Of a stretch of DNA of 34,629 nt, positions 1-34,629 are shown in pieces. Position numbers and translations under genes: made by a program. The DNA is from a virus. A model generated the notes under the pieces. The model saw only the letters and a program-made list of their open reading frames with translations. It ran no database searches and was not told where the DNA came from. The stretch lies in IMG/VR virus record IMGVR_UViG_3300046460_000163, positions 1 through 34,629 of that record; one strand, given 5' to 3'. Positions within the stretch are counted from its first letter, which is position 1, and each line of letters starts with the position of its first letter.

Positions 1-21
1 GGCCGGGGAATGTGTCCCCGG
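1..21. repeat. 21-bp terminal direct repeat (left copy)
   Basis: Bases 1-21 are identical to 34609-34629. The repeat contains an inverted repeat, CCGGGGA-ATGTG-TCCCCGG. A coupled gene reads through the joined ends, so this is best read as the overlap of a circular or circularly permuted molecule rather than a biological long terminal repeat. The short length could simply be an assembly overlap. Confidence 0.85.
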
Positions 22-49
22 CCGTCGGCGCCGTGGTGTCGGCGGTCAT
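1..49 (-). CDS. 5' part of a small gene that spans the window junction
   Basis: The ATG lies at 47-49 and overlaps by four bases (ATGA) the stop of the gene at 46-375. Reading leftward it runs off base 1. If the 21-bp terminal repeat is collapsed (1-21 equals 34609-34629), the frame continues without a stop at 34608 and ends at 34466, giving 63 residues. Function unknown: the N-terminal part is rich in Thr, Ala, Pro and Gly, and the C-terminal part is an amphipathic stretch starting at AAYWALVKKHADAAPP. A hairpin (stem 1-9/15-23, loop of five) lies inside the coding sequence, so it is not an intergenic terminator. The coupling at both ends is the main reason to believe the gene. Confidence 0.7.
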   Translation of the reverse strand, partial: MTADTTAPTAGDTFPG

Positions 50-375
50 GCGGTCGGCTCGGGCAGGTGGCCGCGCAGGGTGCGGAGTCCGTCGAGGAAC
101 GCCTGCAGGTCGTTGATGAAGGTGTCGGTCTCGGGTCCGTCGAGGGCGACTTCCTCCACGAGGCAGCCGACCTTCACCCACATATGCGGGACGCCGAAGG
201 CGGTGTCGACGTACAGCTGGGCGGTGAGCGCGTGGGCGTCGACGGGTTCGGCACCGGTGTCCGGGTTGGGTACGGCCAGCTGCTCGCCGTGGTACTCGGT
301 CTCGCCGGGGACGCCGGGCGTGGGGTTACTCGTCACAGCCCAGGCGTAGGGGCCGGCCTCGATGGTGGCGCTCAT
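46..375 (-). CDS. Hypothetical protein, 109 aa, early operon
   Basis: Not recognised with certainty. The start is the ATG at 373-375, which overlaps the stop of the upstream gene (372-890) in an ATGA arrangement; its own stop overlaps the start of the junction-spanning gene, so all three are probably translationally coupled. The N-terminus (MSATIEAGPYAWAV) and a central LTAQLYVDTAFGVPHMWVKV strand pattern, followed by an acidic C-terminal helix (DTFINDLQAFLDGLRTL), suggest a small alpha/beta fold. It weakly recalls small Streptomyces proteins of the DUF6907 kind, but this is only an impression. No transmembrane segment or cysteine cluster is seen. It sits three genes behind an XRE regulator in the leftward early operon. 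Confidence 0.75.
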   Translation of the reverse strand: MSATIEAGPYAWAVTSNPTPGVPGETEYHGEQLAVPNPDTGAEPVDAHALTAQLYVDTAFGVPHMWVKVGCLVEEVALDGPETDTFINDLQAFLDGLRTLRGHLPEPTA

Positions 376-890
376 GCGCGGGCCTCCGCTCGCGTCCAGG
401 TGCGGCCGAGCGTGTCGGCGTGGTCGCCGTCGTGGTGGGCGTCGAGGGCGCAGTGCAGCATGTCGAGGTCGTCGTCGGAGTCGAGGCGGCCGGGCCGGTG
501 GTCGCCGCAGGTGACCCTGAACACGACCGTGGCCTTCGCCTGCTGGGCTCTGTCGGCTTCGACGGCGTCGACCCACGGCTTGAGCGACTCGTGACGGGCG
601 ACGCGCTGGGCGACATCGTCGAAGCAGGCGAGGGCTTCGTGCAGGTCGGGGAACTCCTCGGTCACAGTCAGCGTGATTTCGAAGATGGAGCCGCGCTGGA
701 GCAGGAGCTCGGCGTCGGCGATGGTCTCGGCGTCGGCGCCGGAGTTCTTGACGGCGGTGAGGATGGTGTGGATGAGGACGGCCGTGGGGGGTCGGTCCTC
801 GGTGGTGCGGATGCCAGGCGCAGAGGTGGGGTGCGCGTGCGGGTCCTGGTCGGTCGACGACTCGAATGCCGTCAGGGCATGATTGAGCAC
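372..890 (-). CDS. Hypothetical protein with Cys/His-rich C-terminus, 172 aa
   Basis: Start chosen at GTG 888-890 because AAAGGA lies a few bases upstream and the sequence further upstream is low-complexity arginine-rich out-of-phase sequence. The middle has a well-formed helical region (AVLIHTILTAVKNSG to AELLLQRGS) and a strand pair (FEITLTVTEEFPDLHEAL). The C-terminus carries CGDH, LHCALDAHHDGDH: one Cys-His pair followed by a Cys and several His, a plausible metal-binding cluster. Function unknown. The stop overlaps the next start by four bases. The gene lies 61 bp downstream of the XRE regulator and is probably in the same transcript. Confidence 0.7.
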   Translation of the reverse strand: MLNHALTAFESSTDQDPHAHPTSAPGIRTTEDRPPTAVLIHTILTAVKNSGADAETIADAELLLQRGSIFEITLTVTEEFPDLHEALACFDDVAQRVARHESLKPWVDAVEADRAQQAKATVVFRVTCGDHRPGRLDSDDDLDMLHCALDAHHDGDHADTLGRTWTRAEARA

Positions 891-951
891 GAGGATCCTT
901 TCGCGGCGGCGCAACGGGGTGGCCTGGCAGCTGGCCCCGGCGTCGCCGTCT

Positions 952-1272
952 TCAGTTAGCGCTGGTGAGAGGTGATTCGATCGGCGGCGTCGAGGCGGCC
1001 TGGCAGCTTTCCTCGGCGCCGTCGCTGTCTCCGCTGGAGACGTGAGCTGCGGTACGCAGTGAGTCGATGAGTCGTCCGTATGCGAGGGCCTGGCGTCCTC
1101 GCGGTGTACGGGCGCCCCGTTCCCACCGCCAAACGGTGGACTGGTCGACCCCGCAAGCTCGGGCGACCTCCCCAATGGACAGGTGTGCCGCCTCCCGTAG
1201 TCGCTGCGCTTCGCCGCTTGTCACGGCAGCACGCACCTGTGAGAGGCGCAACAGATGTGCTGTTTGAGCCAT
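952..1272 (-). CDS. XRE-family HTH transcriptional regulator, 106 aa
   Basis: A single N-terminal helix-turn-helix covers residues ~22-60: LREAAHLSIGEVARACGVDQ followed by STVWRWERGARTP, the classical XRE pattern in which STVWRWE is the recognition helix. The C-terminal 30 residues (Ser/Glu/Ala-rich) look disordered and there is no S24 peptidase domain. At about 100 residues it is a Cro/Cox-size regulator. It is the first gene of the long leftward operon and is transcribed away from the operator-rich region 1273-1807. This placement suits a Cro-like switch protein or early-operon regulator. Its operators are probably the repeated elements just upstream (1317-1356). Family assignment is firm; which arm of the switch it controls is inference. 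Confidence 0.88.
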   Translation of the reverse strand: MAQTAHLLRLSQVRAAVTSGEAQRLREAAHLSIGEVARACGVDQSTVWRWERGARTPRGRQALAYGRLIDSLRTAAHVSSGDSDGAEESCQAASTPPIESPLTSAN

Positions 1273-1648
1273 GACGTGAGCTTAGCCGATACCTTGCCAC
1301 TTCGCCACCATTGTCACTAAGAACTCACTATGCCGTTGTGGCTAGGACTTACTAGGGGTGGGTTGCATGGGGGGCGTTGCGGTGGGTTGGCGGTCCGTCG
1401 CCGTGATTTGGTGGTCCTTTGTAGTGTCGATCGTGGGTCGATCCGTTCTTGTGCGTTCCTATCGAGCCCTCTTAGAGGTGAACTCGTCGCCTGAGCTGGC
1501 GCTTCATGCGTCGACCGCTAGGCAGCCGGCGCGCCGTTCCGGGATCTAGGTCGAGCGCCGAGGCCGTCGGCGTGGCAAGTCAGTGGGTGGGGTGAGGCTA
1601 GGACGTCCCATGTCGCTGACTGCTCGTCATGCAACCACAGGTAAGACC

Positions 1649-1668
1649 GAGCAAGATTGAGCAAGATT
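1649..1668. repeat. Tandem 10-bp repeat
   Basis: GAGCAAGATT occurs twice head to tail, followed by GAG. A 10-bp period places equivalent bases on the same face of the helix, as expected for cooperative protein binding. It lies inside the lysogeny control region. Confidence 0.6.
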
Positions 1669-1746
1669 GAGTCGCGCCGAAGATTCCGACCATCGACAGA
1701 CTTCTGCAGGAACTTGCTAGAACCTGCTAGACGCCGAAACGGACAT

Positions 1747-1771
1747 GGCTAGGCGATTACCAAGCCTAGCC
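1747..1771. promoter_or_regulatory. Inverted repeat, candidate operator
   Basis: GGCTAGGC (1747-1754) is the exact reverse complement of GCCTAGCC (1764-1771), with nine bases between. It lies just upstream of the preferred GTG start at 1808 and would fall inside the coding sequence if the upstream ATG at 1745 were used, which favours the later start. It contains two of the region's CTAG tetramers. Confidence 0.55.
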
Positions 1772-1807
1772 TTGCCACATCCTTGCCGATCAGGCATCGT
1801 GGGACCT

Positions 1808-2437
1808 GTGACTGACGCAAACAGGTTCCCCCCAGGCTGGCGCGTTCTGTGTCTCCCGAGCAGTTGGGATCCAACAGACGACCGGTTCACCATCCGGCCC
1901 GTTACGGTCGGCTATGTAACAGTTCCTGAAGACTTCTACATGACCATGCAGACGCCCGAGATGGTCGCCCAAAGCGAGCCGACCGCGATCATCGTGAGCT
2001 TCTGGGCGTCCGAGAGTGGAGTCAGGCTCAACCGCATCACGGGCTTGGGTCCTTGGATCAAGTACTTCGCCGAGGTGGTGGACCAGTTCCCGCCCACTGA
2101 GTGGGAAAAGCACGCAGTGGGTCTCGTCGTTGACTTCCTGAGGCTGGAAGAGGTTAGGGACGCTGTTGCGGCGGACATCGCCGACATGCCGCAGCGACCA
2201 CTGGAAAGCCCTTCGGCTGGCCGGCCCTCGGATGTGGGGCTACAGCGCCGACGCAGGATCACCCCGGAACACCTCCAGGAAGTAGCCAAGATCTATGCCA
2301 AGGCGCAGGATGGCGGCGAGCCACCGACACGAGCGGTCCAGTACCACTTTGACGTCTCCCACTCGACCGCGGCGAAGTGGGTTGGAGCGGCCCGGAAGTC
2401 CGACCTTCTACCGCAGCTTGAGGCTGCGGATGACTGA
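1808..2437 (+). CDS. Unknown protein with C-terminal helix-turn-helix, 209 aa
   Basis: I start at GTG 1808; an ATG at 1745 in the same frame would add 21 residues but its codons would contain the 1747-1771 inverted repeat. The N-terminal two thirds (FPPGWRVLCLPSSWDP, VGYVTVPEDFYMTMQT, IIVSFWASESGVRLNRITG) look like a mixed alpha/beta domain I cannot name. A linker rich in Pro/Ser/Arg follows. The last ~55 residues (RRRRITPEHLQEVAKIY, then HFDVSHSTAAKWVGAARK) form a probable HTH with STAAKWVGAAR as recognition helix. The gene is divergent from the XRE operon and convergent with the integrase, separated from it by a strong terminator. Its base composition is less GC-rich than the late genes. 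Probably a regulator linked to lysogeny; exact role unknown. Confidence 0.75.
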   Translation: MTDANRFPPGWRVLCLPSSWDPTDDRFTIRPVTVGYVTVPEDFYMTMQTPEMVAQSEPTAIIVSFWASESGVRLNRITGLGPWIKYFAEVVDQFPPTEWEKHAVGLVVDFLRLEEVRDAVAADIADMPQRPLESPSAGRPSDVGLQRRRRITPEHLQEVAKIYAKAQDGGEPPTRAVQYHFDVSHSTAAKWVGAARKSDLLPQLEAADD

Positions 2438-2465
2438 GGTCCCGCGAGGTCCCCTGTAGGCAAGA

Positions 2466-2500
2466 GGCCGCCCTCGTCACCCGAAATGACGAGGGCGGCC
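2466..2500. terminator. Bidirectional hairpin terminator
   Basis: A perfect 14-bp stem, GGCCGCCCTCGTCA (2466-2479) with its complement at 2487-2500, and a 7-base loop. It lies between the rightward gene ending at 2437 and the leftward integrase ending at 2588, where a bidirectional terminator is expected. There is no long T-run, as is common in actinobacteria. Confidence 0.85.
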
Positions 2501-2587
2501 TGCTTGTGTCCGGGCGCTCGCCACAAGCGCCGGCCCACTGTCCGGGATCCGAGTAGCCAAGCTCTGAAACGGGGACACCCCATTGTC

Positions 2588-4099
2588 TCAGGCGCCACCG
2601 ACACCAGGGGCGGTTTGCGGTCCGCGGAGCCAATCGAACTCGATCGTCGACAGGTCGGTGCGTGTTCCGTCGGGCATGCGGCCGCGCCGGCCGGGGCGGA
2701 CCACGACCGTCACCGCGGCCCGCAGGACACCGCGGCGCTGGTCCAGGTCCATGCCCTTCCACACCGCCCACGGATCGTCGGCGCCCACCAGGTCCACAAG
2801 CGGATCCTTCATCGCGGCGGCGGCCAGCTGGCCCAGTGCCGTCTCCATCTGGCCGGTGGCGACCCGGCTGCCCTCGGCGAGCTGGGCCGCGTCGATCGTG
2901 CCCGCGCCGAACATCCCCGACAGGTCGGTGAGCCGCTGCCGCAGCAGCACCACGTTCGTCTGCAGCAGCGCCACGTCCATGCCCGACGGGGCGGGCAGCA
3001 GCAGATCGGCGGCATCCTCGCGGGACAGGCGTTCCAGGATCACGTCACGGACGAAGTCGTCGAGGACGTCCGCGCGGCGGGTGACCTTGCCCATGCGGCA
3101 CCGGTACGCGGGCTGGTGCCCGACGTTCCCCGACTTCGACACGCGCATCGTCACGTTCCCGCACAGGCAGTCGGGCATGCCGCACAGGAACAGCCCGGAC
3201 CCGAGCCACTTCGGCTGGTTGCCGGGCGTCGTCCGGCGTGCGGGGTCCTTCAGGACGGCCACGACGGCCCGCCACGTCGGCTCGGGGACGATGGCCGCCC
3301 ACTTGCCCGCCGCGATCTCCTGGCCCTTGTAGACGGCGATCCCGGCGTTCCTGGGGCGCAGCAGCATGTCCCGCAGGTCGATGGACGTCCACGGGTTGCC
3401 GCGGGTGGTGGTGACGCCCCCGTCGTTGAGGCGCTTGACGAGGGACCGCAGGGACGTGCCGGTGAGGATGGCCTCGCTGCATTCGAGGACGTGCCGTGCC
3501 TCGTCGGGGACGAGCTGGTTGTAGTCGAGCAGCTGGATCTCGTAGTCCTCGCCGGTCTCCTTGTCGGTGGCGGTGCGGGTCTCGCCGGTGGGGGCGCCCC
3601 AGCCGAAGGGGCGGATGCCGCCGGACCACTGGCCGTTCTGCGCGGCCTGCAGCCGGGCCCGGCGGACACGCTCGCCCTTGTGTTCGGATTCCTGGCGGGC
3701 GACGGCTCCGAGGATGCGGGCGGTCATCCGGCCGGACGGTGTGGATAGGTCGATGACGCCGGCCTGGCAGGTGTGCGTGGACACGCCGCGCCGCTCGGAC
3801 AGGTTGATGTACTCCTCAAGCTCCAGCGGCGACCGATGCAGCCGATCGGTATGCCAGGCGATGACGACGGTGGCCTTGCCCGCGTCCAGGTCGGCGAGCA
3901 TCCGGCGGTACTCCGGGCGGCGCTTGCCCGAGAACGCGGAGATGTCGTTGTCGATGTAGACCTCGACGACGGTCCAGCCCATACGCTTGGCCAGCGCCTC
4001 GCAGTCCTCGCGCTGCCTGTCCACACCGAGGCCCGCGCCGGTGCGATCCTGCGAAATGCGCACGTAGATCACGGCGCGAATGCTGCTGTCCATGTCCAC
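2588..4099 (-). CDS. int: Large serine integrase (site-specific recombinase)
   Basis: About 500 residues, the usual size for phiC31/Bxb1-type integrases. The N-terminal resolvase-type catalytic domain has VIYVRISQDRTGAGLG with nucleophile Ser16, plus the arginine-rich WHTDRLHRSP and GRMTARILGAVARQE motifs. A recombinase domain follows (GGIRPFGW onward), then a zinc-ribbon region with several Cys (LFLCGMPDCLCG to AYRCRMGK) and a Leu-rich coiled coil near the C-terminus. It integrates the phage by recombining attP with a host attB, and needs a directionality factor for excision. The start is GTG 4097-4099 or ATG 4091-4093; neither has a strong Shine-Dalgarno. The attP candidate lies 15 bp upstream, as in Bxb1 and phiC31. 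Confidence 0.97.
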   Translation of the reverse strand: MDMDSSIRAVIYVRISQDRTGAGLGVDRQREDCEALAKRMGWTVVEVYIDNDISAFSGKRRPEYRRMLADLDAGKATVVIAWHTDRLHRSPLELEEYINLSERRGVSTHTCQAGVIDLSTPSGRMTARILGAVARQESEHKGERVRRARLQAAQNGQWSGGIRPFGWGAPTGETRTATDKETGEDYEIQLLDYNQLVPDEARHVLECSEAILTGTSLRSLVKRLNDGGVTTTRGNPWTSIDLRDMLLRPRNAGIAVYKGQEIAAGKWAAIVPEPTWRAVVAVLKDPARRTTPGNQPKWLGSGLFLCGMPDCLCGNVTMRVSKSGNVGHQPAYRCRMGKVTRRADVLDDFVRDVILERLSREDAADLLLPAPSGMDVALLQTNVVLLRQRLTDLSGMFGAGTIDAAQLAEGSRVATGQMETALGQLAAAAMKDPLVDLVGADDPWAVWKGMDLDQRRGVLRAAVTVVVRPGRRGRMPDGTRTDLSTIEFDWLRGPQTAPGVGGA

Positions 4100-4114
4100 A
4101 GGATGCCAGCTAGG

Positions 4115-4162
4115 TGTGTCCCAGTCTCGGTTTCGTGAACCCGAAAGGTAGGTTGAGACACA
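4115..4162. other. attP: Candidate attP core site for the serine integrase
   Basis: A 48-bp imperfect dyad centred on AA at 4138-4139. Left arm TGTGTCCCAGTCTCGG then TTTCGTG; right arm (reverse strand) TGTGTCTCAACCTACC then TTTCGGG. Sixteen of 24 symmetric positions pair, with TGTGTC, CA, CT and TTTCG conserved at identical offsets in both arms. Known large serine integrase attP sites are about 40-52 bp imperfect palindromes with a non-palindromic central dinucleotide, next to the start of int. The AA dinucleotide would set orientation. Size, symmetry and position all fit; the function is inferred. Confidence 0.78.
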
Positions 4163-4172
4163 TCAAGATGAG

Positions 4173-4312
4173 GGTGACCGTAGGTGACTGACAAAAAATG
4201 GCCGAAAGGGTACCCAGATTGTGAGTACCCCTCGCGGTGACCAGCGCTTTTCCCCGGACATGGGTCGGCCCCCACCGCCGGGCTTGGATGCGGTGAGGGC
4301 CTTGCCGCCCTC
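4173..4312. promoter_or_regulatory. Integrase upstream control region and terminator-like hairpin
   Basis: Between attP and the small genes, GGTGAC occurs at 4173, 4183 and 4236. The palindrome GGGTACCC (4208-4215) is followed by GTACCC at 4225-4230, giving a GGGTAC/GTACCC inverted repeat. A GAGGGC-cttgcc-GCCCTC hairpin (4295-4312) could end transcription of the two small genes before attP. The integrase promoter presumably lies here, but I cannot pick convincing -35/-10 boxes. Confidence 0.4.
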
Positions 4313-4332
4313 GGGGGATGGGCGGCCGTTGG

Positions 4333-4554
4333 TTACCGCCCGCGCGCCGTCAAGGGGGTGCTGCGGCGCGCGGGCGGCGTTTCTGGTGCCGGTTGTTCAG
4401 GCGGGCACTGCTCGGGGTCCTCGTGGAAGATCAGGCGTATGTCCGCAGTGGACTGGCGGGCGATCCAGTGGACGATGCCGTTCTCGGCGTGCTGGCCGCA
4501 TGCTGCGCAGGGCCCGGAGTCGCGTTGGGGCTCGGCGTCCCACATCGGGCTCAT
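4333..4554 (-). CDS. Small cysteine-containing protein, 73 aa
   Basis: Starts at ATG 4552-4554, which overlaps the stop of the upstream small gene (ATGA); a GGGA sits about ten bases upstream. It has one CAAC (CxxC) knuckle near residue 16 and a third Cys near residue 50 (PEQCPPEQP), with the conserved-looking core IVHWIARQSTADIRLIFHED. The C-terminus is Pro/Arg-rich and is encoded by a strong hairpin (4336-4377). It resembles the many tiny zinc-finger-like proteins of Streptomyces with no assigned function. It lies beside attP, at what would be the end of the prophage, a usual place for accessory genes. Confidence 0.6.
   Translation of the reverse strand: MSPMWDAEPQRDSGPCAACGQHAENGIVHWIARQSTADIRLIFHEDPEQCPPEQPAPETPPARRSTPLTARGR
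4336..4377. terminator. Strong hairpin at the 3' end of the small-gene pair
   Basis: Perfect 14-bp stem, CCGCCCGCGCGCCG (4336-4349) with its complement at 4364-4377, and a 14-base loop. It begins immediately before the TAA of the 4333-4554 gene, so it forms from the last codons of that mRNA. Likely a terminator or mRNA-stabilising structure. Confidence 0.6.
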
Positions 4555-4733
4555 GAGGGCATCGGTCCCATGCAGCGCGGGCACTCGCACGGTGGGAACA
4601 CACTGCTCTGCATCGGCCCGCTGGCGGGCGGGAGACTACGGGTGACGGCCGGCGTTCGTTCTAGCGTCTGGCGGTCGACCTGGTAGACGCGGACTGTCAG
4701 CCCCGGACTCGGTTCGCTGCTGTCTGTGGTCAC
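4551..4733 (-). CDS. Small protein with CxCxxC motif, 60 aa
   Basis: Begins with GTG 4731-4733 and ends in a four-base overlap with the next small gene. The C-terminal half carries CECPRC, typical of a small metal-binding knuckle; the N-terminal half (LTVRVYQVDRQTLERTPAVT) could form strands. Function unknown. The Shine-Dalgarno is weak, so the start is provisional. The gene is divergent from the XRE regulator at 4851 across about 118 bp, which should hold both promoters. Confidence 0.55.
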   Translation of the reverse strand: MTTDSSEPSPGLTVRVYQVDRQTLERTPAVTRSLPPASGPMQSSVFPPCECPRCMGPMPS

Positions 4734-4850
4734 CGTTTCAACATGGCTCGATACGGTGCGTTGCGCGGCGTCGCTGTAGGCGTCAAACCGGCGACATGAT
4801 GGGCGTCATTTCGGTGTCACTCCGGACGCTGCAGGGCTACCGTGATCTGT

Positions 4851-5612
4851 ATGAGCACACCGAACGCCACGCTCCGGGCCGTCCGTATGGGCATGCTCAT
4901 GAGCCAGGACGACTTCGCCCGCGCCATCCGCGACGCCGGTACCCGTGTCGGCCAGCCCAACGACGCCAACAAGCGGCTCGTGCAGCGCTGGGAGTCCGGA
5001 ACCACCACCGCACCCCGTCCCGTCTACGCCCGCGCCCTGGAGACCGTCACGGGGCTGCCCATCGAATCCCTTGGCTTCACCATCCCAGTGCCGCAGGCCC
5101 GTGTCGCCGACGACGGCCACGGCGGCCACGACATGGAATCCTCCCCCGCCGCCGTCACCTCTGCCAGCCCGACACCGCAGCCCGAACCGCTGGGCGCGCG
5201 GGGCAACTACTCCGGGGTGTGGCTGTCCCGGTACGAGTACTTCTCCAGCGGCCGGGACGCCTCCTACACCGGGCTCCACTACGTGGTGGTCCTGCAGCAC
5301 GGCAACCGGCTGACGGTCCGTTCCCTGCCCGGGTCGTCGGACTCGCCGCTGACCATAGACCTGGAGATAGACGGGCACGTCGCCACCGGCACCTGGACCG
5401 AGCAGACCGCGACCGGCGGCTACTACCGGGGCGCCCGGTACCACGGCGCGATTCAGCTCCTGGTGGAGCCGACAGGGCGCCGCATGTCCGGCAAGTGGGT
5501 TGGCTTCGGCAAGGAGTTCGACGTGAACACCGGCCCGTGGGAACTCGTCTTCCAGGACGCCTCAACGAACCGGGCGACCCTCGACAAGTACAACCACAAG
5601 CCCGACGTCTGA
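4851..5612 (+). CDS. XRE regulator with beta-rich C-terminal domain, 253 aa; candidate immunity repressor
   Basis: Start chosen at ATG 4851 (MSTPNATLRAVRMG). No Shine-Dalgarno is visible, so a leaderless mRNA is possible, as is common in Streptomyces; GTG 4842 in frame is the alternative. Residues ~6-75 form an XRE-type HTH (LMSQDDFARAIRDAG to RLVQRWESGTTTAP). After a Pro/Ser linker, residues ~115-235 form a compact beta-rich domain (NYSGVWLSRYEYFSSGRD, HYVVVLQHGNRLTVRSL, GYYRGARYHGAIQLL, GKWVGFGKEFDVNTG) seen in Streptomyces regulators but of unknown ligand. There is no S24 protease motif, so RecA-driven self-cleavage is unlikely. It lies alone between attP and the late operon terminator. 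A repressor role is inferred. Confidence 0.8.
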   Translation: MSTPNATLRAVRMGMLMSQDDFARAIRDAGTRVGQPNDANKRLVQRWESGTTTAPRPVYARALETVTGLPIESLGFTIPVPQARVADDGHGGHDMESSPAAVTSASPTPQPEPLGARGNYSGVWLSRYEYFSSGRDASYTGLHYVVVLQHGNRLTVRSLPGSSDSPLTIDLEIDGHVATGTWTEQTATGGYYRGARYHGAIQLLVEPTGRRMSGKWVGFGKEFDVNTGPWELVFQDASTNRATLDKYNHKPDV

Positions 5613-5628
5613 CCCCGGATACGACGAA

Positions 5629-5668
5629 GCGCCCCATCACTCCGGCAGATGCCGAGGTGATGGGGCGC
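5629..5668. terminator. Bidirectional terminator between convergent genes
   Basis: Perfect 12-bp stem, GCGCCCCATCAC (5629-5640) with its complement at 5657-5668. The apical part can pair further (CGGCA/TGCCG), and ACGAC/GTCGT flank the base. It separates the rightward regulator ending at 5612 from the leftward late operon ending at 5684. Confidence 0.9.
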
Positions 5669-5683
5669 TGTCGTGTGGGGGGA

Positions 5684-6625
5684 TCAGGCGGGCTCGGGCC
5701 CGATGTTCTCCAACCGCAAGTCGAACGGGTACGTGCTGTGGGCGTACACGAGGCCGCTGCCGGTGCCTTGGTGGACGAGGGCGGCGGTGACCTTGCCGTT
5801 GCCGTCGATCTGGCCGGACGTGACGGTGAACTGCGGCGGGTTGGTCACGTACTCGAACGTCAAGCTCGGGTACATCGACGGCTCGCCCTCGGAGAGGGGA
5901 GTACCGGCCCCGGTCCCCATGTAGACGTCGATGGCGCCGGCGCTGGTGAGCGCTGCCCAGTCCAGGAAGTGACTGCCGACGTGCATGAAGTCGCCGACGA
6001 TCTGGATGCGGTCGCCGACGGCTGCGGTGATGGAGCACTGGAGCAGGGTGCCGCCGGAGGTCTGCACGACGGCCCAGGACGGGGCCGACGGGAGGCCCGA
6101 GAGGTTGTCGTTGATCACGTGCACGCTCGCGGTACGGATCGCGGAGCCGCTGCCGGACGATGGCGTCTGCCAGGTGGCCGTGGTCGCCGACGTCGCGGTG
6201 AGGACCTGCCCGGCCGTGGGCGTGCCGGAGACGAGGACGTCGCCGATGTAGCGGGGGTCTTTCAGCACCGTGTAGGTGCCGGCGACGGGGGCGGGTTGAA
6301 GTACGTCGGCCAGCTTCACGGAGGCCGCGGCCTTGGGCAGGGTGACGTACTGGATCCAGTCAGGCCCGTTGGTCAGCATCGCCGTGACCGTGTACGTCCA
6401 GCCCGTGGGGTTCATGCCGGTGGCGTCGGTGGCGACGAGCTGCACGGAGAACTCTCCGTCGACCAGCGGCACCTCGACGGCGCCGCCGAGCGTGACGTCC
6501 TGGGCGCCGATGACCGCCAGGTCCGGGGCGGTGAAGATGAGCTTGCCCTGCATCCACGCCCCGTTGGGCAGGACCAGCGGCTGCCCGGAGGAGACGGTGA
6601 CTTTCTCCACGCTGGAGAACGGCAT
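5684..6625 (-). CDS. Putative tail fibre / receptor-binding protein, 313 aa
   Basis: Last gene of the late operon. The N-terminal ~110 residues (MPFSSVEKVTVSSGQP to DWIQYVTLPKAAASVKLADV) resemble the strand-rich attachment domain found at the start of actinophage fibre and baseplate proteins. A short linker (GTPTAGQVLTATSATTATWQ) of the type common in fibre shafts follows. The C-terminal ~150 residues are rich in strands and Gly/Ser/Thr and end in YPFDLRLENIGPEPA, plausibly a trimeric tip. Adsorption to the host surface is the expected role. Its ATG overlaps the stop of the collagen-like gene by one base. Fibre identity rests on position and composition rather than a named domain. Confidence 0.65.
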   Translation of the reverse strand: MPFSSVEKVTVSSGQPLVLPNGAWMQGKLIFTAPDLAVIGAQDVTLGGAVEVPLVDGEFSVQLVATDATGMNPTGWTYTVTAMLTNGPDWIQYVTLPKAAASVKLADVLQPAPVAGTYTVLKDPRYIGDVLVSGTPTAGQVLTATSATTATWQTPSSGSGSAIRTASVHVINDNLSGLPSAPSWAVVQTSGGTLLQCSITAAVGDRIQIVGDFMHVGSHFLDWAALTSAGAIDVYMGTGAGTPLSEGEPSMYPSLTFEYVTNPPQFTVTSGQIDGNGKVTAALVHQGTGSGLVYAHSTYPFDLRLENIGPEPA

Positions 6626-7281
6626 CAGAGCCTCCTGTAGGTACCTGTTGCGGCGAGTGCGGCCAGGCCGAGGCCGCCCTCAGTGGGGGTGGGGCTGGGG
6701 GTGTCGTCGCGGTGGCAGGCCAGGTAGTCGGGCTGGTCCGGCATGGGCTGCAGCGAATAGCCGTCCGGACAGCTCGGGCCGGCCGGACCACGGTCGCCGG
6801 CGTCGCCCTTCTCGCCTTGCGGTCCGGGGACGGTGGAATCCGCGCCCGGTTCGCCCTGCGCCCCCTGTGGGCCCGGGACGGTGGAGTCCGCGCCGGGCTG
6901 GCCCGAGGCTCCGGACGGTCCGGGCGACGGCGTGATGGTCGGTGCGGCCTTGCCCGATGGCCCCGCCGGCCCGGGTGGACCAGGGATGGGGACCGGCACT
7001 TCCGCCCGGTCGTTGAGGTTCTTCACGGCCTTCGTCGGGTCCGGCGCCACGGGCGTCTTACCGGCGGCCTTCACCTGCTGCCGGAGCGCCCGCACGTCCC
7101 CGGCCAGGGTGGACACGGCCGTGCCCCGTAGGTCGGCCTCGGCGGCCAGCTTGTCCGCCCGCTTGTCCGCGCCGTCTATACGCGCCCAGATGATGGTCAC
7201 CGCACCCACCAGGACGACCAGCACACAGACGAGCAGGGCGCTACGCCACCGGGGGGCGAGGAGGAGCTGAGCGCGGGTCAC
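6625..7281 (-). CDS. Membrane-anchored collagen-like repeat protein, 218 aa
   Basis: Starts at GTG 7279-7281, overlapping the stop of the upstream gene (GTGA). A single transmembrane helix lies near residues 14-33 (ALLVCVLVVLVGAVTIIWA) after a short basic N-terminus, then a coiled-coil stretch (RADKLAAEADLRGTAVSTLA). A Gly-X-Y region follows at ~100-170 (IPGPPGPAGPSG, PGPQGEKGDAGDRGPAG). The GADSTVPGPQG unit occurs twice, with near-identical DNA. The C-terminal part has two Cys and a Pro/Thr tail. Collagen-like segments form trimeric rods in phage fibres, but the N-terminal membrane helix is unusual for a virion fibre. It sits between lysis genes and the fibre gene; its role is open. Confidence 0.8.
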   Translation of the reverse strand: MTRAQLLLAPRWRSALLVCVLVVLVGAVTIIWARIDGADKRADKLAAEADLRGTAVSTLAGDVRALRQQVKAAGKTPVAPDPTKAVKNLNDRAEVPVPIPGPPGPAGPSGKAAPTITPSPGPSGASGQPGADSTVPGPQGAQGEPGADSTVPGPQGEKGDAGDRGPAGPSCPDGYSLQPMPDQPDYLACHRDDTPSPTPTEGGLGLAALAATGTYRRL

Positions 7282-7505
7282 GGCGGGGTTCCTCCCAGCT
7301 GGGTGATGTGGGCGCGCAGCCGGGTGTTCTCGGCCTGGAGGTCGGTGACCTTGCGGTCGAGCCGATCGCGTTCTTCCTGCAGCTCGTTGGTGAGCGAGGT
7401 GTAGCCGTTGAGGGCGGTCTCGCCCTTCTTCCCGAGGTACGCCACTGCCGCCCCGGCGACTGCGCCCGCACCGACGAGCAGGGTGCCGAGCGACGTGGCG
7501 TCCAA
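7278..7505 (-). CDS. Small membrane protein with coiled coil, lysis-associated, 75 aa
   Basis: The start is TTG 7503-7505, preceded by GGAGGGCCCG, the same ribosome-binding cassette as at the endolysin TTG. Residues ~5-25 (SLGTLLVGAGAVAGAAVAYLG) form one membrane helix. The rest is a charged coiled coil (ELQEERDRLDRKVTDLQAEN). Genes of this shape beside holins in actinophages are usually called second holins or membrane accessory lysis proteins. It follows the two-helix holin and overlaps the collagen-like gene by four bases. A spanin-like role is less likely because no signal peptide cleavage site or partner is seen. Confidence 0.75.
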   Translation of the reverse strand: MDATSLGTLLVGAGAVAGAAVAYLGKKGETALNGYTSLTNELQEERDRLDRKVTDLQAENTRLRAHITQLGGTPP

Positions 7506-7529
7506 CGGGCCCTCCTGCGAGGTGAAGAG

Positions 7530-7787
7530 TCAGACGCCCGAGGCCGTCGACGCGGAGTTCTTGTCGCCCACCACGCGGGCGACGAGGCCCTTCACGAGCG
7601 AGCCGACGGCCGCGATCCCGGCGGTGCCGACGGTCTGCCAGAACGCGGCGTGGAACATGTCGGCGGGACCGGCCGCGAGGGCGACGCCGCCGGATGCGAC
7701 GAGGAACGTCCAGACGACGCGCTCGCCCAGGTCGCGGGCGTAGGTGGCGGCGGTCTTGCCGAGGGCGGGGAAGTTAGGAGTAGCCAT
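7530..7787 (-). CDS. Holin, 85 aa
   Basis: Two hydrophobic helices, ~25-41 (VVWTFLVASGGVALAAG) and ~48-70 (AAFWQTVGTAGIAAVGSLVKGLVARVV), with a short amphipathic N-terminus. Size and pattern match r1t-like holins of actinophages and lactococcal phages. The protein permeabilises the membrane so that the endolysin reaches peptidoglycan. It lies 21 bp downstream of the endolysin, completing a lysis cassette. The ATG at 7785-7787 is used. Confidence 0.88.
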   Translation of the reverse strand: MATPNFPALGKTAATYARDLGERVVWTFLVASGGVALAAGPADMFHAAFWQTVGTAGIAAVGSLVKGLVARVVGDKNSASTASGV

Positions 7788-7808
7788 GGCAGATCCGTTT
7801 CTGCGAGA

Positions 7809-8654
7809 TCAGGAGACGACGGTGAACAGGCCGGTGGTCTTGCCGAGCTTGGTGAGGGATGCGCGGCCGGGGATGCCGTCGGCGGCCGTGCCGGAGTAGC
7901 CGAGGTGGCGCTGATAGGCGGCGTAGGCGGCGACGGTGGTCGTGCCGTAGGAGCCGTCGTGGGCGTACTGCGAAGTGAGGTAGCCGAGTTCGAGCAGGGC
8001 GGCCTCCACGAGGTGGACACCGGCCGCGTAGGTCTGGTGGCCCTGCGCGGCGTGCGGGTCGGTCCTGGCGGCCTGGGCGAGCTTGGCGAGGGACACCTTG
8101 GGCTTCGCGTTCGTCACCGGCTGGGTGGTCGTGCCGGCCGGGCGGGGAGCGCCAGCCTGCACCCAGACGTAGAGGTACTTGCCGGGGCAGGCCGTGGCGT
8201 AGCCGTCCTTGTGCCCCTTGATCTCGTCTCCGGCGCCGCCGTCCTGGCGCAGCAGCTCGATGGCGTCACGGATCCCGCCGAGCATGGCGTCGGTGGGCTG
8301 GGTGAGGCCCTTGTCGCCGACCATGCCGCACACCGCGTAGTGGGCCTTGTTGAGGGTCTGGTTGCCGTTCGCCGCGGTCTTCTTGTGGACGCCGCGGCCC
8401 TCGTAGACGTAGCCGTGCGGGCAGACCAGGAAGTTGTAGGCGATGTCGCTGTAGTCCTCCTTGGCGTTGGCGAGGTGGGCCGCCTGGATGGCGCGGACCC
8501 GGTCGTCGCACGTGCCGTGCTGGTCGGCGTCGGCGAGGCTGGCGGGCACGGTAGTGCCCTCGTAGTGGACCTTCACGCCCTTGGTGCTGGCGATGTGGAC
8601 GAGGTCGTAGCGGGATGGTCTGGCGCCCCACTGGGCGCGGGTGACGAGCTTCAA
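7809..8654 (-). CDS. Endolysin: N-acetylmuramoyl-L-alanine amidase with peptidoglycan-binding domain, 281 aa
   Basis: I start at TTG 8652-8654 because GGAGGGCCCG lies directly upstream and translation then begins at KLVTRAQWGARPS, the usual start of PGRP/Amidase_2 enzymes; the longer upstream reading frame is Pro/Arg-rich noise. Likely zinc ligands are His30 (VKVHYEG), His148 (IKGHKDGY) and Cys156 (TACPGKY). The C-terminal ~200-271 region (QTYAAGVHLVEAALLELGY to GIPGRASLTKLG) is a PG_binding_1 repeat. It cleaves the amide bond between MurNAc and the stem peptide. There is no signal peptide, so release depends on the adjacent holin. A hairpin with a T-run in the gap upstream may separate it from the tail genes. 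Confidence 0.95.
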   Translation of the reverse strand: MKLVTRAQWGARPSRYDLVHIASTKGVKVHYEGTTVPASLADADQHGTCDDRVRAIQAAHLANAKEDYSDIAYNFLVCPHGYVYEGRGVHKKTAANGNQTLNKAHYAVCGMVGDKGLTQPTDAMLGGIRDAIELLRQDGGAGDEIKGHKDGYATACPGKYLYVWVQAGAPRPAGTTTQPVTNAKPKVSLAKLAQAARTDPHAAQGHQTYAAGVHLVEAALLELGYLTSQYAHDGSYGTTTVAAYAAYQRHLGYSGTAADGIPGRASLTKLGKTTGLFTVVS

Positions 8655-8659
8655 CGGGC

Positions 8660-8721
8660 CCTCCAGGGCATGAAGAAAAACCCGGCCGGATGGCTCGGGG
8701 CGGCGGGGGCGTGGGGGTGGA
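8660..8721 (-). terminator. Possible terminator between tail genes and lysis genes
   Basis: Read leftward, the gap contains a CCGGCCGG palindrome followed directly by a T-rich run (GTTTTTCTTC, around 8672-8682 on the plus strand as A's). This is the best T-run in the minus-strand intergenic sequences. It could reduce tail-to-lysis read-through. The stem is short, so confidence is modest. Confidence 0.4.
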
Positions 8722-9219
8722 TCAGGTGATGGCCATGGCTCCGGAGAAGTCGCCGGACTCGCCGATGTCCTCGACTTCGACATAGGCCACGTTGCTCGTG
8801 CTCGCGGCGATCAACGCGTTCCCGGTACCGCTGGCCCGCACATAGGTGGCGACCAGCGCGGCGGTGACGTCGGCACTGGTCGAGTTGGTGCAGATGTTCT
8901 GGAAGTACACCGGCGCGTTGGCGCCTGCGGCGGGGATGGACACCCGGACCTGGTCGATGTAGGCGGTGCCGCTCGTGTTGGTCTTGCGGACCCGGACGGT
9001 GACGGTGTCGGCGGCTATCGAGGACTGTGCGAGGCACTTGAGGGTGACCCTGTACGCCCGCCCGGCCTCGAACGTCACGGAGCCGGTGGTGAACCCCACG
9101 GTCTCCGTGGTGGTCACCGTGGAGGTGTTGGCCGTCAGCGATGTGTACTCGATGGTATGGGGCGTGTTGTCGTTGAGGCGCTGGGCGGTGCCTTTGTTCC
9201 CGGCGAGCCACGTGGCCAT
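8722..9219 (-). CDS. Minor tail protein, 165 aa
   Basis: Starts at ATG 9217-9219 with AGGAGGGATCC upstream. Begins MATWLAGNKGTAQRLND, an N-terminus frequent among small Streptomyces phage tail proteins. The rest is a beta-sandwich-like sequence (TVTTTETVGFTTGSVTFEAG, YRVTLKCLAQSSIAADTVTV). It lies between the tail-tip protein and the endolysin, as minor tail or decoration proteins do. Probably surface exposed; receptor binding or virion decoration is possible. Its C-terminus (VEVEDIGESGDFSG) has no recognised motif. Confidence 0.7.
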   Translation of the reverse strand: MATWLAGNKGTAQRLNDNTPHTIEYTSLTANTSTVTTTETVGFTTGSVTFEAGRAYRVTLKCLAQSSIAADTVTVRVRKTNTSGTAYIDQVRVSIPAAGANAPVYFQNICTNSTSADVTAALVATYVRASGTGNALIAASTSNVAYVEVEDIGESGDFSGAMAIT

Positions 9220-9228
9220 GGATCCCTC

Positions 9229-12200
9229 CTACAGGGCTGCGTATGGCGAAGTTGCGAGGCTGACGTCTGTGCCGCTGGCCTGTGCTTTGCTGGCGCCGTT
9301 GACCGACCGGATCACGGTCATGGTCTGCGGGCTGGTCGTCGACACGGAGGCGTCGGCGATGAGGCGCAGGGCCCACCAGTACGAGATGTCCGTGGCGGCC
9401 GGGGTGCCGCCCCACCGGCCGCGGGTGGTGGCGCGGGATGCCAACGCGGGCGCGGTGAACGTCTGCTTCAGGAACGTCCAGACGCCGGCCGCCACCACCG
9501 TTGCGGAGCCGGTCGACGACGAGATGAACACGTTGGACGCGTCGTACCAGTCGACGGCCGTCCGCAGGTCCGCCCAGCCCAGCGGGGAGTACACCCAGCC
9601 GCACACGGTGTACGAGGCGCCCGCGGTGACGGAGGCGACCGGGCTGCGTACCGCCGAGTTGACGCCGCCGGATGCCGAGCTGCCGTTGGGTACGCACTTG
9701 ATCGATGCGTCGGCGCCGTTTGCGGTGTTGATGATGGTGGTGTTGTAGGTGAGCGCCGAGTTGGAGGCGGACCAGCCGCTGATGGTTCCGGCCAGCAGCA
9801 GGGGGTCGTCAGCGAGGTTGACGGTTGTGCCGAGGCTGACGACGGTCATGGTCTCGCCGCCGACGCTGATATTCCACGGGGTGTCGCTGTGGTCGGTGGT
9901 CCATACGGGGCCGCTGGCGGTGGCCACACTGATCGAGGTGGCCGTCGAGGTGTAGGACGCGGCCAGGGTCGACCCGGCGGTGTCCGGGCGGCCGTAGTCG
10001 GGGTCCTCGACGATCCAGATGTTCCACGGCCCGGCCGGGGTGCAGTTGTAGGTGATGTCCCAGTCGAATTGGCCGATGACCTCGGTGTAGCCCTGCGCGA
10101 GCAGGTCGATGGTGCCCGGCGCCATGGAAAACGGCGGGTTGGTGATCTGGATGCGGTCGCCGAGGTCCACGGCCTGGACCTGGGCGCGCAGGGCATCCGG
10201 GACGGCGGCGAGATCGACGGCCACCACGGGCCAGCGGGACTCATCCCACGTGGCGAGGTAGACCCGCCACGCGGCGTGCTGCTCGGGCTGACTGTCGTCG
10301 CGCAGGTTCAGGGTGACCGAGGTGCTCACCTTGCCGATGCCGCCCTGGGATGGCGGCAGCACCGACAGCGGGCCTTCGAGCTGACGGGCGATGCCGGACG
10401 AGCCGTCTTGGCGCTGCACCGTGATGGTGTTGAAAGGCGCCTGGTCGTCCTCTGCGGGCTCTAGGTCCGGTGCCACATGCCCCGCCGTGGGGTAGTCCAG
10501 AGTGAGCGCCACGTCCTGGTCGTACAGGTTGGCGCGGCCGCGGTAGCGCAGGGCGAGCCGGTCACGCCGGTCGTGCAGGATGCCGCCGTCGACGTCGGCC
10601 GCCTGCCCGAGAGTGTCGAGGATCGTGGTGATGCGCTGCGGCCCGACCCGCTCCTGCTCGGACCGGATGCCGATGACGGACAGCGGGATCAGTTCTTCAC
10701 CGGCCACGCGCATGAGCCGGTCGCAGGCGTACTCGCCGGTGTAGGCGGTGATGGCGTTGACGTAGGCGTTGGTGGTGCTGGTGCCCCAGGCGGAGATGTG
10801 GCCCAGCGCCATGCCGTCCAGGGCGGCGGAGTAGCCGTCGGTCGGGGAGACCACGGCCGTGGGCCGGCCGATGGTGCCGGAGTAGGACCCCGAGACGGCA
10901 CCGGCGTCGCCGCCGATGTCCTGCCAGGTCAGGGACCAGTTGACGGTGCCGCCGGACTGCACGATGGACAGCCGGGCTTCGTTCCACTGGTTGTACAGGT
11001 CGGTGCCGGTGGTGAAGTCGTTGGTGAACACGGTGGCGCCGTCGGCGTCCAGGCCGATGATGCGCGTCAAGTCGTTGCGCCACTGCATTTTCCAGTCGGC
11101 GACGGTGCCGGTGGAGAGCACCCGCATGAACGTGTACAGCGTGGTGTTGACGGTGTCGAGGCGGTACACCCAGCGCATGAGCCAGCCGGTGATGGCGGCG
11201 GCCGGGGGCGGGATGGTGCCGCGCATCTGTGGCAGGTCGGAGCCGCTGGCGAGTACCGGCAGTGGGCCGGAGCTCACCAGGGAATCGGCCGAGGCCCACG
11301 TGAGGTTGGTTGCCCGTAGGGGCGCGACCCCTTGGATCGGCGAGAACGCCTGGGTGGCGTCGGAGCCCTCTTCCATCGGCCAGTACGCCAGGGGACTGTA
11401 GGAGGGGATGCGGCGGCGCAGGGCCGACTGCAGCTCGTCCTCGCCGCTGCCGAGGCGCCGGGTCTGGCCGGCGGCCTCGACCAGGGTGTAGACGTCCTTG
11501 CCGGAGACGTCCCTGCGGGGTTTCCAGGACTTGACCTCGCCGGTGAAGCGGTAGTCGCGGGCGCGGATCGAGGCGGTGCTGTTGACCGTCCAGGTGCGGC
11601 CGGCGGCGTCCGCGAAGGACGTGGCGCCGGCCGCCACGGCGCGGAAGTCGGGGTTGGCGACGACGGTGCCGCCGATGACGGAGCGGACTTCGAAGCGGGT
11701 GGCGTGGCCGATGAACGGCAGCCTCTGCGGGGTGGTGGTGGTGTCCGACGGGCCGATGCGCACGGCGGAGGTGGTGGACTGGATGGAGGTCGAGCCGACG
11801 CCGGTGAGCGGGCCGGTGAACACCTCCCAGGGGCCATCCAGCGAGTCGGCCTGGTAGAAGGTGAGGTCGTATCCGCCGGCGCCGTTGTTGACGTCGAGGG
11901 TGACGCGCATCGCCTTGCCGCCGTAGTTGACCGTCGAGGTGAAGCCACCCAGCGGGGTCGCTGCGGCGTCGTACCAGTTGAAGGTGATCGTGCCGTTGTA
12001 GCAGCGCAGGATCCATGACCGGTCGGCGTCGACGGTGCCCCACTTGCCGAGGATGCCCTGGCTGATGGCGGTGTTGGTCAGGTCGGCGTCGAACTCGCAC
12101 CGGATGTCGATGTCGCCGGTGATGTTCAGGGCGCTCACGTGCGGGGTGGACACGTACCCGGTGCGCAGCTCGTCGAGCTCCAGGTGGGACGAGCTATCCG

Positions 12201-12456
12201 GGACCGAGACCCGGATGGGGGTGTTGCGGCCGATCAGCCCGTACAGGTCGGACTCGGGGTTGCGGCTGTTGTACCGCTCGGTGCGGTCGTCGAAGGTCAG
12301 GGTCAGTTTCGACGGGTCGACGCGGGCGCCCTCGTCGGCCCGGCCGCAGCCGATCTGGATACGGTCGCGCAAGTAGACGTCGTCGGTGACGTCGGTCCAG
12401 ACGCCGGCGAGCTGCAGCTCGACCATGACGTCCAGCGGGGTGGCTGGGAAGGCCAT
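9229..12456 (-). CDS. Large minor tail / tail-tip protein, 1075 aa
   Basis: Follows the tape measure directly, the position of distal tail/tail-tip proteins. The N-terminal ~100 residues (MAFPATPLDVMVELQLAGVW to RTGYVSTPHVSALN) are a baseplate-hub-like start. Two carbohydrate-binding-like beta-sandwich regions (around 115-255 and 370-560) have the lectin/LamG pattern. A central hub-like domain (~600-800) includes YRGRANLYDQDVALTLDY. The C-terminal third contains another carbohydrate-binding-like module (VNLADDPLLLAGTISGW to YWWALRLIADASV). It probably combines baseplate hub and host-binding functions. Domain borders are estimates. Confidence 0.85.
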   Translation of the reverse strand: MAFPATPLDVMVELQLAGVWTDVTDDVYLRDRIQIGCGRADEGARVDPSKLTLTFDDRTERYNSRNPESDLYGLIGRNTPIRVSVPDSSSHLELDELRTGYVSTPHVSALNITGDIDIRCEFDADLTNTAISQGILGKWGTVDADRSWILRCYNGTITFNWYDAAATPLGGFTSTVNYGGKAMRVTLDVNNGAGGYDLTFYQADSLDGPWEVFTGPLTGVGSTSIQSTTSAVRIGPSDTTTTPQRLPFIGHATRFEVRSVIGGTVVANPDFRAVAAGATSFADAAGRTWTVNSTASIRARDYRFTGEVKSWKPRRDVSGKDVYTLVEAAGQTRRLGSGEDELQSALRRRIPSYSPLAYWPMEEGSDATQAFSPIQGVAPLRATNLTWASADSLVSSGPLPVLASGSDLPQMRGTIPPPAAAITGWLMRWVYRLDTVNTTLYTFMRVLSTGTVADWKMQWRNDLTRIIGLDADGATVFTNDFTTGTDLYNQWNEARLSIVQSGGTVNWSLTWQDIGGDAGAVSGSYSGTIGRPTAVVSPTDGYSAALDGMALGHISAWGTSTTNAYVNAITAYTGEYACDRLMRVAGEELIPLSVIGIRSEQERVGPQRITTILDTLGQAADVDGGILHDRRDRLALRYRGRANLYDQDVALTLDYPTAGHVAPDLEPAEDDQAPFNTITVQRQDGSSGIARQLEGPLSVLPPSQGGIGKVSTSVTLNLRDDSQPEQHAAWRVYLATWDESRWPVVAVDLAAVPDALRAQVQAVDLGDRIQITNPPFSMAPGTIDLLAQGYTEVIGQFDWDITYNCTPAGPWNIWIVEDPDYGRPDTAGSTLAASYTSTATSISVATASGPVWTTDHSDTPWNISVGGETMTVVSLGTTVNLADDPLLLAGTISGWSASNSALTYNTTIINTANGADASIKCVPNGSSASGGVNSAVRSPVASVTAGASYTVCGWVYSPLGWADLRTAVDWYDASNVFISSSTGSATVVAAGVWTFLKQTFTAPALASRATTRGRWGGTPAATDISYWWALRLIADASVSTTSPQTMTVIRSVNGASKAQASGTDVSLATSPYAAL

Positions 12457-12466
12457 GCTTACCTCC

Positions 12467-14716
12467 TCACTTCCCGAAGGCGCGCTGGACGTTGCCGCCG
12501 CCGTCGACCCGGACCCACTTGCGGACGACCTTCTTCAGTTCGCTGTCGCCGCCAGTGACGTCGACGACGACCCGCACCACCTGCGCGCTGCGGCGCATCG
12601 GAGCGGCACCCGTGAGGGGCGCCGTGGCGATGCTCTGCGCGCCGGCCCCGGAGACGCCGGCCACGACCCCGGTCATCGCGGCCGTGGCCGTCGAGGCGCG
12701 GGAGGTGATGCCCTTGGCGAAGTCGGTGACGAGCTTCTGCCCGGAGTAGGTGGTGTAGCCGGACCCGGAGAACGGGCCCTTCTTGGCCGGGGAGAACGGG
12801 AAGTAGTCGCGGACCTTGCCGACGATGCCGGACACGTTGTTGCCCAGGGTGGAGGCGTAGGACTTGATGCCGTTCCAGAAGCCCACGAGCAGGGCGCGGC
12901 CGGCGTTGTACAGGCGGCTGCCCAGGTTGCCGACCGCGCTGACGATCCGCCCGGGCAGGCCTCTGGCCCAGGAGACGGCTTGCATGGCGACGGTGATGTT
13001 CGCGTTCTTGAAGCGGTTCCAGGCGCCCGCGCCAGCGGTGTACAGCCGTGAGGCGAGGGAGGACACGGCGGCGATGAGCCGCCCTGGCAGTCCCTTCACC
13101 CAGTTCACGGTGGCCGTTGCGATCCGGATGGTGCCGTTCTTGATGCTCGACCAGTGCTTGATGATCAGGCCGGGCAGGGTGAAGTTCAGGAACAGCTGGA
13201 CGAGCCGGCCAGGGATGGCCTTGATGAAGTTCCACACCGCGTTCCACGCCGTGACCGTGGCGCGCTTGATGGTGTCCCAGTGCTTGATGATCAGGCCGGG
13301 GCCGGTGAAGTTCAGGAACAGCTGGGTCAGCAGGTGGAAGCCCTGCTGCAGGAGGTTCCACACCCAGTTCCACGCGGCGACCACCGCCGTACTCATGGCC
13401 TTCCACGCGGTCTGGAACCAGGTGGTCTTCGTCGCGATCAGCACGATCACGGCGACCAGGGCGATGATGCCGATGATGATCCACGTCAGTGGGTTGGCCA
13501 GCAGCGCCGAGTTCCATGCCCACTGCGCCGCCGTCGCGATGGACGTCGCGACCGTCCAGGCCGTCGTCGCCGCGGTCCAGACGACCGTGCCGACCTGGAC
13601 CAGCAGGATCGCCGCGGCCACGCCTGCGAGCACCGCCGCGAGTGGCTTGAAGATCTGCTGGTTCTTCATCGCGAACTGCACGAAGTGCCCGGCGATCTGG
13701 GTCGTCGTCATGATGGCGCTGCGCTTGAAGCCCTCCAGCGCGGACTTCGGGTTGTCGCCGACCGTCTTGGCCATCCGGTCCGCTGCCCCGCCGACCTGGC
13801 CCAGGGCCTGCACCGCCGAGGACGGGTCCAGCGCGTACAGAGCGGCGCCCATGTCCTCGGCCTGCGTGCCGAACAGCTCGGTGGCGATGGCGGCCTGCTG
13901 GACCGGGTCCTTGATGCCGCGGAGCTTGTCCAGGGTCAGGTCGAGGGCGTCGGTTGCGGACTTGCCGCCCTTGCCGATCTTCGCGGCCATGTCGCCCGCG
14001 TTGAGGCCGATCGACTGGAAGCCGGCTGCGGTGGTCTTGGAGCCGTCGATGGCGCGGATGGAGAACTCCTTGATGGAGTCCGCGACCAGGTCGCCGTCGC
14101 GGGCACCGGCCTTGAGGCCCTGGGAGATCAGGCCGGTGGCCATCTCCCCGTCGATGCCGAACTTACGGAACTGCGTCCCGTACTCGTTGAGGGTGTCCAG
14201 GAAGTCGCCAGCCTTGTCGGCGCCCTTCTGCAGGCCCGCTGTGACGATGTCCAGGGCCTCGTCGGCGTTCTTCGCCAGGCCGGTCTTCATCATCTGGCCG
14301 ACCGCCGCGGTCACGCCGCCCAGGTCCTGGTCGAAGGTGTCCCGCAGCGCGATGACCTTGGTGGTCACGCCCTCCAGGCCGCCGGTCGCCGCCGAGGTGT
14401 CACCGATGTTCTGGTAGACACCCTTGATCGCATCGTTGACGTCGGCGGTCGACTCACCCCAGGCGTTGGAGTAGACGTGCGCCGAGACCTTCGCCAGCTT
14501 CGCGGCCTCCACCGGGCCGACGCCCAGCTGCGCCGCGAGCTTGTCGTTGGCCGCCTCCATGTCCATCGACGCGGCAATCGACGCCCCGATGCCGACACCC
14601 AGGGCTGCACCGATGCCGGCGGAGGCTGCGCCGAACTTCTCCCGCATCGAGCCCAGCGCCTCGGACGCCTGGTCGCGGGCCACGAGGTTGAACACGAGGG
14701 AGGTGTCGGACGCCAT
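12467..14716 (-). CDS. Tail tape measure protein, 749 aa
   Basis: Long, mostly alpha-helical, Ala/Gly-rich protein. An N-terminal region (DQASEALGSMREKFG, then IGAALGVGIGASIAAS) leads into a phage tail tape measure core (GGLEGVTTKVIALRDTFDQD to KSALEGFKRSAIMT). A hydrophobic block follows at ~365-430 (AVLAGVAAAILLVQVGTVVW, LTWIIIGIIALVAVIVLIA), then amphipathic repeats of the type VQLFLNFTGPGLIIKHWDTI. It sets tail length and is ejected with DNA. 749 residues predicts a tail of roughly 110 nm at the usual 1.5 angstrom per residue. It begins four bases downstream of the chaperone frameshift product's stop. Confidence 0.96.
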   Translation of the reverse strand: MASDTSLVFNLVARDQASEALGSMREKFGAASAGIGAALGVGIGASIAASMDMEAANDKLAAQLGVGPVEAAKLAKVSAHVYSNAWGESTADVNDAIKGVYQNIGDTSAATGGLEGVTTKVIALRDTFDQDLGGVTAAVGQMMKTGLAKNADEALDIVTAGLQKGADKAGDFLDTLNEYGTQFRKFGIDGEMATGLISQGLKAGARDGDLVADSIKEFSIRAIDGSKTTAAGFQSIGLNAGDMAAKIGKGGKSATDALDLTLDKLRGIKDPVQQAAIATELFGTQAEDMGAALYALDPSSAVQALGQVGGAADRMAKTVGDNPKSALEGFKRSAIMTTTQIAGHFVQFAMKNQQIFKPLAAVLAGVAAAILLVQVGTVVWTAATTAWTVATSIATAAQWAWNSALLANPLTWIIIGIIALVAVIVLIATKTTWFQTAWKAMSTAVVAAWNWVWNLLQQGFHLLTQLFLNFTGPGLIIKHWDTIKRATVTAWNAVWNFIKAIPGRLVQLFLNFTLPGLIIKHWSSIKNGTIRIATATVNWVKGLPGRLIAAVSSLASRLYTAGAGAWNRFKNANITVAMQAVSWARGLPGRIVSAVGNLGSRLYNAGRALLVGFWNGIKSYASTLGNNVSGIVGKVRDYFPFSPAKKGPFSGSGYTTYSGQKLVTDFAKGITSRASTATAAMTGVVAGVSGAGAQSIATAPLTGAAPMRRSAQVVRVVVDVTGGDSELKKVVRKWVRVDGGGNVQRAFGK

Positions 14717-14719
14717 GGG

Positions 14720-15276
14720 TCACCCCTTCATCTCGGCGGCTTCTTTTTCGCGCTGCTCCTTGTAGGAGTCCAGCCAGTCCAGATAGGCGTCGGTCTCGGC
14801 GACGGTGAAGGTCTCCCAGTCGCGGGCTTTGATCCCCAGAAGATGGGCGGCGTTGCCGAGCTGCCTCAGTCGGCGATCGGCAGCTGGGCTTTTCCCGTGA
14901 CTTCGAGGTCATCGAACGCCGTCTCGATCTCCTCGTCGATCTTCTGCAGGGCGTTCGCCAGCTCATCGCCGTGCAGCGTCTTCAGCACTTCTTCGCGCTG
15001 CACCTCGTACTCCTGGCGGGAGTACTCCAGCTTCACCTCGTCCCAGAAGAACTGGACGTCCTCCCACTTGATCCCGGCATGGTCGCGGCGCAGGAAGGTG
15101 AACAGCAGTGCCCGGCGCGCCTTGTCGTTGCCGCGCAAGACCTTCTGTGTCCACTCGGCGAAGTCCAGGCCGGTGTGGCGTTCGATGGCCTCGCGTTCCA
15201 TCGTGTTCAGCCGCCGGAAGTCGTACTTCCACCGCTTCGGTTCCTCGGAGCCCTCAGGCTGGTACGTCAGGTACAT
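14720..15276 (-). CDS. Tail assembly chaperone fusion product (G-T) made by programmed -1 frameshift
   Basis: The G frame (15276 downward) reaches GGGAAAA at 14896-14890 (minus strand), read as G GGA AAA. Slipping back one base enters a second frame with no start of its own that stays open to a stop at 14720-14722 and adds about 56 residues, ending ARDWETFTVAETDAYLDWL and a Lys/Glu-rich tail. The fusion is about 185 residues. A 7-bp stem (AGCTGCC/GGCAGCT, 14879-14885 with 14859-14865) begins four bases after the heptamer. Lambda G/GT and most siphophages use the same device at this position, before the tape measure gene. The two products chaperone the tape measure protein and recruit the tube subunit. 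Confidence 0.87.
14866..15276 (-). CDS. Tail assembly chaperone (G protein), 136 aa
   Basis: Zero-frame product, starting at ATG 15274-15276. Charged and helical: KRWKYDFRRLNTMEREAIER, WTQKVLRGNDKARRALLFTF, DEIETAFDDLEVTGK. The pattern of an N-terminal strand then acidic/basic helices is usual for gp-G-like chaperones of actinophages. The last 11 codons overlap the frameshift site and its stem-loop. It would be made in excess over the fusion product. Position between the tail tube genes and the tape measure is diagnostic. Confidence 0.88.
   Translation of the reverse strand: MYLTYQPEGSEEPKRWKYDFRRLNTMEREAIERHTGLDFAEWTQKVLRGNDKARRALLFTFLRRDHAGIKWEDVQFFWDEVKLEYSRQEYEVQREEVLKTLHGDELANALQKIDEEIETAFDDLEVTGKAQLPIAD
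14890..14896 (-). promoter_or_regulatory. Slippery heptamer GGGAAAA for -1 frameshifting
   Basis: Perfect X XXY YYZ heptamer in the correct phase (codons GGA AAA in the zero frame), one base different from lambda's GGGAAAG. A stem-loop (14859-14865 with 14879-14885) lies four bases downstream in the mRNA, and the -1 frame is open through to the tape measure gene. Confidence 0.85.
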
Positions 15277-15280
15277 CGCG

Positions 15281-15790
15281 CTACTCCCCTGCCCGGTCGG
15301 CGATCCGCCGGGCCATTGCTTCCATGGCGTCGAGGACGGCCTGCTTGTACTGGTCTTCGCGGCCTTCCATCGCGTGGTCGAACCACAGCTGCTTGCCGGT
15401 CTGGGTACGCCACGGCTCGTGGCCGAAGGTGAGCGTGCGCCAGCCGCCGGCGCGTCGCTGTGTGCGGCGGGGAGCGTTGGCGAACCCGCGCAGCCCGGGG
15501 GTCTTCTTGGCCTTCACTCGGGCACCGGACCAGCGGCCGCCGAGCTTGACCTCGGGCCTGATCTTCTTGGCGATGCTCGAACGTAGGCCAGGCGAGGACG
15601 TGCTGAGCCCGGCCGAGGACATCGACATGATCCCCGACTTGGCCAGCTCGGCCGCGGGCTTGAGGGCCTCGCGCATGTTCTTCGCGAGCTCCTTGCGCAG
15701 GGCCTTGCCGTCCTCTTCCGCACGCAGCGCACGGTCCAGCGCGGCGATGCCCTCGGTGGAGACGGACACGTCCAGTAGAGGCCTGGCCAT
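15281..15790 (-). CDS. HK97 gp10-like tail completion / minor structural protein, 169 aa
   Basis: Begins MARPLLDVSVSTEGIAALDRAL, then a helical region (ALRKELAKNMREALKPAAEL), a GLRSSIAKKIRP segment, a basic loop-rich middle (ARVKAKKTPGLRGFANAPRR), FGHEPWRTQTGKQLW, and a C-terminal helix (YKQAVLDAMEAMARRIADRA). This order resembles HK97 gp10-type proteins of the head-tail interface. Such genes normally precede the tail tube gene; here it comes after both tube-like genes and before the chaperones, which is somewhat unusual. The ATG overlaps the preceding stop. Assignment is by pattern, so the exact role is tentative. Confidence 0.6.
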   Translation of the reverse strand: MARPLLDVSVSTEGIAALDRALRAEEDGKALRKELAKNMREALKPAAELAKSGIMSMSSAGLSTSSPGLRSSIAKKIRPEVKLGGRWSGARVKAKKTPGLRGFANAPRRTQRRAGGWRTLTFGHEPWRTQTGKQLWFDHAMEGREDQYKQAVLDAMEAMARRIADRAGE

Positions 15791-16200
15791 CAGGCCGTCG
15801 CCCTCGTGACCGCGCCGGATGTCGGGTAGGAGACGGAGACCTTCGCGTCGTCGCCGACGCTGCCGGAGATCGGGTTCCAGCCCTTCACCAGCACGTTGCC
15901 GGTGTACTTCGGGTTAGAGGTGCCGACCGCGGACTGGGTGGCGCGCGTCTCGAACGCCACGACCGTGCCGAGCAGCGGCCACATGATCGAGTCGATGGCG
16001 GCCGCGGCGACGTCCTGCTGGAACTCCAGGGCCAGGCCGCCGGACTTGATGCCGCCGAGCACGACCTTCCAGCCGAGGCTGCCGTAGGTGGTGACGTCCT
16101 TCTCCTCCACCTCCACCGTGAGCTCGGCCTTCTTGGTGTACGTGGACAGGTCGGTGGCGTTGAGGCTGAGGAACTGGGCGGTGAGGACCATGAAGGCCAT
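15790..16200 (-). CDS. Major tail tube-like protein 2 (short paralogue), 136 aa
   Basis: Start at ATG 16198-16200 with GAGGAG upstream; an in-frame start 90 bases earlier would overlap the previous gene and encode unlikely sequence. Residues 24-50 contain the KAELTVEVEEKDVTTYGSLG-WK block, which aligns without gaps to the same positions of the 245-residue protein encoded just upstream. The rest (SGGLALEFQQDVAAAAIDSI, SAVGTSNPKYTGNVLVKGWN, VSVSYPTSG) fits a compact tail-tube barrel. It most likely forms or modifies the tail tube. Which paralogue is the main tube subunit cannot be told from sequence alone. Confidence 0.78.
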   Translation of the reverse strand: MAFMVLTAQFLSLNATDLSTYTKKAELTVEVEEKDVTTYGSLGWKVVLGGIKSGGLALEFQQDVAAAAIDSIMWPLLGTVVAFETRATQSAVGTSNPKYTGNVLVKGWNPISGSVGDDAKVSVSYPTSGAVTRATA

Positions 16201-16217
16201 GACGAACTCCTCGGAGA

Positions 16218-16955
16218 TCAGGCGATGCCGAAGGCCATCGCGAACAGGAAGGACGGCGAGGTGCCGCTGATGGTCCAGGCGACCCGCCACCAGTCATCGG
16301 TGATGGCGCTGCCCGACGTGCTGAGGAACTGCCCGCCCACCGCGGTGGCGGCCGCGAAGGTGAGCTGCGTTGCCGCCGAGGGAAAGCCCGTGGCGTTGTC
16401 CGACTCGACGCGCGCGGTGATCGTAGGAGTGCCGGTGCCGGCCACTGACAGGACGTGCAGCGACGCGTAGAGCCGCTGGCCCGCAGTGACGGCCCCGAGC
16501 TGGATCGAAGTGCCGGTGCCGGTCGAGGTCCGCGCGGTGCCGTAGGGGTGCGAGACCTGGCCCCGGGCGAGCTTGCCGGAGCCGGTGACTTTCCCGGACC
16601 ACGGGGCCACGTCGCCGACCTGGCCGCCGAACTTGAGGTTGTCGCGCAGGCCGAGGCCGAGGTAGGCGAGTTGGCCGACCGTGGCGTCGGCCGGGCAGAT
16701 CGTCCAGGGGCCGGTGCCGCCGAGCTGGGCCCAGGAGGCGTCGTCGACCTTGGAGTCGTCGCCGGCCTCCCAGAAGCCCTCGCCGTTCATGGTCCACGAG
16801 CCGAGGCCGCCCTGGACGGCCTTCCAGCCGGCGGACCGGTAGTTGGTGACGTCCTTCTCTTCCACCTCGGCCGCGATCTCGGCCTTGTTGGAGGCGCCGG
16901 AGAAGTCGCACCCGACTCCGAACAGCCTCACATCTGTGAGGATCTGGCTGCTCAC
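16218..16955 (-). CDS. Major tail tube-like protein 1 (with added C-terminal domain), 245 aa
   Basis: Starts at GTG 16953-16955, just after the tail terminator gene. The N-terminal ~135 residues carry the tube-like domain with KAEIAAEVEEKDVTNYRSAG-WK at 24-46. The C-terminal ~110 residues (TSTGTGTSIQLGAVTAGQRL to SFLFAMAFGIA) form a separate beta-sandwich resembling carbohydrate-binding or Ig-like decoration domains at the ends of tail-tube proteins. That domain would project from the tail surface. The next gene is its shorter paralogue without this domain, suggesting tandem duplication with domain gain or loss. Confidence 0.78.
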   Translation of the reverse strand: MSSQILTDVRLFGVGCDFSGASNKAEIAAEVEEKDVTNYRSAGWKAVQGGLGSWTMNGEGFWEAGDDSKVDDASWAQLGGTGPWTICPADATVGQLAYLGLGLRDNLKFGGQVGDVAPWSGKVTGSGKLARGQVSHPYGTARTSTGTGTSIQLGAVTAGQRLYASLHVLSVAGTGTPTITARVESDNATGFPSAATQLTFAAATAVGGQFLSTSGSAITDDWWRVAWTISGTSPSFLFAMAFGIA

Positions 16956-16956
16956 G

Positions 16957-17406
16957 TCAGCTACTCCCTTCGCCGATAACGCGGATGATCAGCTCGGCGC
17001 CCACGTAGGTGGTGCCCTGGTGCTCGTACCAGCGGTAGCCCTGCACCCGCACGACGTGGAAGTCGTGCGCCAGGCCTCCGAGCGCGAGCTCGCCGGGGGC
17101 ACCGCGCGCCGCCTCGATCGCCGTCTTCAAACTGGCTGGGCCCGACCCGGACAGCAGTGCGTCCAGAGCCTTCTGTGCGGCCTTGTCGTCGCCCCGGCCG
17201 ACCAGGACCCGGCAGGTGATCTCCAGCTCGTCCAGGCCCCGCCCCATCGTCTGGTCGAAGGTGACAGAGACCTCGCCGACGAAGAAGTGCGGCTCGGTGA
17301 TCGCGTCGGGGGTGTAGCCGGTGCAGGTGAGCTTGCCGACGCCGGTCGGCAGGACCACCGCGCGGGCCGCGGCGGCGATGGCCTCGCGTACCCCGGAGAT
17401 CTGCAT
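16957..17406 (-). CDS. Tail terminator / tail completion protein, 149 aa
   Basis: Start at ATG 17404-17406 preceded by GGGGGCGGT; an earlier in-frame start would overlap the connector gene. Sequence MQISGVREAIAAAARAVVLP, VGEVSVTFDQTMGRGLDEL, RVLVGRGDDKAAQKALDALL, then KTAIEAARGAPGELALGGL and VGAELIIRVIGEGSS. This is the alternating strand-helix pattern of neck proteins that close the tail tube and bind the head. It lies between the head-tail connector and the tube genes, the standard site for a tail terminator. Confidence 0.8.
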   Translation of the reverse strand: MQISGVREAIAAAARAVVLPTGVGKLTCTGYTPDAITEPHFFVGEVSVTFDQTMGRGLDELEITCRVLVGRGDDKAAQKALDALLSGSGPASLKTAIEAARGAPGELALGGLAHDFHVVRVQGYRWYEHQGTTYVGAELIIRVIGEGSS

Positions 17407-17414
17407 ACCGCCCC

Positions 17415-18011
17415 CTATCCGAAGCCAGGCAGGATGAACGGCTCGATCAGGTTCCACACGTCCGGGTCACGGCGGGACAGCCGCACCACACCCCACTCGG
17501 CGGAGCCGGTCACGCCCTCCGGGGAGTCCTTGCGCCGGAACAGGCGCGCGGCCTGGATCAGGGCGGCCTCGGCGACGTCGTCGGGCACGCTCGGCCAGCC
17601 GAAGCGGGCGGTGATCCGCACGCGGCTCGTGGCGGTGCCCCAGAAGCCGTTGACGCGGCGCAGGCCGGTGATGGGTTGCCCGTCCAGCAGGGCATTGTCA
17701 GGGGCCGTCTCGTAGCCGGTGACGGCCGCGAACGAGGCGCCGGAGCCGGTCTCCACGATCAGGCCGGCGATGCTGCCGATGTCGTCGACGAGGAACACAT
17801 CGCCGTCGGCCTCGCGCACCACGCGCCCGCGCGGGTTGAACGTCCGCGCCACGACAGCCGGATCGAGCCAGAAGCGGCGGCCCGTGGCCCGGTCGATGCC
17901 CCGGGACGCGGCGGCCAGAGCCTTGGTCAGCAGCGAGTCGCGGCTCGTGTCGGACGACTCGATGCCGAGGCGCTCCTTCAACGCGCCGAGGTCTCCGTAC
18001 TCGTTGGCCAC
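17415..18011 (-). CDS. Head-tail connector (adaptor) protein, 198 aa
   Basis: Starts at GTG 18009-18011, one base after the stop of the 69-residue gene. N-terminal helices (LGALKERLGIESSDTSRDSL, LTKALAAASRGIDRATGRRF) are typical of gp6-like adaptor proteins, which begin with helical bundles around an 'I-D-..-T-G-R-F' motif. The middle is strand-rich (VFLVDDIGSIAGLIVETGSG) and the C-terminal helix (DDVAEAALIQAARLFRRKDS) completes the adaptor pattern. It joins the portal ring to the tail. Confidence 0.85.
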   Translation of the reverse strand: MANEYGDLGALKERLGIESSDTSRDSLLTKALAAASRGIDRATGRRFWLDPAVVARTFNPRGRVVREADGDVFLVDDIGSIAGLIVETGSGASFAAVTGYETAPDNALLDGQPITGLRRVNGFWGTATSRVRITARFGWPSVPDDVAEAALIQAARLFRRKDSPEGVTGSAEWGVVRLSRRDPDVWNLIEPFILPGFG

Positions 18012-18012
18012 G

Positions 18013-18222
18013 TCACGCCTTCTCGGTGCCGCGCGTCCGGCGGCCCTTCGGCGGCGTCGCGCGGGACGCCGCCATGACGGGCGCGGGCTTGGTCTCGGCC
18101 GGCGGCTGGTGACCCCGCAGGGCCAGCTGCTCGTCGACCTGGGCGACCCGCTCGCCCAGGTTGCGCTGGACGTAGCCTTCGCGCTCGCGCAGCAGGGCGG
18201 CGACCATCGGGTCCTCGGTCAT
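18013..18222 (-). CDS. Small head-region protein, 69 aa
   Basis: Compact charged protein beginning MTEDPMVAALLREREGYVQRNLGER, with a basic Pro/Ala-rich tail (KPAPVMAASRATPPKGRRTR). Genes of this size and motif (LREREGYV...RVAQVDEQL) recur directly after the capsid gene in actinophages and have no agreed function. Possible roles are DNA-contacting head protein or assembly factor. It is the first gene after the hairpin following the capsid gene. Confidence 0.75.
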   Translation of the reverse strand: MTEDPMVAALLREREGYVQRNLGERVAQVDEQLALRGHQPPAETKPAPVMAASRATPPKGRRTRGTEKA

Positions 18223-18255
18223 GACTTCGCTCCCAGGCGATGAGGGTGGACCACG

Positions 18256-18284
18256 AGGGCCCGCCCCGGGTGGAGGCGGGCCCT
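18256..18284. terminator. Hairpin after the major capsid gene
   Basis: Stem AGGGCCCGCC (18256-18265) with its complement at 18275-18284 and a 9-base loop, in the gap between the capsid stop at 18298 and the next gene start at 18222. Such partial terminators or RNA stabilisers downstream of capsid genes help make capsid mRNA more abundant than distal messages. Confidence 0.6.
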
Positions 18285-18297
18285 GCGCGGTGGGGGA

Positions 18298-19689
18298 TCA
18301 GACGCCCGTGAAGGACGGCGTCACGAGCCCGGTGCCCGCGACCTTCCGGGCCTGGGCATAGCGGGCGTGGGTGTAGGCGAAGTAGCCGTACACGACCATC
18401 AGCACACCGAGGCTGGCCACCTTGGTCTGCTCCGCCCGGATGTACATCGGGGCGTTCGGGTCCTCCCACAGGTGGCATTCCTGGCGGTCCACGAGGTAGA
18501 TCTCGTCCTCGTTGGTGCCCGCCCCGAGGTTCGTGGCGATGTTGTTGTCCACGATCACCGGCGTGCCGTTGGGCAGGACACCGCGCACGCCGCTGCCGTA
18601 GGTCGTGGCGTAGTTGGTGCCGAGAGTCTGCGCCACGATGCCCGGCTGGCTGATCATCGGCCAGGTCGAGCCCATCGCGTTCTGCATCCAGTACCAGCGG
18701 CGCGAGTGCATGACCGCGATGTTGTCGCCGGTCGCCATGTCGAGCAGGGCGCCCTCGACCCCGGCCAGACCCTCGATGACCTTCGGGTACAGCTCGGCCG
18801 CCGTCGGGCTGGCGTCGGTGTAGGCGACGGAGGTGGCCACGTTGGTCAGGCCGTTGGTGGCCTGGTTGAGCAGCGTGGAGTCCAGCGTGGTGGCGTACCG
18901 GCGGAACAGGTCGTCCAGGACCACCGGTTCGACGCCGGCGCCGCGCTCGATGGCCTGCCGGGACAGGGTCTGCTGTCCGGCGTTGGTCTGCACGGCAGGC
19001 GACAGCAGCGTGTCGTCGATGTCGGTCTCGGACACAGCCGAGTTCTCCGACGCCTGCAGCGCCGTGCTGGTCGCGGTGGTGATGCGGGAGATGTTGACCG
19101 ACATGCCCTGCGCGGGCAGGTCGTGCGGACGGCAGGAGTCCGCGAACGGCCGCCGGGCCGCGGCCGCCGGGGCGTACAGGTCGGTCAGGTACTGCGGGAC
19201 GACCAGGCCGGTGAAGGCACCAGTTCCGGCCGCACGCTCGACGACCTCAGGACGCAGAACCCGCTCCTCCCGCATGTGCTGCGCGAGGCGGTCGCGGGCG
19301 TCGTAGTCGCCCAGGAACGCGGCGGCCACGTCCTGCTCGAACTGGCGGCCGCGCCGGTCCTGGTCGGGCCGGTAGGTGCGCTCCTCGGCGCCGACCCGGG
19401 CGACCCGGTCGTAAGCCGGGGCACGGTTGGCGGCCGGGGTGGTGCGGGCGGACAGGGCGGCGATCTCGTCCTCGCGGACCTGCTCGGCGAGCAGCTCCTC
19501 AAGGGCGCCCTGCCGGCGCGTGACCTCGGTGTCGGCGGCGTCGCGAGCAGCGACCGCCGCGGCGACGGTCTCTTCGGTCAGGTTGGGGTCGGAGCGCAGT
19601 GCGATCAGCGCGTCCTGGTCCTGCTGGCGTTCGGTGATCGCGGACTGCAGCGCGGTGCGCGCCTGCGCGATCAGGTCGGCGAGCGTCAT
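18298..19689 (-). CDS. Major capsid protein, HK97 fold, 463 aa
   Basis: The N-terminal ~110 residues are a helical, charged delta/scaffold-like domain (LIAQARTALQSAITERQQDQ, VAARDAADTEVTRRQGALEE), expected to be removed by the prohead protease. The HK97-fold part begins near GAFTGLVVPQYLTDLYAPAA. It includes the E-loop region (SVNISRITTATSTALQASEN), VQTNAGQQTLSRQAIERGAG and a C-terminal TKVASLGVLMVVYGYFAYTH. It forms the icosahedral shell. The start at ATG 19687-19689 has AAGGAGAT upstream, the strongest site in this part of the operon. There is a 138-bp gap to the protease gene. Confidence 0.95.
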   Translation of the reverse strand: MTLADLIAQARTALQSAITERQQDQDALIALRSDPNLTEETVAAAVAARDAADTEVTRRQGALEELLAEQVREDEIAALSARTTPAANRAPAYDRVARVGAEERTYRPDQDRRGRQFEQDVAAAFLGDYDARDRLAQHMREERVLRPEVVERAAGTGAFTGLVVPQYLTDLYAPAAAARRPFADSCRPHDLPAQGMSVNISRITTATSTALQASENSAVSETDIDDTLLSPAVQTNAGQQTLSRQAIERGAGVEPVVLDDLFRRYATTLDSTLLNQATNGLTNVATSVAYTDASPTAAELYPKVIEGLAGVEGALLDMATGDNIAVMHSRRWYWMQNAMGSTWPMISQPGIVAQTLGTNYATTYGSGVRGVLPNGTPVIVDNNIATNLGAGTNEDEIYLVDRQECHLWEDPNAPMYIRAEQTKVASLGVLMVVYGYFAYTHARYAQARKVAGTGLVTPSFTGV

Positions 19690-19799
19690 GGCTCGTCATC
19701 TCCTTGCTCGATGGGATTCCAGACGCCCCGGTCCAGGTCAGACGGCCGCCCGAGGCATGGCGCCGGGCAGGCTCGTGCGCGCAGAGCGCAGGGCAGTAC

Positions 19800-19817
19800 T
19801 CCCGCCGTCCGGCGGGA
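19800..19817. terminator. Hairpin upstream of the capsid gene
   Basis: TCCCGCCG (19800-19807) pairs with CGGCGGGA (19810-19817), in practice a CCCGCC/GGCGGG stem with a four-base loop. It lies just after the protease stop (19828) and before the capsid gene. It may act as a processing or partial termination signal, giving the capsid message a stable 5' end. Confidence 0.4.
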
Positions 19818-19827
19818 AGATCAGGGG

Positions 19828-20499
19828 TCAGCGGGCGAGCGCGATTTCCAGCAGCGCGCGGGCCCGGCTGCTCGTCGGCGCGGGCTCCTGCCGCAGGCTG
19901 CCGACGGTGTAGGGGTTGGCGCCGTAGCCGACGATGGCGACGTCGCCGCGGTGGATGTCGTACCGGGTGATGCGGTACTCCGAGTAGTCCGGGGACCACT
20001 GGCCCGCATCGATCCGGAACGCGAACGACATCTCGTCGACCAGGCCGGCGCGCAGCTTGGGCGCGATGTACGCCACGTCGTGGTCGGCCGGGTCGAGCTG
20101 CGGCGCGTGCACCGACAGCCCGTTCCCGTCCTCGGCGAGGAACAGGGTGCCGGTGGTGGTGCGGGCCAGGCGGCGCAGCTGGTCGTGCCCGAGGACCAGC
20201 GGCACGTCGAGGTCCGCGCGGGCCAGGGAATCGGTGCCGGCGCCCTCGGACACGATCTCGGTGTAGGGGCCGAACATGTCCCACATCTCGTAGGCCTGCT
20301 CGTACACCGTGGCGTGGCCCAGGAACTCCAGACCACCGCCGTCGCCCGCATCGCGGACCTGGACACCGGACAGGGCGGCCCGCACGGTGGCGCGGGCGTC
20401 GGTCTGCTCGGCGCAGCGGCGCTGCGAGGGCCGGTCCGCGCGCTGGCGCACGTTCTGGGCGCGGGCCGCAGCAGCGGCGGCGAGCGTGGATGCGGTCAT
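19828..20499 (-). CDS. Prohead (HK97 family) maturation protease, 223 aa
   Basis: A serine protease of the U35/HK97 type. The catalytic His is in LDVPLVLGHDQ (His105) and the Ser in GLVDEMSFAFRID (Ser158); a strand with VYEQAYEMWDMFGPYTEIV precedes them. It cleaves the capsid scaffold domain and itself during head maturation. The ~50-residue N-terminal helix-rich extension before the protease domain may bind the scaffold. The ATG at 20497-20499 overlaps the portal stop (ATGA), so the two are coupled. Confidence 0.93.
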   Translation of the reverse strand: MTASTLAAAAAARAQNVRQRADRPSQRRCAEQTDARATVRAALSGVQVRDAGDGGGLEFLGHATVYEQAYEMWDMFGPYTEIVSEGAGTDSLARADLDVPLVLGHDQLRRLARTTTGTLFLAEDGNGLSVHAPQLDPADHDVAYIAPKLRAGLVDEMSFAFRIDAGQWSPDYSEYRITRYDIHRGDVAIVGYGANPYTVGSLRQEPAPTSSRARALLEIALAR

Positions 20500-21716
20500 G
20501 ACGATGCTCCCGGTGCTGCGGTCGTGGGTTGCGCGGGGACGGAGCGCGAGCCGAAGAGGCGATCGAACTCGGCGAGCTGCTCCTCGGTGAAGGGCGCCAG
20601 GTCGTCCAGGGCGCGCGCCTCGGACGGGGCGAGGGTGCGGGCGTTGATGCGCGCGGCGATGGTGCGGGCGCGGGCCTCGGGATCCATGCGCAGCAGCGCG
20701 TCGGAGTTGAGCTTCACGTAGCGCGGACCGGACACCAGGTTCCGGCTGAACGCGTTCTCACGACGCGACACGGCCGGGCCGAGGTTCATGATGAGGAACT
20801 GCAGGTTCCGCTGCGTGATGCTGGCGTAGGTGATGCTGCTGCCGGACACGGCGGCGTCGATCATGTCGCCGGGGCAGCCGAAGAACCGCGCGATGTCCGC
20901 CAGCCCGTACTGGCGGGCCTCGATGAAAGCCGACTGCGAGGCCACGGCCTGAATGGGCTTGTACTCCCAGTCGTTGCCGTGGACGAACAGGTCCCCCGTC
21001 TCCACGGCCGCCTGGAACTGCTCGCGGGCGACCCTCGCCTGCTTCTGATCGATCGTCTTGGCGGTGTTCTTCAGCTCCGCCATCGGCACCGCACCACCCG
21101 CGAACCAGTCCCGGGCGAACTTCTGCGCGTTCAGCGACTCCTCGATCGTCCACGCCGCATACGCCACCGGCGACAGCCCCAGCGGCAGGCCGGCCACGGT
21201 GTACTGCTTCTCGTGCCAGACATCCCACGGGTCGTACTCCTTGCCCGCGATGACGAACTTGGTGATCTCCGAGCCGTTCGCGCGGACCGTCACATCGGCC
21301 AGCGCCACCAGCTCGACCCGCGCCGGCAGGCCGCGCCCGTCCGGGCCGATGACGCCCGAGCGTTCGGTGATGATGCCGAAGCAGTTGCCCGCCCGGTCGA
21401 GGTCGACCTGACTGGAGTACATCCACTCGGGCAGACCCACCTGCAGCCCGCCCGGCGAGACCAGGACAGGCGGCTTGGGCACCTCGACCTGGATGCCGTT
21501 GACCCGGCGGTACACGTCCACCGGCATCGTCGACACCAGGTCCGCCCGCAGTCGCAGGCACGCCCACACCGCGCTGTGCCGCAGCGCGGTGTCGTTGGTG
21601 ACGTGCACACCGCCCGCCCCCGTGCGCTGCCCGCGGGCCAGCGCCAGCAGGTCCTCCGCGCTGGCGATCTGCGCGTCCCTGGTGAACACCCTCTTCAGCT
21701 TCGACCGGACGCCCAT
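20496..21716 (-). CDS. Portal protein (HK97 family), 406 aa
   Basis: Start at ATG 21714-21716, preceded by GGGGGCGGGT and ten bases beyond the terminase stop; a longer frame would overlap terminase. It begins MGVRSKLKRVFTRDAQIASA, the common basic start of HK97 portals. The core contains TALRHSAVWACLRLRADLVS, SSQVDLDRAGNCFGIITERS, DVWHEKQYTVAGLPLGLSPV and a SQSAFIEARQYGLADIARFF-GCPGDMI segment, followed by EQLAEFDRLFGSR near the end. It forms the dodecameric DNA entry ring and docks terminase. Confidence 0.95.
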   Translation of the reverse strand: MGVRSKLKRVFTRDAQIASAEDLLALARGQRTGAGGVHVTNDTALRHSAVWACLRLRADLVSTMPVDVYRRVNGIQVEVPKPPVLVSPGGLQVGLPEWMYSSQVDLDRAGNCFGIITERSGVIGPDGRGLPARVELVALADVTVRANGSEITKFVIAGKEYDPWDVWHEKQYTVAGLPLGLSPVAYAAWTIEESLNAQKFARDWFAGGAVPMAELKNTAKTIDQKQARVAREQFQAAVETGDLFVHGNDWEYKPIQAVASQSAFIEARQYGLADIARFFGCPGDMIDAAVSGSSITYASITQRNLQFLIMNLGPAVSRRENAFSRNLVSGPRYVKLNSDALLRMDPEARARTIAARINARTLAPSEARALDDLAPFTEEQLAEFDRLFGSRSVPAQPTTAAPGASS

Positions 21717-21726
21717 ACCCGCCCCC

Positions 21727-23268
21727 TCACGCGAACGAGTCCGCAACGTCGTAGTCGTCAAGCACGTGCGGCCCCCGGATGAGCAGCGCCCAGCGCGCGA
21801 ACGTCACCGCGCACAACGGGCTGATGTCCACCAGCGAGCTCGTGCGGTCCAGCGTCCACGCGTCTCCGTTGCGCCTTGTGCGGGCGCCGTTCACCGCGGC
21901 GGTCAGCGGTACCTGGTCGATGTGCCGGGCAGTGCTCTGGTTGAACGCATCGGCCAGCTGCCCGCACGCCTCGGTGATGTCTCCGCTCCGCATCACCGCC
22001 AGGTCGCCGCGCTCCGGGTGCTCCTTGTCCGTGGGTATGTCGATGCCCGCGGCCACCAGGTCGTCGATGAGCGACCCGGCCGGCGCACCCGCGCTCGCAA
22101 TGGCCACAGCCACGGGGTTCCATAGCTTGGCCAGCTTCACCACGGCGGGCACCACCCAATCCGTACCGGGACGGCGCGCCACGACCTCCAGATGGACCTT
22201 CCCATCCGGCCGCAGCGAGGCGGCGCCGATGGACGCATGCGCACGGTCCTGGGACACGTCGATCGCGAACGCCACATCCCGGGTCGGCTTGCTCGCCTTG
22301 TCGGCCAGCCCCGGCCACGCCCCCTTCGGGACGTTCGGATCCGTCGGCGGCGTCGGCTTGCGGGTGCGGTTCAGGTACGCCCGGTCGAACTCCGCCGGGT
22401 CCAACTTCACCAGTTCCGCAGCGATGACCGCCTCAGTGACCGTGTGGCCCAGCGCGGGCAACGACGCCCACCAGGTAGCCGGATCGTCGCGCGGCATGTC
22501 CTCCGGAGCGAACCACTCGAAGTAGCAGACGCCTGGCCACTCGCCGGACTTCCACGCCGCCTCGATCAGCGCCCGCCCGATGGCCCGCTTCTTATTGAGC
22601 CACGCCGACTTGGTCGTGCCGCCCGCCGACGCCCACCACAACTGCGCCATGGGCCGCGTCGTCATCGCTGGAGAGAACGCCTGCTCCAGCCGGTCGTCCT
22701 CATGCTTGAAAGCCTCGTCAATGATCCCGAGGTCGAGCGCTGGACCGTGCCCGGCCGACTCGGTGTTGGCGGTGATACCCATGCGCGACCGGGTCGCCGG
22801 CCACAGGATCTTCTCGTTGCCGTTCGACTTGCGGATCCGTGCCCGCTTCGCCAGGTCGGAGTCTGAGATCTTCTCCCAGAACTCATCCTCCCAGCGCTGC
22901 CGCGCCATGTTCCTGTCCTGCGCCGCGTAGATGATGTTCTGCCGGTGCCACGCCATGGCCCGGTGGACCTGCAGCGCCAGGATCAACTCCGTCTTGCCCT
23001 GCTGCCGCGACACCGACAGTCCGGCCTCGCGGTGGACGAACACCCCGGTCTCAGGATCCAGTTCGAGGGCGACGTCTGTGACGTACTTCTGCCACGGCAT
23101 CGGCGGCGCGCCGAGCCGCTCCATCACCTTCCACAGCTTCGGCCCCAGCGACGGCCGGTCCGGATGCCGGGGCGTACCCCAACGTGGCGGACACGCCAGC
23201 CCGTACCGCTCCAGCAGGTCCTCGGCGAACTCAGTCGGGGCTTGCCAGGTCTCCGAGGTCGTCGTCAT
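21727..23268 (-). CDS. Terminase large subunit, 513 aa
   Basis: ATP-driven packaging motor and nuclease. The Walker A-like motif SRQQGKTE lies at ~87-94 (the deviant form of many terminases) and Walker B DLGIIDEAF at ~179-187. AAQDRNMARQRWE and MGITANTESAGHGPALDLG are conserved surroundings. The C-terminal RNase H-like nuclease begins at FAIDVSQDRAHA, with the first acidic residue near Asp337, and contains further acidic residues in SLIDDLVAAGI and AACGQLADAF-like helices. Adjacent HNH and small terminase genes complete the packaging module. This type with HNH nearby is usually linked to cos packaging. Confidence 0.96.
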   Translation of the reverse strand: MTTTSETWQAPTEFAEDLLERYGLACPPRWGTPRHPDRPSLGPKLWKVMERLGAPPMPWQKYVTDVALELDPETGVFVHREAGLSVSRQQGKTELILALQVHRAMAWHRQNIIYAAQDRNMARQRWEDEFWEKISDSDLAKRARIRKSNGNEKILWPATRSRMGITANTESAGHGPALDLGIIDEAFKHEDDRLEQAFSPAMTTRPMAQLWWASAGGTTKSAWLNKKRAIGRALIEAAWKSGEWPGVCYFEWFAPEDMPRDDPATWWASLPALGHTVTEAVIAAELVKLDPAEFDRAYLNRTRKPTPPTDPNVPKGAWPGLADKASKPTRDVAFAIDVSQDRAHASIGAASLRPDGKVHLEVVARRPGTDWVVPAVVKLAKLWNPVAVAIASAGAPAGSLIDDLVAAGIDIPTDKEHPERGDLAVMRSGDITEACGQLADAFNQSTARHIDQVPLTAAVNGARTRRNGDAWTLDRTSSLVDISPLCAVTFARWALLIRGPHVLDDYDVADSFA

Positions 23269-23473
23269 CGTCCACCGCCCGCCCCTCCAGCAACTGCGCG
23301 AGCGTCGCCCGCAGCTCCCGGTTCAGGGCTGGCAGCAGCCTCCCGTCCTCCCCGCCGCCGCCGTCGATGTCCTTGGCCAGGCGGTACGCCATCTCAGACA
23401 GCGAGGGCTCCACGCCCACCAGGTCGCCGAGCTGCTCGACGTCGCTGCGGACGGCTTCCTCAACGGGCCCCAT
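23231..23473 (-). CDS. Putative small terminase subunit, 80 aa
   Basis: Short acidic protein: MGPVEEAVRSDVEQLGDLVG, a helical LSEMAYRLAKDIDG, Gly-rich linker, then LRATLAQLLEGRAVDDDDDL. Its 3' end overlaps the large terminase start by 38 bases. It is shorter than most small terminases and lacks an obvious N-terminal DNA-binding HTH, but position and the VEEAV...DLE pattern match small proteins called terminase small subunits in Streptomyces phages. An alternative is a regulator that bridges HNH and large terminase. Confidence 0.65.
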   Translation of the reverse strand: MGPVEEAVRSDVEQLGDLVGVEPSLSEMAYRLAKDIDGGGGEDGRLLPALNRELRATLAQLLEGRAVDDDDDLGDLASPD

Positions 23474-23488
23474 GACGACCCCCGTTCA

Positions 23489-23558
23489 AGATCATCCCCA
23501 GGCCACGGCCGCGGGGGGAGAAAAATAAAAGCTGGGCGCGGGGCTGGGAAGATGATCT
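23489..23558. other. Candidate cos/packaging site region
   Basis: AGATCATC (23489-23496) and its reverse complement GATGATCT (23551-23558) flank 54 bp made of a G/C run (GGCCGCGGGGGG), an A-rich stretch (AGAAAAATAAAAG, ~23519-23531) and a second GC tract. The 110-bp gap between HNH and small terminase genes is a usual place for cos in HNH-encoding phages. The exact nick positions cannot be seen. Confidence 0.4.
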
Positions 23559-23583
23559 AGCTAAAAGACCAGGTCAGTAGCGG

Positions 23584-23874
23584 TCACGGTCCGGCGAACC
23601 AGTCGACCGATGTGACCAGGCGGGTGACCTCGCTCAGCGGCTTGTTGCTCTTCTCGCCGTTGCAGTTCCTCAGGCAGGTCGGGCACTTGTTGATGCCGTG
23701 GATGGGCGCGAGGTTGTCGGGGTCGGTCTTGGCGCCGCCCTTGCTGACGGGGATGACGTGGTCCGTCTCGTCTGCTCCGGTGTGGCCGCACACGATGCAC
23801 ACGTCGGACTCGGCGAGGATGCGCGCGCGCACCTTGCGGTAGTCGTAGGAGGTGAGGTCGGCGCGGCCTGCCAT
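23584..23874 (-). CDS. HNH endonuclease, 96 aa
   Basis: Compact HNH enzyme of the HK97 gp74 type. A Zn-knuckle CIVC (residues 26-29), the catalytic ADETDHVIPVSKGGAKTD, DNLAPIHGINKCPTCLRNCN and NGEKSNKPL supply the H-N-N triad and the second pair of Zn cysteines. Such enzymes stimulate terminase cutting at cos and are required for packaging in many cos phages. It is located directly upstream of the terminase genes. The ATG is at 23872-23874. Confidence 0.95.
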   Translation of the reverse strand: MAGRADLTSYDYRKVRARILAESDVCIVCGHTGADETDHVIPVSKGGAKTDPDNLAPIHGINKCPTCLRNCNGEKSNKPLSEVTRLVTSVDWFAGP

Positions 23875-23894
23875 GGCTACCTCCGGACATGCGT

Positions 23895-23928
23895 CGGCCC
23901 GGCCTCGCTCGTGGCGGCGGCCGGGCCG
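23895..23928. terminator. Hairpin between lipoprotein and HNH genes
   Basis: Stem CGGCCCGGCC (23895-23904) with its complement at 23919-23928 and a 14-base loop, directly after the lipoprotein stop (23936) in the direction of transcription. Likely a terminator insulating the lipoprotein message from the late genes. Confidence 0.65.
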
Positions 23929-23935
23929 GGGTGTG

Positions 23936-24328
23936 TCAGTTGGGGCAGAGCAGCGCCTTGAGCGTCGTGTTGATGGCCTGGGCTTCGGCGTCGGTGACCT
24001 GGTGGTTGCTGGTGGAGAAGCGGGCCTGCGCGTTGCTCACAACATTGGCGCTGCCGCCGGTGATGCTGGAGCACTGGTTGCGCGCGTTGCTGATGGCCTT
24101 GTCCTCGTCGGCGGCCAGGCTCGGGTCGATGGTCTTGAGTGCGGCGAGGATTGCGACGCGCGTGGCTGCGTCGGGCGCTGCGGGGAGGCCGGCGGCGGCC
24201 TCGATGCTGGACGTGACGCTGGTGGGCGTGGCGCTGGTGGCGGCATTGGCGTCGTCGCTGCTGCTGCAGGCGGTGAGCGCGAGCAGGGCGGTGGCGGTGA
24301 GCGCCGCGGTGGCGAGGGTTCTACGCAT
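23936..24328 (-). CDS. Phage-encoded lipoprotein, 130 aa
   Basis: Starts at ATG 24326-24328: MRRTLATAALTATALLALTACSSSDD, a textbook signal peptide with basic n-region and lipobox LTAC, so Cys21 should be lipidated and the protein held on the outer face of the membrane. The mature part has a Ser/Ala/Thr linker and a helical domain with two Cys (SNARNQCSSITGG and TTLKALLCPN) that probably form a disulphide, recalling DUF732-like small domains. It is set between two terminators with an 18-bp dyad upstream, so it looks like a separately controlled moron expressed in lysogens. Superinfection exclusion is a plausible role, not shown by sequence. Confidence 0.8.
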   Translation of the reverse strand: MRRTLATAALTATALLALTACSSSDDANAATSATPTSVTSSIEAAAGLPAAPDAATRVAILAALKTIDPSLAADEDKAISNARNQCSSITGGSANVVSNAQARFSTSNHQVTDAEAQAINTTLKALLCPN

Positions 24329-24379
24329 GCCGTGCAGCGTGTCGTCCGGGCTGCGGTGTTGTGCCGGGTATGGCGGTTC

Positions 24380-24397
24380 TGTCACTGGGCTGTGACA
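24380..24397. promoter_or_regulatory. 18-bp dyad upstream of the lipoprotein, candidate operator
   Basis: TGTCAC-TGGGCT-GTGACA: perfect 6-bp inverted repeat with a six-base spacer, 52 bp upstream of the lipoprotein start and just beyond the early-operon terminator. GTGACA on the leftward strand also resembles a -35 box, so a bound regulator could cover the promoter. Confidence 0.55.
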
Positions 24398-24404
24398 TGA
24401 CGAA

Positions 24405-24431
24405 GGCCCCGGCTCGATGAGCTGCGGGGCC
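24405..24431. terminator. Terminator at the end of the early/transfer operon
   Basis: GGCCCCG (24405-24411) pairs with CGGGGCC (24425-24431), and an inner CTC/GAG pairing lengthens the stem. It lies after the Xis-like gene stop (24485) and before the lipoprotein promoter region. Confidence 0.7.
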
Positions 24432-24484
24432 TGCCTGCGGGCACAGTTGTTCACCGAGATCGTTACACGGCGCTGACCTGCGGG

Positions 24485-24685
24485 TCAAGCGGCTACGCGG
24501 AGGCGGCGCTTGGTGTCGAGGGCGATGACGTCCTGGACGGCGTACCAGGGCTGTCGGGGGCTGCCGCCGGCGCGGGCGAGCTGGCCTCGGTGGACGAGCT
24601 GGCGGACGCCGCCGAGCTTGATGCCGAGGCACTGGGCGACCTGGTGGGCGGTCATGTAGCCGGGGGGCAGGTACAGGGGCTCCAT
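24485..24685 (-). CDS. MerR/Xis-like helix-turn-helix protein, 66 aa
   Basis: Small winged-HTH of the excisionase/HTH_17 type: MTAHQVAQCLGIKLGGVRQL, then VHRGQLARAGGSPRQPWYAV with WYAVQDVIALDTKRRL forming the wing and terminal helix. Such proteins serve as Xis or regulators in actinomycete integrative elements, where they usually sit just before a tyrosine integrase. Here the integrase is a serine type and lies 20 kb away, so the protein may be a directionality factor, a transfer-operon regulator, or a relic. The ATG 24683-24685 is next to a hairpin that can mask the ribosome-binding site, and the promoter upstream is framed by palindromes. Confidence 0.8.
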   Translation of the reverse strand: MEPLYLPPGYMTAHQVAQCLGIKLGGVRQLVHRGQLARAGGSPRQPWYAVQDVIALDTKRRLRVAA

Positions 24686-24714
24686 GGCCCCATGATGCCC
24701 TGTGGGGCCTTTTT
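24686..24714. terminator. Hairpin in the leader of the Xis-like gene
   Basis: GGCCCCA (24686-24692) pairs with TGGGGCC (24703-24709). On the plus strand it is followed by five T's, a good intrinsic terminator for rightward (antisense) transcription. On the minus strand the TGGGGCC-complement arm lies immediately before the ATG of the Xis-like gene, so the hairpin would hide its GGGG ribosome-binding site. Confidence 0.6.
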
Positions 24715-24764
24715 CGCGGCGCCGCGAGGATGGTCGAAACCCGAAACTTGGCAGCTCAGGGCCG

Positions 24765-24809
24765 ATATCAGGGCCGAAACCGGTTTCGGATCAAGGTGAA
24801 ACCGGTTTC
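24765..24809 (-). promoter_or_regulatory. Promoter with two palindromic operators before the Xis-like gene
   Basis: Read leftward: palindrome GAAACCGGTTTC (24798-24809), -35-like TTGATC (24789-24794), palindrome CCGAAACCGGTTTCGG (24774-24789), and -10-like TGATAT (24765-24770) with an 18-bp spacer. The two palindrome centres are 22 bp apart, two helical turns. Further GAAAC half-sites lie at 24736-24740 and 24743-24747. A dimeric regulator bound here would block polymerase. The promoter would drive the Xis-like gene from just inside the end of the translocase gene. Confidence 0.68.
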
Positions 24810-24821
24810 GCCCCCGAACGG

Positions 24822-26912
24822 CTACCCGTCGACCTCTCCGGCGTCCTCCGGAAGGTCCGCGTATCGGACGCCCTTGGCGCCGCCGCAGCACTCCCGGATG
24901 CTGATCTGCCGGGTCGCTACCTTGTGCGGCTTCAACGCGGCGCTGAGCATCGTCGAGCGGGCCCCGGCGTCGGGCTCGTCCATCCACAACCCGTACAGGT
25001 CGGCCCGGTACTTGGCGAGGGCCTCGACGAGCCGGTGTGAGTGGACTGTGTCGACGCCGTCGGGCCAGATGGCGCGCAGGTGGTCGACGACGGTCTCGAT
25101 GTCGAGCTCGGCGACGTGCTCGCCCACGGACTGCCCGGTCAGCGTGCCGGCGGCGGTGCGCAGGGCGAGCGCCCTTTTGCCGATGTCCTCGGCCTCGGTC
25201 TGTTTGATGAACGCTGCCCGCACGGTGATGCCTTCGCGGCCGCGGGCCAGGATGCCGGTGCCCTGCTCGTCGACGGAGATGTCGGTGGCGCGCAGGCCGC
25301 GGTCGTAGGCGCCGGTGCCGAGCACGTTGTTGTTGGCGCGCCAGTCCATGACGGCCAGGCACAGCCGCGTGCCGACCGAGCTCGACACGGAGGTGGGCAG
25401 GCTCGGGGCGTCGGGGTTCTGGGTGAGCAGGATCAGGATCAGCCCGTAGGCCCGCCCCTTCTTGATCAGGCGCGTGCACAGGGCGGCGGCTTCCTCCTTG
25501 TACTCGGGGTGGGTGAACAGCTCCTGGACCTCGTCGACGACGATGACGCGCGGGCCGAGGTTCTGCTCGGGGTACTTCTCGGACAGGGCGCGGGTGACCT
25601 TGCGGCCCTCGGGGACCTCGGACGCGGGCAGGGACTTGATGAACTTCGCGCGCCGCTGGTACTCGGCGATCCCGGAGCGCAGGCCGGCGAGCGCGGCCTC
25701 CAGGTCCTCGTCCTCGTCGCCGGACACGTAGCGGTGGCAGACGGGCTTGACGGAGTCGAGGTCGCCGGACCCTTTGAGCTCGTAAATCCACAGCTCAGCG
25801 GTCGGGTCGAGGGCCACGCCGAGGACGATGGCCAGGGCGCACGAGGTCTTGCCGGAGCCGGGGATGCCGCCTGCCAGCAGGTTGGAGTACATGAGGGTGA
25901 TCTCGACGAGGTTGCCGCGCGGGTCGAAGCCGAACGGCAGCGGCTGGTACACGTCGGCCTGGCCGTCCTTCATCAGCGGCCACAGCTTGCGGGGCGCCTT
26001 GGCCGGGTCGCTCTGGGCGACCCACAGCACCAGGCGGCCCGGGTGGGCGCTGCGGTCGCCCTCTGGCCACACGGTGGAGATGGGGCGGCGCATGGCGGCG
26101 GCGAGGGCGGCGCGCTTCTCCAGGACAGCGGTGGCTTCAATGCCGGGCGGCAGGTCGACCTCGGCGCGCCAGCCGGGCCCGTCGCGCTGGACCTCGGCGG
26201 CGAACTCGATGCCGCGCCGTCCCTTCTTGCCTTCGATGCCGATCGCGGCCAGGGCCTCGAACACCTCGGTGCTGTCGAGGGGCCGCATGTGGCGGACGGA
26301 CACGTACCGGGTGATGAGCGGCCGGTCGGCGCGGCGGCCGGCCACGCCGAGGGCGGCCAGGCATGCGATGCCGGCGAGGGCGGTCCAGCCGGGGACGATG
26401 AACGCCGCCACGGTGGTGGCGATGGTGGTGGCTGCGGTGATGGTGATGGACATGATGCGGCGGGGCCGGATGCGACGGGAGCGTTCGCGGGACAGGTTGA
26501 GCCACGCGTCGATGTCGGCGGTGGTGGCGGCTTTGGCTTCGACGGGGCGGGCTTCGGCGTCGACGACCCACCGGAACCACTTGACGGTGAGCCGCCAGGC
26601 GCCGCGCGGTGAGCGGCCGGTCAGGCGCACGACGTAGACGGGGATGCGGACGGTGTGGAAGGCGGTGACGTGGGCGAGGTAGCCGGCGGTGTAGCGGGCG
26701 GCGGTGGTGAACTCGGTGGCGTTGCGCAGGAAGGTGGGGATGACGGGCGGGGCTTCTTGCAGGTAGGCGCGGCGTTCGGCGATCCATGTGCCGTCGGGGT
26801 CGGCGGTGTCGGGCAGGTCGACGGGGCGGGGGACTTCGACGGCTTCGACGTACTCGGGTTCGGGTTCGACGGTGTCGGTGTCCTTGACGAGGCGGAGGAC
26901 GTTCTCCGTCAT
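24822..26912 (-). CDS. FtsK/SpoIIIE-type DNA translocase, plasmid/ICE transfer (TraB/TraSA-like), 696 aa
   Basis: An N-terminal ~150-residue cytosolic part is followed by two membrane segments (~155-190: IMSITITAATTIATTVAAFI, LAGIACLAALGVAG). The motor domain has Walker A GGIPGSGKTS (348-357), YELKGSGDLD and Walker B RVIVVDEVQEL (~455-465), plus ILILLTQNPDAPSLPTSV. The C-terminus (ETVVDHLRAIWPDGVDTVHS to MLSAALKPHKVATRQISI) is a winged-helix-like domain, like the sequence-reading gamma domain of TraB proteins that bind clt repeats. In Streptomyces plasmids and AICEs one such protein moves double-stranded DNA between mycelial compartments. The start ATG 26910-26912 has GGAGAG upstream. Its neighbours are Spd-like membrane proteins. 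Role in a phage is open: transfer, segregation or ejection support. Confidence 0.92.
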   Translation of the reverse strand: MTENVLRLVKDTDTVEPEPEYVEAVEVPRPVDLPDTADPDGTWIAERRAYLQEAPPVIPTFLRNATEFTTAARYTAGYLAHVTAFHTVRIPVYVVRLTGRSPRGAWRLTVKWFRWVVDAEARPVEAKAATTADIDAWLNLSRERSRRIRPRRIMSITITAATTIATTVAAFIVPGWTALAGIACLAALGVAGRRADRPLITRYVSVRHMRPLDSTEVFEALAAIGIEGKKGRRGIEFAAEVQRDGPGWRAEVDLPPGIEATAVLEKRAALAAAMRRPISTVWPEGDRSAHPGRLVLWVAQSDPAKAPRKLWPLMKDGQADVYQPLPFGFDPRGNLVEITLMYSNLLAGGIPGSGKTSCALAIVLGVALDPTAELWIYELKGSGDLDSVKPVCHRYVSGDEDEDLEAALAGLRSGIAEYQRRAKFIKSLPASEVPEGRKVTRALSEKYPEQNLGPRVIVVDEVQELFTHPEYKEEAAALCTRLIKKGRAYGLILILLTQNPDAPSLPTSVSSSVGTRLCLAVMDWRANNNVLGTGAYDRGLRATDISVDEQGTGILARGREGITVRAAFIKQTEAEDIGKRALALRTAAGTLTGQSVGEHVAELDIETVVDHLRAIWPDGVDTVHSHRLVEALAKYRADLYGLWMDEPDAGARSTMLSAALKPHKVATRQISIRECCGGAKGVRYADLPEDAGEVDG

Positions 26913-26946
26913 GCTGGTCTCTCCAGTGCTCGTGTGGGTGCTGGGG

Positions 26947-26988
26947 CCCGGGGCGGTCGGCTGCTTGGCGGTGGACGGCCGCCCCGGG
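26947..26988. terminator. Hairpin upstream of the translocase gene
   Basis: CCCGGGGCGG (26947-26956) pairs with CCGCCCCGGG (26979-26988), 10-bp perfect stem and a 22-base loop, in the 79-bp gap between the 58-residue gene and the translocase. It may attenuate expression of the translocase relative to the Spd-like genes. Confidence 0.55.
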
Positions 26989-26991
26989 TGG

Positions 26992-27168
26992 CTAGTTGGT
27001 CTTCTTGGCGCGCTTGCGGGCCTGCTCGTCGATGCGGTCGAGCTTGCGGTCGATGTCGCTGAGGTCGACGCCCTCGCCGGCCAATGAGCGCTTGCAGCCG
27101 CGCACGATCAGTCCGGCCCTGCGCCACTTCTCAGCCGTCGTGTACTCGGGCTTGTCGTCGTCGTGCAT
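26992..27168 (-). CDS. Small basic coiled-coil protein, 58 aa
   Basis: Start at ATG 27166-27168 overlapping the stop of the upstream membrane protein by one base. Sequence MHDDDKPEYTTAEKWRRAGL, IVRGCKRSLAGEGVDLSDID and a Lys/Arg-rich end (RKLDRIDEQARKRAKKTN). It resembles small accessory proteins encoded before tra genes in Streptomyces elements. No catalytic motif is visible. A DNA- or translocase-binding helper is plausible but unproven. Confidence 0.75.
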   Translation of the reverse strand: MHDDDKPEYTTAEKWRRAGLIVRGCKRSLAGEGVDLSDIDRKLDRIDEQARKRAKKTN

Positions 27169-27476
27169 CACTTGCCGCCCTTCCGAATGTCCTGCCAGAC
27201 CTGCCGCAGGATGAGAACGCAGATGGTCAGGGACACGGCGGAGATGGCCACCGCGACGGCGGACAGGGCGAACGCCAGCAGGAAGATGGAGCCGCCGATG
27301 CCGATGCCGATCCACTTCGCGGCCTGCCCGGACTGCTGGGGCGCCGGCAGCGGTGCGGGCTGCTGCTGCGCCTGGACGATCTGAGCGGCCTGGACCGCGG
27401 CGAGCATCATGGCGAACTGCTCGCCCTGTCTGGCGGCCTCGACGGCGTCCTGCGAGGCCTTCTCGATGTCGGTCAT
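27168..27476 (-). CDS. Small membrane protein (Spd-like), 102 aa
   Basis: The N-terminal half is Ala/Gln-rich and probably cytosolic (ASQDAVEAARQGEQFAMMLA, AQIVQAQQQPAPLPAPQQSG). The C-terminal half has two adjacent membrane helices (AKWIGIGIGGSIFLLAFALS, AVAISAVSLTICVLILRQVW) and a basic tail. Small membrane proteins next to TraB in Streptomyces plasmids (Spd proteins) help the DNA spread through septal cross-walls. It is coupled to its neighbours by ATGA and TGATG overlaps. Confidence 0.78.
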   Translation of the reverse strand: MTDIEKASQDAVEAARQGEQFAMMLAAVQAAQIVQAQQQPAPLPAPQQSGQAAKWIGIGIGGSIFLLAFALSAVAVAISAVSLTICVLILRQVWQDIRKGGK

Positions 27477-28171
27477 GCCGTGAGTTCCTTGGCGGCGGCG
27501 AGGACGCGGCGGCCGTAGCGGTCGGTGGTTCCGAGGCGTTCGCCGACGGCCTTGCCGGAGAGGGCGGGTTGTTCCGCGAGGAGCTGGGCGATGTCGCGGA
27601 TCTGGTCGGCCGGAACCTTGTGGCGGCTGGCGAGCCAGTCGGCGGCGGTGGGCTCGGCGGGCGGTGCCGGGGGCAGTTCCGGTACGGCGGGGAGCGGGCG
27701 CTTATAGCCCTTGTCGAGGGCGAGGTGCGGAACCGGCTCCGGAACCTTGATCACGGGCCGGGGGTCGGTCCGCTGGACGAGCACCGTCACCGGTTCCGTC
27801 TGGGGTCCTGCCGGGACCTCTGTCGGCTTGGCGCGGGCGAGTGCGTGCGTCCTCCAGATCGCGATCGGAACCAGCAGCGACACGACGGTGACGAGCGCGA
27901 TGTCGACCTGCACCACCTTGGCGTCGAGGAGGTGAGCGGCGACCTGGGCGGCACCCATGAGTGCCAGCGACAGGAAGATGTCGAAGGCGCGGAACCAGCG
28001 CAGGGCTGCCACCACGTAGGCGTCGATGGCGAGCGGCAGCATCGCGGCGACGAGGACGCCGGCGCCCAGCGTCACGGCGAGCTGGTACTCGGCCGAGGCG
28101 GTGAAAGCGATGCCGGCGCCGAGCGACAGCCGGGTCAGCCAGGTGCGCATGGGGTCGGGGGTGTCGGTCAC
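27473..28171 (-). CDS. DUF2637/Spd-like membrane protein with C-terminal winged helix, 232 aa
   Basis: Starts at GTG 28169-28171 (GTGA overlap with the upstream stop). About four membrane helices lie in residues 12-108, including the diagnostic VAAMLPLAIDAYVVAALRWF segment, in which an acidic residue lies inside a membrane helix as in DUF2637 proteins. A Pro-rich cytosolic linker (~115-170) leads to a DNA-binding-like C-terminal domain (ADWLASRHKVPADQIRDIAQ to LGTTDRYGRRVLAAAKEL). DUF2637 proteins are hallmarks of actinomycete plasmids and AICEs and accompany TraB in mycelial spread. Family assignment is fairly firm; the phage function is inferred. Confidence 0.85.
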   Translation of the reverse strand: MTDTPDPMRTWLTRLSLGAGIAFTASAEYQLAVTLGAGVLVAAMLPLAIDAYVVAALRWFRAFDIFLSLALMGAAQVAAHLLDAKVVQVDIALVTVVSLLVPIAIWRTHALARAKPTEVPAGPQTEPVTVLVQRTDPRPVIKVPEPVPHLALDKGYKRPLPAVPELPPAPPAEPTAADWLASRHKVPADQIRDIAQLLAEQPALSGKAVGERLGTTDRYGRRVLAAAKELTA

Positions 28172-28353
28172 GTGAGGCTCCGGAAGGTGCGGGCGATGCG
28201 CGGCCAGGCGAGCAGGCCGGCGATGAACGCCCACACGGTGGGCTGACTTGCGGCGGCGACCAGGAGGGCGCCGAGGAAGCCGACGACGGCCGTGCCGAGG
28301 GCGGGGTAGGCGACGAGCAGGCCGAGCAGGATGCCGAGGGTGAGCCACTTCAC
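28168..28353 (-). CDS. Small hydrophobic membrane protein, 61 aa
   Basis: GTG start at 28351-28353, coupled on both sides. Two membrane helices fill nearly the whole protein (WLTLGILLGLLVAYPALGTA, VVGFLGALLVAAASQPTVWA, FIAGLLAWPRIARTFRSL). No motif. Its place directly before the DUF2637 gene suggests a small Spd-type component. It is not near the lysis cassette, so a holin role is unlikely. Confidence 0.75.
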   Translation of the reverse strand: MKWLTLGILLGLLVAYPALGTAVVGFLGALLVAAASQPTVWAFIAGLLAWPRIARTFRSLT

Positions 28354-28523
28354 GACTGGCCTCCCGCCCGGTCGATGATGGTGATGGCGCTGCGCATGGT
28401 CTGCTGCAGTTCGCCGATGCGGCCGGCGAGGTCGCGGACGAAGGCGTTCTGACCCTTGGGCTGGGCGTCGAGGGTGTCGGCGAGCAGCTGGCGGACGAGG
28501 GCGAGGGCTTCGGACTCGGTCAT
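28350..28523 (-). CDS. Small helical hypothetical protein, 57 aa
   Basis: Start at ATG 28521-28523 (ATGA overlap with upstream stop). Sequence MTESEALALVRQLLADTLDA, KGQNAFVRDLAGRIGELQQT and MRSAITIIDRAGGQS, predicted to be two or three amphipathic helices. Function unknown. Together with the two preceding small genes it forms a run of coupled acidic or helical proteins that could act as one complex. Confidence 0.72.
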   Translation of the reverse strand: MTESEALALVRQLLADTLDAQPKGQNAFVRDLAGRIGELQQTMRSAITIIDRAGGQS

Positions 28524-28696
28524 CGCGCGGCCTCCTCGATGGTCTCGACGAGGTTGCCGATGACGACCCGGGCGCGGCCGAGGAGGTGAGCCATCTGGAC
28601 GTCGGTGACGGTGCCGTAGTCGGTGCTGGCCATGTCGGCGAGGAGCAGCTGGGCGTTGGCGATGCGGAACTCGGTGAGGGTGGGCGGCTGGCTCAT
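28520..28696 (-). CDS. Small helical hypothetical protein, 58 aa
   Basis: Start at ATG 28694-28696 (ATGA overlap). Sequence MSQPPTLTEFRIANAQLLLA, DYGTVTDVQMAHLLGRARVV and IGNLVETIEEAAR. Helical with one short extended region. Function unknown. An upstream in-frame start exists but would overlap the previous gene by over 60 bases. Confidence 0.7.
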   Translation of the reverse strand: MSQPPTLTEFRIANAQLLLADMASTDYGTVTDVQMAHLLGRARVVIGNLVETIEEAAR

Positions 28697-28998
28697 CGGG
28701 CACCACCAGCCGTGCGGTCCTGCCACGAGGTGAAGGTGACCGGGCGGGCTGCCGTCCACTCCTGCAGGTGCTGGGCGGCGCGGGCGGGGTCGTCGCCGCG
28801 GAGGACGGACGCGAGGGTGATGCGGGCGTCGGAGGCGCGGCCGTTGAGGAGTTCGGCGCGGGTGGTGTCGTCCTCGAACCGGTCGGCGAGGGGGACGTCG
28901 AGTGCGGCCACGACGGCGGCGAGCAGGGCCCGGACGTCGTCGGGCAGGGTGGTGGTGATCGCTGCGTCAGGGCGCGCGATATCGTTCGTTCGGGCCAT
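28693..28998 (-). CDS. Hypothetical protein, 101 aa
   Basis: First gene of the coupled run that leads into the transfer genes; ATG at 28996-28998 with AGGA upstream. A Thr/Asp N-terminus (RPDAAITTTLPDDVRALLAA) is followed by a helical core with several acidic residues and a C-terminal RAAQHLQEWTAARPVTFTSW. Cytosolic; no known domain recognised. Confidence 0.7.
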   Translation of the reverse strand: MARTNDIARPDAAITTTLPDDVRALLAAVVAALDVPLADRFEDDTTRAELLNGRASDARITLASVLRGDDPARAAQHLQEWTAARPVTFTSWQDRTAGGAR

Positions 28999-29028
28999 GG
29001 GAGGTCCTATCTCCTGTGGTCAAGTGGT

Positions 29029-29081
29029 CCCCGGCCGGCGGTGCAGTCGCCTAAGCCGGGGGCCCGCTTGCTTTGCGGGCC
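29029..29081. terminator. Two stacked hairpins after the HTH gene
   Basis: GGCCCGC (29061-29067) pairs with GCGGGCC (29075-29081) just beyond the stop of the HTH gene. CCCCGGC (29029-29035) pairs with GCCGGGG (29055-29061) in an alternative, mutually exclusive fold sharing base 29061. The pair could act as terminator and anti-terminator for the genes below. Confidence 0.5.
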
Positions 29082-29124
29082 TTATGAAGTTGTGTTCGGG
29101 GAGTCGGTGGGCGGTGCAGTCGCC
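29037..29124. repeat. 15-bp direct repeat GGCGGTGCAGTCGCC
   Basis: The exact 15-mer occurs at 29037-29051 (non-coding) and 29110-29124 (inside the 3' end of the HTH gene), 73 bp apart. Each copy has GGCG/CGCC ends and can fold on itself. It is possibly a protein-binding site or the product of a small duplication. Confidence 0.6.
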
Positions 29125-29327
29125 GTTCCGTACTCGCGGATGGACTTCCGTACTGCGCTGACGTCGATCCCGATCTCTCGGGCGACAGCCGATTTGCTGC
29201 CGAGCTCTGTAACGCCTTCCTCGAAGGCGAGTGCTCGCCTTCGGGCGCTTGCTGAGAGCTCGGCTTGCAAGTCGCGCTGCAGCCGGTTCTCGGCCTCAAC
29301 GCGTTCGCGCCACGGGATCTCTGGCAC
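29082..29327 (-). CDS. HTH DNA-binding protein, 81 aa
   Basis: I start at GTG 29325-29327 because GGGA precedes it and the sequence upstream holds a promoter/operator. Helices VPEIPWRERVEAENRLQRDL and ARRRALAFEEGVTELGS are followed by SKSAVAREIGIDVSAVRKSI, a clear HTH (recognition helix VSAVRKSIREYG). Probably a regulator of the small genes and transfer module, possibly autoregulating through the dyad at 29341-29359. Family not identified. Confidence 0.75.
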   Translation of the reverse strand: MPEIPWRERVEAENRLQRDLQAELSASARRRALAFEEGVTELGSKSAVAREIGIDVSAVRKSIREYGTATAPPTDSPNTTS

Positions 29328-29340
29328 GCATCCCACAGTA

Positions 29341-29359
29341 CTAGGAACCAGGGTCCTAG
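29341..29359. promoter_or_regulatory. Palindromic operator candidate upstream of the HTH gene
   Basis: CTAGGAACCAGGGTCCTAG matches its reverse complement at seven of nine arm positions (CTAGGA-CC ... GG-TCCTAG). On the leftward strand TTGGCA lies upstream and TAGTAC overlaps the edge, about 20 bp apart, so a promoter is probably covered. It contains two CTAG tetramers, like the elements at 1342-1771. Confidence 0.6.
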
Positions 29360-29376
29360 GCAATGCCAACATGCCG

Positions 29377-29547
29377 TCACTTCCCCTCGCGGGCACGGGC
29401 CTTGCGCAGTCCGTCGAAGACCAGACGCTGAGCGGCGGCCAGATGAGCCGTGCACAGCAGGACCTCGGCCTGCGGGTCGACGGCCTCCGCCGTACACATC
29501 TGTCCGAAGGCCTTCGTGTACCGGCAGGTGACGATGCGCTCGGGCAT
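29377..29547 (-). CDS. Small cysteine-containing protein, 56 aa
   Basis: ATG at 29545-29547, overlapping the preceding TAA by one base. Sequence MPERIVTCRYTKAFGQMCTA and VLLCTAHLAAAQRLVFDGLR: three Cys and one His (C8, C18, C32, H35), consistent with a tiny zinc finger, followed by a basic tail. Below the usual size cut-off for detection, but coupling and motif support it. Function unknown. Confidence 0.7.
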   Translation of the reverse strand: MPERIVTCRYTKAFGQMCTAEAVDPQAEVLLCTAHLAAAQRLVFDGLRKARAREGK

Positions 29548-30176
29548 TAGACGGCCTCCTTGAGGGGCTGCAGCTTCATCAGCGTCCAGAAGTCCTGCGC
29601 CTCGTACACGCACGTGCACCAGGGGCAGACCAGGGACGTCTCGCCGTGCCGGTGCCGCAGGACGGCGCCGCACACCGTGCCGTCCGGGTCGGCGGCCACG
29701 CACTTCCCGATGCGCCGGCCGCGGTCCGGGAGCGCCCCGACGATCGACAGCGCGGCGCCTTCCATCTCCCGCACCTCGCGGGCGAGGTCGCCGGCCGCCG
29801 GGTAGCTGGCCGCGATCCACTCCAGGTTGATGGACAGGCCGCGGGCGGCGGCGAACACGCGCCGTTCGATGCCACCCTCGACGGCAGGCTGGCCCCAGCC
29901 GCGCACGTACTGGACGTCGGCCCGCCATCCTTCGAGGACGAGGACGATGCCGCCGTACCGAAGGTCGAGGACGGCCTCGTTCACGGGCAGCGTGGCCCCG
30001 GCGTGGCCGCTGGAGACGCGTTCCCCGCCGGAACGGACTGCCGGGGTCAGGAAGGCCCCCAGGGCCTCGTACAGGCGCGGCATGCGGTCCAGACGCTCCG
30101 CGAGCGTGAGGGTGTCGCCGGGGCACAGGTAGCCGTCGGGGATCTGACGCTCGCAGAGCCCGCAGGCCGCGGTCAT
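29547..30176 (-). CDS. Unknown zinc-ribbon protein, 209 aa
   Basis: ATG at 30174-30176 in an ATGA overlap. The N-terminus MTAACGLCERQIPDGYLCPG forms a Zn-knuckle; the middle (LAERLDRMPRLYEALGAFLT, LEWIAASYPAAGDLAREVRE) is helical. The C-terminus (IGKCVAADPDGTVCGAVLRH, SLVCPWCTCVYEAQDFW) is a second zinc ribbon. The same architecture occurs in many Streptomyces phages and integrative elements without an assigned role. DNA or RNA binding is plausible. No catalytic residues can be named. Confidence 0.85.
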   Translation of the reverse strand: MTAACGLCERQIPDGYLCPGDTLTLAERLDRMPRLYEALGAFLTPAVRSGGERVSSGHAGATLPVNEAVLDLRYGGIVLVLEGWRADVQYVRGWGQPAVEGGIERRVFAAARGLSINLEWIAASYPAAGDLAREVREMEGAALSIVGALPDRGRRIGKCVAADPDGTVCGAVLRHRHGETSLVCPWCTCVYEAQDFWTLMKLQPLKEAV

Positions 30177-30340
30177 CGGGCCGCCTTCCGCTGGGCTTCG
30201 GCGAGCAGCTGCTCGTCCGCCTGGCGGCGCTTGCGGTCGCGGCGGGCGTCGAGAATCTGGAAACCGACGGCGCCCGCGACGGCGAGGTCGACACCGATCG
30301 CGATGCCGGACAGCAGCAGGACGAGTTCGGCGTGGGTCAC
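30173..30340 (-). CDS. Small single-span membrane protein, 55 aa
   Basis: GTG start at 30338-30340, overlapping the upstream stop (GTGA); the stop overlaps the next start (ATGA). It begins with a membrane helix (MTHAELVLLLSGIAIGVDLA, VAGAVGF) and ends in a strongly basic cytosolic helix (DARRDRKRRQADEQLLAEAQ). Coupling at both ends and an uninterrupted frame support it. Possibly a membrane anchor for replication or transfer proteins. Confidence 0.72.
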   Translation of the reverse strand: MTHAELVLLLSGIAIGVDLAVAGAVGFQILDARRDRKRRQADEQLLAEAQRKAAR

Positions 30341-30522
30341 GGCGTGGTCCCTTCGGTGGTGTCCGCGGGCTGCTCGCCGTCGAGGTCGAAGCTGTGCCAG
30401 TTGACGCCGATCAGTTCGTCGGGCACTTCCTTGCCGACTGCGGCGACGACAGCCGTGGCGACGTTGGTCGGCGTGAGGTTGGTGGCAAAGGTGAGGGTGA
30501 CGGTCACGCGGGGGTCGGCCAT
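30337..30522 (-). CDS. Hypothetical protein, 61 aa
   Basis: ATG at 30520-30522. Sequence MADPRVTVTLTFATNLTPTN, VATAVVAAVGKEVPDELIGV and NWHSFDLDGEQPADTTEGTT, pointing to a small alpha/beta fold. Function unknown. It follows the 77-residue gene after a three-base gap and is coupled to the membrane protein gene below it. Confidence 0.65.
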   Translation of the reverse strand: MADPRVTVTLTFATNLTPTNVATAVVAAVGKEVPDELIGVNWHSFDLDGEQPADTTEGTTP

Positions 30523-30525
30523 GGG

Positions 30526-30759
30526 TCAGTCCTTCGTGGTGGGCTCAGTGGTGCTGAGGGCAGGGGTTTCGGTCTGGGCGAGACCCTTTCCGTCCGTCGT
30601 GCGGATGGAATCCGCCTCCAGCCGTGCGAGCTTCACGCGGTGCCGTGCGATAAGCCCGGCCTGCCTGGCGGCCTGCTGGGTGGCGCGGCGCCGCTTGTTG
30701 GCCTCGATGCGCCGGCGGGCGGCGGCTATCTGCTCGGCCACGACGTCGTCGACGTTCAC
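30526..30759 (-). CDS. Small basic helical protein, 77 aa
   Basis: GTG start at 30757-30759 (GTGA overlap). Sequence VDDVVAEQIAAARRRIEANK, RRRATQQAARQAGLIARHRV and KLARLEADSIRTTDGKGL: a long positively charged helix suited to binding nucleic acid, then a Thr-rich tail. No known domain. It lies just downstream of the candidate origin. Confidence 0.7.
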   Translation of the reverse strand: MNVDDVVAEQIAAARRRIEANKRRRATQQAARQAGLIARHRVKLARLEADSIRTTDGKGLAQTETPALSTTEPTTKD

Positions 30760-30941
30760 GAGCGGAAGGTGTCGGGGACGGTGCGGCCGTTCTGGATGCG
30801 GCGCCAGGTGGGGCACGGGTCGTCGTGGCAGATGGCCATGGACCAGATGCCGGGCTGGATCTCGGTGAGGCGCTGCTCGGCGTTGCACGTGTCGCAGCCG
30901 CCGGGGATGGTGGCGCCGTTCAGCTCGGGTGGGATGATCAC
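30756..30941 (-). CDS. Small CxxC zinc-finger-like protein, 61 aa
   Basis: GTG start at 30939-30941 with an excellent GGAGGAAGC upstream. CDTC (C16, C19) and MAICHDDPCPTW (C38, C43) make a probable four-Cys zinc site. First gene after the iteron region; the longer upstream frame (Ser/Pro-rich, read from the repeats) is rejected because the Shine-Dalgarno is so clear. Function unknown; possibly involved in replication control. Confidence 0.78.
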   Translation of the reverse strand: MIIPPELNGATIPGGCDTCNAEQRLTEIQPGIWSMAICHDDPCPTWRRIQNGRTVPDTFRS

Positions 30942-31167
30942 GCTTCCTCCTTGCGTATACACAAATTTGATTGATGAGATTGATGAGAATGGATCTGACC
31001 TGCAGTTTTGTGGTGACGAGAATGGTGACGAGAATGAGGTTCGGGGTGACGAGAATGGTGAGAATGGAGGTCCCATTCACGTCACCAATCCCGTCAATCT
31101 CGTCAGCCCCACCCTGTGGAGAAGTCGCAGGTCAGGCCCAATCTCGTCATGTTCGTCATGTACGTCA
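30942..31167. other. Candidate replication origin: converging arrays of an 11-bp iteron
   Basis: A 223-bp gap, unusually AT-rich for this genome (ACAAATTTGATTGATGAG, GTATAC). Direct copies of TGAYGAGAWTG start at 30972, 30981, 31014, 31026 and 31047 (the last three identical), with a fragment at 31059. Inverted copies lie at 31074-31084, 31086-31096, 31095-31105, 31139-31149, 31148-31158 and 31157-31167, the final one overlapping the helicase stop codon. The arrays face each other around 31065, where GGTGACGAGAATG and CATTCACGTCACC form a near-perfect dyad. Iterons next to a helicase-primase gene pair are typical of plasmid and phage origins. The gap may also hold the promoter for the downstream small genes. 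Confidence 0.72.
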
Positions 31168-32331
31168 GCCTGTACGGGGGAGGTCTGTGCCGACCTCGCG
31201 TGCCCATGCGTCTGGCAGGTACCAGTGCGACGTCCGGTCTCGGCCGAATCCCTGCTGCTTGGATCGGATGCCGAGCTTTTTCTTGGCGCGGTCGACGGCT
31301 GACTCGCTGAAGCTCTCCTTCTTGGCTGCCTTCTTGATCTCGCGCGCCTCGTCCGAGCCGCCGAGGTCCGTGAGCCAACCCTGCAGCCACTCGGATACCT
31401 CGCTGCTCGAACCGACCGAGTCGCCGTTGGTCTCGGCCCGCATGACGTCCCGCACGGACGTGGTGGACTCGGGGCCGAGAACGAACCGAGAGACGTAGGT
31501 GGGCCCTTCGTCGGTCTCGACGGTGACTGGCTGGATGTCGTAGGTGTGAGAGGGCAGCCCGAGGCGGCCGAGGTTGTTCTTCTCCAGGCTCATGACGAAC
31601 TCGTCCACGCCGTCTTCTCCTTCTTGCTTGGCGAACGCGATCAGACAGCGGATGAGCTGGCCGAAGGCGCCGGATCCGGCGATGCGGCTGAGCGGGTCCG
31701 AGCCGCCCGCCTTGGTGAAGTGGGCCAGGCCGAGGATCGTGAAGCAGTGGCGGTCCGCGGCGGCCACCAACGGCTCCAGCGCGGAGCGGACTTCGGCCGC
31801 GCGGTAGTCGTTGATGCTGGCGTCGATCATCGAGAGCAGCGGGTCAGCGACCAGGAGGCCGACGCTGTACGCCTCGGCGGCCTTGCCCATGAGGGAGATG
31901 TCCTTAGGCAGGGTGAGCCGGGCGTGCATCTCCTCGTCGTCCCGGACGTCGACGCGGAACACCAGGTCCATGTCGGCGCCGGCGGCGACCAGGCGCGGGG
32001 CGATGGTGTACGCCCACGAGTCCTCCGTCGCGGCGTAGATGACGCCGCGCGGCTTGCCGCGCAGCTCGCCCGGCAGTGTGCCCGTGGTGATCCGTGCGGT
32101 GAGCCACACCGCGTACTGGGACTTGCCGAGGCCGGGGCCTCCGGCTGCGATGGCAAGGGAGTTGAGGGGGATCCGCCCGTGCGAGGTGGGCGGGGCGCCC
32201 TCTGGCGTGGTGTCCCAGAGCCAGCGCACCGGACGGATCCGGATTGTGGAGGCCGGGGTGAGGACGAGTTGTCTGGTGACGGTCTCGTCCTCGGCATCCA
32301 CGTCGGGCTTCCACTTCGGCTCGTCGGTCAC
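31165..32331 (-). CDS. RepA-like hexameric replicative helicase (AAA/RecA fold), 388 aa
   Basis: RecA-fold ATPase of the RSF1010 RepA/AAA_25 group. Walker A AAGGPGLGKSQYA (~62-74), a conserved TEDSW segment, Walker B VGLLVADPLLS (~157-167) and a sensor-like ILGLAHFTKAGGSDP. The C-terminal ~80 residues (SEWLQGWLTDLGGSDEAREI to AVDRAKKKLGIRSKQQGFGR) form a winged-helix-type domain as in many phage DnaB-like/RepA proteins, with HWYLP at the end. It should unwind DNA at the origin and is paired with the primase by an ATGA overlap. The iterons lie immediately downstream. Confidence 0.9.
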   Translation of the reverse strand: MTDEPKWKPDVDAEDETVTRQLVLTPASTIRIRPVRWLWDTTPEGAPPTSHGRIPLNSLAIAAGGPGLGKSQYAVWLTARITTGTLPGELRGKPRGVIYAATEDSWAYTIAPRLVAAGADMDLVFRVDVRDDEEMHARLTLPKDISLMGKAAEAYSVGLLVADPLLSMIDASINDYRAAEVRSALEPLVAAADRHCFTILGLAHFTKAGGSDPLSRIAGSGAFGQLIRCLIAFAKQEGEDGVDEFVMSLEKNNLGRLGLPSHTYDIQPVTVETDEGPTYVSRFVLGPESTTSVRDVMRAETNGDSVGSSSEVSEWLQGWLTDLGGSDEAREIKKAAKKESFSESAVDRAKKKLGIRSKQQGFGRDRTSHWYLPDAWAREVGTDLPRTG

Positions 32332-33194
32332 TCGGCCACCGCCGGGTCGCCCGGGTACGGGATGGGCGCCCAGACCTGAACGAACTCGGTGTCGTTGTGG
32401 CCGGCCTCGAAGTGATCGGCGGCGTCCTTACCGCTCTTCGCCTGCACCACGTACACGGACTGAGCGAGGCCGCGCAGCGTCTCGACGACGGCCTCAGCGT
32501 GCTCGCGGCCCTTCTTGTCGCGGTCGGCGACGATCGTGACGTCGGCGCCCTTGAAGAACTGGGCATGCTCAGCAGTCCACTTGCCCGATCCAGCCGCGTT
32601 GCAGGTCGCTTCGAGGCCGTGCTCGACGAGGGCGTGAACATCTTTCTCGCCCTCGCAGATCCAGATCACCTTGCCCTCCGCGATGGCCCGAATGATCTGC
32701 GGGAGGCGGTACGGCACGGCACGGACGAGGCGGTTGCCCTGCTCGTCGTTGAGCTTCCAGCGACGCCCGGACTTGGCGTCTGGGTCGGGCCGCCACTGCC
32801 AGAAGTCCTTCTGATCGCAGCGCACGACACCGTGTACGAGGTGGTGCTGCTCATCGGTGTACAGGTACTGGGCGACCCGCTGATGGCCTTCCTTGCCGCA
32901 CGGCATCCAGGTGTCATCAGCGGGGCGCTCGGGCCGCACGCGCTCGGGCAGCGGCTCGTCGAAGCAGTCGGCTTCGGTCCAGCCGATCGCGGCGAGGAAG
33001 TCGGTGTTGCCCTGGCACTTGTGGCAATAGATGACCACGCCGCCGTTGTTGCCCCGCTTGATCGCGACGGTGTCGACCGCGTCTCCTTCGTGGCAGATGC
33101 CGCGGGTGCGGAGGGCGCCGCCGATGTAGCGGGTGGGTTCGCCCCGGTCGCGGAGGAGGTCGGCGAGCCGGTTGAAGGCGATGCCGTCGGTCAC
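32328..33194 (-). CDS. DNA primase with zinc ribbon and Toprim domain, 288 aa
   Basis: The N-terminal zinc ribbon has Cys34-His35 (RGICHEGDA) and Cys57...Cys60 (VVIYCHKCQGN). A linker region is followed by a Toprim core: VIWICEGEKDVHALVEHGLE supplies the catalytic Glu (E181/E183) and DVTIVADRDKKGREHAEAVV the DxD (D224, D226). It synthesises RNA primers for phage DNA replication and works with the adjacent helicase. Compact relative to DnaG, as usual in phages and plasmids. It overlaps its neighbours by four bases on both sides. Confidence 0.93.
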   Translation of the reverse strand: MTDGIAFNRLADLLRDRGEPTRYIGGALRTRGICHEGDAVDTVAIKRGNNGGVVIYCHKCQGNTDFLAAIGWTEADCFDEPLPERVRPERPADDTWMPCGKEGHQRVAQYLYTDEQHHLVHGVVRCDQKDFWQWRPDPDAKSGRRWKLNDEQGNRLVRAVPYRLPQIIRAIAEGKVIWICEGEKDVHALVEHGLEATCNAAGSGKWTAEHAQFFKGADVTIVADRDKKGREHAEAVVETLRGLAQSVYVVQAKSGKDAADHFEAGHNDTEFVQVWAPIPYPGDPAVAE

Positions 33195-33478
33195 TGGCCG
33201 CCCTCCTTGTTCTTGCTCTGCATGTTCTTTGCGACCTCTTCTGTGAGCGCAGCAGCGGCAGCGATCCAGCGGCGTCCGGTGGCGCGGACGAGGCCAGGGC
33301 TGGGCTGCTCTTCCAGTGCGCCCTGGAGGGCGCCGAGGGTGACGGCGAACCTGGCCTGTACGCGGGTGTGGTCGCGGTTGGGCTCCGGTTCGGGGAGTTC
33401 GGTGCGGTCGACGGGCCAGCGGCCGGGGCGGCGGGGGGTCTCGCCGCTGGTCTCGTCGTCCGGGGTTATGCCGTCCAC
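33191..33478 (-). CDS. Hypothetical protein, 95 aa
   Basis: GTG start at 33476-33478 and ATGA overlap with the primase. The N-terminus is Pro/Asp-rich (DDETSGETPRRPGRWPVDRT), the middle helical (TRVQARFAVTLGALQGALEE), and the C-terminus RRWIAAAAALTEEVAKNMQS. It might be a primase/helicase partner or a single-stranded DNA binding helper, but no fold is recognised. It starts the replication sub-operon after a strong hairpin. Confidence 0.7.
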   Translation of the reverse strand: MDGITPDDETSGETPRRPGRWPVDRTELPEPEPNRDHTRVQARFAVTLGALQGALEEQPSPGLVRATGRRWIAAAAALTEEVAKNMQSKNKEGGQ

Positions 33479-33519
33479 GGCAGGTGCTCGATTCTGAGAA
33501 GTGCCGATGATGTGGGGGG

Positions 33520-33553
33520 CCGCCCGGCGCTACGCCCCCGAAGCGCCGGGCGG
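33520..33553. terminator. Hairpin between the early genes and the replication genes
   Basis: CCGCCCGGCGCT (33520-33531) pairs perfectly with AGCGCCGGGCGG (33542-33553), loop of ten. It lies eight bases beyond the stop of the 236-residue gene. It would terminate or attenuate the upstream transcript, so the replication genes may have their own promoter in 33479-33519. Confidence 0.7.
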
Positions 33554-33561
33554 GGTGGGGC

Positions 33562-34272
33562 TCAGGTGTCCAGCGACGGGCCGCGTCGGGCTCGGCGCAG
33601 CGCCTCTTCCTCGGTCAGTCCGTCCGTGCGGAACATGTCGGTGAAGGCGTTGCCGCCGGTCGGCGTGCCGTCCGCGCCGTAGGTCGGGACGTCCTTGAGC
33701 TTGTCGCCCCAGACCTGCCGCATCGCGTAGCCGAAGGCGGGCATCGTGTTGTCCATGAACTCCTTGCCCCAGGGCGAGCTGGACAGGAGCAGGGGCAGCC
33801 GGTCGTGGGAGATCAGCCAGTCACCGGAGGTCGACCAGCTTCGGCCGCCCCGGTCGGGCTTGGCTTCGGGGTCGTCGACGACGAGGTCCAGGCCGAGGTC
33901 GATGTAGTCGTGCATGTACCCCCAGCCGAGGCGTCCGTCTCCGCGCTCCTCGTCGGCGCGACGCTGGTCCTCCACTGCGAACCCGTGCTCCCGGTCAGCC
34001 CACTTGTGTGCCTTGGGCTGGAACCATCCGAGCTGGTCGGTGATGTCGCTGAGCAGCATGTAGGTGTCGTTGGCGGAGGTGTACAGCGCGGGCACCTTGC
34101 CGAAGCCGGCGAGGTCGATGTCCGTGTTGATGGCGGGCGCGAGGGGCGCGATCCGGTGGAGCCGGTCCATCGCCTTGACGACGCGTTCCGCCTGCTCGTC
34201 CGGCCCCTCGTTGCACAGGTGGTCGTCATGACGGGCGACGACCGCGGCTGCGAACTTCTCGAAGGTGGTCAC
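33562..34272 (-). CDS. Unknown early protein, 236 aa (possible antirepressor-like)
   Basis: GTG start at 34270-34272 (GTGA overlap). Helical N-terminus (FEKFAAAVVARHDDHLCNEG), then GKVPALYTSANDTYMLLSDI-TDQLGWFQPKAHKWAD, whose 'Y-MLLSDITDQLGW' pattern is reminiscent of BRO/antirepressor N-domains (a weak impression). The middle is acidic (YIDLGLDLVVDDPEAKPDRG); the C-terminal half (GDWLISHDRLPLLLSSSPWG, PAFGYAMRQVWGDKLKDVPT) looks like a separate folded domain. Found in the early region before replication genes, where antirepressors and regulators are common. Function not established. Confidence 0.75.
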   Translation of the reverse strand: MTTFEKFAAAVVARHDDHLCNEGPDEQAERVVKAMDRLHRIAPLAPAINTDIDLAGFGKVPALYTSANDTYMLLSDITDQLGWFQPKAHKWADREHGFAVEDQRRADEERGDGRLGWGYMHDYIDLGLDLVVDDPEAKPDRGGRSWSTSGDWLISHDRLPLLLSSSPWGKEFMDNTMPAFGYAMRQVWGDKLKDVPTYGADGTPTGGNAFTDMFRTDGLTEEEALRRARRGPSLDT

Positions 34273-34469
34273 TGCGCCTCCTGGCGGTAGATGGGCCAGC
34301 CCGGTCCGGGCTGCGGCTCGGGCTTGCCCTGCAGCGCGGCCGGCGTGTGCAGCGGGCACCGGCGGCCGGGCAGGTAGTGGCGGACACCGTCTTCGGCCCG
34401 GCAGTACCTGCTTTCGGCGCCGATCCAGTGCCCGCACTGGGTGATGGGCGGCAGTGCGGAGTCGGTCAT
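34269..34469 (-). CDS. Small Cys/His-rich protein, 66 aa
   Basis: ATG at 34467-34469, overlapping both neighbours. CGHW (C12, H14), YCRAEDGVRHYLPGRRCPLH (C23, H30, C38, H41) form a likely zinc-binding site, like small Streptomyces proteins that end in 'RCPxHTP'. C-terminal tail Pro/Gln-rich. Function unknown. Confidence 0.75.
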   Translation of the reverse strand: MTDSALPPITQCGHWIGAESRYCRAEDGVRHYLPGRRCPLHTPAALQGKPEPQPGPGWPIYRQEAQ

Positions 34470-34629
34470 GCTGCGGCCTCGGTCCTGGTGCCGGTGCCCC
34501 AGATGGCGAGGCGGATTGCTGCCCGCTGCTCGATGGACAGGGGCGGTGCGGCGTCGGCGTGCTTCTTGACCAGCGCCCAGTAGGCGGCGCCGCCGGGCCG
34601 GGCCGGGCGGCCGGGGAATGTGTCCCCGG
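34466..34629 (-). CDS. 3' part of the junction-spanning small gene
   Basis: The stop TGA (34466-34468) overlaps the next ATG. The frame is open to the right end of the window and continues, after collapsing the 21-bp terminal repeat, to the ATG at 47-49. The visible part reads GDTFPGRPARPGGAAYWALV and KKHADAAPPLSIEQRAAIRL, ending IWGTGTRTEAAA. See the entry at 1-49. Confidence 0.7.
   Translation of the reverse strand, partial: GDTFPGRPARPGGAAYWALVKKHADAAPPLSIEQRAAIRLAIWGTGTRTEAAA
34609..34629. repeat. 21-bp terminal direct repeat (right copy)
   Basis: Identical to bases 1-21; its inner inverted repeat (CCGGGGA/TCCCCGG, loop ATGTG) is described at the left copy. It marks the closing point of a circular or circularly permuted molecule of 34,608 unique bases. 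Confidence 0.85.

Follow-up and report, generated by a model that had tools for sequence, protein, structure and literature searches.

Does the imperfect inverted repeat next to a large serine integrase gene in this viral DNA act as the phage attachment site (attP), and, if so, at which bases would the strands be exchanged and which host gene would receive the phage? Serine integrases bind attP and its host counterpart attB as dimers, cut both with 2-base overhangs, swap the ends and religate them (PMC5311408, PMC3783163). We addressed the question in the window, meaning the whole stretch of 34,629 nucleotides analysed, and in the prophages of relatives found by searching Streptomyces and wider groups.

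The inverted repeat and its neighbourhood

The 48-bp element reads TGTGTCCCAGTCTCGGTTTCGTG-AA-CCCGAAAGGTAGGTTGAGACACA on the + strand and TGTGTCTCAACCTACCTTTCGGG-TT-CACGAAACCGAGACTGGGACACA on the integrase strand (Table 1). Its two 23-bp arms, flanking AA, agree at 16 of 23 positions; the blocks TGTGTC, CA, CT and TTTCG are spaced alike in both; an earlier note on this DNA had the 16 matches and the motif offsets right, while its denominator of 24 included one column too many. The same note placed the element 15 bp from the integrase start. The two do adjoin, but the gap is 21 bp when counted from the ATG at 4093, the figure of 15 bp assuming a GTG at 4099 that is absent from the relative with a 92% identical integrase, viral contig L003, whose integrase start aligns with ATG 4093.

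The adjoining gene carries resolvase and recombinase domains (PF00239, 5e-34; PF07508, 5e-10) and matches the PHROG integrase family phrog_95 (6e-93). Beyond L003, its product is 70% identical to the integrase of a prophage in genome G496, the best identity among named phages being only about 38%. The L003 site is intact and identical to that of the window at 44 of 48 positions. Used as a DNA query against named phages, the attP region gave no match, nor did a search of viral contigs with a strict att pattern.

Table 1. Coordinates of the features around the inverted repeat in the window
Feature	Position	Strand	Description
Predicted attP	4115-4162	-	48 bp; 42-bit match to a profile of ten attPs derived from prophage ends
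Parts of the predicted attP, read on the integrase strand	4162-4140; 4139-4138; 4137-4115	-	P arm; core; P' arm
Predicted crossover dinucleotide	4138-4139		AA on +, TT on the integrase strand; all ten junctions include TT
P' arm outer motif	4115-4120	-	GACACA; GACACC in relatives, where it occupies core +18 to +23; the half-site table shows conservation
P arm outer motif	4157-4162	+	GACACA on +, read as TGTGTC on the integrase strand; prophage P arms carry the motif equally far from the core
Large serine integrase gene	2588-4093	-	501 aa; ATG 4093 is the most likely start
Hairpin (GGGTACCCA/TGAGTACCC)	4208-4230		Inverted repeat between the tail/lysis genes and the predicted attP
Tail-fibre, collagen-like tail, holin and endolysin genes	5684-8783	-	PHROG matches: tail 4e-33 and 7e-29, holin 1e-8, endolysin 9e-41

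Symmetry alone is weak as proof of function, because eight places in the window reach at least 16/23 and two of these reach 18/23, and we therefore rejected it as a demonstration of attP. When the 200 bp preceding the integrase gene were shuffled by mononucleotide, only 0.26% of the shuffles held a site this symmetric, and no place in the window other than 4115-4162 combines at least 16/23 with perfectly matching outer blocks (6/6).

Phage genes flank the element on both sides, with the integrase and a regulator on one and tail-fibre, holin and endolysin genes on the other, and the same arrangement crosses the site in L003. The first and last 21 bp of the window (1-21 and 34609-34629) are identical (GGCCGGGGAATGTGTCCCCGG, itself a hairpin), and the two record ends are adjacent in L003; together, these observations make it very probable that the record represents a closed 34,608-bp circle, carrying an intact attP and not integrated. 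The earlier note had likewise taken the intact site to mean a free form rather than a prophage, and both the flanking phage genes and the abutting ends in L003 bear this out.

Beyond the P arm, the hairpin at 4208-4230 has an equivalent in L003, where the sequence differs and the pairing is kept. The late transcript may end there; the terminator scan, which came back empty, did not call this hairpin. In loci L046-L054, a conserved GCAGGTCA outside the P arm is followed by variable hairpins, and the window has GCTGGTCA at 4238-4245 on the minus strand. On the integrase side, CACACTnGG is conserved a few bases before the integrase ATG in L007-L017 and is perhaps the -10 element of a leaderless transcript.

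Prophage ends and the crossover point

In 13 Streptomycetaceae genomes, an integrase 59-70% identical to that of the window lies beside a TadA/CpaF-family ATPase gene that is cut in its P-loop. Nine of these genomes have the N-terminal half of the split gene 35-42 kb away on the same contig, and three, all drafts, have it on a different contig; it was not found in G142. Both prophage ends could be paired for ten prophages, nine on single contigs plus that of G224 on two, and from these pairs attP was read off.

All ten reconstructed attPs have the form P arm-TT-P' arm (GGTGTC...GGG-TT-CCCGAA...GACACC) and line up exactly with 4115-4162. Every one of the ten junctions lies where the window site predicts, at TT on the integrase strand and AA on the + strand, aligning with 4138/4139. 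In G280, G675 and G496, attL and attR have nothing but TT in common at the junction; G324 has a short deletion at attL. The half-site consensus comprises CCCGAA near the core and GACACC 18-23 positions from it. We discarded a hand alignment of the relatives that took the AA within CCCGAA as the core, since it put GACACC 6 bp out of register and left the attR junctions in disagreement. The prophage of G238 (L010) differs from the others in having a small gene between attL and the integrase.

A profile built solely from these ten prophage-derived attPs scores the window site at 42.0 bits on the integrase strand and 21.3 bits on the opposite strand of the site, and the L003 site at 43.8 bits. With G496, the closest integrated relative, left out, the window site still scores 32.6 bits; its P' arm is identical to that of G496 at 19 of 23 positions. 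The next distinct place in the window reaches -3.2 bits, and the shuffle maxima are 9.7 bits (twenty shuffled windows) and 6.1 bits (100,000 shuffled sites). That the inverted repeat is a functionless chance match, a reading to which the eight places with at least 16/23 symmetry would lend some colour, is extremely improbable against the 42 bits of this independent profile, with no more than 9.7 in shuffled windows.

The junctions also bear on whether 4115-4162 instead regulates the integrase gene, as an operator or promoter element to which a repressor binds symmetrically. An imperfect palindrome 21 bp upstream of a start codon does occupy a common operator location, but the junctions of ten relatives fall on its centre and one arm is kept at each prophage end, whereas an operator would not be split between prophage ends; nor did a consensus scan find a sigma-70-like promoter. 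We thus regard an operator as very improbable, although the attP may double as part of the integrase promoter region.

Taken on its sequence and these comparisons, 4115-4162 is almost certainly the attP used by the large serine integrase of this phage, with the core AA/TT at 4138-4139. Both the profile and the junctions of the ten relatives agree with the earlier proposal of a 48-bp attP beside the integrase, and the check that had been named for it, the prophage ends of relatives, shows ten prophages with 59-70% identical integrases broken at the equivalent of 4138/4139. By established serine-integrase chemistry, an integrase dimer would bind both arms, both strands would be cut with a 2-base stagger at AA/TT, and the halves would be joined to a host attB having the same dinucleotide, in a single orientation because AA/TT is not its own complement. 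A shared AA core in the host site, also predicted in the earlier note, holds for the ten relatives.

The host gene

In the relatives, the integration point lies in the Walker A codons of the TadA/CpaF-family secretion ATPase gene. A query joining an N-terminal and a C-terminal half from two genomes identifies the split gene as TIGR03819 (507 bits, cut-off 373) and PF00437 (T2SSE, 1e-65). Joining the host flanks restores SGGTGxGKTTLL in 10/10 cases, and the same sequence is found within an intact gene in uninterrupted genomes; 11 of the 12 genomes checked contain the host site. On the + strand, the AA core makes up bases 1 and 2 of the GKT lysine codon.

The integrase tree places G496 as sister of the window plus L003 (support 85/80), and 13 of the 14 clade members found in genomes use the ATPase gene. 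The exception, L018 (genome G252; 54% identical integrase), is nested in the clade and neighbours a Pnkp-like kinase gene, its insertion point being perhaps the 3' end of the preceding gene; since it branches inside the clade yet sits at another gene, target switching does happen. The ATPase gene (TIGR03819) is, on this comparative evidence, the probable target of the window's phage as well, a step that we infer because this one relative sits in a different gene. In a Streptomycetaceae host, the attB would most likely lie in the codons for the Walker A motif (GGTGxGKTT) of this ATPase, and integration would split its gene.

An attP joined to an attB with the same AA core, but in a different gene from that used by the 59-70% relatives, is unlikely though appreciable. 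Such a difference would find precedent in L018, and more distant integrases, 39-48% identical, are found at comM/yifB (Mg-chelatase-like) or NCS1 permease genes (L020, L023, L029, L030; L019, L027). Moreover, the closest integrated copy found has an integrase only 70% identical, about 1,200 genome searches, some with genomes repeated, having returned none above 70%. Yet that very copy, in G496, sits in the ATPase gene, as do nearly all members of its clade found in genomes, and has the P' arm likeness and TT core in common with the window, which argues for the ATPase gene as the site in the window's phage too.

As a separate observation, the ATPase gene of G014 (L042, L044; G014:C3) is apparently split elsewhere, about 94 residues past the P-loop, with a serine-recombinase-like KLDRYARS adjoining.

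A further-reaching proposal is that this integrase clade of Streptomycetaceae phages has settled on the ATPase Walker A codons such that lysogeny would inactivate the ATPase and excision would restore it (active lysogeny), the window's phage representing a new lineage of this clade; we regard this as speculative and rather improbable.

Relation to known integration systems

The attPs of the Streptomyces phages phiJoe, phiC31, phiBT1, SV1 and R4 are likewise imperfect inverted repeats of about 48 bp with a central dinucleotide, located roughly 20 bp upstream of int, and the reading of 4115-4162 as a further example of an already known kind of integration site is well supported. The phiJoe attP lies 18 bp upstream of int and has a GG core (PMC5311408), unlike the AA/TT core of the window.

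The resemblance extends to the attP of the A118/LI integrase, with half-sites of about 24 bp made up of an inner and a distal motif, the latter 16-24 positions from the core (PMC3783163). Half-sites in the window and its relatives are organized in the same way, their strongest distal block lying at 18-23, whereas sequence and host differ. By analogy with the A118-family structure (PMC3783163), the zinc-ribbon domain of the integrase probably contacts the P' arm outer motif at 4115-4120. The 5-bp inward shift of the attB distal motif in the A118 model is at best weakly visible here, a shift of 5 scoring highest at 0.47 but barely above a shift of 2 at 0.45.

In contrast to the 70% identical integrase, the similar P' arm and the common TT core, the P arm of G496 is identical to that of the window at only 13 of 23 positions, and the rest of the prophage is nearly unrelated. 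Because so little else is shared, the integrase-attP module seems, as far as these sequences indicate, to move between phages as a cassette; for the same reason, gene-order comparison with the G496 prophage was set aside as uninformative.

phiJoe and Samy target radical SAM genes (PMC5311408, PMC12924846). The relatives described here differ from both in using the TadA/CpaF-family ATPase gene. To our knowledge, this gene is not among the other published Streptomyces targets either. The main text of a survey of large serine recombinase target genes (PMC10083194) names no target by the words pilus or ATPase, and our search of open-access papers, covering part of the literature, found no published account of this ATPase target. 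A complete set of integrase, attP and attB with a defined core would be another Streptomyces integration system, and the relatives show the P-loop of a secretion ATPase to be a recurrent phage target.

Follow-up and report, generated by a model that had tools for sequence, protein, structure and literature searches.

The window (the whole stretch of DNA analyzed here, 34,629 nucleotides) is a viral record of 34.6 kb with a GC content of approximately 70% (69.6%) and a host type of Streptomyces-like bacteria. Its genes include those for a serine integrase, a portal protein, and a terminase, together with a replication block on the minus strand, in which a primase gene and a helicase gene are followed by two facing sets of short repeat units and a mirrored pair of boxes. 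The features of this block are as follows.

32328-33194, minus strand: Toprim-type primase (288 amino acids; PF13155, phrog_239), upstream of the helicase
31165-32331, minus strand: RepA-like replicative helicase (388 amino acids; AAA_25, RecA fold), with its TGA stop inside the outermost unit
31219-31410, minus strand: predicted C-terminal winged helix-turn-helix of the helicase (residues 308 to 371; AlphaFold2), the proposed reader of the units
30942-31167, no strand: whole converging array, the proposed replication origin and top repeat block of the window
30972-31066, plus strand: half 1, TGACGAGAATG-like units starting at 30972, 30981, 31014, 31026, 31047, and 31056 (spacings of 9, 33, 12, 21, and 9 bp)
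31074-31167, minus strand: half 2, units starting at 31074, 31086, 31095, 31139, and 31148 plus a weak one at 31157 (spacings of 12, 9, 44, 9, and 9 bp)
30996-31003, plus strand: conserved box TGACCTGC, retained across the 21 compared loci, with TGACCTGCNGTTTT as its extended form on the plus side
31127-31134, minus strand: mirrored partner of the TGACCTGC box, giving a span of 139 bp between the two boxes
30956-30985, no strand: AT-rich array edge, a candidate unwinding element, conserved among the closest relatives only
30756-30941, minus strand: small open reading frame adjoining the array downstream, with a GTG start after AGGAGG; function unknown

A family search with the small open reading frame (30756-30941) gave no match, a nucleotide search of a phage collection using the window as a query also returned none, and nothing was found in an Rfam search. 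Elsewhere on the minus strand, the window encodes an FtsK/SpoIIIE-like DNA translocase (24822-26912; 696 amino acids; at the Pfam cutoff, phrog_1358), beside which lie small membrane-protein-like genes (27168-28353), in a genome that also carries portal and terminase genes. This gene and its neighbors resemble a Streptomyces plasmid-transfer module within a phage. A small HTH_17 protein (24485-24685, minus strand; 66 amino acids; under the Pfam cutoff) is an excisionase-like candidate.

Eleven matches to TGACGAGAATG with no more than two mismatches were found at 30972-31158, six on the plus strand and five on the minus strand. A twelfth unit, TGACGTACATG at 31157-31167, is weaker (three mismatches) and was read directly from the sequence, so that the array comprises 12 units (6 + 6, one weak) spanning 30972-31167, with the halves facing each other. 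The TGA stop codon of the helicase is the start of this outermost unit, so that the end of the gene coincides exactly with the edge of the array. The underlying unit spacings are 9 and 12 bp, and the unit type of the window is also given as GACGAGATT. The 11 sites in 30942-31167 compare with a mean of 0.13 and a maximum of 3 in 1,000 dinucleotide shuffles of the same stretch, the direct-plus-inverted repeat score of 75 compares with a shuffle maximum of 11, and the array ranks first among approximately 80 window blocks when these are ordered by direct-plus-inverted 9-mer score. The AT content reaches 64% at 30950-30999, versus approximately 30% preceding it; this AT-rich part lies at one outer edge, and the center of the array is not AT rich.

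An earlier note, made without database searches, had described this locus as a candidate origin with a converging repeat array, and this observation was confirmed, as were its AT richness in a GC-rich genome (50.4% GC for 30942-31167 versus 69.6% for the window) and its position behind helicase-primase genes, ending in the helicase stop codon. The identical copies it reported also held (31014, 31026, and 31047 on the left; 31095 and 31139 on the right). Its split into five left and six right copies failed, as six and six were found, one of them weak; the 9- and 12-bp spacings are added here as a correction, and the two mirrored TGACCTGC boxes were absent from it.

AAA_25 was the only Pfam family found in the window helicase, which has a profile match to RSF1010 RepA (1g8y/1nlf/1olo; E = 6e-4) and a fold match as well. 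A winged helix is predicted within the last 80 residues; in the AlphaFold2 model the C terminus consists of helices at 308-322, 329-338, and 343-352 and strands at 356-360 and 367-371, with block pLDDT values of 81 to 90 from residue 311 onward. When the C-terminal domain alone was modeled from a single sequence, the pLDDT was 65 and a fold search gave no meaningful match.

Relatives of the helicase sharing 94 to 65% identity are encoded in Streptomyces genomes, in viral contigs, and on two circular plasmids of Streptomyces. Of the 21 loci, the window among them, that could be aligned by their boxes, 20 have the array at the helicase stop or a short distance beyond it with the same order of parts, and in 12 of the 21 the first box is 31 bp past the stop. 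The exception is the plasmid CP108844, in which the array is inverted and approximately 5 kb from the helicase gene. Absence of the repeats from close relatives that keep the flanking genes had been set beforehand as a refuting test for the origin; the array was found to be kept, while the genes further downstream vary among relatives. Moreover, what NZ_CP058979 and CP108844 have in common with the window genes is limited to the array, the helicase (74%), and a distant primase (31 to 32%). As the array is kept with differing downstream genes, and on plasmids sharing little else, the candidate origin is well supported by comparative evidence, not by experiment. The array is present on the two circular Streptomyces plasmids and, in a divergent form, on pCG2; these comparisons show its conservation and its portability to plasmids, and its support of autonomous replication in cis is inferred from this presence on circular plasmids. 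A suggested GC-skew check placed the array close to the maximum of the cumulative curve, not the minimum, on three circular plasmids; this result is not decisive, and the composition of the array itself contributes to it.

The box-to-box span across the 21 loci was 138 to 140 bp in 14, 126 to 128 bp in five, and 117 and 106 bp in one each, the shorter spans belonging to divergent relatives. Spans of 139, 128, 117, and 106 bp step by 11 bp, near a helical turn; as only four span classes exist, this stepping is suggestive, not proven. In box-bearing relatives the units converge and wrong-way copies are almost absent, with most halves holding four to eight units (no more than three mismatches), a number that could fit two hexamers (the exact count per half varies with the treatment of weak units). 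A second box pair in one relative (L031, at 18408) lacks units and was rejected as a chance occurrence, and the box pair proved too unspecific as a pattern for scanning viral contigs.

Blocks of 78 dereplicated relatives were ranked by repeat content, using a 650-bp zone around the helicase stop. The helicase 3' end was the most repeat-rich block of the locus in 41 of the 78, versus 4.7 expected; about half of the relatives have no top-ranking block there. No array was found at the helicase in, for example, L200, L203, L232, L237, L238, and Mycobacterium phage Rando14, nor at the helicase end of the Rando14/Kratio-type mycobacteriophages examined (helicase approximately 37% identical), and related helicases therefore also work otherwise or with a remote origin. 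Among arrays with unrelated unit sequences, the most frequent spacing is 9 bp, followed by 12 and 11 bp. Units have been replaced by TGAGACGAA in L027, TGGCACGAA/TGACAGACA in L028, and GAAGGTGAG in L029, and those of pCG2 (L160, Corynebacterium glutamicum) are GTATGTAAGTG-like. The facing layout persists despite these replacements, as do the 9-bp and 11- to 12-bp spacings, less clearly in pCG2. Plasmids, phages, and integrated elements from across many Actinobacteria share this layout, and their unit letters shift along with the predicted reader domain. In pCG2 itself, long facing GTATGTAAGTG-type repeats lie behind the Prim-Pol/helicase gene at 2338-2650, and these are inferred to be the likely origin of that plasmid.

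In more distant relatives the array falls within the coding sequence of the helicase, past the winged helix, and appears in the protein as tripeptide repeats. At 17 of 20 such in-frame loci the observed score was above all 300 synonymous-codon shuffles, and selection therefore acts on the DNA, not on the protein alone. The isolated Microbacterium phages Nike and Zagie carry GGTGTCACACCTGTCACACCTGTCACACTTCGACCGAGTGTGACAGGTGTGACACCTGTGACACC within gene 70. A near-perfect converging 9-bp array lies in the primase/helicase gene of Nike (L159, 5072-5150) and Zagie (L241), where it is translated as GVTPVTPVTLRPSVTGVTPVTP. In L032, L033, L035, L182, L183, and L196, a Cys-containing helicase tail (CTVCRTPLDPVHA...TTHPTC) with a zinc-ribbon-like look follows the in-frame array.

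The helicase was the only constant partner found among the array-bearing elements compared. The priming gene varies, being Toprim in the window and NZ_CP058979, Prim-Pol in L191 and pCG2, and a DUF2742-like small protein in L029 and L032 (both matches under the Pfam cutoff; no DUF2742 was found in control genomes), which shows that the array is independent of the type of priming gene. L005, L027 to L030, and L032 encode a small protein (approximately 160 to 250 amino acids) upstream of the helicase in the primase position, partly DUF2742-like and with a common ATPGWPPI..PG motif; it is possibly an unknown priming or loading factor. A role of the boxes as primase sites, akin to RSF1010 ssi, was considered and is weakened, as the boxes persist when Toprim gives way to Prim-Pol or the DUF2742-like protein. 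The boxes hold constant through changes of both unit and priming protein, so that their likely reader is the helicase core or a host factor and not the primase; this role is inferred.

Covariation between the units and the winged helix is shown: unit similarity tracks winged-helix similarity beyond that of the core (partial r = 0.34; permutation P = 0.0005), and the partial r of the core given the winged helix is 0.10. In the clearest contrast, L029, L030, and L181 have another wing (SVKPKG) and other, GAAGGTGAGG-like units, with cores approximately 80% identical to that of the window helicase. A counter-case is provided by L005 and L006, which keep the unit of the window with a recognition segment only 44% identical; the covariation is therefore not one-to-one. 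Shared ancestry is not fully removed by the permutation test. Binding of the units by the winged helix is inferred from indirect support only, namely this covariation and the predicted fold, and there are no binding data.

The best explanation is that the array is a theta-type origin of the phage, read by the helicase encoded immediately upstream; we consider this likely, with a probability of roughly 0.77, and the function is inferred without experiment. Under the proposed mechanism, the RepA-like helicase would use its C-terminal winged helix to bind the short units, which are phased at 9 bp with 12-bp steps, and approximately six units per half would gather two opposed assemblies of the helicase, plausibly a pair of hexamers. 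A second contact, for the helicase core or a host factor, would be provided by the mirrored TGACCTGC boxes, whose separation is helically constant. The AT-rich DNA would then open and one helicase would enter each strand, after which the exchangeable priming protein, Toprim in the window, would prime both strands for the host polymerase. The stoichiometry, the unwinding, the bidirectionality, and the priming of both strands are all inferred.

Among the alternatives, the one that survives best, itself unlikely, is that the array is an origin at which the helicase is loaded by another protein bound to the units, either a separate small initiator or a host factor such as DnaA. A separate initiator is used by most iteron origins. 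Several relatives (L005, L009) have genes for HTH_17 proteins in the vicinity of the helicase gene, and next to one of the window boxes there is a DnaA-box-like TTCTCCACA. However, no nonhelicase protein was found to be common to all array-bearing elements compared, unit changes follow the helicase winged helix, and L009 and L027 to L030 have lost the DnaA-like word.

A second alternative, which the earlier note had raised as an autoregulatory operator, is that a repressor, possibly the helicase, binds the array to control the genes on both sides. The array does lie between two gene groups of the same reading direction, and in classical iteron plasmids iteron binding often autoregulates as well. 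However, the array is behind the helicase gene and not in front of it, no sigma-70-like promoter was found in it by a promoter and terminator scan (the one terminator-like site lies outside the array), and the downstream genes vary. Because the array is at the helicase 3' end, approximately 5 kb away in CP108844, and within the helicase frame in many, more distant relatives, an operator is not supported as its main role and is considered very unlikely.

A role of the array in conjugal transfer (clt), partition (parS), or packaging is similarly very unlikely. In favor of such roles, the window encodes the FtsK/SpoIIIE-like protein, Streptomyces clt sites contain short direct and inverted repeats (PMC3583192), and both Streptomyces plasmids encode ParA. 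Against them, the array-bearing plasmids L009, L010, and pCG2 match neither the FtsK-like protein nor the terminase of the window and are typed as nonmobilizable, and the array shows a link with the helicase gene and its winged helix. Lastly, a functionless chance or low-complexity cluster, conceivable given that short direct repeats are generally common, is all but excluded by the shuffle tests, the constant spacing with changing letters, and the rank test over 78 loci.

A helicase-read origin behind its own gene has precedents in SaPI Rep and SCCmec Cch2, helicases that bind such an origin via their C-terminal domain (PMC7581432). In the SaPI/PICI pri-rep-ori module (Ubeda 2007, per PMC7581432 and PMC6092414), this domain binds short iterons right behind the helicase gene, there are two iteron sets, the primase is separate or fused, and the helicase is thought to bind as two hexamers. 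The window array shares this placement of the iterons, immediately 3' of the helicase gene. However, the SaPI/PICI helicase is of the DUF927 or D5/Primase_C type, whereas that of the window is an AAA_25, RecA-fold protein related to RSF1010 RepA, and PICI iterons flank a central AT-rich stretch, whereas the two sets of the window have their AT-rich edge outside. By these tested features (helicase type, center not AT rich) the window module is not a PICI family member. No counterpart of the TGACCTGC boxes or the in-frame arrays was found in the open-access SaPI/PICI literature searched (subscription-journal work on Streptomyces phage-plasmids was outside this coverage). The putative SCCmec Cch2/CCPol-MP origin (PMC7581432) is alike in that the C-terminal domain binds direct repeats downstream of the operon and differs in having only three 5-nucleotide iterons, another helicase family, and no mirrored double array.

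The oriV of RSF1010 (IncQ), with RepA/RepB'/RepC (PMC4234260), resembles the window module in its related helicase core, separate primase, and opposed conserved elements on both strands. The IncQ feature of a RepA-type helicase is met through the profile and fold matches, with the hexamer inferred. In RSF1010, a separate RepC binds the iterons, whereas the window helicase has an added predicted winged helix; likewise, RSF1010 has direct iterons of approximately 20 bp and ssiA/ssiB hairpins, whereas the units of the window are 9-bp phased and converging. No gene for a RepC-like partner was common to the array-bearing elements compared (no RepC profile was used). As the unit architecture differs and no such partner was identified, the evidence does not show the window module to be an IncQ replicon.

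A primase-helicase with a C-terminal winged helix also occurs in pRN1 ORF904 and phage P4 alpha (PMC4234260). The pRN1 origin lies behind the rep gene and still works when moved (PMC4234260); pRN1 differs in its SF3 helicase and in having a stem-loop in place of iterons. The P4 alpha helicase is likewise of SF3. The Streptomyces plasmid pWTY27 (PMC3583192) is theta type and bidirectional, with repAB and a primase/polymerase, and its RepA (522 amino acids), called hypothetical, binds a footprinted inverted repeat of approximately 105 bp with the short repeats GTGGGAAC and TTCCCAC on both strands (PMC3583192). It is possible that pWTY27 is a characterized relative of the window module; no sequence comparison of its RepA with the window helicase is available. 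What is known is a helicase-bound origin behind its own gene; what differs here, by analogy and with the function inferred, is the unrelated helicase of the RSF1010 RepA type.

A bolder reading, on which the evidence leaves us evenly divided, is that actinobacterial phages, plasmids, and integrated elements harbor a class of DnaB/RepA-fold (RecA-type) helicases that would find their own origin by a fused winged helix and self-load as two opposed rings on mirrored units, without a separate initiator or loader. Specificity would evolve by joint change of winged helix and unit, and one branch would have its origin inside the helicase coding sequence. The recurrence of such a layout with an unrelated helicase would represent convergence on one solution. 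The analysis provides a concrete origin to test in the many actinobacterial phages, plasmids, and integrated elements for which a "primase/helicase" is the only annotation, including isolated phages growing on laboratory Microbacterium foliorum. The natural, matched series of winged helices and units forms a data set for following shifts in origin specificity, with compatible vectors, for use in Streptomyces and its relatives, as a possible yield. The two strongest arrays seen lie behind the helicase in two viral contigs: the largest, in L230 (approximately 5500-5750), has 16 units and a score of 347, and that in L236 (approximately 7140-7380, match orientation) has 14 units and a score of 141.
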